Of a DNA stretch of 64,000 nucleotides, positions 1 through 64,000 are shown piece by piece. Under the pieces are notes generated by a model. It was given only the letters and a program-made list of their open reading frames with translations. It did no database searches and was not told the DNA's origin. The translations under genes and the position numbers were made by a program. This DNA comes from Dyadobacter fermentans DSM 18053. GTDB lineage: Bacteria; Bacteroidota; Bacteroidia; Cytophagales; Spirosomataceae. Where the stretch lies: positions 496,001-560,000 of the forward strand of contig NC_013037.1 in assembly GCF_000023125.1 (NCBI RefSeq), given 5' to 3'. Position 1 is the first letter of the stretch; each line of letters opens with the position of its first letter.

Positions 1-715
1 CGCCGTGCGCCTTCACAATCGCCACCTTCTTGTCTTCATCCAAAAAGTAACGGAGCATTCCTTCGGCATCGGCCTCCGGATGAAATTGGGTACCTACGAT
101 TTCGTTCGAGAAGCGGACGGCCATGACAGCGCGTTCCAGCGGCACATGCGGACGGATTTTTTCGAGACAAAGCAGCTTCGCGCCCATCGCATCAAACGCA
201 AACCGGTTGGGCTGCGTGACCTGGAAATCGCGCGAATCCACGATCCAGAAAGGGTCGGCCAATGCATTCAGCAGCGGATCTTTGCGGCCGGCTGAGGTTT
301 TGTGCACCGGAAAAGTGCCGAACGAAGTCTTCCGCCGCTTGCTCACCGCCGCCAGCTCCCAGTGAATGCAGGCCATTTGAAACGAGTGGCAAATCAGGAA
401 CAAATGCTTTTTGATACGGTTTTGCCGCTTCGCATTGTAAGCTAATATCTTATCCAGAAATCCGAAAAAGCGCTTTTCCCATGCCTCGCCAACCGGTGCC
501 GGATTGCCGGGTCCGCCGGTAGAAATGTAGGCGTCGAAGTCCATTCCCGGTATTTCCAGCTTTTGTCTTACATCAAAAACAGTGAATTCAACGGGCACGT
601 TTTCATGCTCTCCGAATGCGGAAATGATCTTTTTGATGCATCGCATTCCCTCGTTGGGGTGGCCGTTGTACATGTCCAGGATCGCGATCCGGAAATGTTT
701 TTCATGAGTAGTCAT
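1..715 (-). CDS. class I glutamine amidotransferase-like protein (C-terminus beyond window)
   Basis: Starts at ATG 715 and stays open to base 1, so the C-terminus is missing. The 238 visible residues read as a class I glutamine amidotransferase (GMP-synthase-like) fold, with a GGPG loop at residues 67-70, a candidate nucleophile Cys109 in LICHSFQ, and the HPE pair His212/Glu214. This family releases ammonia from glutamine for a partner synthetase. The nucleophile elbow reads C-H-S instead of the usual C-x-G, so hydrolysis may be altered. It is the last visible gene of a co-directional run with a carboxylate-amine ligase (125 bp upstream), an ATP-grasp ligase and an esterase, which suggests it serves those ligases. 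The fold is fairly sure; the substrate is unknown. Confidence 0.8.
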   Translation of the reverse strand, partial: MTTHEKHFRIAILDMYNGHPNEGMRCIKKIISAFGEHENVPVEFTVFDVRQKLEIPGMDFDAYISTGGPGNPAPVGEAWEKRFFGFLDKILAYNAKRQNRIKKHLFLICHSFQMACIHWELAAVSKRRKTSFGTFPVHKTSAGRKDPLLNALADPFWIVDSRDFQVTQPNRFAFDAMGAKLLCLEKIRPHVPLERAVMAVRFSNEIVGTQFHPEADAEGMLRYFLDEDKKVAIVKAHG

Positions 716-840
716 TACAATTTGTGGCCGGTCGGTGTCAATGAAATCAGCCTTTAAGTTAGAGAATCGGGTAACCTATTTTTAACAAAACTCTTCCTGA
801 TAAGTTCGGGTTTTGGGCTAAAAGTTTGATTTAATTCTAA

Positions 841-1938
841 CTACAACCCGATTTTAGTCTCCGAAACGATATAATCTACCACTGCATTCAAACAGCCGGT
901 TTGCTCGAAAACGGCTAGCTGGCGGTCGGCGCCGGTGCCCATTTCGAGGATCTGGTGGATGTATCCGATCTCCTTCCGGCTGCCCAGCTCGTCCACCACG
1001 TCATCGATAAACGCGAGCAGTTCGTGTATCAGAATGCGATATTCCACTTCCTCCTGCTTACCGAAGTCGATCAGCTTGCTGTGGATGCCGTACCGCGCCG
1101 CGCGCCACTTGTTTTCGTTGATGAGCATGCGGCGGTAAGGGCGGAAACTGAGGTTCTGGCTGTGAAGTTTGTGGATTTTGGCCACGAGTGCCTGCATGAT
1201 CGCGGCGAGGCAGATCGTCTCGTCCGTGCGCATCGGCACGTCGCACATGCGGAATTCGATGGTGTTGAAAAACGGGTGCAGGCGGATATCCCACCAGATT
1301 TTCTTGCCATTATCAATGCATTTCGTCTTGATGAGCAGTTCCACATACTCGTCATATTCCGCCGCACTGGAAAAGTAATCGGGAATGCCGGTCCTGGGAA
1401 ATTTATCGAAAACTTTCGAACGGTATGATTTGAAGCCCGTATTGCGCCCGCACCAGAACGGCGAGTTGGTCGATAGCGCGTAAATGTGCGGCAGAAAATA
1501 CCGCACGGCGTTCATGATCTGGATTCCCTCGTTCCGGTTTTCGATGCCCACGTGCACGTGCAGCCCGAAAATGAGGTTTCCGCGGGCCACGTCGCGCATT
1601 TCGTCGATGATCTGATCGTACCGCGGGTCGTCGGTAATGAGCTGGTCCACCCAGTCGGCGAAGGGGTGCGTGCCGGCGGCGGCCACTTGCAGGTCCTGCT
1701 TTTCGGCCAGGTCCAGGATCATTTGGCGCAGGTAGGTTACTTCCTCCCGCGCCTCCTGGATGTTGTGGCAGATATTCGTCCCCACTTCCACCACCGCCTG
1801 GTGCATTTCCGCCTTCACGCGCTCCTTTAACGTTATTTGCCCGTCTTCCACCAGCTTTGACATATGCGACCGCAGGTTTCTCGTAACGGGGTCGATCGTC
1901 TGAAATTCCTCTTCAATTCCCAGGGTGAATAATGCCAT
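841..1938 (-). CDS. carboxylate-amine ligase, GCS2 / YbdK family
   Basis: 365 residues, the usual length for YbdK-type ligases. The protein opens with the family signature LGIEEEFQ (residues 6-13) and holds a mid-protein HVHVG motif, both typical of the glutamate-cysteine ligase family 2 fold. Family members join a carboxylate to an amine using ATP, via an acyl-phosphate. The gene ends 125 bp before the amidotransferase and begins 28 bp after the ATP-grasp gene on the same strand. Two ligases of different folds side by side point to stepwise assembly of a short peptide or amide rather than glutathione, since no glutathione synthetase with that signature is nearby. The substrate cannot be read from sequence. 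Confidence 0.88.
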   Translation of the reverse strand: MALFTLGIEEEFQTIDPVTRNLRSHMSKLVEDGQITLKERVKAEMHQAVVEVGTNICHNIQEAREEVTYLRQMILDLAEKQDLQVAAAGTHPFADWVDQLITDDPRYDQIIDEMRDVARGNLIFGLHVHVGIENRNEGIQIMNAVRYFLPHIYALSTNSPFWCGRNTGFKSYRSKVFDKFPRTGIPDYFSSAAEYDEYVELLIKTKCIDNGKKIWWDIRLHPFFNTIEFRMCDVPMRTDETICLAAIMQALVAKIHKLHSQNLSFRPYRRMLINENKWRAARYGIHSKLIDFGKQEEVEYRILIHELLAFIDDVVDELGSRKEIGYIHQILEMGTGADRQLAVFEQTGCLNAVVDYIVSETKIGL

Positions 1939-1966
1939 AATGTGAAAACGGCTGAATGACAGTGGA

Positions 1967-3325
1967 TCAGGATTTCTTCAATTTCGAATTTTTGGCAGGT
2001 GCTTTCGTCGCTGCGGCCCTGGTGGTGGGCACCTTCGGTTCGGCCGGCTCTGCCACAGCAATTGGCTCGGTTACAATCGCTCCGAGCGACTTGGCCGGTT
2101 TTTTAGGTGGAACGGCCTTTACTTTCACTTCAGTGGCTGATGGTGTCGTTTCGGGTGCTTTTGCGCGTTTCTCAGTTGTTGCCTGGGGCGCTTTTGCAGG
2201 TTCCGTGGGTGTTGCTTTGGGCGCCTTTGGGGGCTTCACCGGTGGTGCTTCGGGTGTTTTGGCAGGTTTCGCCAAAGTTGCTTTTGGTGCTTTCGAGGGT
2301 GCCGCTTTGGCTTTTGTCGGTTCCGCTGGCTTGGCAGGAGCCGGTGCGCTGGCTGCCGCGGGCGATGCCGGAACGCCATTGACCGCCTGGTTCACGAATG
2401 TGCCCCAGGTGAGGTTAATTTGTCCGGGGATATGCGTTTTTGCGCGTTCAATGGCCATATTGGCCGCGGCTTCAACTACCCATTCAAAATTATCGCGGCC
2501 TACGGAGTAAATGTCGGCGTCCGGCGCGGGGTTGCAGAAGTCTATCGCGTACGGAATGCCGTCGCGCACGGCAAATTCGACGGTGTTGAAGTCGTAGCCC
2601 AGCGCTATGTTCAGTTTTAAGGTATAATCCTTAATTGTTTCAAGGAGTTTTTCACGCTCTTCGCCCTGGGCTTTCAAATCGGCCGCATAGCGCAAATGGT
2701 GCGGGTTACGCGGCTCGTAAGGCATTACCAGCACGTCTTTTTGGCCAATGCAGTAGCAGCGCACGTAGTCGTCGAACACGATTTCTTCCTGCAACATCAT
2801 CACCAGCTGCCCGGTTTCTTCATGTTTGATCCACATATCCTGCGGGTTCACCACCCTGTAAACGCTCTTCCAGCCGCCGCCGTCGTGCGGTTTCATGTAG
2901 GCAGGGAAGCCCACGTATTGAAATATTTCCTCCCAGGCCATCGGGAAGGCCAGGTTGCGGAACGAGGTTTCGCTGGTGTTGGTCGGGCGTTGTTTAGAAG
3001 GCAGCAGGGCGGTTTTGGGTACGGGTATGCCCAGCTTTTCTGCCAATGCATTATTGAAAAACTTCTCGTCGGCGCTCCACCAGAACGGGTTGTTGATCAC
3101 CGCTGTGCCCGCCAATGCGGCATTTTTCAGATAGGAGCGGTAAAACGGTACGTCCTGTGAAATGCGGTCGATGATCACCGCGTATTCGTTGGCCTCGGCC
3201 TGTATCACTTTATCGATGGTGACGGCCTCTGCCACAATGCCGTCCACACCTTTGCTGTTGATTCTTTCGATAAATGCATTCGGAAAAGTATTTTCCATTC
3301 CGAACAGGATTCCAATCTTTTTCAT
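1967..3325 (-). CDS. ATP-grasp ligase with Ala/Pro/Lys-rich C-terminal tail
   Basis: 452 residues. Residues 1 to about 325 look like an ATP-grasp ligase: an N-terminal substrate domain (GILFGMENTFP), a Lys-containing nucleotide-binding strand (AYMKPHDGGGWKSV), and a metal-binding acidic end (NTVEFAVRDG, then DFCNPAPD). ATP-grasp enzymes form C-N bonds through acyl-phosphates. The last ~120 residues are a low-complexity run of short K-A-P/K-P-A-like units, strongly basic and probably disordered, resembling histone-H1-like tails. The tail might bind nucleic acid, a polyanion or the partner ligase (inference). It lies between the esterase (24 bp upstream) and the GCS2 ligase (28 bp downstream) in one apparent operon. 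Confidence 0.85.
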   Translation of the reverse strand: MKKIGILFGMENTFPNAFIERINSKGVDGIVAEAVTIDKVIQAEANEYAVIIDRISQDVPFYRSYLKNAALAGTAVINNPFWWSADEKFFNNALAEKLGIPVPKTALLPSKQRPTNTSETSFRNLAFPMAWEEIFQYVGFPAYMKPHDGGGWKSVYRVVNPQDMWIKHEETGQLVMMLQEEIVFDDYVRCYCIGQKDVLVMPYEPRNPHHLRYAADLKAQGEEREKLLETIKDYTLKLNIALGYDFNTVEFAVRDGIPYAIDFCNPAPDADIYSVGRDNFEWVVEAAANMAIERAKTHIPGQINLTWGTFVNQAVNGVPASPAAASAPAPAKPAEPTKAKAAPSKAPKATLAKPAKTPEAPPVKPPKAPKATPTEPAKAPQATTEKRAKAPETTPSATEVKVKAVPPKKPAKSLGAIVTEPIAVAEPAEPKVPTTRAAATKAPAKNSKLKKS

Positions 3326-3349
3326 ATAGGTTTTGAGTTGTGTTCTGGA

Positions 3350-4105
3350 TTATTGTAAAACCATGCGGGAGAGGTAGTCTGGAAACATTTTGTTCCAAAG
3401 CGGCCAATCGTGTTTTTCCCACCCACGAATATCGAGCCAGTGCTCGATGCCATTGTTGTTGAGAATGCCCGACATCCTGAGGTTGCTGTTCAGGCAGATG
3501 TCCCAGTCGGAAGTTCCCAGCACGATTTTCATGTGCCCGAAGCGCCAGCCTTGTTCGTTGGGCATGAAATCGACGGGGTTGTTGAAATACACCGCATCGT
3601 CGTAAAACCCGTCGAGAAAGCCGCGGATGTCGAATGCGCCGCTCATGCTCACCAGGTAGGCGACCATTTCGGGATGGCGGAATGCGAAATTAGCAGCATG
3701 AAAGCCCCCGAAGCTGCATCCGGCTACGCCGATTTTGCCCACATTGCATTCATGCTTGATATGAGGTACGAGCTCGTTTTTGAGGAACTTGTCGTATTGG
3801 ATGTGATTGAGGACGCGGTATTCGGGGTTGAGGTGCTTGCCGTACCAGGAGTCGGCATCGATCGTGTCCACACAATAGATCTTGTATTTGCCCGATTCCA
3901 CCAGCCACCGCACCGATTCGATCAGCCCCATGTCCTTGGCCTGGTAGTAGCGGCCGAGCGTGGTGGGGAAAAGCAGGATAGGGTAGCCCCAGTTGCCGAA
4001 GACAAGCATCTCCACTTCTTTGTCGAGATGATGAGAGTAGTATTTAATGTGCTGCTCTTCCAAACAAAGACGGTTTATAGTTGATAATTGAAATATACAA
4101 AACAA
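3350..4105 (-). CDS. putative esterase, alpha/beta hydrolase (esterase D-like)
   Basis: 251 residues, no signal peptide seen. The nucleophile elbow GCSFGG places the catalytic Ser at residue 131; an Asp in the SDWD segment and a His in the C-terminal EKHDWPLW segment complete a plausible triad. Homologous proteins are annotated as esterase family (esterase D / YbbA-like). It is the first gene of the amidoligase operon. The ATG at 4105 adds about 15 residues before the likely domain start (EEQHIKYYS); an in-frame TTG at 4063 is the alternative. It may hydrolyse or transfer an acyl or peptide product of the cluster, which is inference from position only. Confidence 0.8.
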   Translation of the reverse strand: MFCIFQLSTINRLCLEEQHIKYYSHHLDKEVEMLVFGNWGYPILLFPTTLGRYYQAKDMGLIESVRWLVESGKYKIYCVDTIDADSWYGKHLNPEYRVLNHIQYDKFLKNELVPHIKHECNVGKIGVAGCSFGGFHAANFAFRHPEMVAYLVSMSGAFDIRGFLDGFYDDAVYFNNPVDFMPNEQGWRFGHMKIVLGTSDWDICLNSNLRMSGILNNNGIEHWLDIRGWEKHDWPLWNKMFPDYLSRMVLQ

Positions 4106-4196
4106 ATCATAGGAAGCAAATTATTAACTTTCGGGTTTTATGTCTGTCCGTAGCCGTGTCTTTTGCCGTGAACAATCCGCTTCTTCCTTAAAAATA

Positions 4197-4985
4197 ATGC
4201 CTGTAAATACCACCATATCATCCGCTTTGCTAGGCAGGGAAGTGCACGTAAGCATTGTACTTCCAGCCGGTTTTAACAAAGACCAGACTTACCCGCTGGT
4301 GCTTTTCAATGACGGACAGGATTTCAAAACTTTGCAAATGGCCAACACCGCCGAGGCTTTACAGGCGGAGGGGCGGATGGCCCCGTGCGTGATCGCAGGC
4401 ATCCATGCGAGCGACGCGCGCATACACGAGTACGGGACCGCCGGCCAGTCCGATTACGCCGGGCGCGGGAGTCGGGCGCGGCTTACCACCGCATTTGTAT
4501 TGCAGGAATTGGTGCCGTTTCTGGCAGAACATTACCAGACCGTGAGGAGTGGAATCACCTATGCCGGCTGCTCGCTCGGCGGGTTAATGGCGCTCGATGC
4601 CGTTTGGAACCATCCCGAAACGTTCGCGCAGGCCGGTGTTTTTTCGGGGTCGCTGTGGTGGCGGCAGAAGGCGCTGGATGAAGGTTATTCCGAAACGGAC
4701 CGCATTATGCACCGGCAAATACGCGATGCCGGCCATCGGGGAAGGCTGAGCTTCTGGTTTCAATGCGGCACGTGGGACGAGTACGACGACCGTGACGGCG
4801 ACGGCGTGATCGATTCCATTCAGGATACGCTCGAATGCATTGCCGAGCTGGAACGGAAAGGCTATGCCTGGGGCCGGGATATCCGGTACGTGGAAGTGAG
4901 GGAAGGGCTGCATAACCCCGAAACGTGGGCCAAAGTCCTTCCCGACTTCCTGGAATGGGCGTCGGGAAGGGGCCGGAAGGCTTAG
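4197..4985 (+). CDS. putative esterase, alpha/beta hydrolase
   Basis: 262 residues from ATG 4197, where the conserved region begins; an in-frame ATG at 4140 would add 19 residues without recognisable signal. The elbow GCSLGG gives nucleophile Ser126, and a His lies in EGLHNPETW near the C-terminus. It belongs to the putative esterase family that includes enterochelin-esterase-like proteins. It is divergent from the amidoligase operon and is a second hydrolase flanking the same cluster, so both probably act on related substrates (inference). Its stop overlaps by 4 bp the stop of the convergent acyl-CoA reductase gene. Confidence 0.82.
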   Translation: MPVNTTISSALLGREVHVSIVLPAGFNKDQTYPLVLFNDGQDFKTLQMANTAEALQAEGRMAPCVIAGIHASDARIHEYGTAGQSDYAGRGSRARLTTAFVLQELVPFLAEHYQTVRSGITYAGCSLGGLMALDAVWNHPETFAQAGVFSGSLWWRQKALDEGYSETDRIMHRQIRDAGHRGRLSFWFQCGTWDEYDDRDGDGVIDSIQDTLECIAELERKGYAWGRDIRYVEVREGLHNPETWAKVLPDFLEWASGRGRKA

Positions 4986-6007
4986 GCCATGTTGGCGAGG
5001 AAGGCCATGGTGTCGATGCCGTCGGCGTAATCCGCCAGGCCGGGCGTCTGTGCACCGCCGAATGGCAGCGCGTCCTGCAAATGCAATGAAGGCTGCGCAA
5101 CCACGCATTGGATCTTTTCCTCCGACTCCCGCAGCAGCGCTTTGAGCTCCTCGGCAGACTCGTAATGCTGGTAATGCAGCACGCTGATCGGCGACACGAG
5201 CGCCTCGCTTTCAGTGGCGAGCAAAAAGCCGTTGTCCGAATGCGCGATGCGGTTTACGAGGTAAATCGACTTGTTGTATTCGTAATTATTAAAAAACTTA
5301 TGGTGGTGCAGGTAATCCGGCGCCATTTCTTCGATCGCCTGGTAAAACCCGGTAAAGTCATATCCCGCCGGCACAAACACCTTCGACACATTGCGGCAGC
5401 CGAGGCCAAAATATTGCAGGATGTCATTGCCCAGTGCGCGCAGTTCCGCGGGTGTCTCCGAGCCGCTGAGTGCAGCTACGGATGTCCGGTTTTTACGGAT
5501 AATGTTCGGCTTTTTGGCAAAATAATAATGAAAATACCGGGCAGTATTGTCGCTTCCGGTGGCAATGTACGCGTCGGAATCGTTCAGGCGCTCTACGAAA
5601 TGGATGTATTCTTTGAACTCCGGTTCGATCTCGATCAGCTGTGCGAGCAATGCGCGGATCAGCAGCGGGTCGTCGGAACTGGGTTTGGCGAGTAACGTGT
5701 GGCCGCTGATGAGTACGCACAGCGCGTCGTGAAAGCCCACGGCGGGGATGTTTCCGGCCATTACCACGCCAATTTTTCGCGATTGGGCGGGTTCGGGGTA
5801 GCTTTCTGCCCAGGTCCGGAGTTTTTCGGCGTCGAGATATTCCCCGGCGATTGCATTCAGCGACAATCGCACATTAGCGGGCGTAAACCAGTTGTTACGG
5901 CTTCGGGCTGCCGCCACCCATTCCTCGATCGTTTCCTCATTTGCCGCGTCGCCGATGAACTGGCCCAGACGGATGAACGCATTTATTCTCCGAATTCTTG
6001 ATATCAT
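4982..6007 (-). CDS. acyl-CoA reductase, LuxC-related
   Basis: 341 residues resembling the acyl-CoA reductase (LuxC-like) aldehyde-dehydrogenase-fold proteins of Bacteroidota. Visible features are a VMAGNIPAVGFHD segment (83-95), a glycine-rich ATGSDNTARYF cofactor-side motif (149-159), and a probable catalytic Cys204 in GLGCRNVSK. Such enzymes reduce acyl thioesters to aldehydes with NAD(P)H. The start at 6007 is the only good ATG. It is divergently arranged with the ferredoxin gene, 129 bp between starts, an arrangement I recall from other Bacteroidota; shared redox work is possible but unproven. The substrate is unknown. Confidence 0.82.
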   Translation of the reverse strand: MISRIRRINAFIRLGQFIGDAANEETIEEWVAAARSRNNWFTPANVRLSLNAIAGEYLDAEKLRTWAESYPEPAQSRKIGVVMAGNIPAVGFHDALCVLISGHTLLAKPSSDDPLLIRALLAQLIEIEPEFKEYIHFVERLNDSDAYIATGSDNTARYFHYYFAKKPNIIRKNRTSVAALSGSETPAELRALGNDILQYFGLGCRNVSKVFVPAGYDFTGFYQAIEEMAPDYLHHHKFFNNYEYNKSIYLVNRIAHSDNGFLLATESEALVSPISVLHYQHYESAEELKALLRESEEKIQCVVAQPSLHLQDALPFGGAQTPGLADYADGIDTMAFLANMA

Positions 6008-6058
6008 TCTACTCTGACTCTAAAAAGTTAAATGGCAAGTGCCGTTTTTATTTTTCTG

Positions 6059-6089
6059 ATTGTTGGGAAACTATAAATAGTTATATTTG
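6059..6089 (+). promoter_or_regulatory. Bacteroidota-type promoter for ferredoxin gene
   Basis: ATTG at 6059-6062 (one mismatch from TTTG) is followed after 19 bp by a perfect TAnnTTTG box, TATATTTG, at 6082-6089. This is the spacing of the primary sigma factor consensus in this phylum. The start codon lies 47 bp downstream. Confidence 0.6.
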
Positions 6090-6136
6090 TTACCCTAAAC
6101 AGAAGAATAGCAACAAATATAAACAATCCGGCGACT

Positions 6137-6484
6137 ATGGCTATAATGATAACCGACGAATGCATAAATTGTGGGGCGTGTGAGCCAGAATGCCCGAATA
6201 CTGCAATTTATGAGGGAGGTGTAGAATGGACTTGGGGAGATGGAACGAGTTTAGATGAGGTGGACTTCGGCGATGGCACCATCGTAAGCGGCAAGGAAAA
6301 GCAGTCCCCTGTTTCAGACGAATTTTACTATATAGTTACAGATAAATGTACCGAGTGCGTTGGTTTTCATGAAGAGCCGCAATGCGCGGCCGTTTGTCCG
6401 GTCGACTGCTGTGTGCCCGATCCCGACAACGAGGAAGAAGAAGAAACGCTGCTTGCCAAAAAAGCATGGATGCACGGTGAATAG
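6137..6484 (+). CDS. 4Fe-4S dicluster ferredoxin
   Basis: 115 residues. Cluster I ligands are Cys9, Cys12, Cys15 and Cys19 (CxxCxxCxxxC). The second site has the extended spacing CxxC-x8-CxxxC followed by CPVDCC, typical of Alvin-type bacterial ferredoxins. Between them is an acidic insert, and the tail is rich in Glu. It should carry low-potential electrons in the cytoplasm. The partner is not shown by the sequence, although the divergent acyl-CoA reductase is the obvious neighbour. Start ATG 6137 immediately precedes the first cluster. Confidence 0.92.
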
Positions 6485-6507
6485 ACCCTGCTGAATATAA
6501 AAAACGC

Positions 6508-6535
6508 AAAGCCTGCTCAACAGCAGGCTTTTTTT
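6508..6535 (+). terminator. rho-independent terminator after ferredoxin
   Basis: A perfect 10-bp stem (6508-6517 with 6522-6531), a CAAC loop and a T tract, starting 24 bp after the ferredoxin stop. Confidence 0.85.
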
Positions 6536-6830
6536 GTGCCCTTTCGGTTCTGCAAATGGCATTATAGGCATAAAATTTCCTGATTGATCAAGCGCGACGC
6601 TTTTAATAAAGTTCTGCACTAGTGAATTTTTGCAGAATTTTCAATTTTAAGGCAAAAATTGAAAAATGGTGTTTTTGTGTTTCAAAAACGTTAAAAAACA
6701 TGATAAAAATTAGAAAATTGTATTTTTTGATATAAAATATGGTCTTAATATTTGATAAATATAATTTAAGTACAATATTTGATCCAGTAATGCAGCCGGA
6801 GAGTAGTATTAACTTAAACAGAATATAATT
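6536..6830 (+). other. AT-rich leader of the porin-amtB pair
   Basis: Very AT-rich with no gene seen. It contains GTTTCAAAAA at 6679-6688, a 10-mer also present in the repeat at 16877-16892 before glnA, and near-matches to TAnnTTTG (AATATTTG at two places shortly before the porin). No sigma-54 site was recognised. Confidence 0.4.
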
Positions 6831-8030
6831 ATGAAAAAAGTCTATTGCACAGTATTATCTTTGATGGTTCCTTTTTTGGGTTTTGCGAAGGCAGAAGAAG
6901 ATAAAAAGGCGGTGAAGGCCGATACTGCGGTGGTTACAGAGGCCAAGGACGATGAGGAGGTAAAAGGAGCATTCGCTTTCTCGGGCTATCTGGATTCCTA
7001 TTACATGGCTAATTTCAACAAACCGGCATCCCGCTCCAACATGGGTGCTTCCAATGCACGGGTGTTCGACCAGAAATCGGGCCAGTTTTCGCTCGGCCTT
7101 GTGCAGACGAGAGTAGCTTACACCAATGCAAAATCAGAAGCGGTGGTGGATCTTGCATTCGGACCGAACGCCAACATGGGTAACTACGGCAACGCGCTGT
7201 TCAGCACCGCGCTGGCGATCAAGCAAGCATACTTTACATACAAGTTTACCGACAAGTTCTCGATGACAGCAGGGCAATTCGGTACGCATATCGGGTACGA
7301 AGTGATCGACGCACCGGCCAACTTCAACTACTCGCTTTCCAACCTGTTCAACAACGGGCCATTCTACCACGCCGGTTTGAAAGCGACCTACGCATTCTCC
7401 GACAGGGCTTCATTGATGGTGGGTGTGGTAAACAATGTGGATGGCCTCGGCGACAACAACCGTGCAAAAGGGGTGATCAGCCAGCTGTATTTCAAGCCGG
7501 TTGAAAACTGGAACGTGTATGTAAACTACATCGGAAGCAACGAGGCCAACACCGATTCGCTCGGCAAGCAGCCCGACGGTTTCTACCAGGTGTTCGACCT
7601 AACCACGAGCTTCCAGGTGAGCGAAAAATTCCTTTTGGGTCTGAATGCCGCTTACGGATCTCAAAAAGGCGATTTCCAGGGTGCAGGTGGTCCTCTTAAA
7701 ACTGAAACATGGGGTGGCGTTGCGGTGTATGCCAACACGGCCATCACGGAAAACTTCGGAATCGGTGCCCGTTACGAATACTTTAACAACGACAGCGGCG
7801 TAAGAGGCCTGCTCACCGCAGCGAAAACAGGAACCAAAGTAAACTCGGTAACGCTTACCGGCAACATTAACCTGGCCGACGGACACATTCTCGTGAAACC
7901 TGAGTTCCGCCTGGATGCCTATCCCAAGCTGAGCGGATCGGGCGAAGCGCAGCAGTTCGAGGATTCGGAGGGCGGCTGGACCAAGAACAGCCAGACTACA
8001 TTCGGATTAGCATTCATTTATAAATTCTAA
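6831..8030 (+). CDS. outer-membrane porin (OmpL-like beta-barrel), ammonium-linked
   Basis: 399 residues with a Sec signal peptide (MKKVYCTVLSLMVPFLGFAKA) and an acidic linker, then alternating amphipathic strands ending in the aromatic FGLAFIYKF expected of a beta-barrel. It fits the putative beta-barrel porin-2 (OmpL-like) group. It lies 67 bp upstream of amtB on the same strand and probably shares its transcript, so passage of small nitrogenous solutes across the outer membrane is a reasonable inference. The start is fixed by the signal peptide. Confidence 0.82.
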   Translation: MKKVYCTVLSLMVPFLGFAKAEEDKKAVKADTAVVTEAKDDEEVKGAFAFSGYLDSYYMANFNKPASRSNMGASNARVFDQKSGQFSLGLVQTRVAYTNAKSEAVVDLAFGPNANMGNYGNALFSTALAIKQAYFTYKFTDKFSMTAGQFGTHIGYEVIDAPANFNYSLSNLFNNGPFYHAGLKATYAFSDRASLMVGVVNNVDGLGDNNRAKGVISQLYFKPVENWNVYVNYIGSNEANTDSLGKQPDGFYQVFDLTTSFQVSEKFLLGLNAAYGSQKGDFQGAGGPLKTETWGGVAVYANTAITENFGIGARYEYFNNDSGVRGLLTAAKTGTKVNSVTLTGNINLADGHILVKPEFRLDAYPKLSGSGEAQQFEDSEGGWTKNSQTTFGLAFIYKF

Positions 8031-8097
8031 AACACGACACATCGCATTTCACACGAATACCTTCTTAATCTAATTACAATAACAATAATTTACTACA

Positions 8098-9417
8098 ATG
8101 GAAAAACGTAACTTTATCCCACTGATTATTCTCCTGGTAATCAGCATCCTCGGTGCCTTCATCCCAAATGTCCCGACGCAGATCGCGACGGAGGGCATCA
8201 ATTCCGGCGACACTGCTTGGATGCTCGTTTCAGCCGCGCTGGTATTGCTCATGACCCCGGGTCTGGCGTACTTCTACGGAGGAATGGTTAGCACCAAAAA
8301 TGTCATCTCCACGATGCTCCAGAGCTTCATCGCGATGGGTGTAATCAGTGTGATATGGGTGGTTTTCGGTTTCAGCCTTGCATTTGGTGACGACATTGGC
8401 GGTTTCGTCGGTGACCCTACCACGCACTTCATGTTCAAAGGTGTGTTGGACGGTCCGGTTTGGGGAACCATTCCTTTCGCATTGTTTGCAATGTTCCAGT
8501 TGAAGTTCGCGGTAATCACTCCCGCGCTCGTAACCGGTTCAATGGCTGAGCGTATCAATTTCCGCTCTTACGTTCTTTTCATCATTCTTTTCTGTGTGTT
8601 CATCTACTCGCCGCTGGCTCACATGACTTGGCATGCGGATGGCTTGCTTTTCAAAATGGGTGTGCTTGACTTTGCCGGCGGTACCGTGGTGCATATGTCT
8701 GCGGGCTGGGCTGCTTTGGCCGGTGCGCTTTACCTGAAACGCCGCAAGTCGCTCCTCGATGATCACGTGCTTCCTCCTGCAAACATTCCTTTCGTATTGC
8801 TCGGAACCGGTTTGCTGTGGTTCGGATGGTTCGGTTTCAACGCCGGTTCTGCACTTACCGCTTCTCCATTGGCCGTTTCAGCATTCGCAACTACCAACAC
8901 TGCTGCCGGTGCGGCTGGTTTGGCCTGGGTTTTGTTTGATGCTGCAAAAGGCAAGAAAGTTTCGGCACTCGGCTTCTGTATCGGTGCTGTGGTAGGTTTG
9001 GTAGCGATTACACCTGCTGCCGGTTTTGTAACAGTTCCGGCATCGTTGTTTATCGGTACCGTTGCTGCGATCATCTCCAACTACATTGCTCACCTTCGCA
9101 CCCGCTCCACTTTGGATGATACACTCGACGTATTCCCTTGCCATGGTGTAGGTGGTATGGTAGGTATGCTAATGACCGGTATTTTCGCAACGAGCGGTGT
9201 TAACTCACTGGTAACGGATCAGGGTCTTGCATTTGGCGAAACCAAGCTGTTCATTAACCACGTGATTGCATTGGTAGGCGTGTCGGCATTCGCATTCGCA
9301 GGTTCATTCCTGCTGCTGAAACTGACGGATCTGATCCTTCCGCTTCGTGTATCGGAGCAAGATGAGAAGGCTGGTCTGGATGTTAGCCAGCACGACGAGT
9401 TCCTTGTAGAGGCTTAA
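8098..9417 (+). CDS. amtB: ammonium transporter AmtB
   Basis: 439 residues with about eleven hydrophobic segments, a normal length for Amt. Family hallmarks are FYGGMVSTKN after the first helices, the twin pore histidines (one in the HMSAGWAALAG segment, one in FPCHGVGGMVG), and the GFNAGSA loop. It conducts ammonium/ammonia across the inner membrane. No PII gene (glnK) follows, unlike the usual glnK-amtB pairing. A porin precedes it, and two glutamine synthetase genes lie within 8 kb, so the region handles uptake and assimilation of ammonium. Confidence 0.95.
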   Translation: MEKRNFIPLIILLVISILGAFIPNVPTQIATEGINSGDTAWMLVSAALVLLMTPGLAYFYGGMVSTKNVISTMLQSFIAMGVISVIWVVFGFSLAFGDDIGGFVGDPTTHFMFKGVLDGPVWGTIPFALFAMFQLKFAVITPALVTGSMAERINFRSYVLFIILFCVFIYSPLAHMTWHADGLLFKMGVLDFAGGTVVHMSAGWAALAGALYLKRRKSLLDDHVLPPANIPFVLLGTGLLWFGWFGFNAGSALTASPLAVSAFATTNTAAGAAGLAWVLFDAAKGKKVSALGFCIGAVVGLVAITPAAGFVTVPASLFIGTVAAIISNYIAHLRTRSTLDDTLDVFPCHGVGGMVGMLMTGIFATSGVNSLVTDQGLAFGETKLFINHVIALVGVSAFAFAGSFLLLKLTDLILPLRVSEQDEKAGLDVSQHDEFLVEA

Positions 9418-9441
9418 TCTAAACTATAAGAATAAATGCAG

Positions 9442-9468
9442 AAGCCCGGCCAATTGGTCGGGCTTTCT
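9442..9468. terminator. bidirectional terminator between amtB and mtaB
   Basis: A 10-bp stem 9442-9451 / 9456-9465 with one G-T pair and an AATT loop, lying between convergent genes. It has T residues on the plus side and A residues before it. Confidence 0.75.
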
Positions 9469-9491
9469 ACATTTTATAAGACTTGAATTGA

Positions 9492-10820
9492 TTAGTGCGT
9501 TAATATCTCTTCGTGTATTTCAGTGACTTCCATCAGGCCTTCCGCATTGATGTGGTCGTAGCGCACTTCTTTTGTTTCGTTAATCAGCAGCGGGTCGTAT
9601 TTCACGGCCACGCGCACGTAATTCCCTGTGAAGCCGAGCATCTGGCCGTTCTGCACCTCATCTTCAAACAATACTTTGCCTTCCTTGCCGATCTGCGTTT
9701 CGTAGAAAAAGCGCTTCTTTTTGTCGGACAAAATGTGCAGCATTTTCGAGCGTTCAGCGCGTTCGCCTTTGTTGACGATCGGGCGGATGGCTAATGCGGC
9801 CGTGTTTTCGCGCTCGGAGTAGGTGAATACGTGCAGGTACGACACTTCCAGTTCATTCAGGAAGTGGTAGGTTTCTTCAAAAAGCTCTTTCGTTTCGCCC
9901 GGGTGGCCTACGATCACGTCCACGCCAATGCAGCAGTCGGGCATGAGCGATTTGATTTTTGCCACGCGCTCGGTATAGAGCTCGCGTTTGTAGCGGCGCT
10001 TCATCAGTCCCAAAACCTTGTTCGAGCCCGATTGCAGCGGAATATGGAAATGCGGCGCGAAACGTTTGGATTGCGCTACAAATTCAATGATTTCGTCGGT
10101 CAGTAAATTGGGTTCAATGGACGAAATGCGGAAGCGTTCAATGCCTTCCACCTCATCCAATGCCTTCACCAGGTCCAGGAAAGTTTCCTCGCGCACGCCA
10201 TTCCGCAGCCCGAAATCGCCGATATTCACACCCGTAAGCACGATTTCCTTAACGTCCCGCGCAGCAATGTCGCGGGCGGCTTTCACGATGTTTTCGATGC
10301 TATCCGACCGGCTCTTGCCCCGTGCGAGTGGGATCGTGCAATAGGCGCACGGGTAGTCGCAGCCGTCCTGCACTTTCAGGAATGTGCGCGTGCGGTCGTT
10401 GAGCGAGTAGGACGTGTGGTATTCCACCGCATGGTCGATCGTCGAGGCGATCACCTGCGCGGGCTGGCCCGAGGGGGCTTTCTCGAATGTATCGATCAGT
10501 TCGACAAGCCTGAATTTCTCGGCAGCGCCCAAAACCGCATCCACCCCCGGAATCTCGGAAATCTCTTTCGGTTTCAGCTGGGCATAGCAGCCAATGATCG
10601 CCACGTATCCGTCCGCATTGATTTTCTGGGCCTCGCGTACGATTTTGCGGCATTTCTTATCCGCATTCTCGGTTACCGAGCAGGTGTTGATGATAAAAAT
10701 GTCCGGGTTTTCGTTGAATTCTACTTTGGTATACCCCTTATCCTCGAACATCCGTCCGATGGAAGAGCTCTCCGAGTAGTTCAGCTTGCACCCTAATGTA
10801 TAAAAAGCGACTTTCTTCAT
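9492..10820 (-). CDS. mtaB: tRNA t6A37 methylthiotransferase MtaB
   Basis: 442 residues of the radical-SAM methylthiotransferase family. The N-terminal domain holds the auxiliary cluster cysteines Cys11, Cys47 and Cys78; the radical SAM core has CDYPCAYC (Cys154, Cys158, Cys161); a TRAM-like C-terminal segment follows. The opening KVAFYTLGCKLNYSES separates MtaB from MiaB and RimO. It adds a methylthio group to N6-threonylcarbamoyladenosine at tRNA position 37. It is a housekeeping gene convergent with amtB and 36 bp downstream of the phosphotransferase gene on the same strand. Confidence 0.93.
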   Translation of the reverse strand: MKKVAFYTLGCKLNYSESSSIGRMFEDKGYTKVEFNENPDIFIINTCSVTENADKKCRKIVREAQKINADGYVAIIGCYAQLKPKEISEIPGVDAVLGAAEKFRLVELIDTFEKAPSGQPAQVIASTIDHAVEYHTSYSLNDRTRTFLKVQDGCDYPCAYCTIPLARGKSRSDSIENIVKAARDIAARDVKEIVLTGVNIGDFGLRNGVREETFLDLVKALDEVEGIERFRISSIEPNLLTDEIIEFVAQSKRFAPHFHIPLQSGSNKVLGLMKRRYKRELYTERVAKIKSLMPDCCIGVDVIVGHPGETKELFEETYHFLNELEVSYLHVFTYSERENTAALAIRPIVNKGERAERSKMLHILSDKKKRFFYETQIGKEGKVLFEDEVQNGQMLGFTGNYVRVAVKYDPLLINETKEVRYDHINAEGLMEVTEIHEEILTH

Positions 10821-10856
10821 TGTTTTGAAATATCCTGCAAAATTACAGCTTTATGA

Positions 10857-12692
10857 TCAACGCTTTAAATAATCTGCGAAAGAAGATTGCAGGTAGGCTT
10901 TTGCAAGGCCCTCTTCCTGTGCGGATAATGCGCCATTTTTCTCGGTAATGTTCCCGCCGATGTTGTCCCGGACGGTGAACCCGTTCGGACGCATCCAGCC
11001 CAGGCCGTTATTGAATGCGAAATAGGCAAAATCGTGGCGGCCTTGTTTGAAAATGTCGTTACTCCACACAAAAGTTCCGGAGGGCAACCGCATTTGGTTC
11101 AGCAGCGTGGCCGCGAGGTCGGTTTGCGAGGCGAGCGTATCCACGCGCGAGGGCGCGGCCGCAAGCGCGCCGCCGAGCCAAAGCATGGGAATGTGGAATT
11201 CCGAAGGCTTGTCTTTCCGCGTTTCAGGCAATGGGTGGCCGTGGTCGGCGATGATGACCACGAGCGTGTTGCCCCACCATGATTTGGTTTTGGCCTCGCG
11301 GAGGAATGCGCTGAGGGACTCGTCGGTATAATGTAATGCGTTCAGGAACAAATGCTCGGGATCGTTGCCGGGTATGGCCGTTTTAGTCGGCACTTCGAAG
11401 GGCTCGTGGCTGCTCAATGTGAACATGGTCGAGAAGAACGGTTCTTTTTCCCGGTCCAGGTCGTTCAGCAGCCTTTTGAAAACGACGTGGTCGTGCGCGC
11501 CCCATTTGGAATTCATGTCCTTGGAATCGAAATCGTTGATATCCACAATCCGGTCGAAGCCCTGTTGCAGGAAGTAGGACTTCATATTGGCAAACTCGGT
11601 TTCTCCGCCGTAATAGAAGGAGGTTTTCCAGCCGTTATTCTTAAAAATAGTCGGTAAGGAGGGCAGCGAGGCCGTTTTTTTGGGTATTTTAATGATAGAA
11701 GCGGTGGGCTGTGCCGGGTAACCGCTCAAAATCGCTACCATGCCTTTGTCGCTGCGGTTGCCGCTGGCGTATATGTTGGTAAATAACAGTCCTTCCTTCG
11801 AAATGCGGTCAAATTCGGGCGTGACACCGCTTATTCCTCCCAGCGACCCCACGGCTTTCGACGTAAAACTCTCCCAGATAATGACAAGCACATTCTTTTT
11901 GCCTGTCGTGTCGATCACCTGCCGGGTAGCACCGCCGGGCCGGTACAGGTCAGCCACGATCTCATTTGCTTCGGCGTCCTCCGTGTATTTGAATGGATTT
12001 TTATTGGAATAACCCTGGCTAATCAGCGAACGCGTATAATTCCAGGGTACATTCACGGCTGCGTAATTGGCAAAACTCTTATCACTGAAAAACACGGCGC
12101 TTTCATTCATAGGCGCGAGCTGGAAACCGCCGCGAATAGGAATAATAAGGCTGCCGGCAATGACCAGGAATGCCGGTATCACCACTATATGCGCCACCTG
12201 TCGGAAAAGTCCGGCGGTCCGACGGATGATGGTTTGTAGAAGCCGGTTCACGCCAAAAAGGAGCACAATCAGCAGGATGACCAGCGGCACCACCGGCGCG
12301 GCGCCCATGGATGCCATGGCCTCGGCGGGCGTTTCGAGGTAATGCAGCGAGGTCGCATCAATGCGGAAACCCCACGCGCGGAACAGTTCCAGGTCGATCA
12401 CCGTGAGCAGCGTGATGAGCGTTACGACCACTGCGGTATATACGGACATTGTTTTGCGGTACCATTCCCAGCGCCGGCCGGTGAAAATCAGGAGCAATGT
12501 CGGGATCGCGAGAATGTATGCGGCGAAGGAAATGTCCATCGGCAGCCCGTGGCCCGCGCTGGCAACCCATAGCGAGCAAGGCAGTTCGAGGGCCTTTTTA
12601 TAATGGTATGCCAGGAAAATGACCCGGAAAAACTGGAAGATAACGACCCAGGCCAGCCCGTACAAGGCGATAAATTCTAATCTCTTACGCAT
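10857..12692 (-). CDS. LTA synthase family membrane sulfatase-fold phosphotransferase
   Basis: 611 residues with about five N-terminal membrane helices (to ~residue 185) and a large extracytoplasmic alkaline-phosphatase-like domain from ~265. Metal-site features include Glu274 (IIWESF), GNRSDKG (312-318), and DHGHPLP towards the C-terminus. In LtaS-type enzymes the residue equivalent to Ser314 is usually Thr. The family transfers phosphoglycerol or related groups to lipids or glycans; the acceptor in this Gram-negative organism is unknown. It is transcribed with mtaB, 36 bp apart, and divergently from the GSIII gene. Confidence 0.87.
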   Translation of the reverse strand: MRKRLEFIALYGLAWVVIFQFFRVIFLAYHYKKALELPCSLWVASAGHGLPMDISFAAYILAIPTLLLIFTGRRWEWYRKTMSVYTAVVVTLITLLTVIDLELFRAWGFRIDATSLHYLETPAEAMASMGAAPVVPLVILLIVLLFGVNRLLQTIIRRTAGLFRQVAHIVVIPAFLVIAGSLIIPIRGGFQLAPMNESAVFFSDKSFANYAAVNVPWNYTRSLISQGYSNKNPFKYTEDAEANEIVADLYRPGGATRQVIDTTGKKNVLVIIWESFTSKAVGSLGGISGVTPEFDRISKEGLLFTNIYASGNRSDKGMVAILSGYPAQPTASIIKIPKKTASLPSLPTIFKNNGWKTSFYYGGETEFANMKSYFLQQGFDRIVDINDFDSKDMNSKWGAHDHVVFKRLLNDLDREKEPFFSTMFTLSSHEPFEVPTKTAIPGNDPEHLFLNALHYTDESLSAFLREAKTKSWWGNTLVVIIADHGHPLPETRKDKPSEFHIPMLWLGGALAAAPSRVDTLASQTDLAATLLNQMRLPSGTFVWSNDIFKQGRHDFAYFAFNNGLGWMRPNGFTVRDNIGGNITEKNGALSAQEEGLAKAYLQSSFADYLKR

Positions 12693-12840
12693 TGGTGTCT
12701 TTGAACAATTTGCAAAGTTCTTAAAAATGCGTTAACCTGTGGTAACCGTTGGGCAGCTATTGTGAAAATCTGGAAGCGAATTGTTGTTCGTAATGGTAAA
12801 TAAATAATTTTGAGGAGAATTAATATAAATCAATAAATAC

Positions 12841-15027
12841 ATGACGTTTCGTTCCAAAGCTTTTGAGATCGCGCAAGGCCGCGTCTCGCCTGTTTTGACC
12901 CCTCCCACAGAAAAAGTAGCCGACCTTTATGGCAGCAATACATTCAGTGATGATGTAATGAAAACCCTGCTTTCGGCAGAGGCTTATACCAAAATTTCCA
13001 ATGCGATCCGTTCCGGCTCGACGATCGACCGCGAAGTGGCCGAGGAGGTTGCCGCGGCCATGAAATCGTGGGCCATTTCCAAAGGCGCTACGCATTATAC
13101 GCACTGGTTTCAGCCCCTCACAGGCACCACGGCCGAAAAACACGATTCGTTTTTTGACCTAACCATCGACGGTAAAGCGGTAGAGAAGTTCAAAGGCAGC
13201 GCATTGGTGCAGCAGGAGCCGGATGCTTCCTCGTTCCCGAGCGGCGGCTTGCGCGCGACATTCGAGGCGCGCGGCTACACCGGCTGGGACCCCAGTTCGC
13301 CCGCATTTCTGATGGATAATGGCGCCGGCGGAAAAACGTTGTGTATCCCTTCAGTATTCATTTCCTACAATGGCGAAGCGCTTGATTACAAAGCGCCGCT
13401 GCTGCGCTCGCTGATGATGCTCGACAAGGCTGCCACGGGTGTTTGCCAGTTTTTCAACCGCGATGTTTCGAAAGTGACGCCTACGCTTGGTATCGAGCAG
13501 GAGTATTTTTTGGTGGATAAAGCATTGTATTACGCACGTCCGGACTTGCTCATGTCCGGCCGGACGGTGTTCGGGCATAATCCCGCCCGCGGCCAGCAGC
13601 TCGACGACCACTATTTTGGGTCAATCTCGCCGCGTGTGAATGCATTCATGGTGGATTTCGAATTCGAGGCATTGAAATTGGGCATCCCGGTCCGCACCCG
13701 CCACAACGAGGTAGCGCCCGGCCAGTTTGAATGCGCGCCGACGTTCGAAGAAGTGAACCTCGCGATCGACCACAATGCATTGCTGATGGATTTGATGCAA
13801 AAAGTAGGCGATAAGCATAATTTCCAGGTGCTTTTCCATGAAAAACCATTTGCAGGCATTAATGGCAGCGGAAAGCACAACAACTGGTCGCTGTCTACGG
13901 ACACAGGCATTAATCTGCTCGCCCCGACTTCGAAACCCAAAGAAAACCTGCGCTTCCTGACGTTCCTGATGAATGTCGTGAAAGCGGTTCACGATCATGC
14001 GGACCTGCTACGCGCGTCGATTTCATCCGCTGGAAACGAGCACCGCCTGGGCGCGAACGAAGCGCCGCCGTCGATTGTGTCGGTATTCCTGGGCGGCGAT
14101 CTGACGTCGATGCTCGAAGAACTGGTTAACAAAGGAGAGATTACGCTCGAAAAAGGCGAAAACTTTTACTACAAACTGGGCATAACCCGCATTCCGAACC
14201 TCCAACGCGACAATACCGACCGCAACCGGACTTCGCCATTCTGTTTTACGGGTAATAAGTTCGAATACCGGGCTGTGGGCAGTTCTCAGAACAGCGCTTC
14301 GCCGATGATTATCCTGAACACGATTGTGGCCAACCAGCTGCTCGATTTCAAGAAGGAGATGGACGAACGCCTGGCGGCAGGAGAAGAAAAGAAAGTGGCG
14401 ACGGTAGAAATCCTGAAACGCTATTTCCTGGAATCAAAAAACATTCTTTTTGAAGGCAACGGCTATTCCGACGAGTGGATCGAAGAGGCTGCGAAACGCG
14501 GCCTAAGCAACATCCGCGAGACTTACGACGCATTGTATGCCTATAAAACGGATCACACCATTGCCGTTTTCGAAAGAACCGGCGTGCTGAGCTCCCGCGA
14601 GCTGCATGCGCGCTACGAGATCGAGCTGGAAAATTATGTAAAGAAGTTGCAGATCGAATCGCGCGTGATCGGCGATCTTGCCCTAAACCACATTGTGTCG
14701 ACGGTGGTGAAATACCAGTTCAAACTCGCCCAAACGGCCCGCTCGCTCACCGACCTCGAAATGCTCGAAGAGGCCGAGCCGATCAAGGAAATCATCCGCG
14801 ACATTTCGTCGCACGTGGTGGTGATCAAGAAGCTGGTGCACGAAATGACCGAAAGCCGCAAAAAAGCGAACAACCTGGAAGACCTTTTCGAGCGGGCCAA
14901 ATGCTACGGTTCGGAGGTGAAGGGGCATTTTGATGAGATCCGGTACCACGTGGACAAGCTCGAATTGTTGATCGACGATGAAGACTGGCCGTTGGCAAAA
15001 TACCGCGAAATGTTATTTTTGGAGTAG
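12841..15027 (+). CDS. glnN: glutamine synthetase type III
   Basis: 728 residues, the length of GSIII and much longer than GSI or GSII. Catalytic signatures include LGIEQEYFLVD (glutamate/metal site), a central HNEVAPGQFE, and the glycine-rich GSGKHNNWS ATP/substrate loop; the C-terminal ~200 residues are helical. It makes glutamine from glutamate and ammonia with ATP. A second, unrelated GS class lies less than 1 kb downstream on the other strand. It is probably co-transcribed with the following acidic protein, 29 bp away. The start at 12841 follows an A-rich leader. Confidence 0.96.
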   Translation: MTFRSKAFEIAQGRVSPVLTPPTEKVADLYGSNTFSDDVMKTLLSAEAYTKISNAIRSGSTIDREVAEEVAAAMKSWAISKGATHYTHWFQPLTGTTAEKHDSFFDLTIDGKAVEKFKGSALVQQEPDASSFPSGGLRATFEARGYTGWDPSSPAFLMDNGAGGKTLCIPSVFISYNGEALDYKAPLLRSLMMLDKAATGVCQFFNRDVSKVTPTLGIEQEYFLVDKALYYARPDLLMSGRTVFGHNPARGQQLDDHYFGSISPRVNAFMVDFEFEALKLGIPVRTRHNEVAPGQFECAPTFEEVNLAIDHNALLMDLMQKVGDKHNFQVLFHEKPFAGINGSGKHNNWSLSTDTGINLLAPTSKPKENLRFLTFLMNVVKAVHDHADLLRASISSAGNEHRLGANEAPPSIVSVFLGGDLTSMLEELVNKGEITLEKGENFYYKLGITRIPNLQRDNTDRNRTSPFCFTGNKFEYRAVGSSQNSASPMIILNTIVANQLLDFKKEMDERLAAGEEKKVATVEILKRYFLESKNILFEGNGYSDEWIEEAAKRGLSNIRETYDALYAYKTDHTIAVFERTGVLSSRELHARYEIELENYVKKLQIESRVIGDLALNHIVSTVVKYQFKLAQTARSLTDLEMLEEAEPIKEIIRDISSHVVVIKKLVHEMTESRKKANNLEDLFERAKCYGSEVKGHFDEIRYHVDKLELLIDDEDWPLAKYREMLFLE

Positions 15028-15056
15028 TTTTGTAATTGAAACCAATAAAAGAGAAT

Positions 15057-15608
15057 ATGAATCCGGGATTTGATCCAGAAGAAATCGCGCTGCTTAAAGA
15101 GGAATGCAAAGCCGAGAATTCGAACTTTATATATGTAGAGGACGAGTTTGAGGACGACGACGATAACAACGAGCATGCGCACGTGCAGTTTGTTGGCACG
15201 TACAAAAACCAGGAGGTGATCTTCGACGCACTCATTTACACGCTGCGCCTGCATCACTCCACGCTCGTCTACGACGAAGCATTGGAAAGGCTCAAAAAGG
15301 AAATGCCTAACTACATTTCCCAGGACGAGCGCCCCGCCAACTATAAGATCAGCGAGGAACAGGAAGACGAGGCAGAGCTTTTGCTTACCGAGTTTATCGA
15401 GGAAATCGAAGAGAACGAGGAGATCACCGTCCGCGAGCATGTGGAAATCGACGACAAGTTCGAGTACGGTGTCGGCCTGGAAGTAGGACTCAATAAAACG
15501 GAGATCAACGACAAGGTGATCAGCGACTTTATCGAAGCTTATACAGCAGGCAAGGTGGAGCTCGATCCGACCTTATTCTCGTTCACGGGTAGCGAGGATG
15601 AAGATTGA
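15057..15608 (+). CDS. acidic protein of unknown function, linked to GSIII
   Basis: 183 residues from ATG 15057; a TTG at 15036 is the in-frame alternative. Strikingly acidic, with Glu/Asp clusters near residues 24-35, 100-130 and at the C-terminus, and no signal peptide or membrane helix. I do not recognise a family. It follows the GSIII stop by 29 bp with no terminator between, so the two are likely co-expressed. A role tied to glutamine synthetase is possible but only positional. Its end is shielded by a strong bidirectional terminator. Confidence 0.75.
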   Translation: MNPGFDPEEIALLKEECKAENSNFIYVEDEFEDDDDNNEHAHVQFVGTYKNQEVIFDALIYTLRLHHSTLVYDEALERLKKEMPNYISQDERPANYKISEEQEDEAELLLTEFIEEIEENEEITVREHVEIDDKFEYGVGLEVGLNKTEINDKVISDFIEAYTAGKVELDPTLFSFTGSEDED

Positions 15609-15647
15609 TCGGACGAACCATTTGAAATGGTTGTGACGTACAACATA

Positions 15648-15677
15648 AAAACGGCCACCTTTTGGGTGGCCGTTTTG
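15648..15677. terminator. bidirectional terminator between GSIII operon and glnA
   Basis: A 9-bp GC-rich stem (15651-15659 / 15665-15673) with a TTTTG loop, extended by A residues on the left and T residues on the right. It can therefore act for both convergent units. Confidence 0.88.
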
Positions 15678-15700
15678 CATTAATATGGTCGTTCTGCGGA

Positions 15701-16711
15701 TTAGATAGCAGATTTAACAGTCTTGATAATACGAGCTGCCACTTTGTAAGGATCAGCAGCAGAGTTTGGACGACGGTCTTCGAGGTATCCGCTCCATCCT
15801 TTTTGAGGAACAAGAACAGGGATACGGATAGAAGCACCACGGTCGGAAACGCCGTAGCTGAAATCGTGGATAGAAGCAGTTTCGTGCTTTCCAGTCAGAC
15901 GGAGGTGGTTGTCAGCACCGTAAACGTCGATGTGCTCTTTCACAACCGGACGGAATGCTTCACAAATTTTGTCGAAAGTAGCTTTGCTTCCGGCAGTTCT
16001 CAAAACACCGTTTGAGAAGTTGGCGTGCATACCTGAACCGTTCCAGTCGAGGTCGCCAAGCGGCTTGCAGTGCCAGTTGATGGATACACCGTATTTTTCA
16101 CCGATTCTTTCGAGCAGGTAACGGCCGAGCCAGATCTGGTCGCCAGCTTCTTTCGCACCTTTCGCGAAGATCTGGAATTCCCACTGACCAGCAGCAACCT
16201 CTGCATTGATACCTTCTACGTTCAGACCTGCGTCGAGGCAAACGTCAAGGTGCTCTTCGATGATCTCGCGACCGAAAGCGTTTTTCGCGCCAACGGAGCA
16301 GTAGTATGGTCCTTGCGGAGCCGGGTAACCGTTTGCAGGGAAGCCAAGCGGTTTGTTAGTGTCGTTGTCCCAAAGGAAATATTCTTGTTCAAATCCGAAC
16401 CAGAAGTCGTTATCGTCGTCTTCGATAGTGGCACGACCGTTTGATTCGTGAGGGGTTCCGTCAGCGTTCAATACCTCGCACATTACCAGGTAGCCATTTT
16501 TACGCTGTGGATCAGGAATAATGTAAACAGGTTTCAGCAAACAGTCGGAAGAACCGCCGGGAGCCTGCTCGGTAGATGAGCCATCAAACGACCACATTGC
16601 GCAATCTTCCAGTTTTCCACTAAAATCGTTTTCAATTTTGGTTTTGCTGCGTAAACTTTGGGTCGGCTTGTAGCCATCCAACCAAATATATTCCAGCTTG
16701 GACTTTGACAT
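15701..16711 (-). CDS. glnA: glutamine synthetase type II (eukaryote-like)
   Basis: 336 residues, the short GSII form. Signatures are the beta-grasp opening (LEYIWLDGY), WSFDGSSTEQ, FGFEQEYFLWD, a GINAEVAAGQWEFQ glutamate site, the NGSGMHANFS ATP loop and a C-terminal EDRRPNSAADPY. This class is usual in eukaryotes and patchy in bacteria. It duplicates the activity of GSIII next door, so the two are probably used under different nitrogen regimes. The upstream intergenic region carries 16-bp direct repeats that may be regulator sites. Confidence 0.95.
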   Translation of the reverse strand: MSKSKLEYIWLDGYKPTQSLRSKTKIENDFSGKLEDCAMWSFDGSSTEQAPGGSSDCLLKPVYIIPDPQRKNGYLVMCEVLNADGTPHESNGRATIEDDDNDFWFGFEQEYFLWDNDTNKPLGFPANGYPAPQGPYYCSVGAKNAFGREIIEEHLDVCLDAGLNVEGINAEVAAGQWEFQIFAKGAKEAGDQIWLGRYLLERIGEKYGVSINWHCKPLGDLDWNGSGMHANFSNGVLRTAGSKATFDKICEAFRPVVKEHIDVYGADNHLRLTGKHETASIHDFSYGVSDRGASIRIPVLVPQKGWSGYLEDRRPNSAADPYKVAARIIKTVKSAI

Positions 16712-16876
16712 AATAGTACTAGATAAAGTGGTGACGAATAATTATAACGGCACAATATTAATGCAAAAATGTATTTACAAAAAATAAATGTTAGGAAAAA
16801 TTAACCTTCCGCAAAATATTATTGCGTTCGTGGTAGTATTGTCAGTAAAAGATGTATTATTCTAATAAAATCCGCC

Positions 16877-16951
16877 GGTTTCAAAAATGCCTGTTTCGCG
16901 GAAAATTTTTGCTAAAATAGGCAAAAGAGGTTTCAAATATGCCTTTGAAAC
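16877..16951. repeat. direct repeat pair with inverted repeat, possible operator
   Basis: GGTTTCAAAAATGCCT at 16877-16892 recurs at 16929-16944 with one mismatch, 52 bp apart. The second copy is part of a perfect 8-bp inverted repeat, GTTTCAAA / TTTGAAAC, at 16930-16951. These lie 166-240 bp upstream of the glnA start and 155-229 bp upstream of rsmE. A regulatory role is inference. Confidence 0.5.
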
Positions 16952-17028
16952 TATAAAATAACAGTAATGTCCAATAAACCCGGTATGGCGTAATAGCGCA
17001 CCGATAGAACTATGAGGGGATCGTATAT

Positions 17029-17061
17029 TTTGGGAGTTTGCGGATATTTTGTATATTTTTG
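17029..17061 (+). promoter_or_regulatory. promoter for rsmE
   Basis: TTTG at 17029-17032 and a perfect TAnnTTTG box, TATTTTTG, at 17054-17061, separated by 21 bp. The rsmE start codon lies 44 bp downstream. Confidence 0.7.
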
Positions 17062-17105
17062 AATGCCCCCGCGGCTTTTGGTAACCACATCACAATATTG
17101 GAATA

Positions 17106-17813
17106 ATGCATTTATTTTACCAGCCTGACCCTCACATTTTTGAACTCGACGAGGAGGAAGCAAGGCACAGTTCGAAGGTTTTAAGGCTTGGCTCGGGTGA
17201 TATTATCCAGGTCACCAATGGGAAAGGCCTGCTTCAAAAATGCCGGCTCAACATCCAGGGACGAAGGGTAGGATATGAGGTGATCGAATCGAAAACTGCC
17301 GAGCGCAGGCCATTTGCCGTTCATATGGCGATCGCGCCCACGCGCAAAGCCGAGCGGAACGAATGGATGGTGGAAAAAATGACGGAAATAGGCGTGGAGC
17401 GCATTGATTTCGTGGTGACCGAGCACACCAATCCCGAAACGCTCAACCGCGTTGTGAACCTCACCCGCCTGAACCGCATCGCGGCGGCGGCTATGAAACA
17501 ATCGCAGCAATTTTATATGCCGGTCATTACAGTAAATAACAAGTACGAGCCGTTTATTAAAAATGCGGGCGACGAGGTGCGACTCATCGCCTACGTGCCC
17601 GAACAAAATACGGTGGAACACGTTTTTAGTAAAATAAAAAAAGGCGCCGACACCACATTGCTCATCGGCCCCGAAGGCGATTTCAGCCCGAAGGAAGTGG
17701 AGCTGGCCCTGCAAGCCGGTTTTCAAACCGTATCACTAGGCCCAACCCGCCTCCGCACCGAAACCGCCGCCGTAGCAGGCTGCCACGCGGTGAATTTGGC
17801 GCAGGTTTTGTAA
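17106..17813 (+). CDS. rsmE: 16S rRNA (uracil1498-N3)-methyltransferase
   Basis: 235 residues, the normal RsmE length. It has an N-terminal PUA-like domain (HLFYQ, then a conserved EEEARHSSKVLRLG) and a SPOUT methyltransferase domain whose knot holds LLIGPEGDFSPKEVELA and LGPTRLRTETAA. It methylates N3 of U1498 in 16S rRNA using S-adenosylmethionine. The TAA stop is the first codon of the octamer repeat array that fills the gap to the next gene. Confidence 0.95.
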   Translation: MHLFYQPDPHIFELDEEEARHSSKVLRLGSGDIIQVTNGKGLLQKCRLNIQGRRVGYEVIESKTAERRPFAVHMAIAPTRKAERNEWMVEKMTEIGVERIDFVVTEHTNPETLNRVVNLTRLNRIAAAAMKQSQQFYMPVITVNNKYEPFIKNAGDEVRLIAYVPEQNTVEHVFSKIKKGADTTLLIGPEGDFSPKEVELALQAGFQTVSLGPTRLRTETAAVAGCHAVNLAQVL

Positions 17814-17909
17814 TGAGTGAATGAGCCGCCGTGGGACGGGGAATGAGTGAATGAGTGAATGGGTGAATGAGTGAATGAGTGAATGACTGAATGACTGAAT
17901 GATTGAATA
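17811..17909 (+). repeat. left arm of inverted octamer repeat array
   Basis: Tandem 8-bp units of the form GAATGAGT run from 17841 to 17904 (eight units; variants GAATGGGT, GAATGACT, GAATGATT) plus a partial unit. An earlier copy at 17811-17825 is interrupted by a short GC-rich stretch. The rsmE stop codon lies within the first copy. Confidence 0.9.
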
Positions 17910-17964
17910 GGTCAGAATCTGTACGTCTCTTACTTACGTTGGTAAAAACCCATGTACTCAGTCG

Positions 17965-18072
17965 AAATTCATCATTCGGTCATTCAATCACTCGAAATTC
18001 ATCATTCAATCATTCAATCATTGAAAATTCACTCATTCACTCATTCACACATTCACTCATTCACTCATTAAC
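17965..18072 (-). repeat. right arm of inverted octamer repeat array
   Basis: Units such as ATTCACTC, ATTCAATC and ATTCATC, the reverse complement of the left-arm unit, run up to the base before the ATG at 18073. The last five units (18027-18066) are almost perfect. Together the arms can form a long imperfect hairpin of about 260 bases that would include the ribosome binding region of the next gene. Confidence 0.9.
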
Positions 18073-18735
18073 ATGAACGCCCGACTCGTCGTTATCGCTT
18101 TATTACTCTGTGCCTCGATTGTATCGTCGTTTGGGCAGTCGTCGCTCAAAATCGCCAAGCTGAAATACGGCGGGGGCGGGGACTGGTATGCCAACAAGAC
18201 GTCGCTGCCGAACCTGATCAAGTTCTGTAACGCGGAGTTGAAAATGAACCTCAATCCCGTGGAGGATGTGGTGGAAGTGGGCAGCCCGGATATTTTCTCT
18301 TACCCGTTCGTGCACATGACCGGCCACGGCAATGTGGTTTTCAGCGATGCCGAAGCCCAGAATTTGCGGAATTACCTGCTTTCGGGCGGCTTTTTACATG
18401 TGGACGACAACTACGGCCTCGACCAGTTTATTCGCCGGGAAATGAAGAAGGTCTTTCCAGAACTATCGTTCGTCGAGCTGCCGTACGATCATCAGATTTA
18501 CAATATGAAGTACAAGTTTCCCGACGGTCTGCCGAAGGTCCACGAGCATGACGGCAAGCAGCCGCAGGGCTTCGGGCTGATCTGGCAGGGACGGCTGGTG
18601 TGCTATTACAGCTTCGAAACCGACCTCGGGAATGGCTGGGAAGACCAGAGCGTGTACAACGACCCCGAAGAAATGCGCCGGAAAGCCTTGCAAATGGGCG
18701 CGAACCTGCTCAGTTACGCGTTCATGATCGAGTAG
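18073..18735 (+). CDS. DUF4159-like exported protein
   Basis: 220 residues with a signal peptide (cleavage near SSFGQ). The body contains LKYGGGGDWYAN, HMTGHGNVVFSD, and LSGGFLHVDDNYG, which match my memory of DUF4159 domains, related to the glutamine-amidotransferase-like flavodoxin fold without an obvious catalytic Cys. The function is unknown. Its translation initiation region lies inside the right arm of the octamer array, so expression may depend on that structure. It is followed by a promoter and a desaturase gene. Confidence 0.8.
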   Translation: MNARLVVIALLLCASIVSSFGQSSLKIAKLKYGGGGDWYANKTSLPNLIKFCNAELKMNLNPVEDVVEVGSPDIFSYPFVHMTGHGNVVFSDAEAQNLRNYLLSGGFLHVDDNYGLDQFIRREMKKVFPELSFVELPYDHQIYNMKYKFPDGLPKVHEHDGKQPQGFGLIWQGRLVCYYSFETDLGNGWEDQSVYNDPEEMRRKALQMGANLLSYAFMIE

Positions 18736-18795
18736 CGCAGGGGCGGCCTAATGGCGCTGAGGGTTATGGCTTTATTCCAAATTTAGTTTGGGAAA

Positions 18796-18828
18796 TTTCG
18801 GTTTTCTAACCTCTGGCACTTACTTTTG
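18796..18828 (+). promoter_or_regulatory. promoter for desaturase gene
   Basis: TTTC at 18796-18799 and a perfect TAnnTTTG box, TACTTTTG, at 18821-18828, spaced 21 bp, 35 bp before the desaturase ATG. Confidence 0.6.
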
Positions 18829-18863
18829 TACAAAGTTCAGCATTTTAAATATTACACCGTTCC

Positions 18864-19610
18864 ATGTATATAGTTCTCATTGTATTTGTTGTACATTGGT
18901 ATTTGTCACTATTCTGTCAAACCTTCTTCCTGCATCGCTATTCTGCTCATAAAATGTTCATAATGAGCAAGCCCTGGGAACGGTTCTTCTATTTGCTAAC
19001 CTACGTTTCACAAGGTTCGTCGTACCTGAGCCCCCGTGCCTACGCGATCCTGCACCGCATGCACCATGCTTTCAGCGATACCGATAAAGACCCGCATTCT
19101 CCGCACCACACAAAGAATGTTTTTACGATGATGTGGGAGACTAAAAACATTTACAATGCCGTACTGAACCGCAAGCGTGCCATCGAAAACCGTTTCGAAC
19201 GTAATTATCCGGAATGGAGACTGATCGAGAAATTGGGTGATTCATGGATTTCAAGAGCTGGCTGGGGCATTTTGTACATCGTATTTTACGTGCTGGCCTA
19301 TATTTACCTGGATATGCACTGGGCATTCTTCTTCCTGTTGCCGATCCACTTCCTGATGGGCCCGATCCACGGAGCGATCGTAAACTGGAGCGGACACAAA
19401 TATGGCTACCAGAACTTCGATAACGACGATAAATCTAAAAACTCCCTGATCTTCGATTTCCTGATGATGGGCGAGCTTTTCCAGAACAACCACCACAAAC
19501 GTCCGAATTCCATCAATTTCGGCTCAAGATGGTTCGAAATCGACCCGACTTACCCGGTAATCAAGGTGCTGAACAAGTTGAAGATTATTGAAATTCGAAA
19601 GAAGCACTAG
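18864..19610 (+). CDS. acyl-CoA / fatty acid desaturase
   Basis: 248 residues. The three histidine boxes of membrane di-iron desaturases are present: HRYSAH (24-29), HRMHH (66-70) and NNHHK near residue 210. About four hydrophobic segments flank them. It should introduce a cis double bond in acyl chains, using oxygen and an electron donor not encoded nearby, and so adjust membrane fluidity. It has its own promoter and terminator, so it is monocistronic. Confidence 0.9.
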   Translation: MYIVLIVFVVHWYLSLFCQTFFLHRYSAHKMFIMSKPWERFFYLLTYVSQGSSYLSPRAYAILHRMHHAFSDTDKDPHSPHHTKNVFTMMWETKNIYNAVLNRKRAIENRFERNYPEWRLIEKLGDSWISRAGWGILYIVFYVLAYIYLDMHWAFFFLLPIHFLMGPIHGAIVNWSGHKYGYQNFDNDDKSKNSLIFDFLMMGELFQNNHHKRPNSINFGSRWFEIDPTYPVIKVLNKLKIIEIRKKH

Positions 19611-19628
19611 TGTACTGAGATGATATTG

Positions 19629-19662
19629 AAAGCCCCTTGTCCATCGGACGAGGGGCTTTTTT
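19629..19662 (+). terminator. terminator after desaturase
   Basis: A GC-rich stem 19632-19642 / 19646-19656 with loop ATC and a T tract, starting 19 bp after the stop. Confidence 0.85.
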
Positions 19663-19692
19663 GATTACCCGTAAACGTTTTGAACCAACAGC

Positions 19693-19727
19693 AAAAAAAT
19701 TGGCAGACGTGAGAGACGCCTGCCAAT
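19693..19727 (-). terminator. terminator of the cinA-histidine kinase operon
   Basis: Read on the minus strand: a 12-bp stem (19716-19727 with 19699-19710), a CTCTC loop, then seven T residues. It lies about 127 bp beyond the kinase stop; the space between holds no gene I can support. Confidence 0.8.
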
Positions 19728-19854
19728 CTGCTTATTAACACCACAAAAAATGAAATCCTTTGAAATGCAACTTGCGGGTTGAGTTCCTCGCTGTCGACAT
19801 TACAAATAAGATCAACAATACTTAGAAAGGCGTTAATAAAAAGTTAGAATTTGC

Positions 19855-21237
19855 TTAAAGGCGCAAAAAATTTAATCGGAACGTGGTGCCCTTAGGAACG
19901 TTGGATTGAATGTTCACACTGCCATTGTGCAGCTTCACAATGCGCTCTACCAGCGAGAGGCCGATGCCGTAACCTTTGATGTTTGCCGTGTTGTCGCTGC
20001 GGTAGAAAGGTTGAAAAACCAAGCTCTTGTCTTTCTCCGGAATGCCTTTACCATGATCCGAAAACGATAGGCCGAGCTGCGCACGCGACGGGTGCAGGCA
20101 AACACTCACGGCATTGTCGTCGGAGAACTTGCAGGCGTTGTCCATCAGGTTCAGAAACGCGGTTTTCAGCAGGGTGGAGTTGCCGGTTATTTCCAGCCAG
20201 GTGTCGTCCTCGGGGAGCTCGTCGAAGTTGAGCTGGATGTTGTAGACGGGGTTCGCTTGCGCGAGCGTCATGCGGCAGTCGAGCAGCAGGTCGTCGACGC
20301 GGATGACTTCCGTGAGCAGGTCACGCTGATCTTCGCTCACTTTGGCGAGTTCAAGCAAGGTATTCGAGAGCTGCCCGAGTTCCTGAATGTCTTCCAGCAC
20401 CGAGCGGATCGTCATTTGGTATTCGTACGGGTTCCGCTCTTTCAGCATGCTCACTTCCAGCTGCGATTTGATCTTCGTGAGCGGGTTTTTAAGCTCGTGG
20501 GAAACATTCGCGACAAAGATTTTCTGCATTTGAAAAGCCGTTTCAATGCGGTCGAGCAGCTTGTTGAATGTCACAGTTAATCGACCGATCTCGTCTTTCT
20601 GGTTCGGCACATTCAGCCGCGTATCGAGCTTTTGGGGTAAAATGCCTTCCACGGCATTCATTACCTTCGAAATAGGCCGCAATGCGCGCTTGGAGAAGAT
20701 CCACCCCACAATCGCCACCACGAACGTCACAATCAGGTAGAGGACCGTCAGCAGCGTTTTCAGGTTCGAGAGGTTGGCCTGGCCGTACAAGTCCTTCGCA
20801 CCAAGCATTACCACGGCTCTATTAAAGGGATATTTGTAATAAAGGCCTACCACTTTGTAATCACCATCGTCGTAGCGAATCTGTCCTGCCTTGCGGATCT
20901 CATCGAGCCAGTAGTTGGACACGTGCAGCGCCTTGAATTGCGGGGTGGTGGAGTTGCTGTAAATGAGGCGGTTTTTTTCGTCGAAAATGAAGATATTCTC
21001 GTCGTAAATGAGGTCGCGGTTGGTTTCGTCGAGTGCTTTGAGGACTTCGGCATTGATGAGCGGCACCTGCACTTTCAGCAAAAGCTCCGCCTGCGACTTG
21101 GCCTTCGAGCGGAGGCGGTCGTAAAAATCCTCCGTTACATTATAATAGGTAAAAAAATAGACGGCCAGAAAGGTGACCAGCAAAATACCGCTTACCAGCA
21201 GGGAAAACTGAACCGTAAGTCGGGTACGTATTTGCAT
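19855..21237 (-). CDS. sensor histidine kinase (HAMP, HisKA, HATPase)
   Basis: 460 residues: a first membrane helix at 10-30, a ~130-residue periplasmic sensor region, a second helix at ~160-180, HAMP ~182-235, the phospho-acceptor His247 in VSHELKNPLTKIKSQ, then N box NLMDNACKFS, G1 box SDHGKGIP and G2 GYGIGLS. It phosphorylates the response regulator encoded 3 bp upstream. It is the last gene of a tightly packed operon. The sensed signal is unknown; the order matches CusS/QseC-like systems. Confidence 0.92.
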   Translation of the reverse strand: MQIRTRLTVQFSLLVSGILLVTFLAVYFFTYYNVTEDFYDRLRSKAKSQAELLLKVQVPLINAEVLKALDETNRDLIYDENIFIFDEKNRLIYSNSTTPQFKALHVSNYWLDEIRKAGQIRYDDGDYKVVGLYYKYPFNRAVVMLGAKDLYGQANLSNLKTLLTVLYLIVTFVVAIVGWIFSKRALRPISKVMNAVEGILPQKLDTRLNVPNQKDEIGRLTVTFNKLLDRIETAFQMQKIFVANVSHELKNPLTKIKSQLEVSMLKERNPYEYQMTIRSVLEDIQELGQLSNTLLELAKVSEDQRDLLTEVIRVDDLLLDCRMTLAQANPVYNIQLNFDELPEDDTWLEITGNSTLLKTAFLNLMDNACKFSDDNAVSVCLHPSRAQLGLSFSDHGKGIPEKDKSLVFQPFYRSDNTANIKGYGIGLSLVERIVKLHNGSVNIQSNVPKGTTFRLNFLRL

Positions 21238-21240
21238 AGT

Positions 21241-21918
21241 TTATTCCACTTTGAGCACATAGCCCATCCCGAATTGCGTGTGGATGAGCTTTACCGGGTA
21301 ATCCTTGTCAATCTTCTTGCGAAGGTAATTTACATATACTTCAATTACATTGGTGCCGGTGTCGAATCCAATGTCCCAGACCTGCTCCGCTATCTCGACC
21401 TTCGAAATAACGCGCCCCTGGTTGCGGATGAGATACACCAGCAAATTGAATTCGCGCGCCGTCAGATTAATCTTGTTCCCCGATCGATAAACAGTTTTCG
21501 CATCGAGCGAAACTTCCAGGTCGGCAAAGCGCAATACCTGGGCGGTGTGCGAAACCGTGGTGCCGCGCTTCGTGAGTGCGCGTACGCGTGCGAGAAGTTC
21601 TTTGAATTCGAATGGTTTGACCAGGTAATCGTCCGCGCCTGCGTCGAGGCCCGTCACCTTATCGTCCGTCGTGCCAAGGGCTGTCAGCATCAGGATCGGC
21701 GTTTCGTCGCCCCAGCTGCGGATCTCCCGGCAAAGTTCGATCCCGTTAATGCCCGGGATGATGATGTCGCTGATAATGAGTTGGTAAACATTGCCTCGTG
21801 CCAATTGTTTACCGATCAACCCGTCGTAAGCAATGTCCACTTCATAGCCGTTCTCTTCCAGCCCTTGCCGTATCGACTGCAATGTTTTTGGTTCGTCCTC
21901 GATCAGTAACAGTTTCAT
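21241..21918 (-). CDS. OmpR/PhoB-family response regulator
   Basis: 225 residues: a receiver domain with acidic pocket Glu7-Asp8, phospho-acceptor Asp51 (IISDIIIPGING) and a switch Lys in LVKPFEF, then a winged-helix DNA-binding domain ending IHTQFGMGYVLKVE. It pairs with the histidine kinase 3 bp downstream. Its start codon overlaps the stop of the nucleotidase gene by 4 bp (ATGA), so translation is probably coupled. Confidence 0.94.
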   Translation of the reverse strand: MKLLLIEDEPKTLQSIRQGLEENGYEVDIAYDGLIGKQLARGNVYQLIISDIIIPGINGIELCREIRSWGDETPILMLTALGTTDDKVTGLDAGADDYLVKPFEFKELLARVRALTKRGTTVSHTAQVLRFADLEVSLDAKTVYRSGNKINLTAREFNLLVYLIRNQGRVISKVEIAEQVWDIGFDTGTNVIEVYVNYLRKKIDKDYPVKLIHTQFGMGYVLKVE

Positions 21919-22448
21919 ACGCTGTGCAAAAATAGTTCCGACACTTCCTTCCAGCTCGAAACGCGCTGATAGGCCGTTTCGCGAAGATTATGCGGGGATG
22001 AAAAAAGAATGCCTTTGCCTTTGAACGCCGCCAGATTGCGCACGTGGTCGTCGATCAGGTAATCGGACTGGATAATGCTTTTATACCCACAGAAAACTAC
22101 ATTCGTCCACGGGATAAATGGGAAATGCTTTTTCAACCAGTCGAACTTATCGCGGAAGGAGTTAGGGAATTCCATGCACGCGGTGGCCACAAACAGTTCG
22201 TAATATTTGGAAAGCTTGTGAACCGTCTCCACGGCGTCGTCCTTCACTTTGATATCCGCGAAAAAACCGGGTGAGTCCATGATCTTGTGCAGCTTCGAAA
22301 GCTGTTTCGGATGCAGCAGTTCCCGCAAGCCCTTTGTCTGGAAATCCGGTCTGTTCAATGTGGTCGAAAAGTCGGCGAGAACAATGTCGACGAGCTTTTC
22401 GTGGGTGTTCGCCAGCACATCGTCCATGTCCAGGGTCAATCTCAGCAT
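21915..22448 (-). CDS. 5'(3')-deoxyribonucleotidase-like HAD phosphatase
   Basis: 177 residues of the HAD superfamily: motif I DMDDVLANT (Asp7 nucleophile, Asp9), a motif II Thr in FVATAC, and motif III/IV in LIDDHVRNL. This matches the NT5C-type 5' nucleotidase group, which removes phosphate from (deoxy)nucleoside monophosphates. Its start shares one base with the E2 stop (TGATG) and its stop overlaps the regulator start. Why a nucleotidase sits between an acyltransferase and a two-component system is unclear. Confidence 0.85.
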   Translation of the reverse strand: MLRLTLDMDDVLANTHEKLVDIVLADFSTTLNRPDFQTKGLRELLHPKQLSKLHKIMDSPGFFADIKVKDDAVETVHKLSKYYELFVATACMEFPNSFRDKFDWLKKHFPFIPWTNVVFCGYKSIIQSDYLIDDHVRNLAAFKGKGILFSSPHNLRETAYQRVSSWKEVSELFLHSV

Positions 22449-23755
22449 CAGATAATGGTTCGGCTAATGTCGAAGTTTTCGAGGTAATCGTTTACGCGTT
22501 TCAGGAACAGGCCACCCAGCGAGCCATCTACCACCCGGTGGTCGTACGAATGCGAGACAAACATCATGCTGCGGATGCCGATCAGGTCGCCCTGCGGCGT
22601 TTCTATCACCGCCGGTTTTTTCTTTATCGCACCGAATGCCATGATCGCCACCTGCGGTTGTACGATAATCGGCGTGCCCATGAGGTTGGAAAATGCGCCG
22701 ATGTTCGAAACGGTGTAGGTGCCCCCGGCGAGGTCGTCGGCTTTCAGGCGGTTTTCGCGGGCACGCTTGGCGAGGTCGTTCACTTTGCGGGCGAGGCCGG
22801 GCAGGTCGTAACGGTCGGCATTGTGGATTACCGGCACAATCAGGTTACCGTCCGGCAATGCTACGGCCATTCCTATATTAATGTCTTTCTTTTTGATAAT
22901 CTTGTCGCCTTCCACCGAAATGTTGATCAGCGGGTAATCTTGAATGGCTTTGGCAACGGCCTCGATCAGGATCGGCGTGAATGTAATACTGTCGCCGGTT
23001 TTTTTCCGGTATTCGGCCTTCACATGCTCCCGCCAGCCTACCACGGGCGTCATGTCGGTTTCGATGAATGATGTTACGTGCGCCGAAATGCGTTTCGAAT
23101 CGACCATCCGCTGCGAGATCATTTTCCGCATACGGTCCATTTCGATGATTTCGTTGCTGCCGTTCAGCGAAGTCGCCGGAACAGCGGCCGGCGTAACGTT
23201 CACACCTTTTTTGCGGCGATGTTCGACATAGGATAAAATATCGTCCTTCGTCACCCGGTTTTCGAGGCCGCTTCCTTTAATGACTTTCAGTTCATCCACC
23301 GGGATATGCTCCTCGCGCGCAATGCTGAGCACGAGCGGCGAGTAAAACGAATTTACTTCGCCATGGGCCGGGGCATATTCATAAGCAGGCTCGGCGGTGC
23401 GCGTCACGGCCGTTTGAAAATCCTTTTCGAGCAATGCGGCCGTTTCTGCAACGTCCGCCTCTTCTTCCACGGCCGCCAGCGGGGGCGTTTCGGTTTCGAG
23501 GGCCACCACATCGTCGGCTACCTCTATTTGTGCTACCGCGCTACCGATCGGCACCACGTCGTTCACTTCCACAAGCCATTTCACGAGCGTGCCGTCGTAG
23601 GGGCATGGGACTTCGGTATCTACTTTATCGGTTGCCACTTCCAGAATGGAATCATCGATACGCACCTTCGCCCCTGTTTCTACAAGCAGGTGAAGCACGG
23701 TGCATTCCATGATGCTTTCCCCCATCGGAGGCATTACCATTTCAATTACTTTCAT
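22448..23755 (-). CDS. 2-oxo acid dehydrogenase E2 (dihydrolipoamide acyltransferase)
   Basis: 435 residues: a lipoyl domain (1-75, lipoyl-Lys44 in ATDKVDTE), a flexible linker, a peripheral-subunit-binding domain (~130-175, PLVLSIAREEHI), and a catalytic domain with SYDHRVVDG near the C-terminus. E2 passes acyl groups from lipoate to CoA. No E1 or E3 gene is in the neighbourhood, so the substrate (pyruvate, branched-chain or 2-oxoglutarate) is not settled; the lipoyl domain opening MPPMGESIMEC resembles branched-chain types. It lies 63 bp after cinA. Confidence 0.93.
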   Translation of the reverse strand: MKVIEMVMPPMGESIMECTVLHLLVETGAKVRIDDSILEVATDKVDTEVPCPYDGTLVKWLVEVNDVVPIGSAVAQIEVADDVVALETETPPLAAVEEEADVAETAALLEKDFQTAVTRTAEPAYEYAPAHGEVNSFYSPLVLSIAREEHIPVDELKVIKGSGLENRVTKDDILSYVEHRRKKGVNVTPAAVPATSLNGSNEIIEMDRMRKMISQRMVDSKRISAHVTSFIETDMTPVVGWREHVKAEYRKKTGDSITFTPILIEAVAKAIQDYPLINISVEGDKIIKKKDINIGMAVALPDGNLIVPVIHNADRYDLPGLARKVNDLAKRARENRLKADDLAGGTYTVSNIGAFSNLMGTPIIVQPQVAIMAFGAIKKKPAVIETPQGDLIGIRSMMFVSHSYDHRVVDGSLGGLFLKRVNDYLENFDISRTII

Positions 23756-23818
23756 ATTCCTGTTTTTTCGAAGGTAAGGAAAACATGCTTTTGTTGCCTT
23801 ACCCGTTCTGATCTTCGT

Positions 23819-25090
23819 TCAGCCTTTTACCGCGAGTGTAGCTTTCAAAATGCTTTTTCTCAAAAGGTTAAGGGCATAAGAGCAGGTTAGTTCGATATTG
23901 ATTTTTCTGTTGTTCCTTAAAGTCAGCAGCTGTGTAAATGTCTCCTCGGGCGTTGCGCAGGCGATCCACACGGTGCCTACCGGCTTTTCGGGCGTGCCGC
24001 CGTCGGGGCCGGCGATGCCCGTGGTGGAGATGGCAAAAGTGGTGTTGAGCACGCGGCGTGCGCCTTCCGCCATTTCGCGGGCCGTTTGTTCGCTCACCGC
24101 GCCGAATGCTTCGAGGGTTGCCGGCGAAACGCCCAGCACGCTCATTTTAACGGCGTTGCTGTAACTCACCACCGAGCCTTCGTAGTAGCGCGAGGAGCCG
24201 GAAACGCTCGTGATCTGGTTGGCTACATAGCCGCCCGTGCAGCTTTCGGCGGTGCCTACGGTGGCATTGTTCTGCATAAGCAAAGTGCCGATAATCGTTT
24301 CCAGTTCGTCCGAATCGAAGCCGAAAACATATTCTTCGATCAGCGGCAGCACCAAGGCGACCTGCGCATTTAATTCACTGTCGAGCACAGCCTGGTCCGT
24401 GCCGGTGCCGGTGAGCCTGAGCTTCACCTGCCCGAAATGCGGCAGATAGGCCAGTTTGATATGTTCCGGCAGGGCATCTTCCCAGGCGGCGATTTTTTCC
24501 GCCAGAAACGATTCGCCGATCCCGATCGTGCGGATTTGTTTATGCTGGATAATATGGGTCGAAAACCGTGCTTTCAGCCTCGGCAGGATCTCGAACTCCA
24601 TCAGGTTTTTCATTTCAAACGGCACGCCGGGCAGCGATACGTAAATCACCCCGTCCTTCTCGAACCACATGCCCGGGGCCGTGCCCCACAGGTTGGGAAT
24701 GTAGGTACAGTTTTTGGGGAGCGCTGCCTGCTGGATGTTCAGCTCGGTCATGGTGCGGCCGCGTTTTGCGAAAAACTCCGTAACAAGCGCCAGTGCCTCC
24801 TGGTTGATTTCCAGCTCTGTGCCGAAGTATTCGCAGAAGGTGTGTTTCGTAATGTCGTCACGCGTGGGGCCGAGGCCGCCGGTGACGATCACGACGTTCA
24901 CCCGCTCGCTGGCCTGTTTGAACGCGTCCAGAATGTCCTGCCTTTGGTCACCGACCGATGTTTTGCGTACCGGACGGATGCCGATATCAGTCAGTTGGGT
25001 GCCAATCCATTGGGTGTTCGTATCGACGATCTGACCGAAAAGGATCTCGTCACCGATGGTGATTATTTCAGCTCTGGCAGAGGAAATCAT
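23819..25090 (-). CDS. cinA: CinA-like protein (nicotinamide-nucleotide amidase domain)
   Basis: 423 residues, the full two-domain form. Residues 1-170 form the MoCF-biosynthesis-like domain (IGDEILFGQIVDTN, IVTGGLGPTRDDIT); residues ~260-415 form the PncC-type amidase domain (GTAESCTGGYVANQIT, ISTTGIAGPDGGTPEKPVGTVW). The family recycles pyridine nucleotide by-products. It is the first gene of a five-gene run with E2, nucleotidase, regulator and kinase. Confidence 0.92.
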   Translation of the reverse strand: MISSARAEIITIGDEILFGQIVDTNTQWIGTQLTDIGIRPVRKTSVGDQRQDILDAFKQASERVNVVIVTGGLGPTRDDITKHTFCEYFGTELEINQEALALVTEFFAKRGRTMTELNIQQAALPKNCTYIPNLWGTAPGMWFEKDGVIYVSLPGVPFEMKNLMEFEILPRLKARFSTHIIQHKQIRTIGIGESFLAEKIAAWEDALPEHIKLAYLPHFGQVKLRLTGTGTDQAVLDSELNAQVALVLPLIEEYVFGFDSDELETIIGTLLMQNNATVGTAESCTGGYVANQITSVSGSSRYYEGSVVSYSNAVKMSVLGVSPATLEAFGAVSEQTAREMAEGARRVLNTTFAISTTGIAGPDGGTPEKPVGTVWIACATPEETFTQLLTLRNNRKINIELTCSYALNLLRKSILKATLAVKG

Positions 25091-25156
25091 AGGTTCGAAA
25101 CAGGTTAAAAGGGACCGTTATTTTTCCAAAAATAAGTAAAATTAATCGTTATTGAG

Positions 25157-25164
25157 TACGTTTG
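25157..25164 (+). promoter_or_regulatory. -7 box before DUF4197-like gene
   Basis: TACGTTTG matches TAnnTTTG fully and lies 33 bp before the ATG at 25198. No good TTTG is seen at the expected distance upstream. Confidence 0.45.
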
Positions 25165-25197
25165 AACCGTAGTGAAATATTAACAAACTCTATTGTA

Positions 25198-25923
25198 ATG
25201 AAATACAAAATCCTTTCGTTTACGCTGTTTTGGCTCGTTTTGGCACACACTTCCCAGGCACAGTTCAATCTGGGCAAAGTCCTCGAGAAAGTGGGCGGCA
25301 AAAGCGGTGGACTCAGTGAAAATGAGATCGTTCAGGGCCTGAAAGAGGCGTTGAACGTGGGCATCAGCAACGGTTCCGATTCCGCCTCGAAGGTGGACGG
25401 GTTCTTCAAAAACGAACTGATCAAGATCGCGGTGCCGCCCGAAGCGCAGAAAGTGGCCGAAACACTCCGCAAAATGGGGCTTGGCGAGCAGGTCGATAAA
25501 TTTACATTATCCCTCAACCGCGCGGCGGAAGATGCGGCCAAGAAGTCCAAACCGATCTTTTTTAAAGCCATCACGTCCATGACCGTGCCCGACGCACTCA
25601 GTATTCTCAAAGGCCAGGACGACGCTGCTACCCAGTATCTGAAAAAAAGCACGAACGATGAGCTCTTCAAGGCATTCTTTCCCGTGGTAGACAGCACGTT
25701 GAATCTCAACAAGGCGACGCAATATTATGGTGATATTGTGAATACTTACAACCAGCTGCCCCTCGTCAAAAAGGTTAATCCCAATTTGAAAGAATACGCC
25801 ACGCAAAAAACCATCGACGGCCTGTACTTGCTCATTGCGCAGGAGGAAAAGAAAATCCGGGAGAATCCGGGCGCGCGGGTGACCGATTTGCTCAAAAAAG
25901 TGTTTAGCCAGGTAGGTAAGTGA
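25198..25923 (+). CDS. exported DUF4197-like protein
   Basis: 241 residues from ATG 25198; an upstream TTG at 25162 would put 12 residues before a clear signal peptide (MKYKILSFTLFWLVLAHTSQA). The helical body with SENEIVQGLKEALNVGI and a FKAITSMTVPDALSILKG core matches what I recall of DUF4197. The function is unknown; it is presumably periplasmic. It is divergent from cinA and upstream of gldC, which has its own promoter box. Confidence 0.82.
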   Translation: MKYKILSFTLFWLVLAHTSQAQFNLGKVLEKVGGKSGGLSENEIVQGLKEALNVGISNGSDSASKVDGFFKNELIKIAVPPEAQKVAETLRKMGLGEQVDKFTLSLNRAAEDAAKKSKPIFFKAITSMTVPDALSILKGQDDAATQYLKKSTNDELFKAFFPVVDSTLNLNKATQYYGDIVNTYNQLPLVKKVNPNLKEYATQKTIDGLYLLIAQEEKKIRENPGARVTDLLKKVFSQVGK

Positions 25924-25931
25924 GTTTTCCT

Positions 25932-25939
25932 TACTTTTG
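25932..25939 (+). promoter_or_regulatory. -7 box before gldC
   Basis: TACTTTTG is a perfect TAnnTTTG match, 20 bp before the gldC start codon. The upstream TTTG element is not obvious at normal spacing. Confidence 0.45.
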
Positions 25940-25959
25940 TAAAAATTAACACCTCAATA

Positions 25960-26301
25960 ATGAAGAAGTCAGAAATCCATTTCACCGTTGAACTAGACGA
26001 CAAAAATATACCTGAAAAGATCTTTTGGGACGCGACCGACAACCCGAACGAGGGCATTAATGACACGCGCGCCATCGCGATCGGCGTGTGGGACCATTAC
26101 CACCGCGGCACGCTGAAAATCGACCTTTGGACGAAGGATATGGAGGTTTTTGAAATGAAGCGGTTTTATATTGAACTCATGAGCGGTATTGCCGACACCC
26201 TGCTGACCGCTACCAACGACCGCGGAATGGCCGACATGATCGAGGGCGTTTGCGACACGCTGAGCAAGCGACTGGATGAGGAAATGAAAGCAGCCAAATA
26301 A
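25960..26301 (+). CDS. gldC: gliding motility protein GldC
   Basis: 113 residues, the length of GldC, with the conserved KSEIHFTVELDDKNIPEKIFWDATD opening region and an acidic, cytosolic composition. GldC accompanies the gliding machinery in Bacteroidota and is kept even in non-gliding members. No other gld gene is in the window. Its role is not defined biochemically. A shared terminator follows. Confidence 0.9.
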   Translation: MKKSEIHFTVELDDKNIPEKIFWDATDNPNEGINDTRAIAIGVWDHYHRGTLKIDLWTKDMEVFEMKRFYIELMSGIADTLLTATNDRGMADMIEGVCDTLSKRLDEEMKAAK

Positions 26302-26306
26302 ATGCG

Positions 26307-26332
26307 AAGGAGCGGGTTACCGCTCCTTTTTT
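26307..26332. terminator. bidirectional terminator after gldC
   Basis: A perfect 9-bp stem 26307-26315 / 20-28 with a GTTA loop and six T residues. It overlaps the end of the convergent YjbR-like gene. Confidence 0.85.
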
Positions 26333-26690
26333 ATTGTTGCTGTCTGAGTTCTTCCTGCGTTTTCTTCGGCAGGCTGGCCACTACGAGGTCGTACGAATGT
26401 TTCACCCAGCTGAACAATTCTTCGCTTGGAATGCTTCCGGTGACATGCACCGTGTTCCAATGCTTCTTATTCATATGGTACCCCGGCCTCACGTCGGGGT
26501 ATTTTTCTCTCAGTTCTTCTGCCTTTTCAGGATCGCATTTGGCATTGAATGAATGCTGCGGCGTATCCAGCGGCGTCAGCAGGAAAACCTTTCCCATTAC
26601 TTTAAAAACCAGCGTATCCGGGCCGAATGGTAACTCTTCCGTGACGCCTGGTAATTTTAAACTGTAATCCCTGAGTGTTTCGAGGTTCAT
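26331..26690 (-). CDS. MmcQ/YjbR-like DNA-binding family protein
   Basis: 119 residues from ATG 26690, chosen because the family begins at NLETLRDYSLKLPGVTEELPFG; an in-frame ATG at 26726 lies inside the upstream gene. It holds the family's FKVMGKVFLL strand, and a HMNKKHWNTV segment. The fold resembles the CyaY-like DNA-binding superfamily; the function is not established. Its start overlaps the stop of the small membrane protein gene by 4 bp (ATGA). Confidence 0.85.
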   Translation of the reverse strand: MNLETLRDYSLKLPGVTEELPFGPDTLVFKVMGKVFLLTPLDTPQHSFNAKCDPEKAEELREKYPDVRPGYHMNKKHWNTVHVTGSIPSEELFSWVKHSYDLVVASLPKKTQEELRQQQ

Positions 26691-26866
26691 CGTATTAAGG
26701 CTCTGACGATCATGACAATAACGCAAATCAGGAACATGACGATCGAGATCCGGTTGATCCCATGCATCATGCGCAAGTTGAACGAATCGGGGTTATTCGG
26801 GTCGCGCTTTTTGAAAACGCGTACGAAGTAGGAAAACACTTCTCCCAGTTGAAAGTATCTTTTCAT
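26687..26866 (-). CDS. small membrane protein, 59 residues (DUF6728-like)
   Basis: Read directly from the sequence: ATG at 26866, TGA at 26687-26689. It begins MKRYFQLGEVFSYFVR, has a basic middle (KKRDPNNPDSFNLRMMHGIN) and one C-terminal helix (ISIVMFLICVIVMIV). It resembles, from memory, a small Bacteroidota family annotated DUF6728. It overlaps the next gene by 4 bp and starts 10 bp after the ispG stop, so it is probably part of an ispG transcript. Confidence 0.78.
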   Translation of the reverse strand: MKRYFQLGEVFSYFVRVFKKRDPNNPDSFNLRMMHGINRISIVMFLICVIVMIVRALIR

Positions 26867-26875
26867 TGTATTTGT

Positions 26876-28870
26876 TTAAACCAAAATTTCACGCTCCTCC
26901 GGCTCAATCCACCGGCCGTCTTCACGGATGAGCTCGATCAGCTCTTCCACGGCTTTCGATGAGTGCACCGACCGTTTGATCACGTCCTGCCCGCGGTACA
27001 GCGCAATTTTATCCTTGCCCATACCCACATAGCCGTAATCGGCATCGGCCATTTCGCCCGGGCCGTTTACGATACAGCCCATAATGCCTATTTTAACACC
27101 TTTCAAATGTTCGGTGTGCTTGCGTATCATCGCCGTCGTCTCCTGCAAATCAAACAATGTGCGTCCGCACGACGGGCACGAAATGTACTCGGTTTTCGAC
27201 ATTCGCGTGCGCGCCGCCTGCAAAATACCGAATGCAATGCCGTTATAGGCCGCAGCGGCTTTCAGTTTTTCGGCGTGCTCCGCGCCTGAGAAGTCGGGGC
27301 AAAGCAATGTGCCATCGCCGAAGCCATCCACCAGCAATCCGCCGATATCGGTAGCGGAATACAAGGTCAGCCGGTCACCCAGGTCGGTTTGGTAACTCCG
27401 CCGGATAATTACCGGTAGCCGGTTCTTCATTTCTGTGAGCTTGTAAAAGAACCGCCGCATTTCGGGCATCGCGTGCGCATTGTCTGTGTGCAGGACGAGG
27501 ACGATGTTCGTTTTACCGGCAACTTCGTTCAGAAAAGCCTCGTTGAAAGTATGGATATCTCCTTCAATAAAATTCAGTTCGGAAGAAACCTCCGTTGCCG
27601 CATTCCAGTCCGCAACATTGAAAAGGGGAAATTTGATGTGCTTTTCGGGATGTACCAGCCATTGCGGGTAGTCCAGGATTTCGCGCAGGCCGTTCGGGAG
27701 CATAAATGGCACCGGTTTCTGGCCTGAATATATAAAATCGGCGCCCTGGTCGTTCATGGCCCATTTATCAGGCACCGGCAGGAAGAAATGGCCGATACTT
27801 TTTAGATCATCCAATTGCTGGACTTCGATATTCGAGTAGTCGGCGATCACGCGGGGCACGTTCAAATGCCCGAGGTTATACACTTCCCGCGTATCGCGTC
27901 GGGTGTATTGGAATGGGTTGATCGGACAATGGTCAACCGGCTCGATCGGCGCATGGCTGGCGCGTGTCGCGTACCGTTCGATTAATGCGCGCGCCACAGG
28001 GGCTTCTTTTTCGGGTGCTTCGGTCAGCGAAACGCGCACGGTATCACCCAATCCATCTTCCAGCAACGTACCGATCCCGACTGCCGATTTAATGCGGCCG
28101 TCTTCTGCCTCACCGGCCTCGGTAACGCCCAAATGCAGCGGGTAGGGCTTCAAACCTTCCTCGTCCAGCCGCTGCACGAGCAGGCGGTAGGCTTCCACCA
28201 TCACCTGCGTGTTGGACGACTTCATCGACAGTGCGATGTTGTAATAATTGAACTCTTCACAAATCCGCAGAAATTCCAGCGCCGACTCCACCATACCCAG
28301 CGGAGTGTCGCCGTAGCGGCTCAGGATTCGGTCGGAAAGCGAACCGTGGTTCGTTCCGATGCGCATGGCGGTGCCGTACTCCTTGCAGATTTTGACGAGC
28401 GGAATAAACTTTTCGCGGATCCGTTCCAGCTCGGCGGCGTACGAGGCATCGGTATAGTCGATCACTTCAAAACGCTTGCGATCGGCATAATTGCCGGGAT
28501 TAATGCGCACCTTTTCGACGATACGCGCCGCGAGTTCGGCGGCATTGGGTGTAAAATGTATGTCTGCGATCAGCGGGACCTGAATGCCCAGCTTACGCAG
28601 TCCATTGCGGATATTTTCCAGATTTTGAGCCTCCTTCACGCTCGGCGCCGTAATGCGCACATATTCGCAGCCCGACTCCACCATCCGGATCACCTCATCG
28701 ATAGACCCCTGCGTATCCATCGTATCCACGGTGGTCATCGACTGCACGCGGATCGGGTAATCGGAGCCCATCGGGAGGTCACCGATATGGATGGTGATAG
28801 TCCGACGCCGCTCGTAGGCGGTCAGCGACGGGCAATAGATATTGGTTTTTTGTTCAGCAGGTGTGATCAC
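26876..28870 (-). CDS. ispG: 4-hydroxy-3-methylbut-2-enyl diphosphate synthase, long form
   Basis: 664 residues, against ~370 in most bacteria. The N-terminal TIM barrel (YPIRVQSMTTVDTMD; IADIHFTPNAAELAA; NPGNYADRKRFE) and the C-terminal iron-sulfur part (CPSCGRTLFDLQ; GCIVNGPGEMADADYGYVG) flank an inserted central domain of ~270 residues, as in Bacteroidota, Chlamydia and plants. It reduces the cyclic diphosphate MEcPP to HMBPP in the MEP isoprenoid pathway. The two small genes that follow on the strand are probably co-transcribed. Confidence 0.96.
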   Translation of the reverse strand: MITPAEQKTNIYCPSLTAYERRRTITIHIGDLPMGSDYPIRVQSMTTVDTMDTQGSIDEVIRMVESGCEYVRITAPSVKEAQNLENIRNGLRKLGIQVPLIADIHFTPNAAELAARIVEKVRINPGNYADRKRFEVIDYTDASYAAELERIREKFIPLVKICKEYGTAMRIGTNHGSLSDRILSRYGDTPLGMVESALEFLRICEEFNYYNIALSMKSSNTQVMVEAYRLLVQRLDEEGLKPYPLHLGVTEAGEAEDGRIKSAVGIGTLLEDGLGDTVRVSLTEAPEKEAPVARALIERYATRASHAPIEPVDHCPINPFQYTRRDTREVYNLGHLNVPRVIADYSNIEVQQLDDLKSIGHFFLPVPDKWAMNDQGADFIYSGQKPVPFMLPNGLREILDYPQWLVHPEKHIKFPLFNVADWNAATEVSSELNFIEGDIHTFNEAFLNEVAGKTNIVLVLHTDNAHAMPEMRRFFYKLTEMKNRLPVIIRRSYQTDLGDRLTLYSATDIGGLLVDGFGDGTLLCPDFSGAEHAEKLKAAAAYNGIAFGILQAARTRMSKTEYISCPSCGRTLFDLQETTAMIRKHTEHLKGVKIGIMGCIVNGPGEMADADYGYVGMGKDKIALYRGQDVIKRSVHSSKAVEELIELIREDGRWIEPEEREILV

Positions 28871-29191
28871 GGTCGTTGAATGGTAATATCGACAAAGGTC
28901 TTAAAAGTAAAACACAATCGGAATGCCAATGGTGCATTTTTCCATTGCCGTCTGCTCGTTTGTATTGCTCCTCATCGTATCGTAGCCCTTCGACACGAAA
29001 ACCGTTCGTATATCAAATTCTGCCGCACACTCATCTCGGGTCGGAATGGTGATGTTTTGTATTTGAAAAATTAAATATTTGCAATGCCCGCTGCGATCGT
29101 CAGCGCCATCAACAACTCAATGTTCCGGTTTCCAAATCGTCCCTCCGGGAGAGATTTTGCATGTATCATCCACCATGTAAACCAGAACTAT
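28871..29191. other. intergenic region ispG / secreted cassette
   Basis: 321 bases between divergent genes. Only near-matches to the TAnnTTTG box are seen (AATATTTG at 29074-29081). Short ORFs here lack family features, so no gene is called. Confidence 0.4.
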
Positions 29192-29920
29192 ATGAAGAAA
29201 ACTATTCTCTATTTAATCATCATCCTACTGTCATTGGGAAGAGCGCCGGGGCAGACTTTGCGATGGAACTACCCTTGCAAACCAGGAACCGAATGCTGGA
29301 ATGCCCTTACCTCCGTCACGGAACGGCAGAATGCCTGCCAGATCACTGGCATCGATCTCAGCACTTTGAGTACGGAGGAATTGCTGCTGATAACGATGGA
29401 ACATCCGTTTTTTCGGAGTTACATAGCACACGACAGTCCGATTGAGGGGATGGGCTTTGTGCTGGAAGGGTTCAATGGGTTTTTAGAATTTAAGCGAAGA
29501 CCTGATGCCATGCGAGCACTGCGGGATGTCTATTTCCGGGAGGAGTTTCGCAAAATTCAAACTTTCCCGGATAGTGCAGAAATGGGCGCGTATTCGCTCA
29601 AATTGATAGGCGTGGAGCTGATGATGTGTGATGATGCGCTATTGGATCAGATGTCTTCCGAAGAAAAGGTTCACTTTTTGCAGCGATTGCATAGCCAATG
29701 GCTTGTAAAAAAGCGATATGAGGTTGTTTTCGGCGGCATTTCGAATGAAGTGAGTGCTTATCTATTTGATCTGATCCTGCAATCGATGGGTGAGGAGTTG
29801 CTGGCGGATCACTTCGAACCAGAAGCGATAGAGTCATTTCGCAGGCGATTGATTGTGAGAAGTACGGCACCGATCGAACACTTACTGAACAAGTTTGATG
29901 AATATGTGAAAAGCCATTGA
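29192..29920 (+). CDS. exported protein of unknown function
   Basis: 242 residues from ATG 29192, where a signal peptide starts (MKKTILYLIIILLSLGRAPGQ). The body is mostly helical with cysteines near the mature N-terminus (PCKPGTECWN, NACQITG), and a central LLLITMEHPFFRSY. I recognise no family. It is the first gene of a three-gene run (spacers 21 and 4 bp) with a lipoprotein and a T9SS substrate. Base composition is visibly more AT-rich than the flanking metabolic genes, consistent with an accessory cassette. Confidence 0.75.
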   Translation: MKKTILYLIIILLSLGRAPGQTLRWNYPCKPGTECWNALTSVTERQNACQITGIDLSTLSTEELLLITMEHPFFRSYIAHDSPIEGMGFVLEGFNGFLEFKRRPDAMRALRDVYFREEFRKIQTFPDSAEMGAYSLKLIGVELMMCDDALLDQMSSEEKVHFLQRLHSQWLVKKRYEVVFGGISNEVSAYLFDLILQSMGEELLADHFEPEAIESFRRRLIVRSTAPIEHLLNKFDEYVKSH

Positions 29921-29941
29921 GTTTGAACGAAACTAGAAATC

Positions 29942-30346
29942 ATGAAAGCATCACCAACATTTAGAGGGCCGCAAAATGTCCGCGCATCCAAGATTTTGAC
30001 ACTGATGATCATTGCATGGATGCTAATTGCCGGATCTTGTACTGAAACAGAAGTAAAGGAATACGACGCAGCCGAACCATGTTTCACCAAAGAATCGCTT
30101 GAAACCGTGCCTTGGATCAAGGATGAATTGGCTTGGTTTCAGCAGCCGAAGATGAGTTTCCTTATGGTATCGGTTTACCGTTACCGAGGCGAATACTATT
30201 TAGCATTTGAGAATGTCGCCACATCGGGTCCTTCCATCCATATATTCAATTGCTCAGGACAGCATTTGGGCGAATTGAATATTAACTACAACGAATTCTA
30301 CGACAACGTTGAATTGATGACTGTTTTGTTAGAAGGTTACTATTGA
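29942..30346 (+). CDS. small putative lipoprotein
   Basis: 134 residues. A basic N-terminus and hydrophobic stretch end in a lipobox (IAGSC, Cys33), so the mature protein is about 100 residues and membrane anchored. It contains ETVPWIKDELAWFQQ and HIFNCSGQHLGEL, a pattern I associate loosely with small Cytophagales lipoproteins, without a known function. Being immediately upstream (4 bp) of a secreted Cys/His protein, it could be an inhibitor or immunity factor; that is inference only. Confidence 0.7.
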   Translation: MKASPTFRGPQNVRASKILTLMIIAWMLIAGSCTETEVKEYDAAEPCFTKESLETVPWIKDELAWFQQPKMSFLMVSVYRYRGEYYLAFENVATSGPSIHIFNCSGQHLGELNINYNEFYDNVELMTVLLEGYY

Positions 30347-30350
30347 ATAT

Positions 30351-31430
30351 ATGAAAAACGTACTTATCACTCTCACTCTTGTTTTAATCTTAAAACAGAT
30401 GTGTAATGGTCAGGTAAATACGCCTAATGGTGTTCCTGTTCCAGCCAATGCCTTATTCGTTTATAGCGCTGTAAAATATACGGACGCGCAATTGCAGTCC
30501 GAGCAAAATAATATCCAGAATGGCGCGTACGGTGGCAGTTGTATAATTCTCTCAGGTTATTCTAGGAACTATAATTGCCACGGCTATGCTTGGCACGTCT
30601 CCACAGGGGGAGCCCAGACTTGCATTGATCAAGTGTTCTTTGGTGGAGTTACGCCATATGTCGCCGGAGTAAACCCTAGTTATTCGCAAACAAACTACAA
30701 TAGTACAATCGGAAAATTACGAGTGCGATATTCGGGAGATCATTCCGCTGTGACGACTTATGACGGAAAATTCATTTCCAAGTTTGGGCCAGGTCCGTTG
30801 GTGAAGCACAATGCGCTAGATGTGCCACCCGGCTATGGCAATCCGTCAAGTTGCTGGACCTGCAACTACGCTCCGCCATTGACCAGCGTCTATCTGGACG
30901 GCAAACTTATTTCTGGAAGCTTTCAAAACACCACCTGGGGTTCTCACAACATGCAGATCTTCTGGGGGCTCGACCCCGATACCGGCCCTACATTCAGCCC
31001 GACTGCGGGAAGCACCATCATCAATAATCAAAGTTCGGGGACGGTGAATTTTACATTCAATGGCCCTTCCAACAATGGTGGCCTTTCCATCGCATTCTGC
31101 GGAGCGCCGAGGTATTCGTTCACATTCTTCAAACCGAGCGGCGCGAAAATGCAGGTCTATCCTAATCCAGCTCAAGAGGATGAAGTCATTACAATTTCAT
31201 CGGAATCTCCTGACGAGTTGCATGCGGTTAATTTGGATGAGCAGACCAATAAATTGATCAAAGTTAGCTTGCTGGATGACCGACAGCGGGTCATACAAGA
31301 CTACTTACCCAATGCAGAAGGAAACCTGACAACTGTGAAAATGAAGGCAGGCCTGAAAGGGACATACTTCCTGAAAGCAACCTTTGAGGATGGTACTGTG
31401 CAAACAAAACGGCTATGGATAGCGAAGTGA
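30351..31430 (+). CDS. T9SS-secreted protein with papain-like Cys/His pattern
   Basis: 359 residues: a signal peptide (1-20, cleavage near CNG-Q), a domain at ~35-160 with YNCHGYAWH (Cys76) and SGDHSAVTTYDGKFISKFG (His131), then a Gly/Asn-rich region, and a C-terminal type IX sorting domain (~275-359: VYPNPAQE, then GTYFLKATFEDGTVQTKRLWI). The Cys then His-before-strand order resembles NlpC/P60 or CHAP-type papain folds, though I cannot assign a family. It should be exported and either released or fixed on the cell surface. It is the last gene of the cassette. Confidence 0.78.
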   Translation: MKNVLITLTLVLILKQMCNGQVNTPNGVPVPANALFVYSAVKYTDAQLQSEQNNIQNGAYGGSCIILSGYSRNYNCHGYAWHVSTGGAQTCIDQVFFGGVTPYVAGVNPSYSQTNYNSTIGKLRVRYSGDHSAVTTYDGKFISKFGPGPLVKHNALDVPPGYGNPSSCWTCNYAPPLTSVYLDGKLISGSFQNTTWGSHNMQIFWGLDPDTGPTFSPTAGSTIINNQSSGTVNFTFNGPSNNGGLSIAFCGAPRYSFTFFKPSGAKMQVYPNPAQEDEVITISSESPDELHAVNLDEQTNKLIKVSLLDDRQRVIQDYLPNAEGNLTTVKMKAGLKGTYFLKATFEDGTVQTKRLWIAK

Positions 31431-31567
31431 ATCATTCGCAGCAAGTCTATTCTCTCTCGTAACAGTAGGAAAATATCTATTGATTTTTACTTCAAAACAA
31501 GAAGCTCGCCGCGGTTTTAACCGGGCCTAAATGATGGAAGGTGAGGGCGAAAACGCCCGGATCGGGG

Positions 31568-32650
31568 TTATCCCTCAACCCGGGTGCCTTCGTCGACAGT
31601 GATAATATAACTTTTGCCGCCTTCGCGTTCAATCGCTTCTGCTACTTCTTCCGCATGCGTGGGGGCGTAGGCGAACATGCAGCCGCCACCGCCGGAGCCG
31701 TTGATCTTACCGCCCAATGCGCCCGCGCCCAGGGCGGCGTTCATCATGCGTTCGATTTTGGGCGTAGAGGTGCGCTTGTGGTCGCGGAGGTTTTGGTAGT
31801 GTTTGTAGAGCAAATGGCCGAAGCGATTGTCGAAGTCGGTGCCGGCGTGGTTTTCGGCGCTGTCGATGAGCAGCGCTTTGCCTTCTACGAGGATGTCGCG
31901 GTCTTCGATATTTGCATTCAGCAGGCTGAGCTGGTCGTTGGTGAGCACGGACTTGTAATCGGTCAGCTTGCTGATCGGTGTGGTGAAAATGGAGAAGGAG
32001 GGATCGTAGTCGGTCACGATTTTGATCACTTCTTCCATGCCGTACCGGCAGCGGGCGATGATGCCGAGGGTGTCTTTCGGTTCCAGCGAATCGCCGAGAA
32101 CGAATGTGCCGAGCTTGGGGGTTAATGCTTCTACCTTGATGACGGGCGTCGATTCGAGGTAGATCACATTGCCGATGGCCGTCGAATAGTTGTCCATCAT
32201 CCCGCCCGGTTCGCCGAATTCGAGGACTTCCGCTGCGTTTGCGATCTCTCCCAATTCTTTTTTAGAGAAATTGAGCGGATTGTCGCTGAGCTTGTCCAGG
32301 AAATGCGCCCAGGAAACGATCAGTGCCGACGAGCTCGATGTGCCGGAATTGATGGGAATATTACCCTGAATGGTCACTTCGAAACCCTTCGAAAAGGTGA
32401 GGCCTTTTCGTTTGACGACATTAATGGTGCTGCGGAAATAATCGCGCTGCTTGACGTAAGGGAAAGTCGTATCGAGTGAAAACGCTTCTTTTGAACCCAG
32501 GTCGGGCAGGTTTAGAATGATTTTATTGTCATCACGACGGGCACCTTCGACGCTAATCCGCCGCGATATGGCCGCCGCGATCACGGGGAGCCCCAGGTAA
32601 TCCTGGTGTTCCCCGAAAAGGCAAATGCGGCCGGGAGTTGAAATCCTCAT
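31568..32650 (-). CDS. GHMP-family sugar kinase (galactokinase-like)
   Basis: 360 residues from ATG 32650 (a TTG at 32680 overlapping the transporter is less likely). GHMP motifs: PGRICLFGEHQDY near the N-terminus, the ATP loop IPINSGTSSSSALI (~105-118), and the C-terminal INGSGGGGCMF. The substrate may be galactose, fucose or another monosaccharide. It starts 4 bp after the stop of a FucP-type sugar transporter, so import and phosphorylation are coupled. Confidence 0.85.
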   Translation of the reverse strand: MRISTPGRICLFGEHQDYLGLPVIAAAISRRISVEGARRDDNKIILNLPDLGSKEAFSLDTTFPYVKQRDYFRSTINVVKRKGLTFSKGFEVTIQGNIPINSGTSSSSALIVSWAHFLDKLSDNPLNFSKKELGEIANAAEVLEFGEPGGMMDNYSTAIGNVIYLESTPVIKVEALTPKLGTFVLGDSLEPKDTLGIIARCRYGMEEVIKIVTDYDPSFSIFTTPISKLTDYKSVLTNDQLSLLNANIEDRDILVEGKALLIDSAENHAGTDFDNRFGHLLYKHYQNLRDHKRTSTPKIERMMNAALGAGALGGKINGSGGGGCMFAYAPTHAEEVAEAIEREGGKSYIITVDEGTRVEG

Positions 32651-32654
32651 TGAA

Positions 32655-33881
32655 CTACCAGCTTTTCTTTTTGTGGCCAACTAAGCCGAAATACAGCATA
32701 TAAATGTAAAGTGGAACCAAAATCCAGTAAGCTTGTTGCGTACTGCCGATCGAGTCGGCGATGCTTCCGTACACCAAAGGTAATATGGCGCCGCCGGAAA
32801 TTCCCATTACGAGCAATGCAGAAGCGATTTTTGTGAATTTACCCAGTCCGCTCAGTGCCAGCGGCCACAATGCCGGCCAGATCACCGCATTTGCAAAGCC
32901 GAGGACCGCGATACAAATCACCGAAGTGAAACCCGTTGAATTAATGGCGATTACCGTCACGATCAAGCCCAGGATAGCAGAGAATTTGAGATAGGCCTGC
33001 TGCGACACATATTTTGGAATCAAAACAATTCCCAACACATAGCCGAACATCATGCCGTATAACGTGTAGGTTCCGAACAAGCGCGCTTCTTCCTCCGGGA
33101 AGCCCAGGGATACGCCGTAGCTGATGATGGTGTCACCGGCGATTACTTCCGCACCCACGTAGCAGAACAATGCCAGCACGCCCAATACCAGGTTCGGGAA
33201 CTGCAAAACGCTTGTTTTCTGAACCGCAACCTGCTGAGCTGCAAGCGGGGTGTCGTCTTCTTCCTCCTCGCTCACTTCCACTAGGCCTTTCGACATTTTG
33301 ATGATCACCGCCAATGCCACCAGCACGACCGTAAGCACCAGGTAAGGCATCGCCACCTTGTCGAGCTCCGTTTTCGGATCGGCGGAAGATGCGCCGGCGA
33401 GCAGGAGTTTACCGAAAATGATCTGGCTGAAAATACCCGCCGTTTTGTTGGCAATACCCATAATACTGATCCGCTGGGCGGCACTTTCGCGCGGGCCGAG
33501 AATGGTTGCATAAGGGTTGGAGGCCGTTTGCAGAACGGTAAGGCCGATACCGATGGTAAACAAACCTACCAGGAACAGCGGATAGGATGCCATTTCCGCC
33601 GCCGGAATGAATATGAGCGTTCCGAGCGCCATCACGATGAGGGCCAGGGACATGCCGTTTTTAAAACCGGTTTTTTTCAACACCATCGAACACGGGATTG
33701 CCATGACGGTGTAAGAAATGAAGAAAGCAAATGTAACCAGGTATGAACTGGTGTTATCCAGCGAGAATGCTTTTTTGAAGAAGGTGATCAGTGTTCCGTT
33801 AACCCATGTGACGAAACCCATCACAAAGAATAGAATGCCGATAATGAAGAGGGGACCCAGGTAACTGTTCTTTTTGCTCAT
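32655..33881 (-). CDS. sugar MFS transporter, FucP family
   Basis: 408 residues with about twelve membrane helices and the FucP/GluP group features: FVMGFVTWVNGTLITFFKKAF at the start, QTASNPYATILG after helix 4, and a central cytoplasmic loop rich in Glu/Asp (EVSEEEEDD). These carriers import hexoses or deoxyhexoses with protons. It is the first gene of a two-gene unit with the GHMP kinase. Confidence 0.88.
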   Translation of the reverse strand: MSKKNSYLGPLFIIGILFFVMGFVTWVNGTLITFFKKAFSLDNTSSYLVTFAFFISYTVMAIPCSMVLKKTGFKNGMSLALIVMALGTLIFIPAAEMASYPLFLVGLFTIGIGLTVLQTASNPYATILGPRESAAQRISIMGIANKTAGIFSQIIFGKLLLAGASSADPKTELDKVAMPYLVLTVVLVALAVIIKMSKGLVEVSEEEEDDTPLAAQQVAVQKTSVLQFPNLVLGVLALFCYVGAEVIAGDTIISYGVSLGFPEEEARLFGTYTLYGMMFGYVLGIVLIPKYVSQQAYLKFSAILGLIVTVIAINSTGFTSVICIAVLGFANAVIWPALWPLALSGLGKFTKIASALLVMGISGGAILPLVYGSIADSIGSTQQAYWILVPLYIYMLYFGLVGHKKKSW

Positions 33882-34329
33882 TTAAGTCGTTTTGGATTAG
33901 GTTCGGGTTGTTGTCCGGTTATGTATTTGGTTTGTGATAATACGCAATAATCGTCAATCAGGCCAGGGGTGCTCCGGCCGGTGACTCATTCCTGCGATTT
34001 TAGCAGAAATTTTCGTCTCTCTACATCAAAATCTGTTGAAACCCGTGCGGGGCATCGGAAGAAGAATATTCGGCCTTCTACCCGCCGGGGCTGCAATTTA
34101 CACGCAAAAGCCAGATTTTTAAATTTTTTTATTAATTAAAAAATAACGCAGCGAACGCATTGCAGCAACATGAAATAGGATTGCCGTGAACAATTTGCTA
34201 GCTTACAGCGTTTACCCAAAGCAAGAGACTTCTGAGAGCAATTCACAGCATGCTCGAACCCTTAAATGTGTTGGACACATCCTTTGTAACGACATTTAAG
34301 GCAAATTAAAATTTTAAGTGGTTTAAAAT
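33882..34329. other. intergenic region transporter / PTPS
   Basis: 448 bases between divergent genes, AT-rich around 34110-34150. No gene seen. It includes an inverted repeat at 34260-34301, listed separately, and no clear TAnnTTTG box. Confidence 0.4.
34260..34301. promoter_or_regulatory. inverted repeat before PTPS-folE, possible operator
   Basis: CCTTAAATGT at 34260-34269 and its perfect complement ACATTTAAGG at 34292-34301, spaced 22 bp and ending 28 bp before the ATG. It could be a regulator site or a leader hairpin. Confidence 0.4.
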
Positions 34330-34746
34330 ATGGTGCAAAACGTGGCGGTGTTTCGGAAGGAGCACTTTAATGCGGCCCATCGTCTTCATAATCCGGCCTG
34401 GTCGGATGAGCAGAACGAGGCGGTTTTCGGAAAGTGCAACAATCCCAGCTTTCACGGGCATAACTATGAACTGATCGTGCAGGTTACCGGCCCGCTAGAC
34501 CCCGAAACCGGCTATGTGATGGACATGAAGCTGCTGAGCGCCATATTGAAGGAATCCGTTATCGACCGGTTTGATCACCGGAACCTCAATCTCGATGTGG
34601 AGGAATTTAAAACCCTTAATCCGACCGCGGAAAACATCGCGATCGTTATTTATTCAATTATAAGACCCAAAATTGACGCAGGTCTCGACCTGAAAATCAG
34701 ATTGTATGAAACAGAACGGAATTTTGTCGAATATCCAGTCCGCTGA
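34330..34746 (+). CDS. 6-pyruvoyl-tetrahydropterin synthase / QueD family protein
   Basis: 138 residues. Zinc ligands are a His in FNAAHRLH and two in FHGHNYEL; the catalytic Cys lies in FGKCNNPSF; the C-terminus carries the YETERNFVEY family end. The family acts on dihydroneopterin triphosphate, the product of GTP cyclohydrolase I, which is encoded directly downstream with a 41-bp overlap. It could serve biopterin or queuosine synthesis; no other queuosine genes are near. Confidence 0.92.
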   Translation: MVQNVAVFRKEHFNAAHRLHNPAWSDEQNEAVFGKCNNPSFHGHNYELIVQVTGPLDPETGYVMDMKLLSAILKESVIDRFDHRNLNLDVEEFKTLNPTAENIAIVIYSIIRPKIDAGLDLKIRLYETERNFVEYPVR

Positions 34747-35395
34747 GGCGTTGGATGTTGAAGAGATTGGTGACGATCATTTGTTTTCAGGAATTGAGAC
34801 GCCCCTTCGCCCCGATGCTTTTGCGATGGAGGATGAACTTAAAATGGAGCTCATCGAGAAGCATTTCCGCCATATCATGGAGATTATGGGCCTGGATATG
34901 ACCGACGATAGCCTCAAAGGCACGCCAAAAAGGGTTGCGAAAATGTATATCAAGGAAGTTTTCAGCGGCCTGGACCCGAAGAACAAGCCGGCTGTTGCAC
35001 TTTTTGACAATAAATATAAATATAACCAAATGCTCGTTGAGAAGGACATTTCGGTGTTTTCCAACTGCGAGCACCACTTTGTTCCGATTTACGGAAAGGC
35101 GCATGTAGCCTATATTTCGAGCGGAAAAGTGATCGGTTTGTCGAAGCTGAACCGCATTGTCGAGTACTTTTCCAAGCGCCCGCAGGTTCAGGAACGCCTC
35201 ACCGTGCAGATCGCCAATGAGCTGAAACAGGCATTGCAAACCGAGGACGTGGCCGTCGTGATCGACGCGCAGCACATGTGTGTGCAGTCGCGAGGCATAC
35301 GCGACTCCGGTAGCTCCACCGTTACCGCTTTTTATGGCGGAAAGTTCGAGGAAGAGGCGACCAAGAAGGAGTTTTTGGCCTATTTGGGAATGTAG
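34706..35395 (+). CDS. folE: GTP cyclohydrolase I
   Basis: 229 residues, with FolE motifs FSNCEHHFVPIYGKAHV (zinc Cys and His) and QHMCVQSRGIRDSGSSTVT. It opens the GTP ring to give dihydroneopterin triphosphate for folate, biopterin or queuosine. The ATG at 34706 lies 41 bp inside the PTPS gene in another frame; an acidic ~45-residue N-terminal extension precedes the enzyme core, and a downstream start would remove part of it. Coupled expression of consecutive pathway enzymes is likely. Confidence 0.94.
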   Translation: MKQNGILSNIQSAEALDVEEIGDDHLFSGIETPLRPDAFAMEDELKMELIEKHFRHIMEIMGLDMTDDSLKGTPKRVAKMYIKEVFSGLDPKNKPAVALFDNKYKYNQMLVEKDISVFSNCEHHFVPIYGKAHVAYISSGKVIGLSKLNRIVEYFSKRPQVQERLTVQIANELKQALQTEDVAVVIDAQHMCVQSRGIRDSGSSTVTAFYGGKFEEEATKKEFLAYLGM

Positions 35396-35436
35396 GATGA
35401 CATGACGTCCCACATTGAATTACAAAAATTCTGTAC

Positions 35437-35470
35437 AAAAAATGGCTGATCAATTGATCAGCCATTTTTT
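35437..35470. terminator. palindromic bidirectional terminator
   Basis: A perfect 34-base palindrome, with A6 on the left, T6 on the right and TGATCAATTGATCA at its centre. It lies between folE and the convergent sugar isomerase gene. Confidence 0.88.
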
Positions 35471-35515
35471 GTAAGTCAACAATTGAACTCATTGACTTTA
35501 AACTCATAAACTCAA

Positions 35516-36439
35516 CTATACAGTCGGTCCAACGCGTTCCAGCAATGCCTTGGTCGCTTTGATACCATCATATTCCGACAGCTTGCTTCCTTCGTATTCG
35601 ATACCGGCGATGCCTTTGAAGCCTGCGTCCTTCACCACTTTCAGGATTTTCGCGTAGTCTGTTTCGATACAGTTCCCTTTTTCGTCGAAATCGTAAGTTT
35701 TGGCGCTCACACCTTTTGCGAAAGGCATCAGTTCTTTCGTGCCCAAATAGCGGTCGTAAGATTCGTCGCAACCATTAGCAGAACGTTTGATACAGAAATT
35801 GCCGAAGTCAGGCAGTGTACCTACGTTTTTCATATTCACCTGCTTCATCACGCCCGACAGCCATTTTCCGTTCGAAGACGATCCGCCGTGGTTTTCTACG
35901 ATCACATTGATGCCGGTTTTGGCAGCGAACTCGCCCAGTTTGCCGAGGCCGTCGATCGCAGCTTTGGCTACTTCTTCGTCAGAACCCTTGCCGAATGCAT
36001 TCACGCGGATCGTTTTGCAACCCAGGTATTTGGCAGCTTCCACCCATTTGTAATGGTTTTCAACGGCTTTGTTGCGCACGGCAGCATCCAGCTCGCCCAG
36101 GCCGCCTTCGCCGTCGATCATAATGAGGTGGTTGCTCACACCGTTATCCTTTGCTCTTTTAAGCAGCTCGGCCAGGTAAGTTTTATCTTCCGCCTTGTCT
36201 TTGAAGAACTGGTTTACATATTCTACGATCGAGATACCGAACTCTTTCTTAGCCAGTTCTGGGAAGTCGAGATTGGTGAGTTTTTTCGCGAAAAGAGCCT
36301 TGTGCAACGACCATTCGGCCAGTGAAATGTCAAACCAAAGCTTTTTGGCAGCCGGGTCGGCGAACAGATCGGTGAATGCAGTGGCAGCAAGCGCAGTGGC
36401 TCCGGCCTTTTTAAGGAAATCGCGACGGGAAAAGTCCAT
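35516..36439 (-). CDS. Tat-exported sugar phosphate isomerase/epimerase-like TIM-barrel protein
   Basis: 307 residues with a twin-arginine signal ([19 protein letters not shown]). The mature part is a xylose-isomerase-like TIM barrel: an early [12 protein letters not shown], metal-site [16 protein letters not shown], and GIAGIEYEG. Such periplasmic members occur widely in Bacteroidota carbohydrate loci, with mostly unknown substrates. It stands 26 bp after the cation transporter gene on the same strand. Confidence 0.87.
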
Positions 36440-36465
36440 GATTGGTTAGAATTTAGATTTGATTA

Positions 36466-37479
36466 TTATTCCTGGATATTGATTCTGGCTTCTCGGTACA
36501 GCTTCTCGTTTTTTGTGAGCTTGCCTGCATCCCACTCGATGTCCTGCACGAATGCGTGCTGACGGACCGGGCAGTTGTCGATCCTGCAAAAGTAGCAACA
36601 TTGATAAACGCACGGATCGGCATGCACAAAAATTTCCGTTTCGCCCACTTGGGAGGCTTTCAGGATGTTTTCGAAATCGTGGATCGTTTCGTGTACTTTT
36701 TGGAGTTCCCAATAATAGGGTAATGTCAAATGGCAGTCGATGTGCAGGTCGGAGCCGTATTGCTGGGCGCGCAGGTTGTGCACGTCGATCCACTCGTCTT
36801 TTTTATTTTCATTCAAAACGTGGATCACCTTGTCGAGCAGCAGCTCGTCGCTGGCGTCCATCAAACCTGCTACCGATTTGCTTACTAATTGCGAGCCGCT
36901 GTAAGCGAGAAAAAGCCCGAACAGGAGCGAAGCAACGCTGTCGATCCAGACATAGCCGGTGAGCATGATCAGCCCCACGCTCAAAATCAGGACAACGCTG
37001 CTGATACTGTCGGACATCAGGTGCTTCCCGTCCGCAACAAGCGCCAGCGAATTGGCTTTGCGGCCTTCGGTGAGCAGCTTGTAGCCGATGGCCGTGTTCA
37101 CTAAAATGGTAAAAAGTATGAATACCGATCCCTGCGCGAGATTCTGGATCGGGGAGGGGTCCATCAGCCTGTTAATGGCTTCCACCACGATAAAAATCGA
37201 AGCGATGATGATCAATGCGCCCTCGAAACCCGCCGAGAAAAACTCTACTTTGCCATGGCCGTACGGGTGGTTCCGGTCTTTGGGCTGCGACGAAAGATAT
37301 ACGCTGTAAAACGCGAAACCGCTCGCGATGACGTTGATAATGGATTCCAGCGCGTCGCTCAGGATGGCATTGGAAGAGGTCAGGTAGAATGCAAAAAACT
37401 TCAATCCCGTCAGCAGAATACTGGCTACAAAAGACAGCATGATGAGACGTTGTTTAAGCTTATTTTGGTTTATTTGCAT
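36466..37479 (-). CDS. cation diffusion facilitator transporter
   Basis: 337 residues. Six helices in the first ~215 residues carry the CDF metal sites (ILSDALES; ALVADGKHLMSDS) and HPYGHGKVEF. The cytoplasmic domain has HIDCHLTLP and an unusual Cys-rich tail (residues ~298-312, HADPCVYQCCYFCRIDNC), which could bind metal. It exports divalent metals such as zinc, iron or manganese. Start ATG 37479; divergent from the NUDIX gene. Confidence 0.9.
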   Translation of the reverse strand: MQINQNKLKQRLIMLSFVASILLTGLKFFAFYLTSSNAILSDALESIINVIASGFAFYSVYLSSQPKDRNHPYGHGKVEFFSAGFEGALIIIASIFIVVEAINRLMDPSPIQNLAQGSVFILFTILVNTAIGYKLLTEGRKANSLALVADGKHLMSDSISSVVLILSVGLIMLTGYVWIDSVASLLFGLFLAYSGSQLVSKSVAGLMDASDELLLDKVIHVLNENKKDEWIDVHNLRAQQYGSDLHIDCHLTLPYYWELQKVHETIHDFENILKASQVGETEIFVHADPCVYQCCYFCRIDNCPVRQHAFVQDIEWDAGKLTKNEKLYREARINIQE

Positions 37480-37517
37480 TTGAGATTTGTCAATGAGGAG
37501 TCAAAAATACTAAGAAA

Positions 37518-38072
37518 ATGCGGGTTATATCCACTGAAAATAACTGGAAAACACTATCGTCTGAAACCGTTTATGAGAATGCCTGGCTGGAACTCAGTCA
37601 CCGTGACGTGATTAACCCCTCGGGCAACAAGGGCATTTACGGTTTGGTTAAATTCAAAAACCAGGCAATAGGCGTGATCCCGGTGGATGCCGACGACAAT
37701 ATCTATCTCGTGGGCCAGTACCGCTACGCGATCGACGAATATTCCTGGGAAATTCCGGAAGGCGGCGGGGCGCTCGATGCCGATCCGCTCGACGCCGCCA
37801 AGCGCGAGCTGAAAGAGGAAACCGGCTTGCTGGCCGGCAAATGGACCAAACTCGCCCGCATTCACACCTCCAACTCGGCAACTAACGAAGAAGGTTTCCT
37901 CTTCATTGCCGAAGAACTTACGCAAGACCAGGCCGAACCGGAAGATACCGAAGATTTGCAGGTATGGAAATTGCCCCTGAAAGAGGCAGTAGAAATGGTC
38001 ATGCGCTCCGAAATCACCGATTCGCTTTCGGTAGCGGGCATTTTGATGACCGCCAGACTGAAAGGTATTTAA
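37518..38072 (+). CDS. NUDIX hydrolase, ADP-sugar pyrophosphatase-like
   Basis: 184 residues. The NUDIX helix ends canonically (AAKRELKEETGL), preceded by WEIPEGGGALDADPLD; the Glu expected six residues after the first Gly is not at its standard place, as in related members with a loop insertion. The layout resembles ADP-ribose/GDP-mannose pyrophosphatases. It is followed after one base by a LysE-type exporter, probably as an operon. Confidence 0.87.
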   Translation: MRVISTENNWKTLSSETVYENAWLELSHRDVINPSGNKGIYGLVKFKNQAIGVIPVDADDNIYLVGQYRYAIDEYSWEIPEGGGALDADPLDAAKRELKEETGLLAGKWTKLARIHTSNSATNEEGFLFIAEELTQDQAEPEDTEDLQVWKLPLKEAVEMVMRSEITDSLSVAGILMTARLKGI

Positions 38073-38073
38073 T

Positions 38074-38688
38074 ATGCTGCAAGCGCTATTGTATGGGACG
38101 CTGACGGGCGTCGCGTTGTGTCTTACATTCGGGACCGTATTTTTTTCATTAGTCCAAAACAGCGTCGATAATGGTTACCGAACCGGTATTAAAATCGCGT
38201 TCGGCGTGTTCATTTGCGACATTATCTTCGTTTTCTTCGCCATTTTCGGGACGGCGCTGCTGCCCGACATTCCGAATTTCCAGCAATGGATGGCCGGCGC
38301 GGGCGTATTTTTCCTCACGGCCCTCGGGCTAAGCAACATTATAAGAGGCCAGCCCCAGATCGCCGAACCGCAAACACGGTTTGGAAACTTCCTTTACTAT
38401 TTCACCACCGGTTTTCTGCTGAATGGGTTGAATCCCGTGAATTTCATTAGCTGGGTCACCATTGCCTCGTACATCCGCACGAACCTGCATTATAATCTCA
38501 ACCAGGTGCTTTTGTTTTTTACGGCGAGTGTGATTGCCGTGTTTTTGGTGGAAAGCGCTATCGCCGTTTTCGCGCACAGGCTCAAAAAGCTGTTCACGCC
38601 CAGAGTGGTCACGATATTTAACAAAGTGACAGGCGTGATTTTTATTCTCATCGCCTGTCAGATTGCTTATACCAATTTTTTGAAATAG
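38074..38688 (+). CDS. LysE-family exporter
   Basis: 204 residues with six predicted helices and the LysE pattern: GVALCLTFGTVFFSLVQNSVDNGYRTGIKIAFGVF region first, GFLLNGLNPVNFISW in the middle, and a hydrophobic C-terminus. The family exports amino acids or related small solutes. The stop is 6 bp from the stop of the convergent GH3 gene. Confidence 0.85.
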   Translation: MLQALLYGTLTGVALCLTFGTVFFSLVQNSVDNGYRTGIKIAFGVFICDIIFVFFAIFGTALLPDIPNFQQWMAGAGVFFLTALGLSNIIRGQPQIAEPQTRFGNFLYYFTTGFLLNGLNPVNFISWVTIASYIRTNLHYNLNQVLLFFTASVIAVFLVESAIAVFAHRLKKLFTPRVVTIFNKVTGVIFILIACQIAYTNFLK

Positions 38689-38694
38689 GGGAAG

Positions 38695-40260
38695 TTATTG
38701 AATGTAACCCTCGGATTTCAGGAAGTTTTTCCAGTCCCCGATGAGGTCTTTCTTGAATACGCGCGGGAATTTGTTTTGTCCGCCCAGCTTCCCTTTCAGT
38801 TCCATCCAGCGATAGAATGCCTGGTTGGGCAGCACATTTACGAACACTTCTTTCAATGCGTGACGGCGCTCTACGGCGTAGTCGTCGTTCAGCTCGGCCA
38901 GTTTGGCGTCGAGTTTTTGTTTCAATTGTTCGGCATCCACATTCGATTCTTCCACACCTACATACCAGTCGTGTGCGAACAATGTGCCGTGATCGATGCC
39001 GCAAACGGTAAATTCTTTCACTGAAATGCCCATTTCCTGGGAGACGAGGTCGATCGCCTTGTTCATATTATCCACCGAAAGGTGCTCGCCGCAGAGGCTG
39101 AGGAAATGCTTCGTACGGCCCGTGATCACGATTTCGCCCCGTGCCTTGTCCATAATCCGAACGGTATCGCCGATCAGGTAACGCCACGCGCCCGAGCAGG
39201 TCGAAAGCAGCAGTGCATATTCTTTTCCTTCTTCCACCTGGTCGATCATCAGCGTCTCGGGATTCTCGAGCATTGCGCCGTCAGAATCGAAGTTTTTAGG
39301 GGTGAAAGGGATAAATTCAAAGAAAATACCGTTATCACACACCAACTCCATGCCTACCGCACCCGGCCTCGACTGGTATGCAATAAAGCCTTCCGACGCC
39401 AGGTAGGTATTAATGTAGATCATCGGCTTGCCGAGCAGCTTTTCAAACCCTTTGCGATACGGCTCGAATGAAACGCCGCCGTGCGCGAAAACCTGCAAAT
39501 TCGGCCAGATTTCGTGGATGTTCTTTACATTATAATGCGCGATGATCTTTTCAAACAGCAACTGGATCCATGCCGGCACGCCTACCACGAAACCAATGTC
39601 CCATTCACTGGCCACTTTTGTAATTTCTTCCAGTTTCAGGCCCCAGTCGCGCTGCGCTGCTATTTTCTGGCCCGGTTTGTAATAAGGCCGAAACCAGCGC
39701 GGGATTTGCTGGATCTGAATGCCGCTCAAATCACCAGCCAGGCTGCCCGTTTCTTGCGGGTTCAGGTTCGTGCTGCCGCTGAGCATCAGGAAACCTTTTT
39801 CGTATAAATCGGGCGGAAGGTCCTTGTAATGGCCCAAGGACAAAATCTGGCGGATACTCGTTTTTTGAATGGCCTTCGTCATGGCTTTCGTCACCGGAAT
39901 CGACTTCGAAGCCGCTTCGGATGTACCCGAGCTCAATGCATAATATTTCACCGTTCCCGGCCAGCACACGTCTTTCTCACCTTCGAGCGATTTGTGCCAC
40001 CACTCGTTGAAGATCTTGTTATAATCGTAAACAGGCACCGTGCGCTTGTAGAGCTCGTAAAATGAGCCTTTTTCGCCGAAAAGGATGGAGGAAAGGAGCT
40101 CGTCGAAGTTATATTTCTCACCGAACTCGGTATATCTGGCTTTGGCCAGCAGTTTGGCCAGTGTTTTCTTTTGCTGCTGATGTAAACTTGCCTTGCGGCG
40201 GTTGGCCACAATGTTGCTGAAATGAATGCCTTTCTTTAATAAACTGCCTACTAATGCCAT
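38695..40260 (-). CDS. GH3 family acyl-adenylate-forming protein
   Basis: 521 residues of the GH3 (auxin-responsive) family within the adenylating superfamily. Visible signatures are YYALSSGTSEAASKSIPVT (phosphate-binding loop, ~85-105), a YLASEGFIAYQ motif, and ITGRTKHFLSLCGEHLSVDNM before the C-terminal domain. Plant members conjugate amino acids to acyl acids; the bacterial role is unknown. It is 13 bp downstream of surE on the same strand. Confidence 0.9.
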   Translation of the reverse strand: MALVGSLLKKGIHFSNIVANRRKASLHQQQKKTLAKLLAKARYTEFGEKYNFDELLSSILFGEKGSFYELYKRTVPVYDYNKIFNEWWHKSLEGEKDVCWPGTVKYYALSSGTSEAASKSIPVTKAMTKAIQKTSIRQILSLGHYKDLPPDLYEKGFLMLSGSTNLNPQETGSLAGDLSGIQIQQIPRWFRPYYKPGQKIAAQRDWGLKLEEITKVASEWDIGFVVGVPAWIQLLFEKIIAHYNVKNIHEIWPNLQVFAHGGVSFEPYRKGFEKLLGKPMIYINTYLASEGFIAYQSRPGAVGMELVCDNGIFFEFIPFTPKNFDSDGAMLENPETLMIDQVEEGKEYALLLSTCSGAWRYLIGDTVRIMDKARGEIVITGRTKHFLSLCGEHLSVDNMNKAIDLVSQEMGISVKEFTVCGIDHGTLFAHDWYVGVEESNVDAEQLKQKLDAKLAELNDDYAVERRHALKEVFVNVLPNQAFYRWMELKGKLGGQNKFPRVFKKDLIGDWKNFLKSEGYIQ

Positions 40261-40273
40261 AGCTGTTGTTAAA

Positions 40274-41041
40274 TTACAAATCCCAGGTCGATAGCTTTTT
40301 CAACGCTTCATACTCTGTCAGATCATATTGACATGGCACCACCGAGATGTAGTTGTTATCCAGTGCCCAGACATCCGTATCTTCTTTTTCCGTATCGAAA
40401 TTCACGAAATCGCCGGCCATCCAAAGGTAGCCGCGACCGTTCGGGTCAACGCGGTAGTCGAATTTCTCCTGCCATTTGGCGTGCGCCTGACGGCATACTT
40501 TTACGCCTTTCAGTGCCAGGTCGGTTTTCGCAGGAATGTTCACATTCAATGCAATACCGTTTGGAATACCATTTTTCAACGCTTCCTCGGTGATCGATTT
40601 GATGAACGGGACGGCGTGGCTGAAATCCGCGTCTTCCCTGAAATCACAAAGCGAAAACCCGATGGCCGGAATGCCTTCGATCGCCGCCTCAATGGCCGCC
40701 GACATGGTGCCGGAATACAGCACGCTGATCGAACTGTTGCTGCCGTGGTTGATACCGCTCACGACGAGGTCGGGCTTGCGGTCCTGCAACACGTAGTTTT
40801 TCGCCAGTTTGACGCAGTCGGCCGGGGTCCCGGAGCATTCGTATTCGGTAACGCCGTCAAAAATATGGGTGGAATAAAGCCGGAGCGGTTCGCCGATGGT
40901 AATTGCATGCCCCATTCCCGACTGCGGGCTGTTCGGCGCGACTACGATTACTTCGCCCAGCGTTTGCATGATTTCGACCAGTGTTCGGATACCTTTTGAC
41001 GTTATTCCGTCATCATTTGTAACTAAAATGAGGGGTTTCAT
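40274..41041 (-). CDS. surE: 5'/3'-nucleotidase SurE
   Basis: 255 residues. Metal site ILVTNDDGITSKGI (Asp10-Asp11), the VVAPNSPQSGMGHAIT segment, and GINHGSNSSISVLYSGTMSAA are diagnostic. It dephosphorylates nucleoside monophosphates and short polyphosphates and is linked to stationary-phase survival in other bacteria. Probably transcribed with the GH3 gene. Confidence 0.95.
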   Translation of the reverse strand: MKPLILVTNDDGITSKGIRTLVEIMQTLGEVIVVAPNSPQSGMGHAITIGEPLRLYSTHIFDGVTEYECSGTPADCVKLAKNYVLQDRKPDLVVSGINHGSNSSISVLYSGTMSAAIEAAIEGIPAIGFSLCDFREDADFSHAVPFIKSITEEALKNGIPNGIALNVNIPAKTDLALKGVKVCRQAHAKWQEKFDYRVDPNGRGYLWMAGDFVNFDTEKEDTDVWALDNNYISVVPCQYDLTEYEALKKLSTWDL

Positions 41042-41160
41042 ATATTTCTACTTATCGGTTGCCTTTCTGCTTTCCTGCCGTCGTTCTGCCGATGAAGTAT
41101 CGAGGTTTTTAAGTGAATAAATATTTACTTGCGCTTTTCAAGCTGCCAAATTTAAGCAAT

Positions 41161-41655
41161 ATGCCTTCATTCGCAACACTGCAAGCCTCGGTTGAGGACA
41201 TACCAACTATTATTACAATTCAGGAAAAAACATGGGAACCCACTTACCGTGACATCCTTAGCCAGGAGGAGATCGACTATATGTTTGAAAAAATATATTC
41301 ATCCGACGCCCTTGCGGAGCAAATGCACGCGGGCCAGCAGTTCCTGATCCTGCTGGATGGCGAACGGGCGGTTGGCTTTTCGTCGGTTTCCGAAGAAAAG
41401 GCCGGGAAGTTCAAATTACATAAAATATATGTGCTTCCATCCACGCAGGGCACCGGCGCGGGCAAATACCTTTTGCAGCAAACGGAAGATTACGTGAAGT
41501 CGATGGGCGGAACCGTGCTGTCGCTGAATGTGAACCGATACAACAGGGCCAGGACTTTTTATGAAAAAATGGGTTTCAGCATTGTCGACGAGCAGGATAT
41601 CCCCATCGGCCCTTACTGGATGAATGACTACATCCTCGAAAAACCACTGAACTGA
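41161..41655 (+). CDS. GNAT family N-acetyltransferase
   Basis: 164 residues from ATG 41161; the upstream in-frame GTG at 41113 has no family sequence behind it. The acetyl-CoA loop is KIYVLPSTQGTGAGKYLL, followed by the NVNRYNRARTFYEKMGF C-terminal motif. The acceptor is unknown. It is convergent with trhO, sharing a small hairpin over the stop codons. Confidence 0.87.
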   Translation: MPSFATLQASVEDIPTIITIQEKTWEPTYRDILSQEEIDYMFEKIYSSDALAEQMHAGQQFLILLDGERAVGFSSVSEEKAGKFKLHKIYVLPSTQGTGAGKYLLQQTEDYVKSMGGTVLSLNVNRYNRARTFYEKMGFSIVDEQDIPIGPYWMNDYILEKPLN

Positions 41656-41674
41656 ACCGGCTAGGCCGATTCAG
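41652..41674. terminator. hairpin between GNAT gene and trhO
   Basis: A stem 41652-41661 / 41665-41674 with one C-A mismatch and a TAG loop, followed by TTTT. It overlaps both stop codons. Confidence 0.5.
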
Positions 41675-42647
41675 TTTTCAGGGACAATTTCATCTTTTTG
41701 ATATTCTTCTGCTGGCTTTTCAAACCCTGGATCGGGTGATAGTGGTTGCTGTTGACCACATAATAGCCGGTACCGTCGTAAGCGCGTTTGGCAGGGTGCG
41801 TCTTGCATTCTGCCGAGCAGGCGCCTTCCATTTCCCAGCCGCATTTTTCGCAAATGGGCAGGTGATTATTGCATTCGGGATTGGCGCAGTTCACCATGCG
41901 GTCGCACGGCTCTTCACAGACGTGGCATTTGGAGATCACCGTCGGATTTACCTTGTTCACATCCACGGTAATACGGTTGTCGAACACGTAGCATTTGCCG
42001 TCGAAATCCTCGCCGCCTTCTTCCAGTCCGTAGCGTATAATGCCACCGTGCAGCTGGTAAACGTCCTTGAAACCCTGATCCAGCAGGTAGGCACTCGCTT
42101 TTTCGCACTTAATGCCGCCGGTGCAGTAGGTAATGACCTTTTTATCTTTCAAATGCGCGATTTCGTGCACGTGGTCGGGCAGCTCACGCAGATTATGCAT
42201 ATCGAACGTGATCGCTCCCTTGAACTTACCCACTTCGTGTTCGTAATCCGAGCGCATGTCCACGAGCACCACGTCGGGGTCGTTGAGCATTGCTTTGAAA
42301 TCGGCCGGTTCGAGGTGCTTGCCTGTGCGTTCGAGCGGGTTCACGGGAAGGTCGGAGTTCACGATTTCGTCCTTCACACGCACGTGCAGCTTCTGAAACG
42401 CAATGTGATCGGACTCCTCCACTTTGAACTGAACACCTGCAAACCGTGCATCGGAGCGGACGTAGTTCATGTATGCGTCGCATTGCTCCGGCGTGCCTGA
42501 TACGGTGCCATTCAGCCCCTCAGGCGCGACGATAATGCGGCCCAGCAGGTTGTTTTCAACACAAAACAGGTGATGCTCATCGCGGTAGGTGTCGGGATCG
42601 GCGATGGGCGTGTAATAATAATATAGGATAACCCGGTAAGGTTTCAT
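41661..42647 (-). CDS. trhO: tRNA uridine(34) hydroxylase TrhO
   Basis: 328 residues: an N-terminal acylphosphatase-like domain (RIIVAPEGLNGTVSG), a rhodanese domain with active-site Cys175 in ITYCTGGIKCEKA, and a Cys-rich C-terminal region (CHVCEEPC, CANPECN, CEKCGWE, CSAECK) typical of this family. It hydroxylates U34 of tRNA using oxygen, the first step to cmo5U/mo5U. Start ATG 42647. Confidence 0.93.
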   Translation of the reverse strand: MKPYRVILYYYYTPIADPDTYRDEHHLFCVENNLLGRIIVAPEGLNGTVSGTPEQCDAYMNYVRSDARFAGVQFKVEESDHIAFQKLHVRVKDEIVNSDLPVNPLERTGKHLEPADFKAMLNDPDVVLVDMRSDYEHEVGKFKGAITFDMHNLRELPDHVHEIAHLKDKKVITYCTGGIKCEKASAYLLDQGFKDVYQLHGGIIRYGLEEGGEDFDGKCYVFDNRITVDVNKVNPTVISKCHVCEEPCDRMVNCANPECNNHLPICEKCGWEMEGACSAECKTHPAKRAYDGTGYYVVNSNHYHPIQGLKSQQKNIKKMKLSLKTESA

Positions 42648-42753
42648 AATTCGCTTCTTTTCTCCAAATCAGCCGCAAATATACGAATAATGCAAGTTCT
42701 AAGAAAATGCGGAAAATCAGTTTTGCAACTGACCGGTTATTCCCCGAAATACA

Positions 42754-42761
42754 TATTTTTG
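42754..42761 (+). promoter_or_regulatory. -7 box before deoxynucleoside kinase gene
   Basis: TATTTTTG is a full match to TAnnTTTG, 39 bp before the ATG at 42801. The TTTG element is not at the ideal distance. Confidence 0.45.
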
Positions 42762-42800
42762 CACGGAACGCATTCTACTACTCAACCATCCTGATTTCTT

Positions 42801-43415
42801 ATGCACATCGCTATTATCGGCAATATCGGCGCCGGCAAAACCACCTTGACCCAGATGCTGGGCGAATATTTCAAATGGGAAGTGATGTACGAGGCGGTGG
42901 AAGGAAATCCCTATCTGGCTGATTTTTACCAGGATATGGATCGATGGGCTTTCAATCTGCAAATTTATTTTTTGAACAACCGGTTTGCACAGGTGCAGAA
43001 AATCCGCGAAACGACCTATGCCACCATCGTTCAGGACCGGACCATTTACGAGGATGCCTACATATTTGCCCGCAACCTGTACGAATCCGGCGTGCTTGTG
43101 GAGCGCGATTACCAAACATACCTCCTCCTGTTCGAATCCATCATTCGCACCGTGTCGCAGCCCGATCTGCTCGTTTACCTCAAAGCCGACATTCCTAAAC
43201 TCGTTTCGCAGATCAAAAAACGCGGCCGCGACTTCGAATCCGATATTTCGACCGAGTATCTGACTAATCTCAATCACTATTACGAAGATTTCGTGCGGAA
43301 TTACGAGGACGGCAAGATCCTGGAAATAGACGTTAATAACATGGATTTCGCGTCCAATCCGGATGATTTCAACCACATTGTTTCATTGCTCAACAAGGAA
43401 CTGTTTTACGTGTAG
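42801..43415 (+). CDS. deoxynucleoside kinase
   Basis: 204 residues. P-loop GNIGAGKTT (7-15), Glu in YEAVEGNPYL, the DRTIYED motif (in place of the DRS/ERS signature) and a lid KKRGRDFE mark the dCK/dGK family. It phosphorylates deoxynucleosides for salvage; adenosine or guanosine specificity cannot be told apart here. It is convergent with the next gene, with 2 bp between stops. Confidence 0.92.
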   Translation: MHIAIIGNIGAGKTTLTQMLGEYFKWEVMYEAVEGNPYLADFYQDMDRWAFNLQIYFLNNRFAQVQKIRETTYATIVQDRTIYEDAYIFARNLYESGVLVERDYQTYLLLFESIIRTVSQPDLLVYLKADIPKLVSQIKKRGRDFESDISTEYLTNLNHYYEDFVRNYEDGKILEIDVNNMDFASNPDDFNHIVSLLNKELFYV

Positions 43416-43417
43416 GA

Positions 43418-43882
43418 TTAATGCATGCAGGCGATCGCCTTGTTGACCAATGCATTTTTCTGAGCGTCGACGTTGAAAACCTTCGTGTCCTCGGGCAGCA
43501 TCACCTCGATTTTTGTGACGGTCTTCATTTTTTCCAGCTCCTTCGGCGTAACGGGGGCGGCGAGGACGAAAATGGGTTGCCAATTGCTGCGATCGTTGGC
43601 GGCGGAGTAGAGTGAAAACCTTCCCTGGGGCGTCCAGAAACGGATTTCGATGAACATCTGCGTGTAGTAAACCAGCCCGATCCGCTCGTTGTGGTAGCTG
43701 AGAATGCGTTCGCCGCCCGTCCGCGAGAGCGTCAGGTATTCCTTTTTGTCCGCAAGCTGGATTGTGTGATAATGTACTTTTTTGTGATTCGACGGGCTGA
43801 TCATCTCTTTGCATTGGGCGAAACAGCTACTGCCGCCTCCCGCCAGCAATCCGACCACACCCAGCATAAAAGTACACTTCAT
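43418..43882 (-). CDS. exported protein of unknown function
   Basis: 154 residues from ATG 43882, at a signal peptide (MKCTFMLGVVGLLAGGGSSCFAQ); the ATG at 43903 adds seven residues before it. GSSC could also act as a lipobox. The body is a small beta-rich domain with QLADKKEYLTLSRTGGERIL and VTKIEVMLPEDTKVFNV. I recognise no family. It stands alone between the kinase and a regulator gene. Confidence 0.7.
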   Translation of the reverse strand: MKCTFMLGVVGLLAGGGSSCFAQCKEMISPSNHKKVHYHTIQLADKKEYLTLSRTGGERILSYHNERIGLVYYTQMFIEIRFWTPQGRFSLYSAANDRSNWQPIFVLAAPVTPKELEKMKTVTKIEVMLPEDTKVFNVDAQKNALVNKAIACMH

Positions 43883-43984
43883 GCAGAGGGCGTAATTCAA
43901 CACTTTCTAGGTTTTCGGGGTTATTCAAACGTTTGTAAAGATACTCGCAGCATTTGTAGAATGCAATAGGAGGGCGGTAAATGA

Positions 43985-44320
43985 CTATTTTACCCGTCGC
44001 TCTTCGGCCAGCTGTTTGTAAACGTCGCCCAGCTCGTCTTTGAGCTCCCGGATCTTCGCTTCCAGCTTCTCGACTTCGTTTTTGTGCACAAGATCTTTCA
44101 TGTATCGCACCACTTCCGGGTCGCCCTCGTAGCCAAACAGCCAGTTCGGGTCGATGCCCAGTTCCCGGATGATAATGCCGACGGCGGCGGAGGGCAGCGT
44201 CTGTTCGCCGGTCATGACTTTACTCATTTTTGAATGCGACAGGTGCACGAGCCTGCCGATGGAAGTGGGCGTGAGGCTATGAGCCCTCAGGATAGCGTGG
44301 ATGCGTTTAACGTCGATCAT
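43985..44320 (-). CDS. small HTH regulator with C-terminal coiled coil
   Basis: 111 residues. Residues 5-60 form an XRE/lambda-repressor-type helix-turn-helix (TSIGRLVHLSHSKMSKVMTGE as helices 2-3), followed by LGIDPNWLFGYEGDPE and a heptad-like coiled coil from ~80 to the end. It is probably a dimeric DNA-binding regulator with unknown targets. A perfect TAnnTTTG box on the minus strand (44452-44459) lies ~130 bp upstream. Confidence 0.8.
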   Translation of the reverse strand: MIDVKRIHAILRAHSLTPTSIGRLVHLSHSKMSKVMTGEQTLPSAAVGIIIRELGIDPNWLFGYEGDPEVVRYMKDLVHKNEVEKLEAKIRELKDELGDVYKQLAEERRVK

Positions 44321-44526
44321 TTAGCCAGGTTCCGATTTGCGGTGTGTGATAAAAAATTAAAGAACGTTGCTATTGGACAACGGCACATTCCAGATGCTTC
44401 GCCTATCTGTTATGAACGTGCTACTGCTGCGAAGCATTCATGTAAATATAACAAAAGTAAAGCTGAATGCGGAGGCTGCCGCCGGGGACTTCGCGGAAAA
44501 TACCCACGCCCGCGTGCCGTAAGGGA
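44321..44526. other. leader of the HTH regulator gene
   Basis: No gene is seen. It holds the minus-strand -7 box TACTTTTG at 44452-44459, which would give a leader of about 125 bases, long for this region. Confidence 0.4.
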
Positions 44527-44560
44527 ATAAAAAAAGTGCGTTGGTTTGATCCAACGCACT
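44527..44560 (-). terminator. terminator of the tRNA-Leu gene
   Basis: On the minus strand a perfect 10-bp stem (44551-44560 with 44535-44544), a 6-base loop and a T tract, starting 10 bp after the tRNA end. Confidence 0.88.
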
Positions 44561-44570
44561 CATTAAACTG

Positions 44571-44654
44571 TGACCAGAAGGAGAGTCGAACTCCTATACC
44601 CGAACGGGCACTACCCCCTCAAAGTAGCGTGTCTACCAATTCCACCACCTGGCC
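44571..44654 (-). tRNA. tRNA-Leu (anticodon GAG)
   Basis: 84 bases on the minus strand. Acceptor pairs are GGCCAGG with TCTGGTC (three G-U pairs), discriminator A, and CCA is not encoded. The D arm contains the TGGTAGAC segment, and the anticodon stem CTACT / GGTAG encloses loop TTGAGGG with anticodon GAG at 44618-44620. A long class II variable arm and the T arm (GGAGTTCGACTCTCC) agree with tRNA-Leu. It reads CUC and CUU codons. Confidence 0.95.
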
Positions 44655-44667
44655 GTCAATTGTGATG

Positions 44668-44698
44668 CAAAAGTAGCATTTAAATGATACAACGCAAC
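44668..44698 (-). promoter_or_regulatory. promoter of tRNA-Leu
   Basis: Minus strand: GTTG (44695-44698), 19 bp, then a perfect TAnnTTTG box, TACTTTTG (44668-44675), 13 bp before the mature tRNA 5' end. Confidence 0.7.
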
Positions 44699-44742
44699 AT
44701 TTGGCCAGTGATTTTTTTGAGGAAATATGGCCGGTTAAGCAA

Positions 44743-44862
44743 AAAAATCTTCGCATTTGCGCATTTTGGTCGTAGTTTCGCGGCTCCTAATGCGGGTAGT
44801 GCCCGGCAGATCAGCGAGTTCAGCCTGTGACATTCACGGGCTCATCCATATCGAAGATTTTT
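44743..44862 (+). ncRNA. candidate structured RNA with long closing stem
   Basis: An 11-bp perfect stem, 44743-44753 with 44852-44862, encloses about 98 bases that contain an 8-bp hairpin (44823-44830 / 44834-44841, CAT loop), a possible CGCATT/AATGCG stem (760-765 / 789-794) and a short CGGG/CCCG hairpin. There is no ORF. The rod-with-bubble form is like 6S-type RNAs, but I see no diagnostic motif, and the strand is uncertain because T runs follow the stem in both directions. Confidence 0.3.
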
Positions 44863-44880
44863 AGATTTAGTAATTAGCAT

Positions 44881-44911
44881 AAAAGCCCTGGCATTGATCC
44901 AAGGCTTTTTA
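44881..44911. terminator. hairpin near the end of the SelA-like gene
   Basis: AAAAGCC...GGCTTTTT arms (44881-44891 / 44899-44910) with one mismatch, located 30-60 bp beyond the stop of the minus-strand gene at 44941 and downstream of the candidate RNA. It may serve either. Confidence 0.55.
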
Positions 44912-44940
44912 TGTTCATGACCGATACGTTTGACCGGCTG

Positions 44941-46617
44941 CTAGGTCGACAATGGCCGTCCCGCAGGAATGTTGATCCGCTGGCGGTTGCTGGGGAAGGT
45001 CGCTTTCTTAGCCGTGAACTTCGCATTGATATACTCCACCATGTCGATTTCGCCGGTAATGGTTTCGCCGCTGAGCTTCCCGTGGAATGTCATCACCACA
45101 TTGTCGCCCGGCGCGCTGTAACGGCTCTGGAAGCGCACGTCGTCGCCGTCGATATTGCCGAACAGCTCGCGCGTCGCGAATTCGCCCTTGTGGGTTCCGT
45201 AAAGGTAGTTTCCATCCTGCCGCTCGATGATGAAAGTATGCTTGCTGGTGCTGGTATAAAACTCGATGTCCACATCCCAGCGGCCCGCGATCTGGGCGGT
45301 GGGCGCTTTCATGGCCGTTTCGGCTTTGGGCGCGCTGCGCTTGCGGGTAAGGATTTCGCGGATGCGCTCGGCCACGATTTTGTCGTTGCCGGGGCCCATC
45401 ATGTACGCCGCAACGGTAATGGACGTCGTAGGCGGGCCGGATTGCGCCGCAGCCTGGCCTCTGCGATAGCCGGTTCCAACCGCCACGCGCGGCTTGGTGG
45501 TTTGCAGCTCGTCGGCTACTTCCTGGCCGGTAATGTTCAGTTTGGTGGGGTCCCAGGTGACGGTGAGCGTTGGTGTGGCATTGTCCAGTGCGCCTTCTTT
45601 CGGCTCACGAACGTCCAGCTGCACGCTTGGGATGCCATTCAGTTTGCCCGAAATGGTATTCAGCCACGAAACCCACATTTTCATCTCCGCCTTATGGTCG
45701 CGGGTGGCCCATGCTTCCACGGCGGCGAGCATGCCTATCATTTCCTCGCGACCTACTTTATTGTTCCGGCAGGGGCCGTGGTGCGGCGCGCTGGCCTGCC
45801 ATGCCGACATAAGTACATCTTTACTGCCCAGCAAAAGTCCTGCGCATTGCGGCCCGCGGATGACCTTTCCGCCACTGTAAGCCACCACGCTTGCACCGGC
45901 TGCCAGGTGAATGTTCGGAATCGTGAGGCGCTCCGCCGCGGCATCCACGAGCAGAGGTACACCTGCCGGTTTGGCGATATCGGCCACACTTTTGACGCTC
46001 CACGGCTCTTCGCCGGGCATCATGTAAATCATCGCCGTGCGCGGTGTGATCGCTTTTTTCAATTCCTCGATCGTTTCTATGGTAATGATTTTAACGCCGA
46101 TATTACGGATCGCGTGGTCATATACGTTGCGCGATGAGCGCGGGATAATCACCTCCGTTTTCTCAAAACCTTCCAGGTTAGGAATGCGGATCAGTTTTTC
46201 GGGGTTACCGCCCGCTATAATGCCTGCCGTGACCTCGTTCATGCCCGCAGCGCAGCCAGAAGACACCATGCCCCATTCGGCACCGGTGATCTCGGCCAGG
46301 CGCTGGCCTACGCCGAAGGCCAGCTCGTCGATCTGTACATTATATTGGCAGGCATATTCCATCGCTTCGCGCACCTCCGGCAATTCGATCGACGCTCCGA
46401 TAATGGTGAATGTCCCCCGGCAATTGATAATCGGTTCCACACCGATCGACTGATAGATTTGCGGTCCCGGCTTCAACGGGCCCGGCGCCGATACGGCTGC
46501 TGCGGCTTTCTGAAACCATTTCGGCTTGCTGCTTTCGGCAAATGCTGCCGACGTGCTCAGCACACCTCCCGCGAGCGGAATCATGGTGAGTTCTTTGAGA
46601 ATTTCTCTGCGTTTCAT
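44941..46617 (-). CDS. Tat-exported SelA-like PLP enzyme with C-terminal lipocalin-like domain
   Basis: 558 residues. A Tat-type signal (KRREILKELTMIPLAGGVL) precedes a fold-type I PLP domain (~55-435) like bacterial selenocysteine-synthase relatives: a VSSGCAAGMNE motif (118-128), LLVDAAAE (Asp225) and the PLP lysine Lys251 in YSGGKVIRG. Residues ~445-545 form a beta-sheet domain (GRWDVDIEFYTS, then TFHGKLSGETITGEIDM) seen at the ends of exported Bacteroidota enzymes. Genuine selenocysteine synthesis is very unlikely outside the cytoplasm; an amino-acid or amino-sugar lyase is more plausible. Confidence 0.85.
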   Translation of the reverse strand: MKRREILKELTMIPLAGGVLSTSAAFAESSKPKWFQKAAAAVSAPGPLKPGPQIYQSIGVEPIINCRGTFTIIGASIELPEVREAMEYACQYNVQIDELAFGVGQRLAEITGAEWGMVSSGCAAGMNEVTAGIIAGGNPEKLIRIPNLEGFEKTEVIIPRSSRNVYDHAIRNIGVKIITIETIEELKKAITPRTAMIYMMPGEEPWSVKSVADIAKPAGVPLLVDAAAERLTIPNIHLAAGASVVAYSGGKVIRGPQCAGLLLGSKDVLMSAWQASAPHHGPCRNNKVGREEMIGMLAAVEAWATRDHKAEMKMWVSWLNTISGKLNGIPSVQLDVREPKEGALDNATPTLTVTWDPTKLNITGQEVADELQTTKPRVAVGTGYRRGQAAAQSGPPTTSITVAAYMMGPGNDKIVAERIREILTRKRSAPKAETAMKAPTAQIAGRWDVDIEFYTSTSKHTFIIERQDGNYLYGTHKGEFATRELFGNIDGDDVRFQSRYSAPGDNVVMTFHGKLSGETITGEIDMVEYINAKFTAKKATFPSNRQRINIPAGRPLST

Positions 46618-46951
46618 TGGTGTTAAGGTATGGGGGTTTTGAATGGTTAAGGGGTTTTGGCAAGTAAAATGGCACAGACCTGGTCAGGCGCTGTCAAGCA
46701 TCGCCCGATGTTGTCATAAGGATGCGTTGTTCGGATTGAAATACCCTTTTTTGAAATAAATATCTTTCTGAAAACGCTGTCGAACACCAGCCGCACGACC
46801 GGCATCCGCGGGCAGCCTGCCTACAAGGTGAGGACAAAAAAGCCAACACAAAACCCCCATCTCGCCCCGACAAATATTTCGCTGATTCCTAAATCTTTAA
46901 AAGCGAAACGCAGGCTGCTTTTACGCGGCTCGCCAGGAATTTTACACTCGC
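46618..46951. other. intergenic region
   Basis: 334 bases between two minus-strand genes. No gene, terminator or clear promoter box recognised. Confidence 0.35.
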
Positions 46952-48313
46952 CTATTTCTTTGCCTTTCTAGCCAGGCGTCCTTTGAGCATTTTCTGGTAA
47001 AGCAGATTGTTCAGCCAAATGAAGATCAGCACCGCGATGATGATAAATACCGCATTCAGTTTGTAAGAAAACCCTGCGAACGTCTCTTTGCCATCGAGCG
47101 AAAGCTCAAACCGGAGCCACGAACGTTCCACGGTAGTGATTGGGTGATCAAACGGCAATGCTTCGTCGTAGATGATTTTGGTAATGAACCGGCCGGTGGT
47201 ATCCATATAGCCGTATTTGTCATCGATGCGGATCATCGAGATGCCGTGGTTGTAGTAGGAGGCGAAGTCGTATTTCAGCGGCGTGCGCACCTTGCCGGAT
47301 TTGTCGATATGCCCGAATTTGCCGTTAATGGCCACCGCCGAGCGGTTTTCGGCAGTGAAACCCGTAGCTTCGTCGTAAAGATGTTGGATGCGCAGCTTCC
47401 CGGTTTTGTCGATACAGCCCCATTTGCCGTTCTTTTTGACCCAGAACAGGCCGTTGGTCGGCTTGCGGGTGTCGGTGTATTCAAATGGCACGATGAGGTC
47501 GCCGGTGAATGGACTGATGTAGCCGAACTTGTCGCCGTATTGCACGCGTTCCATGCCCTGGCCGGAGTATTTGTATTCAGGGTCGATGTCGTCCAGTGCC
47601 ACCGGCACTTTCAATATCATGTTTTTATCGATAATGCCGTATTTGCCCTTGTAATTGAAATGGTAAATGAGCTTCGAGGCTTTGATTTCCTTTTCGATAA
47701 ACCGGCTGAAATTGAAGTTCAGCGTAAAGAAGTCCATTGGCCTTTGTATCCACCATAACACATCCTCTTTCGTGTCCTGGTTGCAGAGAAAGTCAACATC
47801 CGAATCCTTGATCAGGTAATGATTGGCATAATGGTGAATGGGAATACGGTAGATTTCCTTGCCCGTGAGATCGATGTAGGACAGCCCGTAATGCTTGCCC
47901 GACGGGTAAATGACCCATGTTTTCCCGTCCCGGAAGCGGTCGGTGGACGTGTATTTGGGCTCAATCACGATTTTTCCGCGCTTGTCGATGAAGCCGTGCA
48001 GGCCGTGGCCTTTCGCATCGAGCTCCATCGGCACAAATTCGGCCAATCCCTCCGCAAAATCGCCGATGTCGCGGTATGCCGGTGTAAGTTTCCGGCCGTT
48101 TTTATCGGTAATGAATGTCTCGTATGACCGGCAGGGAATGCTCACTTTTTTCACGACATAGATATCGTCGTATTCCCGGTATTCTTTGTACTCTTTTAGC
48201 CAGGGCTTGTTGCCGGGGGCTTTGCTGCCCGCAGGCTTCGTCTGAGCCGCGGCCCAGGCCGATTGTAACAGGAAGAATAGGAGTGTTATGTTAAAAAAAG
48301 TCGGTCGAAGCAT
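46952..48313 (-). CDS. WG-repeat protein with C-terminal membrane helix
   Basis: 453 residues. A signal peptide is followed by about seven WG-type repeats (for instance HGFIDKRGKIVIEPKY, WGCIDKTGKLRIQHLYDEA, FGHIDKSGKVRTPLKYD, YGYMDTTGRFITKIIYDEA). A single helix (~425-440, VFIIIAVLIFIWL) and a basic tail (KMLKGRLARKAKK) close the protein, so the repeats should face the periplasm. WG repeats form beta-propeller-like surfaces of unknown ligand. No partner is evident. Confidence 0.87.
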   Translation of the reverse strand: MLRPTFFNITLLFFLLQSAWAAAQTKPAGSKAPGNKPWLKEYKEYREYDDIYVVKKVSIPCRSYETFITDKNGRKLTPAYRDIGDFAEGLAEFVPMELDAKGHGLHGFIDKRGKIVIEPKYTSTDRFRDGKTWVIYPSGKHYGLSYIDLTGKEIYRIPIHHYANHYLIKDSDVDFLCNQDTKEDVLWWIQRPMDFFTLNFNFSRFIEKEIKASKLIYHFNYKGKYGIIDKNMILKVPVALDDIDPEYKYSGQGMERVQYGDKFGYISPFTGDLIVPFEYTDTRKPTNGLFWVKKNGKWGCIDKTGKLRIQHLYDEATGFTAENRSAVAINGKFGHIDKSGKVRTPLKYDFASYYNHGISMIRIDDKYGYMDTTGRFITKIIYDEALPFDHPITTVERSWLRFELSLDGKETFAGFSYKLNAVFIIIAVLIFIWLNNLLYQKMLKGRLARKAKK

Positions 48314-48446
48314 TCAAAAACGCAGGTTTCGGGTTAGTCGGCGCCACTGCGGAGCATTGCAGGCATCGCCCGGAACGCAGCAGGCATTCAATTTCAACCT
48401 GCAAAAAACAAAAAGTTGACAGGAATAGCGACTTTCCGCGATGTTA

Positions 48447-48977
48447 TTATTTTGGAATGCCGGTCGGCAGCATATTCTGCACGTCCACCGGAAAGCTGTC
48501 GTACTTTTGGTAAAGCTGCAAATATTTCGCCGGATCGATCACCGGTTCGGTCAGTATCGATTTCAGTCCGTGGAAAAAGCCTTCCCGTTTCTGGCCGGGG
48601 TTGAATATCAGGTTAATAACCACCTCATGGCCCGACTGATTCGAAAACCCGTGCGCGGTCATGCGCGGCACATACACCACCGCGCCCTCGTGCGCGGGCA
48701 CGGGCCCACTGGCCAGGTCGATCGTCAGGGTGCCTTTGCGGACGATGAATGTTTCGTCCATAAACCGGTGGTAATGCAATTTCGCGCCAATGGTGGCAGG
48801 GGCCATTCTGATCTCATAAACGCCAAGCTGGTCGTTTGACATGTCGCTTGTCACCTTTAATGTAATGCTGTTGCCGCCGATCGCGAGCACTTCGCCTTCA
48901 CCAGGCGCAAATATAACGGCCTTGTTTTCAATGGAATCGGTGAGAAAATCCGTTTCATTTTTCATAGCATTTGTCAT
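48447..48977 (-). CDS. cupin domain protein
   Basis: 176 residues from ATG 48977; starts at 49010 and 48965 are possible. The cupin barrel shows motif 1 KLHYHRFMDETFIVRKGTL (His, His, Glu) and motif 2 PRMTAHGFSNQSG (His), a metal-binding set. The function cannot be deduced. A Crp-family regulator on the same strand ends 76 bp upstream of it, so regulator and target may form a unit. Confidence 0.82.
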   Translation of the reverse strand: MTNAMKNETDFLTDSIENKAVIFAPGEGEVLAIGGNSITLKVTSDMSNDQLGVYEIRMAPATIGAKLHYHRFMDETFIVRKGTLTIDLASGPVPAHEGAVVYVPRMTAHGFSNQSGHEVVINLIFNPGQKREGFFHGLKSILTEPVIDPAKYLQLYQKYDSFPVDVQNMLPTGIPK

Positions 48978-49052
48978 GGTTTTGGTTTGAACAAGCCAAA
49001 TGTCGGGCAAGCCGGGGCCGAAAACATTTACAAATGTTGAGACTTCAAAAAA

Positions 49053-49622
49053 TCACATTTCCGCACGGATGCGGCTGAGCTGGGTAGGGGTAACGCCCAG
49101 GTACGAGGCGATCTCGTGCTGTTTGAGCCGCGGTTCGAGATTGGGGTAGTCTTTCAGGAAATTGATGTAGCGCGTTTTCGCATTATCGTACCGGAACGAA
49201 ATTTCGAGCGGTTCCTTTTCAATGATCCAATGGAGCTCCATGTAGCGGATGTAAAACGCGGCAAGGTCGCGGTGCCGCTCGGTAAGTGCCTTGAAGTCGT
49301 AGAAATTGTATTCCAATGTCTCCGTCGGTTCCAGCGCACGGATGGCAAAAATGCTGGGAGAATGCGTCAGCATCGCAGGCAAAGAGCCGGCGAAATGGTT
49401 TTCGGGGAAAAACTTTTTAACAACCATATCCCCGTCCGGCGATGCATAATACTGCGAAAAAAGCCCCCGCACGACAAATGCGACATTTTTCGGCGTCTTT
49501 CCTTCCTTCAAAAAGTACTCACCTTTCGCATAGGAACGCGGCCGGACCAGCTTCGCCAAATCATCCATCGCCTCTTCCGAAAGCGATCCATAAGTGGCAA
49601 ACTTCGCAAGAAGCTGTTCCAT
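49053..49622 (-). CDS. Crp/Fnr-family transcriptional regulator
   Basis: 189 residues: a cyclic-nucleotide-binding-like barrel (~20-120; GEYFLKEGKTPKNVAFVVRGLF) and a short C-terminal helix-turn-helix (EIASYLGVTPTQLSRIRAE). This is the compact Bacteroidota form. The effector-binding RxS arginine motif of CRP is not evident, so the ligand is open. It is divergent from the sugar dehydrogenase gene and upstream of the cupin gene, either of which may be its target. Confidence 0.88.
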   Translation of the reverse strand: MEQLLAKFATYGSLSEEAMDDLAKLVRPRSYAKGEYFLKEGKTPKNVAFVVRGLFSQYYASPDGDMVVKKFFPENHFAGSLPAMLTHSPSIFAIRALEPTETLEYNFYDFKALTERHRDLAAFYIRYMELHWIIEKEPLEISFRYDNAKTRYINFLKDYPNLEPRLKQHEIASYLGVTPTQLSRIRAEM

Positions 49623-49756
49623 GTGGTTTTAATGTTTTTGGGGAAGATAATGCATTGGTTTTTCAAAACCTGCGGGCAGTAAATCTGAAATCGATCCGAC
49701 TTGTAAACCCGGCGGCAGGTTTGCGGCCGTTTGCTAACTCCAAAACCAGATTGGCC

Positions 49757-50932
49757 ATGAAACGTTGCATGATAAGCGGTCTCGCCGCGCTGGCGCTGCT
49801 CATTACTCTTAATGCGTCGAAGCCGCATCGGCCAGGGCCGGAAGCGGCGGCGGTGAGGGTGGTAGAGGCATTTCCCAAGCTGCATTTCGATTATCCCGTC
49901 GATCTGACGCACTCCAACGACGGTACTAACCGGCTTTTTGTGCTGGAACAGGAGGGGACCATCCGCGTTTTCGCGAATGCGGCATCCACTTCCACGTCGA
50001 AGGAGTTTTTGAATATCAAAAAGCTCGTCAGCTACGGCGGAGAAGCGGGGCTGCTGGGGCTCGCGTTCCATCCCGATTACAAAACCAATGGCTACTTTTT
50101 CCTGAATTATACCACCAAAGTGAATGGGAAACTGGAAACGGCGATCGTCCGCTACAAAGTGAGTGCCACCGACCCGGACAAGGCCGATCCCGCCAGCGCA
50201 GCGGTGCTTTTTACGTTCGATCAGCCGTTTGATAATCACAATGGCGGCGCGGTGAAGTTTGGGAAAGACGGCTACCTCTACATTTCAACCGGCGACGGCG
50301 GCAGCTGGGGCGACCCGAGCAACAACGGCCAGAACAAAAGTGCCTGGCTAGGCAAAATCCTCCGCGTAGACGTGAATAGCAAAACGAAAGGTAATTATGG
50401 CATACCGGCTGATAATCCTTTTGCTGGAAACAAGGAAGGATTCAGGGAAGAAATTTATGCGTATGGCTTGCGCAACCCGTGGCGGATCAGCTTCGACGAC
50501 GCTACGAATACCCTCTGGACAGGCGACGTAGGCCAAAACAAGCGGGAGGAGATCAATATCATCGTGAAAGGCGGCAACTACGGCTGGCGCTTGAAGGAAA
50601 GCATCGATTGCTACAACCCGAAACGCGATTGCGGAGCACAGGGGCTCATCGACCCCGTGCTGGACCTTCCCCAGGCCAACGGCGAGCATTCGGTGACGGG
50701 CGGATTTGTGTACCGCGGTAAAGCGGTGCCGTCGCTCGAAGGTAAGTATGTGTTCGGCGATTACGTGAGCGGCCGCATTTTCGCGCTGGAAACGGCAAAT
50801 GGGAAGGCGGTAAAAAACGATATCATCGCCGAAGGAGCAGGGCAGATTTCCGCATTCGGAACCGATCAGTCGGATGAGCTGTATATCTGCAACCACGGCT
50901 CAGGGAAAATACTGAAATTGTCCGGCCGGTAA
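49757..50932 (+). CDS. PQQ-dependent sugar dehydrogenase (glucose/sorbosone type)
   Basis: 391 residues from ATG 49757, at a signal peptide (MKRCMISGLAALALLITLNAS). The mature protein is a six-bladed propeller of the soluble aldose dehydrogenase family: FPKLHFDYPVDLTHSNDGTNRLFVLEQ, GGEAGLLGLAFHPDY, NHNGGAVKFGKDGYLYISTGDGG, and YGLRNPWRISFD. It should oxidise sugars in the periplasm with PQQ, although some homologs are inactive. A GC-rich hairpin follows. Confidence 0.88.
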   Translation: MKRCMISGLAALALLITLNASKPHRPGPEAAAVRVVEAFPKLHFDYPVDLTHSNDGTNRLFVLEQEGTIRVFANAASTSTSKEFLNIKKLVSYGGEAGLLGLAFHPDYKTNGYFFLNYTTKVNGKLETAIVRYKVSATDPDKADPASAAVLFTFDQPFDNHNGGAVKFGKDGYLYISTGDGGSWGDPSNNGQNKSAWLGKILRVDVNSKTKGNYGIPADNPFAGNKEGFREEIYAYGLRNPWRISFDDATNTLWTGDVGQNKREEINIIVKGGNYGWRLKESIDCYNPKRDCGAQGLIDPVLDLPQANGEHSVTGGFVYRGKAVPSLEGKYVFGDYVSGRIFALETANGKAVKNDIIAEGAGQISAFGTDQSDELYICNHGSGKILKLSGR

Positions 50933-50947
50933 CATTCTCCGGCCGGA
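50921..50947. terminator. CCGGCCGG hairpin between convergent genes
   Basis: A 9-bp stem of T-CCGGCCGG with CCGGCCGG-A around a 9-base loop, overlapping the dehydrogenase stop. There is no strong T tract, so termination is only likely. Confidence 0.5.
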
Positions 50948-50950
50948 TTG

Positions 50951-52885
50951 CTATTTCTTTCCGCTTGTGGATTTTGGGTTTAACACCTTATCCAAAAAAC
51001 CGGAAATAGTGGCTAGCGTAGGCTCAAACCACGGATCAAAAAACATAAATGTGTGCGGGGCATCAGCGAATGTCCGTACCTCGCTGTATGTGCCGAATGC
51101 ATTCAGTTTTTGAATAAAATCCTCCCGCCCGGCATGCATCCGGTCCACAGAGCTGTTGATAAACAGAAAAGGCGGTGTTTGAGCGGTCACGTGCGTGAGC
51201 GGCGAGGCCTCCTTCCAAAGGTCGGGGCGCTCGGTTTTGGGATAACCAAACCAGTAAGTAGCGGCAGAAACAGACCGGGAATCGTTGCCTTCGCCCGATT
51301 CGGGGTGGATGAACGCCAGAATGCCGTCAATGTCGACCACCGCCTGCACCGTGCTGGATGGCTTTTCTTCACCGCGCTCGCCTTCAAATTGTCCATTCCC
51401 ATTTGTGGCACCTATAAAAGCGGCCAGTTCTCCGCCGGCCGAGAAACCCATTATGGCAATGCGGGCGGTATCAATGCCGTATTCCTGAGCATTGGTGCGC
51501 ATCCAGCGCACGGCAGCTTTAAGGTCGTGAATGGCGGCGGGGTAGAGGGCTTGCGTGGACAGGCTGTAATCGGCTGTAATACAGACGTAACCTTTCGCGG
51601 CGAGCTTGCGTGCGAGGTGGGTGTTGTGCGTGCGGTCGCCCGAGCGCCAGCCACCACCGTGTACCATGAGAACGGCCGGGTGGCGCGTTTTACCCTTTTT
51701 AGCAGGCTTATAAATGTCGATCAGCAGCTGCTTGTCCATCGGCGTGGTGCGGTAGGGCACCTGGCGTATCTCCTGCACCGAAGCCGGTCTGGGCGCGTCT
51801 GCAATGCGGATGTCGGGGCGTCGGGGGTGTTCCTGGCGGTAGGAGCCCTTCACGGAAAAGCTCGTGTCGGGTACGCCGGAGGGCTGCAAACGAAGCTTGC
51901 GGCCCGGTGTCCATCCCGAAAGTATATGGTCTATCGTGTATTGCTCCCTTTCGCCGGCGGTCAGTTGCTTTGTCCAGGGTGCACGTGCCTGGGCGTTGGC
52001 ACCCGGGCCTGTGCTGTTGTATTCGGCGTAGAATGCGGTTTTTTCCTTTTCGGGGAACATGTTATCGCCTTTCCAGGGGTCCCAGCCTGCGGGCACGATG
52101 TGCGCGCCCATTTCGGTGTCTATGAAAACGGTTTTGGCAAAAGGCCTCCACGGTCGGCCCAGGTATACTTTGGTGGCTTCGCCGGCTGCGGTGAGTTTGC
52201 AGTTGAAAAACACGTAGCCGAATGCCTGTTCACTGGTTGTGGAGGCGGCGGTGATGTAGGAGTTGGTGAGACTGTGGATGGTGCAGTTCTGAAAAACGGC
52301 CGTCGCTTCACCGAAAATGAAGTCGGTGGTGCCGGTGATAAGGCAGTCGCGGAAGAAATTCCGGCCGTTCTTGGAGGTATAGAGCGTATCCTGGTTGCCG
52401 AGGATGCGACAATTGAAAACTTCGATCCGGTCGCCCTCGGTCGCCAATGCAACCGCTTGACCCACACGGCCTGCGGTGTTTTCGATGGTCAGGTTTTGAA
52501 GGGTGCAGTCGTTGGCCTGCACGAGCACGGTGTATGAGGTGTAGGTGCTAAACTTCGCATTACCTGTAAAATCGCGGCCGGGAAAGTCCTTGCCCGAAAA
52601 GTCGTTGTTTGTAATAATGGTATGTTCGGCGCTTTCGCCGATGAGTGTGATATTCTTTTTCCAGGCGGGTATCACCAGTTTTTCACGATAAGTCCCGCTT
52701 TTAATGCGTATCGTGGCGCGGATCTGCGAATGGTCGCGTACGGCATTCACCGCTTCCTGTATCGTTTTGAAATCGCCGCTGCCGTCCTGCGCAACTACGA
52801 ATTGCTGCTCAACGGCCTGTACCTGAGCGCGGACGGTGAAATGGATGAGCAACCATAGCAAGAGCTGACCGGTTTTCCTGAACAT
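50951..52885 (-). CDS. fusion of pectinesterase (CE8) and alpha/beta-hydrolase esterase
   Basis: 644 residues with a signal peptide. Residues ~27-335 are a right-handed beta-helix pectin methylesterase with GNQDTLY (Gln165, Asp166), TTDFIFGEA (catalytic Asp188) and GRPW (Arg244). Residues ~375-640 are a carboxylesterase: oxyanion HGGGW (409-413), elbow GFSAGGE (Ser482), a late Asp in NSSVDR and His in APHTFMF. The pair would remove methyl and probably acetyl groups from pectin in one polypeptide. It has no SusCD or pectate lyase neighbours, so it stands outside a classic utilisation locus. Confidence 0.92.
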   Translation of the reverse strand: MFRKTGQLLLWLLIHFTVRAQVQAVEQQFVVAQDGSGDFKTIQEAVNAVRDHSQIRATIRIKSGTYREKLVIPAWKKNITLIGESAEHTIITNNDFSGKDFPGRDFTGNAKFSTYTSYTVLVQANDCTLQNLTIENTAGRVGQAVALATEGDRIEVFNCRILGNQDTLYTSKNGRNFFRDCLITGTTDFIFGEATAVFQNCTIHSLTNSYITAASTTSEQAFGYVFFNCKLTAAGEATKVYLGRPWRPFAKTVFIDTEMGAHIVPAGWDPWKGDNMFPEKEKTAFYAEYNSTGPGANAQARAPWTKQLTAGEREQYTIDHILSGWTPGRKLRLQPSGVPDTSFSVKGSYRQEHPRRPDIRIADAPRPASVQEIRQVPYRTTPMDKQLLIDIYKPAKKGKTRHPAVLMVHGGGWRSGDRTHNTHLARKLAAKGYVCITADYSLSTQALYPAAIHDLKAAVRWMRTNAQEYGIDTARIAIMGFSAGGELAAFIGATNGNGQFEGERGEEKPSSTVQAVVDIDGILAFIHPESGEGNDSRSVSAATYWFGYPKTERPDLWKEASPLTHVTAQTPPFLFINSSVDRMHAGREDFIQKLNAFGTYSEVRTFADAPHTFMFFDPWFEPTLATISGFLDKVLNPKSTSGKK

Positions 52886-53264
52886 AAATCAAAGGTTTGT
52901 TTATCCATGCAGTAAGGCAGTGGCACGCTTCACCGCAAACATTTGAAATATTATTTTACTGTTATTTTTTATTCACATTATATCAGATGTCGTGTAAAGA
53001 CGAAAAATTGCTTTGCCGATAAATCATCCCGTGGATAGCAATGTGCAACACCGTTAGGTAAATTCGTGTCCCGTTTTTAGAACACCTTTCCTGAGAAATC
53101 GCTTTGATTTTGTGATAAATAGCGGAATTAATGACGCTGGTGCTGGTATCGATTTGTCCGCCGTTCGGTAAAAGACAGTTTTTGTTTACTACTTTTAATG
53201 ACATTTTAATAATTGTTCGATTAGTTGCCGGTTCTAAATTAGCAATCACACACCCCTTCATTCT
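52886..53264. other. divergent intergenic region
   Basis: 379 AT-rich bases between the pectinesterase and the acyltransferase genes. A 92-codon minus-strand frame here lacks coding character, so no gene is called; no clear promoter box. Confidence 0.4.
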
Positions 53265-54467
53265 ATGGTAGAAAGCTTTACCAAACCAAAAACAAAAGCT
53301 TCGAAGTCGACAGACCGCATTTTTGGACTTGACCTCATGCGCGCATGTTCAATTGTGATGGTGTTCCTGTCGCACTCCATGCCGCTCAACCCCCTGGATG
53401 CGCATTTCCCGTTTGGCTGGCTGGGCCTGGGTGTGGAAGCGTTTTTCGTGCTGAGCGGTTACCTGATCGGCCGCATTATCCTGCGTACCGTTCTCGAACC
53501 TGGCATCAGCTGGCAGGCCGTAAAGGTTTTCTGGGTTAACCGCTGGCTGCGCACGTTACCGGCCTACCTCTTCGCGCTGGGCATATATTATTGCTTTTAT
53601 TCCGACATGCGCAACATCATTTTCTACGTCTTTTTTGCGCAAAACCTGCTCACGCCGGCGCAGGGATTTTTCCCGCATTCGTGGAGCCTCGCCGTCGAAG
53701 AATGGTTTTACCTCACTTTTCCGCTGGCATTGCTGGCCATTGCGGGCATTATGGGCCGGAAAGGGACCCGGTTCCGTATTTTCCTCACCAGCATTGTTGT
53801 GTTTCTGGTCGTTGGCATCATTACCAAATCCATTTACCATTGGATGTACCATCAGGACATGTTTACGCAATTGCTCAACAAAAAACTGCTGATGCCCAGC
53901 TGGAAAACGTTCGTTCCGCCCTCGGGCGACTGGGATGGCATGCGCAAAATGGTCATGTTCCGGATCGACGCCATTGCCTATGGATGTTTAGTTGCGTATG
54001 TACTGGAAAGGTGGGACCTTTCGCATAAGGTGCGCGTGTGGCTGCTGGCACTGGGCGGGATGCTCTTGCTGCTGTGCTTTCAGATTATCCAGCATACAAT
54101 TGCGGGGGGGCAGATCAATTATTACGTGGATGTAATGCTGCTGCCGCTTTTCTGCGTGACTTTCGCTTTAATGCTGCCCTATGCGGTGGCGTGCCCGCGG
54201 CCGGGGAATGCATTGGTGAAAATCGTTACGAGTATAAGCCAGACGTCCTATTCTTTTTATCTGATGCATTTCCTGGTTCTCGACTTCGTCATCAAATGGT
54301 ACGAAAAGAACCTCGGAACCGTGGCCGGGTTGCAATGGGCCGTGTTTCTGGGTACGTATTTTTTTATCTATTTAATCGCTTATTTAATGTACAAATTCGT
54401 AGAATTACCGTTTATGAATTATCGTAAAAAACTATTTCCGAATTCCGTGCACGTCAGCAGATCATGA
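53265..54467 (+). CDS. membrane acyltransferase, acyltransferase-3 (OafA/YrhL) family
   Basis: 400 residues with about ten helices. The family's opening GLDLMRACSIVMVFLSHS contains the conserved Arg and His; FVLSGYLIG and HSWSLAVEEWFYL are further hallmarks. It transfers acetyl or other acyl groups to surface carbohydrate across the inner membrane. It overlaps the next gene by 4 bp (ATGA), so a serine hydrolase lipoprotein is made with it. Confidence 0.9.
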   Translation: MVESFTKPKTKASKSTDRIFGLDLMRACSIVMVFLSHSMPLNPLDAHFPFGWLGLGVEAFFVLSGYLIGRIILRTVLEPGISWQAVKVFWVNRWLRTLPAYLFALGIYYCFYSDMRNIIFYVFFAQNLLTPAQGFFPHSWSLAVEEWFYLTFPLALLAIAGIMGRKGTRFRIFLTSIVVFLVVGIITKSIYHWMYHQDMFTQLLNKKLLMPSWKTFVPPSGDWDGMRKMVMFRIDAIAYGCLVAYVLERWDLSHKVRVWLLALGGMLLLLCFQIIQHTIAGGQINYYVDVMLLPLFCVTFALMLPYAVACPRPGNALVKIVTSISQTSYSFYLMHFLVLDFVIKWYEKNLGTVAGLQWAVFLGTYFFIYLIAYLMYKFVELPFMNYRKKLFPNSVHVSRS

Positions 54468-55612
54468 AACAACTGTTTACCTTAGTTTTTGTTCTTCTTG
54501 CGGTTTTTTCTTGCGGACAAAAGAATACCCCTCAGCCATTGCCCGATGACCCAAACGACGGGATCGACACGGGTTGTAAAACTTGTGCCGGCAGCGGTTT
54601 TTCAGAACTCGATTCAACGCCCATTCCCATTGCCGACCGAGATATCAGGAGTATTTTCTTTCAGGATGGCGAGGCAGGCAACCTGCCCAATCTTTCGCCG
54701 TACAAATACCGGAACCGCCTCGATTTTTACAACTTCCTGAAATCGCACGCGAAAGATTACGATAACGACCTGATGGTGTACATCGGTCGCCGCGATACGA
54801 CCGAGTTTTGTTTCCGGCAGGGGAAATACAATGCGGATACAAAGCTATCGATCATGTCAGCCTCGAAGGCTGTGACGGCCGCGGTGATCATGAGCATTGT
54901 AGAGTCGGGGAAGCTTACGCTGGACGACAAGGTGAGCAAATACATTCCTTCTTTCAACAACGAGAAGAAAGAAATTACGATCCGGCAGCTGCTCTCGCAC
55001 ACGTCGGGGATTGTGGTGGAATCGCGGTTTGACAGCCGCCGCGACCTCACACTCGCCCAGAATATCGACAGCATTGCCGTTCGCACGCAGCTGCTTTTCA
55101 CGCCGGGCAAGCAGGCGCTTTACGGCAGCGTGAGCTACGGCGTGGCGGCTCGGGTGGCCGAGGTGATCGAGAAGAAAACCTGGGCACAGATATTCCAGGA
55201 GCGGATCGGTTCGAAATGCGGGATGAAAGATGTGGTATACAGTCCCGAACACCCGCTGAACCCGGAGCCGGGCTATGGGATCATTTGCTCGATGAACGAA
55301 TACCTGCGCTTTCTCACGATGATTTACAACAAGGGAACCTACAATGGCGTGCGCATCCTTAAAGCGGAGTCGATAGCGATTATGGAGCAGGATAATACCA
55401 ATAAGGTTGACCCAACCTATGGCCTGGGCCTGTTCCGGTATGAGATCCAGAACGGCGTTTCCACGGAGGTGGCCTGCCTGAGCGCCCGCGGCGTACATGC
55501 CTGGGTGAACCGTTCGAAAAACTATTACGGGCTGATCTTTACGCAGGCCGGTTTTGAAAAAACGATTTTGACCAACCTGGCTTTCAGGGACCTGGTGCGC
55601 CGGAAGCTGTGA
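54464..55612 (+). CDS. serine hydrolase lipoprotein, class C beta-lactamase-like
   Basis: 382 residues. A lipobox ends at Cys17 (AVFSC), so it is anchored in a membrane. The serine beta-lactamase/esterase fold shows SxxK at Ser132-Lys135 (MSASKAVTA), LLSHTSGI, and a Tyr motif YGSVSYG. Such proteins act as D-alanyl-peptidases or esterases. Coupling to the acyltransferase (4-bp overlap) suggests one adds and the other removes or re-uses acyl groups on an envelope glycan (inference). Confidence 0.87.
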   Translation: MKQLFTLVFVLLAVFSCGQKNTPQPLPDDPNDGIDTGCKTCAGSGFSELDSTPIPIADRDIRSIFFQDGEAGNLPNLSPYKYRNRLDFYNFLKSHAKDYDNDLMVYIGRRDTTEFCFRQGKYNADTKLSIMSASKAVTAAVIMSIVESGKLTLDDKVSKYIPSFNNEKKEITIRQLLSHTSGIVVESRFDSRRDLTLAQNIDSIAVRTQLLFTPGKQALYGSVSYGVAARVAEVIEKKTWAQIFQERIGSKCGMKDVVYSPEHPLNPEPGYGIICSMNEYLRFLTMIYNKGTYNGVRILKAESIAIMEQDNTNKVDPTYGLGLFRYEIQNGVSTEVACLSARGVHAWVNRSKNYYGLIFTQAGFEKTILTNLAFRDLVRRKL

Positions 55613-55656
55613 GGGCGTAAAGCTATTGCTGAGACTTTTCAGTAACATGATTATAG

Positions 55657-55695
55657 GCAAAAGGGCCGTCTGCATTGATGCGGGCGGCCTTTTGC
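55657..55695 (+). terminator. long hairpin terminator after the serine hydrolase
   Basis: A 17-bp stem with one bulged G (55657-55674 / 55679-55695), CTTTTGC on the 3' side, about 45 bp after the stop. Confidence 0.7.
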
Positions 55696-55771
55696 TGTTG
55701 TGGCATTGGACGCGGTTCGAGCAGAGTTTTTGGAGTTTTTTGGAATAATTTATAAAAAATACGGCCGAAAA

Positions 55772-55803
55772 TTTGCGTAGTTAAGTGACTACATATAAAT
55801 TTG
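55772..55803 (+). promoter_or_regulatory. promoter of the ArsR-SRPBCC-DoxX operon
   Basis: TTTG at 55772-55775 and TAAATTTG (perfect TAnnTTTG) at 55796-55803, spaced 20 bp: the best promoter in the window. The ATG lies 18 bp beyond, so the leader is short. Confidence 0.8.
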
Positions 55804-55820
55804 TAGCCAAATAACTACGC
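55775..55820. promoter_or_regulatory. nested inverted-repeat operator over the promoter
   Basis: GCGTAGTTA (55775-55783) and its complement TAACTACGC (55812-55820) flank an inner pair CTACA (55789-55793) / TGTAG (55802-55806). The GTAG half-sites cover the -33 to start region. This fits autorepression by the ArsR-type protein encoded directly after it. Confidence 0.65.
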
Positions 55821-55821
55821 A

Positions 55822-56145
55822 ATGAACCTGAGACGAGATGTTTTCCAAGCCATAGCAGATCCGACCCGCCGGGCGATCCTGCTTTTACTGGCCTCGCAAT
55901 CGCTTACGGCGGGAGCGATTGCCTCGAACTTCGATACGGCCAGGCCGACGGTGTCCCGCCATCTGGCCATCCTGACGGAATGTGAGCTGCTGAAACAGGA
56001 GCAAGCCGGCCGGGAAGTCCATTACCACCTCAATCCCGACAAAATGAAGGAGATCGCCGAGTTTATCGAGCCGTTCAGGAAGATGTGGGACGACCGGTTT
56101 AATGCATTGGAATCCATTATGAAAAACTATCAATCCAAAAAATAG
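55822..56145 (+). CDS. ArsR-family winged-helix repressor
   Basis: 107 residues: a typical ArsR/SmtB winged helix ([16 protein letters not shown]; recognition helix [11 protein letters not shown]; wing [12 protein letters not shown]). No metal-binding cysteines are seen, so it is probably not a metal sensor; the group next to SRPBCC genes usually senses something else. Its own promoter is covered by inverted repeats. It leads a three-gene operon, 3 bp before the next gene. Confidence 0.92.
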
Positions 56146-56148
56146 CCG

Positions 56149-56616
56149 ATGGAACGGAAAACGAAAATCAATGCTGAAAACGGCCGGCAGGACCTGGTGA
56201 TCACCCGGGAATTCGACCTGCCGCTCGACCTGCTTTTCAAAGCCTATGTGGAGCCGGAAATCGTGGAGCAGTGGATGGGGACCAAAGTGGTGAAACTGGA
56301 ATGCAAACCGCACGGAAGCTGGCGTTTCGAAACGTCGGACCGCCAGGGGAATGTCGTGCTCCGTACCAATGGCGTGATCCATGATTTCGTGCCGGGACGC
56401 AAGATTACCCGCACCTTCGAAATGGAAAGTACGCCGTTTCCGGTTCAGTTGGAATTCCTGGAATTTGAGTCGCTGACCGACACGACAAGCAAACTGACGA
56501 TGCAGATCGTGTACCGGTCGGTGGCCGACAGGGACGAAATGCTGAAACTGCCATTCGCGCAGGGCATCAATATGGCGCACAACAGGTTACAGGAGGTTGC
56601 CAATCAATTGAAATAA
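56149..56616 (+). CDS. SRPBCC / AHSA1-domain protein
   Basis: 155 residues of the START/SRPBCC cavity fold (Activator of Hsp90 ATPase homolog 1-like): ITREFDLPLDLLFKAYVEPEIVEQWMG at the start and LTMQIVYRSVADRDEMLK later. It should bind a hydrophobic small molecule. The ArsR-SRPBCC pairing is widespread, and SRPBCC members are thought to be the regulated product. Followed by DoxX after 8 bp. Confidence 0.9.
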   Translation: MERKTKINAENGRQDLVITREFDLPLDLLFKAYVEPEIVEQWMGTKVVKLECKPHGSWRFETSDRQGNVVLRTNGVIHDFVPGRKITRTFEMESTPFPVQLEFLEFESLTDTTSKLTMQIVYRSVADRDEMLKLPFAQGINMAHNRLQEVANQLK

Positions 56617-56624
56617 AACAGGTT

Positions 56625-57017
56625 ATGGAAAAGAGAAACCGGATCATCTACTGGATTTTTACGGCATGGCTCGCCCTTGGAATGACTTCGACGGGCGTTG
56701 TGCAGCTCATGAAAATGGAAGAGGAGGTGAAAATGTTCGCGCACCTCGGCTACCCCGAATACCTGCTGACGATCATCGGCGTATGGAAAATTCTCGGCGT
56801 GGTGGCAGTACTTATTCCCGGCTTTCCACTTCTTAAAGAGTGGGCTTACGCGGGCTTTTTCTTCTGCATGTCGGGCGCGATCGTTTCGCATATTGCGCTG
56901 GGCGATCCGATCGGCCAGGTGGCGCCACCGCTGCTACTGCTTGTTCTGACGGGGATTTCCTGGTATTTCCGGCCCGCAGCCCGGAGAATGGAGCCAGTGA
57001 GGCCGGCCGGTTTTTAA
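56625..57017 (+). CDS. DoxX-like membrane protein
   Basis: 130 residues with four helices (YWIFTAWLALGMTSTGVVQLM; TIIGVWKILGVVAVLIPGFPLL; WAYAGFFFCMSGAIVSHIAL; PPLLLLVLTGISWYF). It matches DoxX-like family proteins, linked to redox or oxidative stress in some bacteria. It is the third gene of the ArsR operon; the next gene starts 40 bp on and may still be on the transcript. Confidence 0.88.
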   Translation: MEKRNRIIYWIFTAWLALGMTSTGVVQLMKMEEEVKMFAHLGYPEYLLTIIGVWKILGVVAVLIPGFPLLKEWAYAGFFFCMSGAIVSHIALGDPIGQVAPPLLLLVLTGISWYFRPAARRMEPVRPAGF

Positions 57018-57057
57018 TGGAACTATTTGAAAGCATTAACAGATACACATCCAAAAA

Positions 57058-57633
57058 ATGAATGCTATGAAAAACGACAAAAAAGAACTTTCGGCAGAGG
57101 GCCGCGACGAGCTGCTCGCCACCCTGAAAGCGCGTTTCGAAAAAAACAAAGCCCGCCACGAGGGCATCCGCTGGGCCAACGTGGAAGCCCGCCTCGAAGC
57201 CCGCAGCGAGAAATTATGGACGCTCGACCAGATGGAACTGACCGGCGGCGAACCCGACGTGATCGGTTTCGACAAGCAGTCGGGCGAGTACATCTTCTGC
57301 GACTGCTCGCCGGAAAGCCCCAAAGGTCGCCGTAGCCTGTGCTATGACCGCGACGCGTGGAATTTCAGGAAAGAAAACAAACCGGAAAACACCGCGCTCG
57401 ACGTGGCTGCTGAAATAGGCATTGAAATACTCGACGAGGAAACCTACCGCCATTTGCAAACGTTGGGCAAATTCGACCTGAAAACGTCGAGCTGGATTAA
57501 AACGCCGGCCAACATTCGCAAACTGGGCGGAGCGGTGTTCTGCGACCGCCGGTACGACACCGTTTTTTACTACCATAATGGCGCCGAGTCCTATTACGCA
57601 GCGCGGGCCTTCCGCGGAACGCTGCGCGTGTAG
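57058..57633 (+). CDS. DUF4256-like protein
   Basis: 191 residues from ATG 57058 (a second ATG at 57067). Cytosolic, with LLATLKARFEKNKARHEG and the later WTLDQMELTGGEPDVIGFDKQSGEYIFCDCSPESP, which I recall as DUF4256. The function is unknown. It lies 40 bp after DoxX and is closed by a terminator, so it is probably the fourth gene of that operon. Confidence 0.85.
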   Translation: MNAMKNDKKELSAEGRDELLATLKARFEKNKARHEGIRWANVEARLEARSEKLWTLDQMELTGGEPDVIGFDKQSGEYIFCDCSPESPKGRRSLCYDRDAWNFRKENKPENTALDVAAEIGIEILDEETYRHLQTLGKFDLKTSSWIKTPANIRKLGGAVFCDRRYDTVFYYHNGAESYYAARAFRGTLRV

Positions 57634-57654
57634 CCATTCCATTCGAATAGCAAC

Positions 57655-57687
57655 AGCCCGTCACAATCAAGTGCGGGCTTTTTTTGT
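57655..57687 (+). terminator. terminator after DUF4256-like gene
   Basis: Stem AGCCCG-CAC / GTG-CGGGCT (57655-57664 with 57671-57679, one bulged T) followed by a run of seven T. Confidence 0.8.
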
Positions 57688-57791
57688 GACCTCCGCCGTG
57701 GCCTGACGTCTCCGAACTACGCATTTGTCACCTCCATTTTCTTTTTTCTTCAATCCGGCGATTTCGTGCAGCGGAATTTTACAGTTTCTCC

Positions 57792-57799
57792 TATATTTG
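57792..57799 (+). promoter_or_regulatory. -7 box before the PepSY operon
   Basis: TATATTTG is a full TAnnTTTG match about 100 bp before the first gene. The TTTG element at standard spacing is missing. Confidence 0.4.
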
Positions 57800-57898
57800 C
57801 AAAGTTTTATTTAAACTAATTACAAATAAAAAACTGTAAGCAATTTATAACCAATTATTCAGGCCGCGGATGGTATCGTGTGCCTGTTGCATTACCCT

Positions 57899-58228
57899 AT
57901 GTTTAGTACGATTTGCCTCTTATTTCTGGTCGGGTTCATGTTTTGGATGAACACCTCGACCCGCGTTTCCTGGCCCGATAAAAACCGGTTGATGGTTTCT
58001 GTTGCTTCTAACCCGTTGTACAGCAGGGTTATGGCCGGCGCATTGTTCCTGGCGGGAACGGCTTTGTGTGTTGCATCCCTGGGTTTGGGCAGCGGTTTGT
58101 TTGCGGCTGTCGTGATCCTGATGACGGCGGGATCGGTTTCGGTGCTGTTTTTCCCATTTCGCTACTTCGGTTCGGGCGCGGTTGCGATACTATATCTGTG
58201 TGCGGTAACCCTCGAACTTATCATTTAA
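57899..58228 (+). CDS. small membrane protein (DUF3325-like)
   Basis: 109 residues from ATG 57899 (an upstream GTG at 57878 is in frame). Four hydrophobic segments, including FSTICLLFLVGFMFWM and VVILMTAGSVSVLFFPF. The layout and the two following genes resemble the DUF3325-DUF3649-PepSY gene set of siderophore/iron uptake loci in other phyla; the assignment is from memory and context. Confidence 0.65.
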   Translation: MFSTICLLFLVGFMFWMNTSTRVSWPDKNRLMVSVASNPLYSRVMAGALFLAGTALCVASLGLGSGLFAAVVILMTAGSVSVLFFPFRYFGSGAVAILYLCAVTLELII

Positions 58229-58234
58229 TAAGAT

Positions 58235-58534
58235 ATGCCTGCCAATAAGAAGTATTTGACCAAATCGCCCCGGCTGCGACTGAGCAAGATCCTCGCCGGG
58301 AGCGTGGGCGGTTATGCCGTTACCATGAGCCTGCATTTGTTTTTCACCACATTCCTGCCGAAAGAAAATGTGATTATTACGGCCTATTTCACGGGTTACA
58401 TCCTGTGGGCGTGCCTGCTCCTGTACGCATTTGTGGCAACGAATGTGTGGCGTGTGTGGGGACTTTACATTCTGCTCACTGTTGTGTTTGCCCTGCCTTA
58501 CCTACTGAAATTCAACCTAAATCATGGATCCTAG
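58235..58534 (+). CDS. small membrane protein (DUF3649-like)
   Basis: 99 residues: a basic start (MPANKKYLTKSPRLRLSK), then three helices (ILAGSVGGYAVTMSLHLFF; VIITAYFTGYILWACLLLYAF; LYILLTVVFALPYLL). It resembles the DUF3649 iron-uptake-associated proteins. It starts 6 bp after the previous gene and overlaps the PepSY gene by 11 bp. Confidence 0.68.
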   Translation: MPANKKYLTKSPRLRLSKILAGSVGGYAVTMSLHLFFTTFLPKENVIITAYFTGYILWACLLLYAFVATNVWRVWGLYILLTVVFALPYLLKFNLNHGS

Positions 58535-60164
58535 GAAGTATAATATCTATTTTCATACGCATACCATCAGCGGGATCATCATTGCGGCCCTGCTGTATGT
58601 GATATTCTTTGCCGGCTCTTTTTCTTTCTTCAAAGACGATATCGCGGCGTGGCAAAAGGGACGGTCCGAAGTGGCCCGCGATTTTGATCCACCCTACAAC
58701 CACCTGCTCGATTCGCTGTCGCAGCATTATAACCTCCGCGGCCGGAATTTCAACTTCTATTTGCTGCGGCAAGGCCAGGGAAGCTATGTGGACATGAGCG
58801 TATCACAGGACACGACCGTGAGCAAGCCGAAACCCAAGCCCCAAAAGGAAGAACGCAGAAGGGGCAGAGGGAGACGGGACAATGACGATTCGGCCTACTT
58901 CCGCTACCATTTCTCCGACAAAAAAGCCGGTGATTATTCCGACAGTTACGACATGGCCGAATTCCTCTACCGCCTGCACTTTCTGGCGCAGCTCAACCAG
59001 GTAGGGATCAATATCGGAACGCCGTTCGGTTACCTGGTGGCCGGGATCGTCGCATTTCTGTTCCTTTTTGCGCTCATTACGGGTTTGCTGCTGCATTGGG
59101 ACAAGATTAAAACCAATTTCTTCCTGTTCAGGCCGATGAGCAAATGGAAGACCGTCTGGACCGACATGCACACCGTGCTGGGCGTGATCGGCTTTCCGTT
59201 CCAGCTAATATTTGCTGTGACGGGCGTGGTCCTGATTGTCAACTACGTACTCCTGACGCCATTCGCGAACCTGCTTTACAACGGCGACAGCGACAAACTG
59301 TACGAGAGCCTGCAATACAACCGCAGCGTGAAGGTGGATTACACCTACAAGCCGATGAACGGCACGTTCGATATGGACGCCATGGTGGCGCGTTGGCAAA
59401 ATGAATGGAAGGACAGCCAGATTACCCGCATTTACATCCGCAATTACATGGATGAAAGCATGCAGGTGAGCCTCGAAGCCAAGCCGAACCCCAACGCAAA
59501 CTTCGCCGGCTCCGGCTATGCGACGGTGCATGTGCCCAGCGGCAAAGTGCTGGAAGAGAAATCACCCAACGCAGGCGGCAATTATATCGATACGGTGAAA
59601 AGCCTGGTATATCATCTGCATTTCGGCGACTTCGGCGGCACGCCATTGCGGATCGTGTTCTTTTTGCTGGGGCTAATGGGCTGCGCCGTCATCATTTCGG
59701 GCATTATGATCTGGCTCGTAGCACGCGACAAAGTTGCGACGGAGCTGCGGAAGCGTAAATTCAACTTCTGGGCGAGCAACTTCTTCCTGTCGGCCTGCCT
59801 GAGCATGCTCCCGGTCACGGCATTCACATTTATCATGATCAAAACGCTCACGCACGTGGACCAATCGGTGATTTACAACACCTACTTTTACAGCTGGCTG
59901 GTGCTGGGCATTTACCTGATGGCCCTGCGCAACCTCCCGCAAATGAACCGCCACACGCTGCTGCTTTCCGCGGTCCTCTGCACAGGCGTACCCATCGCCA
60001 ACGGCATGGCCACGGGCCTCTGGATGTGGACGACATGGAGCCAGGGCGCTTTCGATATATTTTTTATAGACGCATTATTCCTCGTGCTGGCGGGCTGTTC
60101 GGCATATGCGTACACGCGGGTGAATGTGCAAGCGAAGCCTTTTCAGGTGTTGGGGAGAGCGTAG
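58524..60164 (+). CDS. PepSY-associated membrane protein, probable iron-siderophore reductase
   Basis: 546 residues. Helices near 15-35, 175-200, 230-255, 380-400 and at the C-terminus (four more) frame a periplasmic PepSY-like region. Histidines in FHTHTISGI, LHWDKI and MHTVLGVIGFPFQL, and LVYHLHFGDFGG suit haem ligation. A basic/proline stretch (residues ~95-118, KPKPKPQKEERRRGRGRR) is a local insert. Related proteins reduce ferric siderophores in the periplasm. It ends a three-gene operon closed by a terminator; no receptor gene is adjacent. Confidence 0.83.
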   Translation: MDPRKYNIYFHTHTISGIIIAALLYVIFFAGSFSFFKDDIAAWQKGRSEVARDFDPPYNHLLDSLSQHYNLRGRNFNFYLLRQGQGSYVDMSVSQDTTVSKPKPKPQKEERRRGRGRRDNDDSAYFRYHFSDKKAGDYSDSYDMAEFLYRLHFLAQLNQVGINIGTPFGYLVAGIVAFLFLFALITGLLLHWDKIKTNFFLFRPMSKWKTVWTDMHTVLGVIGFPFQLIFAVTGVVLIVNYVLLTPFANLLYNGDSDKLYESLQYNRSVKVDYTYKPMNGTFDMDAMVARWQNEWKDSQITRIYIRNYMDESMQVSLEAKPNPNANFAGSGYATVHVPSGKVLEEKSPNAGGNYIDTVKSLVYHLHFGDFGGTPLRIVFFLLGLMGCAVIISGIMIWLVARDKVATELRKRKFNFWASNFFLSACLSMLPVTAFTFIMIKTLTHVDQSVIYNTYFYSWLVLGIYLMALRNLPQMNRHTLLLSAVLCTGVPIANGMATGLWMWTTWSQGAFDIFFIDALFLVLAGCSAYAYTRVNVQAKPFQVLGRA

Positions 60165-60188
60165 GGGTGAGGGGCTTTTTGGAGATGA

Positions 60189-60217
60189 GGGAGGGGCGAG
60201 AGCCTCTCCCTTTTTTT
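60189..60217 (+). terminator. terminator after PepSY gene
   Basis: 9-bp stem GGGAGGGGC / GCCTCTCCC (one G-T), GAGA tetraloop, then seven T. Confidence 0.9.
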
Positions 60218-60498
60218 GTGCGTAGTGACCGGATAATAAGATTGTTATCGATTGCAGATAGTGAAAAACTAATGAGTCGATTTTTTTCTAACTTGTTACA
60301 AGTATTTCGCAACTATCATCCGTACCTCCTCCTGACAGCAATGCGGACTCCGGCGCAACGGAGGGAGCTTGGTATGATGGGTACGTATACTCAAATGCGG
60401 TTATGTTTCGGTGCGCTTCATAACAAATTGCTAATTCCCTCACGGCTGATCAATGGCCGGCTATTGTGATCGTCATTAAACCCTAAAATTGTTCAACA
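60218..60498. other. intergenic region
   Basis: 281 bases without a supported gene or promoter box; short plus-strand frames read through it but have no family features. Confidence 0.35.
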
Positions 60499-61010
60499 AT
60501 GAGCATTATTGACACGCCGTACAATACGGAATCCAGGATTCCGTGCTTGCTATCAAAAGGGGTAAACTGGTGTCTGACAGACTTCTTTCCAACGGCTTGA
60601 TCAGCAAAACGTGGCTGTCGATGTCAATGGGATTCCGGGGAACAAAAGAGGCGATCAGGAAAGGGAACTACCAATTACTGCAACGCGCGCCTGCCACAAC
60701 ATTGTGCGGCTTGGGCGTCGATTTTAATGAGGCCAATCCGGTAGATCCCGATTTTGGTGCCTTCACAATTGATGACGACCCGGTAGACGGCGCGTTGGAG
60801 CCGGTACTGCAAAACAGGTATATAGTAATCGCGCGGAATGGCTTACGGCTAAGGGAAGGCCCCGGCACGCAGTTCGAGGTAATAGGGAGCATGAGGCCCG
60901 GACAGGTGATCTTTGCAACAATCACCATAGACGGCTGGGCACGGGTAGATGTGGAAGGGGACGGCCTGATCGACGGCTTTGCGTCCGCAGATTTCCTGCA
61001 AAGGACATAA
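60499..61010 (+). pseudogene. apparent remnant of a DUF1906 (glycoside-hydrolase-like) + SH3 protein
   Basis: ATG 60499 opens a frame reading MSIIDTPYNTESRIPCLLSKG, like the start of DUF1906 domains, but stops after 33 codons. A second frame (from 60543) continues WLSMSMGFRGTKEAIRKG and CGLGVDFNEANPVD, like the end of that domain, then an SH3b-like domain (NGLRLREGPGTQFEVIGSMRPGQ). The ~150 residues normally between are missing and the frames differ, so an internal deletion with frameshift is the simplest reading. Alternatively the second frame alone is a small SH3 protein of 155 residues. Family matches are from memory. Confidence 0.5.
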
Positions 61011-61075
61011 TGCATGCCGGTAATTTTTGAAACCATCAGGGGCATCATCAGGTAAAACTCGTTTTCAAAAGCATT

Positions 61076-63262
61076 ATGACCAATTTCCTTTATAATGTGA
61101 TGATGAGGATCTTGAATAGATTCGGGATTCGTGTCGGCAGATCCTTTGCGCAGCAATTGTTCAGGTCATTCTGGACGGTAGCGCGGCATGTGATCCTGTT
61201 GTTCGTGCTGATTTTGGTGTATGCCATTATACTCTTTTCGAATCCTCAGGGAATCGACATCGTGAACGAGGTGATCAAGAACAGCCGCTACTGGGTGTGG
61301 ACGATGCTTTCACTGTTCGCATTCAGTATGTCGCTATGGTTTTGTGCCACACTTCTCTTCCAGTTGAAGCAGATCTCGCATGACAGGGCATTCATCAAGG
61401 CAAATGCGGCGGGAATGATGTTTTGGCTTGTGGTGCTGCCTATATTTCTGAGTTCACTTCCTTTCGTTTTGCTGTTATTCAAGCCCGATCTTTATTCAGA
61501 AAATGCCTATCCCCTGATCATCGTTATAGGTTTCGTTTTGTTTGTTTTGCCACTTGTACTGACAGAATTCTTCCGTTTGTTAAAGCTGACGTTTCAGAAT
61601 GTGAGGTGGTTCCACGGAATTTCAGCTCAAAAACAGACCTTAAAATCCCTGTTGTTCTTCCGGGGCACCAGGATGCTGTTTTACTTCTTCCTGGCCTACA
61701 CCATCATTCTCTTTATTCTTTCGCTTACTTCGGTTGAGACGGGGTTTGCAGTCAAGGTCGGACCCATTGCGGTAATGGTTTTCGGGCTATCATTTTTAAG
61801 TATGGTCTTTTCAACGCTGATGTATTTCAATATACCTGGTCGGCGGCCATTCCTGCTCTACTGTGTTATTTTGATTGCAATTTTCAGTGCCATTAACGAC
61901 AATTCGCATATTCGTACGCTGCCGAAAACGGTGGCGCGACCACCGCTGGAAAGCGATTTTGAGAAATGGGCTATCGAATTGCCAAACAAGGATAGTCTTA
62001 TCTCTCTACCCGATACCATTTTAGCCCCGCCGGAAAGTAATGCAAGCAAAAAGCCGGAAAAGCAACCGATTCCCATTTTCTTCGTCGCTGCCGAAGGTGG
62101 CGGGATCCGGGCTTTATCGTGGACAGCTTTGGTTCTCGCTTCGCTCGAAAAAAAGTATCCGGGCATACACTGGCATATTTACGGGATCAGCGGTGCTTCG
62201 GGCGGGGGCGTCGGAGCTACTTTTTACATGTACTATCTGCACGATCAGCTCGCAGCAAAAACGGATCCTGTTTTGTATGAAGCGAGTTTCAGGAGGTCGA
62301 TCCGCAACGACTTCTTGTCGGATGTGCTGGCTGCTTGTATGTTCCAGGACAATTTGCAGAACATTCTGCCCATAGGGGTTCCCAGCTTCGACCGGACGCG
62401 CCGGTTGGAGGATGCATGGAGTAAGGCATTCACGTACCATACCAATAGCGACAGCTTCGAAAGCGGATTCCTGAGCCTTTATGCAGACACCACATTGAGA
62501 TTACCTCGGTTGTTTCTCAATGGTGTATTAGCGGAAACTGGTCAAAAAACGATCGTGACCTACCCGTTGCTGCATAGCGCGCCGGCACCTGACATAAATG
62601 AGCCGGATGTGCTGAAAGACGAGCTGGATGTGATCGCGTCGATCGGGAAGGACATTCCGGTCAAAACGGTAGCGTCCCTCTGCTCACGGTTTCCCTACAT
62701 TACTTCCGGCGGCCTTATTTCTTCCAGCGGTGGTAAGAAAATAGGTCACGTGATCGATGGCGGCTACAAGGAAAATACCGGTTTGGAAACAGTATGGCAA
62801 CTCCTTCTTCGACTCAAACCGGTGATTATTAAGGTGGAGAACTCTGCTTTGTTCAAGCAAAACGGCATTCGTTTGAAGCCCGTGGTGATATTTGTCAAAA
62901 ACAGTCCTGCCACCGATGTACTGGACGAAAAAACGAAAATCGCGGGTATGTTGCACGAAATCTCCATGCCTATTATTGGGTTCATGAATGCGTCGGACCG
63001 GAAAACACCCACGATTGATGCACTGACAGAGAATGTGTTCAAATATTACAACGACAAAAACAGCGATTTACTGCCCTGCGAATACATACGGATAGATCTC
63101 GACCGCAGCAGCAAGCAAGGTTTTAATTTGCCGCTTGGATGGTATTTTTCCGACGGCTCATTCGCTTATGTGGATCAAAAGTTGAAAGAATCTTTTCAGG
63201 ATTCCAGTGCTTTTTCCAAAAAAATCGGAGCGTATACTAAACAGATCTTTAAAATAAAATAA
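61076..63262 (+). CDS. membrane-anchored patatin-like phospholipase
   Basis: 728 residues. Seven helices (about 38-55, 72-95, 112-134, 145-166, 198-219, 228-250, 258-275) precede a cytoplasmic or periplasmic patatin domain: oxyanion loop EGGGIRAL (340-347), nucleophile Ser375 in GASGG, and the dyad Asp561 in IDGGYKENTG. Patatins release fatty acids from lipids. Fusion to a seven-helix module is uncommon and suggests a membrane sensor driving lipid hydrolysis. The next gene starts one base after the stop, so they are surely co-translated. Confidence 0.88.
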   Translation: MTNFLYNVMMRILNRFGIRVGRSFAQQLFRSFWTVARHVILLFVLILVYAIILFSNPQGIDIVNEVIKNSRYWVWTMLSLFAFSMSLWFCATLLFQLKQISHDRAFIKANAAGMMFWLVVLPIFLSSLPFVLLLFKPDLYSENAYPLIIVIGFVLFVLPLVLTEFFRLLKLTFQNVRWFHGISAQKQTLKSLLFFRGTRMLFYFFLAYTIILFILSLTSVETGFAVKVGPIAVMVFGLSFLSMVFSTLMYFNIPGRRPFLLYCVILIAIFSAINDNSHIRTLPKTVARPPLESDFEKWAIELPNKDSLISLPDTILAPPESNASKKPEKQPIPIFFVAAEGGGIRALSWTALVLASLEKKYPGIHWHIYGISGASGGGVGATFYMYYLHDQLAAKTDPVLYEASFRRSIRNDFLSDVLAACMFQDNLQNILPIGVPSFDRTRRLEDAWSKAFTYHTNSDSFESGFLSLYADTTLRLPRLFLNGVLAETGQKTIVTYPLLHSAPAPDINEPDVLKDELDVIASIGKDIPVKTVASLCSRFPYITSGGLISSSGGKKIGHVIDGGYKENTGLETVWQLLLRLKPVIIKVENSALFKQNGIRLKPVVIFVKNSPATDVLDEKTKIAGMLHEISMPIIGFMNASDRKTPTIDALTENVFKYYNDKNSDLLPCEYIRIDLDRSSKQGFNLPLGWYFSDGSFAYVDQKLKESFQDSSAFSKKIGAYTKQIFKIK

Positions 63263-63263
63263 G

Positions 63264-64000
63264 ATGGACGGACTACAATCTTTCCTGGAAATCGGTGCAT
63301 TCATTATCGCTGCGCTCACGCTGTACAAAGCTATTTCGGAGTATAGCAAAAACAATGTTTTCAAGCGGGCGAGTGTGCTGGAAGAGCTGATCGTAAAGTT
63401 TAAAAAGCCGGAACTGTTTGCCGCAAAGCGCTTGCTTGATGATTTCCAGGAATATCACTACAAAGGAATGTCGAGCGGGGCGCAGTACGACCCTACCCAG
63501 GTGAGTGACCCTGTCATTTTCGTTCATGCCAACTACAAATCACAAAAATGTGTTGCCGAACGGATTGAAAAAGGAAAGGATATTTTCAGAATTTTTATTG
63601 ATAAGGACCTGCCGATCGAAAAGACACCCGGGCCCGACACGTCGGTGTTTTATGCGAATCAAAATTTCCCGGGCGCGCACAAATATGTATTTATCAACCT
63701 GGCTTACCTGCTTAGAAACCACGAAAGTGACATTATTAACGACAATGAGATTTTTTTTCGTGATTCTTTCGACGAGTTGCTGGATTTTACACTGCTGCTG
63801 ATATACTATCTTCGGAATGAGATCATTACTATCAGGGAGGTGCAAGCCCATTTTGCTTTCTATCTAAAAAAAGTAAAGCATTCGAAACCGGTTTTGCAGT
63901 ACATCAGCATATACTATAACTCCGAGGATTTCGATTGGTTGTTCCGGCAGCTGCCGTCGAAGGCTGATTCGATCCTGTATACCGACTGGTCTTCCGACGA
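63264..64000 (+). CDS. membrane-anchored protein of unknown function, partner of the patatin (3' end beyond window)
   Basis: Read directly from the sequence: ATG 63264, open to the window end, at least 245 residues. It begins MDGLQSFLEIGAFIIAALTLYKAISEYS, a single N-terminal helix, followed by a mixed alpha/beta cytosolic-type region (VIFVHANYKSQKCVAERIEKG; HKYVFINLAYLLRNHESD; ILYTDWSSDE). I recognise no family. The one-base spacing from the patatin gene makes a functional pair likely; which sensor or effector role it has is unknown. Confidence 0.8.
   Translation, partial: MDGLQSFLEIGAFIIAALTLYKAISEYSKNNVFKRASVLEELIVKFKKPELFAAKRLLDDFQEYHYKGMSSGAQYDPTQVSDPVIFVHANYKSQKCVAERIEKGKDIFRIFIDKDLPIEKTPGPDTSVFYANQNFPGAHKYVFINLAYLLRNHESDIINDNEIFFRDSFDELLDFTLLLIYYLRNEIITIREVQAHFAFYLKKVKHSKPVLQYISIYYNSEDFDWLFRQLPSKADSILYTDWSSD

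Follow-up and report, generated by a model that had tools for sequence, protein, structure and literature searches.

Three co-inherited amide ligases at a Dyadobacter locus suggest a non-ribosomal small-molecule pathway in the Bacteroidota

The left end of the window (the whole 64,000-nucleotide stretch of Dyadobacter fermentans DNA analysed here) carries ligase and hydrolase genes side by side, and raises the question of which of them belong together and what they would make. An earlier note had read them as a five-gene cluster for a new small metabolite; we describe how far this reading holds once the flanking sequence, the relatives of the locus, and the alternative explanations are considered.

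Gene organization and limits of the conserved unit

All five frames named in the earlier note were found in the open reading frame list for the left end of the window, whose source assembly is a single contig of 6,967,790 bases. The contig was extended left of base 1 as the note had proposed, and in this flanking sequence (L002) the operon continues with AG2, aminotransferase III, aldose-epimerase-like, and Crp-like genes. The features are as follows.

EST2: 4140..4985, plus strand; divergently oriented esterase, peripheral (PF00756, 104.5 bits)
EST1: 3350..4105, minus strand; small alpha/beta hydrolase, part of the core (PF00756, 33.6 bits)
AG1: 1967..3325, minus strand; RimK/LysX-fold ATP-grasp ligase by prediction, 452 aa, with a domain at about residues 1-310 followed by an Ala/Pro/Lys-rich tail (about 1967-2395)
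GCS2: 841..1938, minus strand; YbdK-type carboxylate-amine ligase, 365 aa (PF04107, 209.6 bits)
GAT: 2..715, minus strand; class-I glutamine-amidotransferase-like protein, clipped by the window edge (280 aa in full, L002:11873-12715)
AG2: L002:10687-11880, left of base 1, minus strand; second ATP-grasp enzyme, predicted glutathione-synthetase/YgiC fold, 397 aa
Aminotransferase III: L002:9474-10709, left of base 1, minus strand, as GAT
Aldose-epimerase-like gene: L002:8590-9507, left of base 1, minus strand, as GAT
Crp-like gene: L002:8001-8597, left of base 1, minus strand, as GAT

Read along the minus strand, the genes therefore run EST1, AG1, GCS2, GAT, AG2, aminotransferase III, epimerase-like, and Crp-like, with gaps of 24, 28, and 125 nt at the EST1/AG1, AG1/GCS2, and GCS2/GAT junctions; the next four junctions, from GAT/AG2 on, are overlaps of 8, 23, 34, and 8 nt, taking mechanically assigned start codons. 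The listed start of EST1, a TTG, is uncertain, and its relatives start about 17 residues further in.

The conserved unit is EST1-AG1-GCS2-GAT-AG2, and EST2 lies outside this core. The cluster of the earlier note is accordingly real, but its limits were misplaced at both ends, since AG2 belongs to it and EST2 is peripheral. Likewise, the GCS2 and ATP-grasp ligases that it counted as two are both present, but the unit holds three, the third being encoded beyond base 1. The two alpha/beta hydrolases that it reported are present, and both carry PF00756. EST2 sits on the strand opposite to that shared by EST1, AG1, GCS2, and GAT; 49 of 71 loci have an EST2-like gene, on one strand or the other, no more than 4.5 kb upstream of AG1. 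For EST1, the candidate triad Ser131/Asp202/His232 (numbered as in locus L061) is retained in 73, 72, and 73, respectively, of 73 aligned frames.

Conservation and co-inheritance in the Bacteroidota

A contig scan with AG1 yielded at least 592 confirmed relatives, of which the best 80 were retained, a set hence biased to close relatives. These include loci from Dyadobacter, Runella, Larkinella, Emticicia, and Hymenobacter, as well as from Chryseobacterium, Elizabethkingia, Polaribacter, and Belliella. Among named relatives, those from Dyadobacter are the nearest, and AG1 was present in all 24 same-genus genomes examined. After 15 loci with short flanks had been left out, 65 were usable, and in these EST1 (63), GCS2 (63), GAT (62), and AG2 (60) lie beside AG1 on the same strand, with all four partners together in 60. 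A further 40 distant loci were chosen by hand for distance or breadth, and 7 were left out for short flanks; none of the 33 usable ones has the full four-partner set, and partial sets or AG1 alone were seen instead, with none of the four partners nearby in 14. The conservation that the earlier note made its test thus holds among close relatives and less so among distant ones.

The neighborhoods also vary in their additional genes. A third ATP-grasp gene (32 of the 80 close loci) and an M17 aminopeptidase gene (30 of 80) occur chiefly in Chryseobacterium-like and marine flavobacterial loci. In the distant set, an M29-type peptidase gene adjoins GCS2 in 5 of 40 loci (PF02073 was tested on two), and another ATP-grasp gene comes after AG1 in 10 of 40, nine of which also have GAT; the one such protein tested scored 31.6 bits, just short of the CP_ATPgrasp_2 cut-off of 32. 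Clustering of the loci of separated genes (ten of AG2, L183-L192; eight of GCS2, L193-L200; and L201 and L202) revealed no common extra partner, L185-L187 aside. In these three loci, a ferredoxin and an amidohydrolase-like protein (as read from sequence) are encoded beside AG2; a ferredoxin at window positions 6137-6484 resembles the former and is not counted in the system.

Joint presence was assessed for AG1, AG2, GCS2, and GAT in one sample of 395 Bacteroidota genomes. Operon-type GCS2 was defined by at least 350 bits; of 129 genomes matched, 12 under 300 bits were excluded as another clade (one of them, G291, has AG1), and two of 88 GAT matches, below 30 bits, were also excluded. AG1 was thereby found in 134 genomes, operon-type GCS2 in 117, AG2 in 114, and GAT in 86. 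Every pair examined co-occurs far above expectation, namely AG1 with AG2 in 110 genomes (38.7 expected), AG1 with GCS2 in 113 (39.7), AG2 with GCS2 in 109 (33.8), and AG1 with GAT in 84 (29.2), the corresponding Fisher p-values ignoring shared descent. BshC, by contrast, is near universal (360 of 370 genomes). The three ligases occur together in 105 genomes, 64 of which also have GAT; as the other 41 lack it, GAT does not appear to be indispensable.

This association extends to genes that are not neighbors. In 49 of the 110 genomes, from 16 families, AG1 and AG2 lie more than 8 kb apart or on separate contigs; some of these cases will be contig breaks, and three (G286, G290, and G428) are separated by only 11-23 kb. 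In four single-contig genomes (G071, G081, G097, and G306) the separation is about 0.55 to 3.2 Mb. As for exceptions, 24 of the 134 AG1 genomes are without AG2 and 21 without operon-type GCS2, and seven lack AG2, GCS2, and GAT altogether, their AG1 relatives showing 34-45% identity. AG2 occurs without AG1 in four genomes. The one examined, G191, retains AG2, GAT, and GCS2, and the 1,800 bases adjoining its GCS2 hold no AG1, only a short and weak EST1-like stretch (E 0.002). Its genus, g28, is patchy, with all four genes in G179 and G255, three in G191, and none in G059, G063, G095, G106, and G121. Spread of AG1 on plasmids, a candidate explanation that we did not retain, is not supported, as tblastn gave no match at E 1e-5 in 72,556 plasmid records.

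Family and fold of the encoded enzymes

GCS2 is the sole PF04107 match found in its own genome. It scores above cut-off with two carboxylate-amine ligase models, NF010039 (559.7 vs. 371 bits) and TIGR02050 (306.4 vs. 176.4 bits), and below cut-off with the eight other listed models, the majority of which are named glutamate--cysteine ligase (for example, 360.7 vs. 409 and 63.1 vs. 249.05 bits). No listed glutamate--cysteine ligase model therefore claims it, and by this model test GCS2 lies outside any clade of known glutathione function, a placement that the earlier note had named as counting against its reading. YbdK (1r8g, 1tt4) is a sequence homologue of GCS2 (160-165 bits), and the operon enzyme passes NF010039 and TIGR02050 alone among the models listed.

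Pfam gave no family for AG1 at E 0.001. Its NCBIfam matches to RimK (TIGR00768, 28.9 vs. 143.4 bits) and LysX (TIGR02144, 25.6 vs. 275.6 bits) are weak and under cut-off. Its predicted fold is nearest to RimK/LysX; identity to RimK and LysX/ArgX is about 16%, the RimK structural match leads that of D-Ala-D-Ala ligase by only about 2 Z units, and Foldseek puts D-Ala-D-Ala ligases first. No close relative of AG1, AG2, or GAT was found among PDB sequences.

AG2 likewise exceeded no Pfam cut-off (GSP_synth PF03738, 13.1 vs. 29.3 bits). In the predicted model, its whole chain adopts the fold of YgiC/YjfC, glutathionylspermidine synthetase, and eukaryotic glutathione synthetase. Identity to E. coli YgiC/YjfC is 13% across 343 aligned residues, with a sequence match of only E 0.024; glutathionylspermidine, trypanothione, and eukaryotic glutathione synthetases share 8-14% identity with AG2, which, at 397 aa, differs from this group in being without an amidase domain. 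YgiC and YjfC are peptide-spermidine ligases according to the title of Pederick et al. (2023), as cited in PMC12568646, an excerpt of which terms them peptidylpolyamine synthetases, and an excerpt of PMC12506659 states that glutathionylspermidine synthase activity is absent from YgiC. The ligase Cp1B of the fungal E-64 pathway, another of the closest known systems, differs in its partner, an adenylating amide bond synthetase, and the accessible portion of the paper mentions no GCS2 (PMC12568646).

GAT is a predicted member of the class-I glutamine amidotransferases by its PF00117 score (28.5 bits vs. a cut-off of 22.8) and its putative triad. The canonical nucleophile elbow of this class is Gly-x-Cys-x-Gly. 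In 16 aligned sequences the elbow instead reads x-I-C-H/Y-S, so the alteration that the earlier note reported is genuine, but the Cys-His-Glu triad (Cys109, His212, and Glu214) is intact and does not vary among all 16 relatives aligned.

A candidate pathway and its alternatives

GCS2 and ATP-grasp enzymes use ATP to activate a carboxylate, which is then coupled to an amine. The co-inheritance of three such ligases suggests three couplings, or two with alternatives, and that the three kinds of amide ligase build one small molecule by a non-ribosomal pathway is a reading to which we give about even chances. In such a pathway, GCS2 would form the initial amide, as its family implies, with an acidic amino acid as its most likely substrate, for example glutamate at the gamma-carboxyl; AG1 would then extend the product by an amino acid or a glutamyl unit, and AG2 would cap the resulting peptide with either an amine or one more amino acid, as their folds imply. 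GAT and EST1, acting as hydrolase or transferase, may trim, release, or recycle an intermediate; in some lineages the M29 peptidase occupies the position of GAT. A small glutamyl peptide or a peptide-amine conjugate is the best reading of the product class. Given the predicted fold of AG2 and the peptide-spermidine ligase activity reported for YgiC/YjfC in PMC12568646 and in a title cited there, an amine-capped peptide would be the most specific form of it.

Two alternatives survive about equally well, both as improbable readings. The first is utilization of an amine or amino acid, in which the ligases would glutamylate an amine, aminotransferase III would convert it, and GAT would remove the gamma-glutamyl group, much as in the putrescine (Puu) route. 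The aminotransferase gene overlaps the end of AG2, and class-I GAT relatives include hydrolases, both of which count in favor of such a route; however, this gene occurs in only 18 of the 80 loci (Dyadobacter and near relatives), the three ligases are spread far wider, and a single ligase would suffice. The second is protein modification, with a RimK-like AG1 extending a protein and the other enzymes making or removing the tag. Against it, the neighbor clusters seen contain no conserved target protein gene, AG2 and GCS2 resemble small-molecule ligases, and the AG1 tail (measured in 83 frames, those with a recognizable end motif) is absent from Chryseobacterium and Elizabethkingia loci carrying the full operon (L074, L118).

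Glutathione or another general low-molecular-weight thiol, for which GCS2 would make gamma-glutamylcysteine and AG1 or AG2 would finish the molecule, is less probable again. GCS2 does belong to the glutamate-cysteine-ligase superfamily, AG2 is predicted to share the eukaryotic glutathione-synthetase fold, many AG1 database entries bear the name 'glutathione synthase', and the D. fermentans genome holds, elsewhere, one GSH-S_ATP match above cut-off (63.3 bits). That match is unspecific, however, as the family also matches 9 of 14 control genomes, Bacillus subtilis included, and the model scores of GCS2 speak against a glutamate--cysteine ligase. BshC, the bacillithiol marker, is present in the genome itself (402.7 bits) as in nearly all those sampled, so that a general thiol is probably already provided, although this near universality makes BshC unusable as an exclusion test. 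In the accessible portion of PMC6282198, gshA-B are listed outside Bacteroidetes only. Glutathione is accordingly disfavored as the product.

That the genes are accidental neighbors sharing no pathway is very improbable despite the distant loci in which AG1 stands without partners, and chance clustering was rejected because gene order is conserved and the genes occur together even when separated.

The preferred reading, a non-ribosomal pathway, belongs to a general kind of system already known. Iyer et al. (2009) are said to have described amidoligase neighborhoods, in which ATP-grasp and glutamine-synthetase-like ligases accompany peptidases and hydrolases, as predicted makers of non-ribosomal peptides, and the ligase and hydrolase combination of the present operon resembles these. 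Among the titles and abstract openings listed in searches of an open-licence library, none describes this gene set. In the best 120 rows of each database listing, the genes chiefly bear the names 'ATP-grasp domain-containing protein', 'glutathione synthase', or 'hypothetical protein'. The new small metabolite of the earlier note stands as a prediction, within an interpretation that is upheld in part. A more specific proposal, a widespread and unrecognized Bacteroidota metabolite, additional to bacillithiol, that would be either a (gamma-)glutamyl tripeptide or a conjugate of a peptide with a polyamine, assembled by the three kinds of ligase with glutathionylspermidine/trypanothione-like enzyme logic, is put forward tentatively and is rather unlikely to be right in full. 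More broadly, the three co-inherited kinds of amide-forming enzyme suggest a non-ribosomal, small peptide-like compound in Dyadobacter as in numerous other Bacteroidota. The three ligases are retained, adjacent or apart, by about one in four of the genomes sampled (105/395), and AG1 of Dyadobacter is 70-74% identical to that of Flavobacteriales, Polaribacter and Chryseobacterium for example, which together suggest that the compound has a stable function in these organisms.

Length and composition of the AG1 tail

Among loci L060-L179, the C-terminal tail of AG1, the RimK/LysX-fold ATP-grasp protein of the core operon, varies greatly in length. A tail of at least 20 residues was found in 43 of the 83 measured frames (those with a recognisable end motif), and in 35 of these 43 tails Lys, Ala, and Pro together make up half of the residues or more. 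AG1 of Chryseobacterium (L074) and Elizabethkingia (L118) is devoid of a tail. The tail is basic, Ala/Pro/Lys-rich, and histone-H1-like, and in the window it comprises the portion beyond residue 310 (1967-2395).

In one same-genus genome, AG1 reads as two adjoining pieces (L030/L031, G013:C2:7080783-7081713), as if by a frameshift or sequencing error. A distant relative with 37% identity (L159:9631-10599) apparently lacks the usual ATP-grasp residues and may be a pseudoenzyme.

GAT and BshC matches

The profile of the amidotransferase-like GAT (L002:11873-12715) weakly matched homoserine O-succinyltransferase (2vdj; 23 bits) and likewise matched GMP synthases. Two adjoining matches to the family of the bacillithiol marker BshC (402.7 and 103.6 bits) occur in the organism's own genome at G000:C1:4336085-4338415 (L180, L181).

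Neighboring genes

Two gene pairs follow in the window, the first adjoining the cluster:
4982-6484, LuxC-like acyl-CoA reductase and YfhL-type ferredoxin
6831-9417, OmpL-like beta-barrel porin (BBP2), then an ammonium-transporter-like gene

The latter pair, whose ammonium-transporter-like label is a reading of the sequence, is unrelated to the cluster. Three distant genomes (L185, L186, and L187) carry, beside the second ATP-grasp gene, AG2, a ferredoxin resembling the YfhL-type one of the window, together with an amidohydrolase-like gene.
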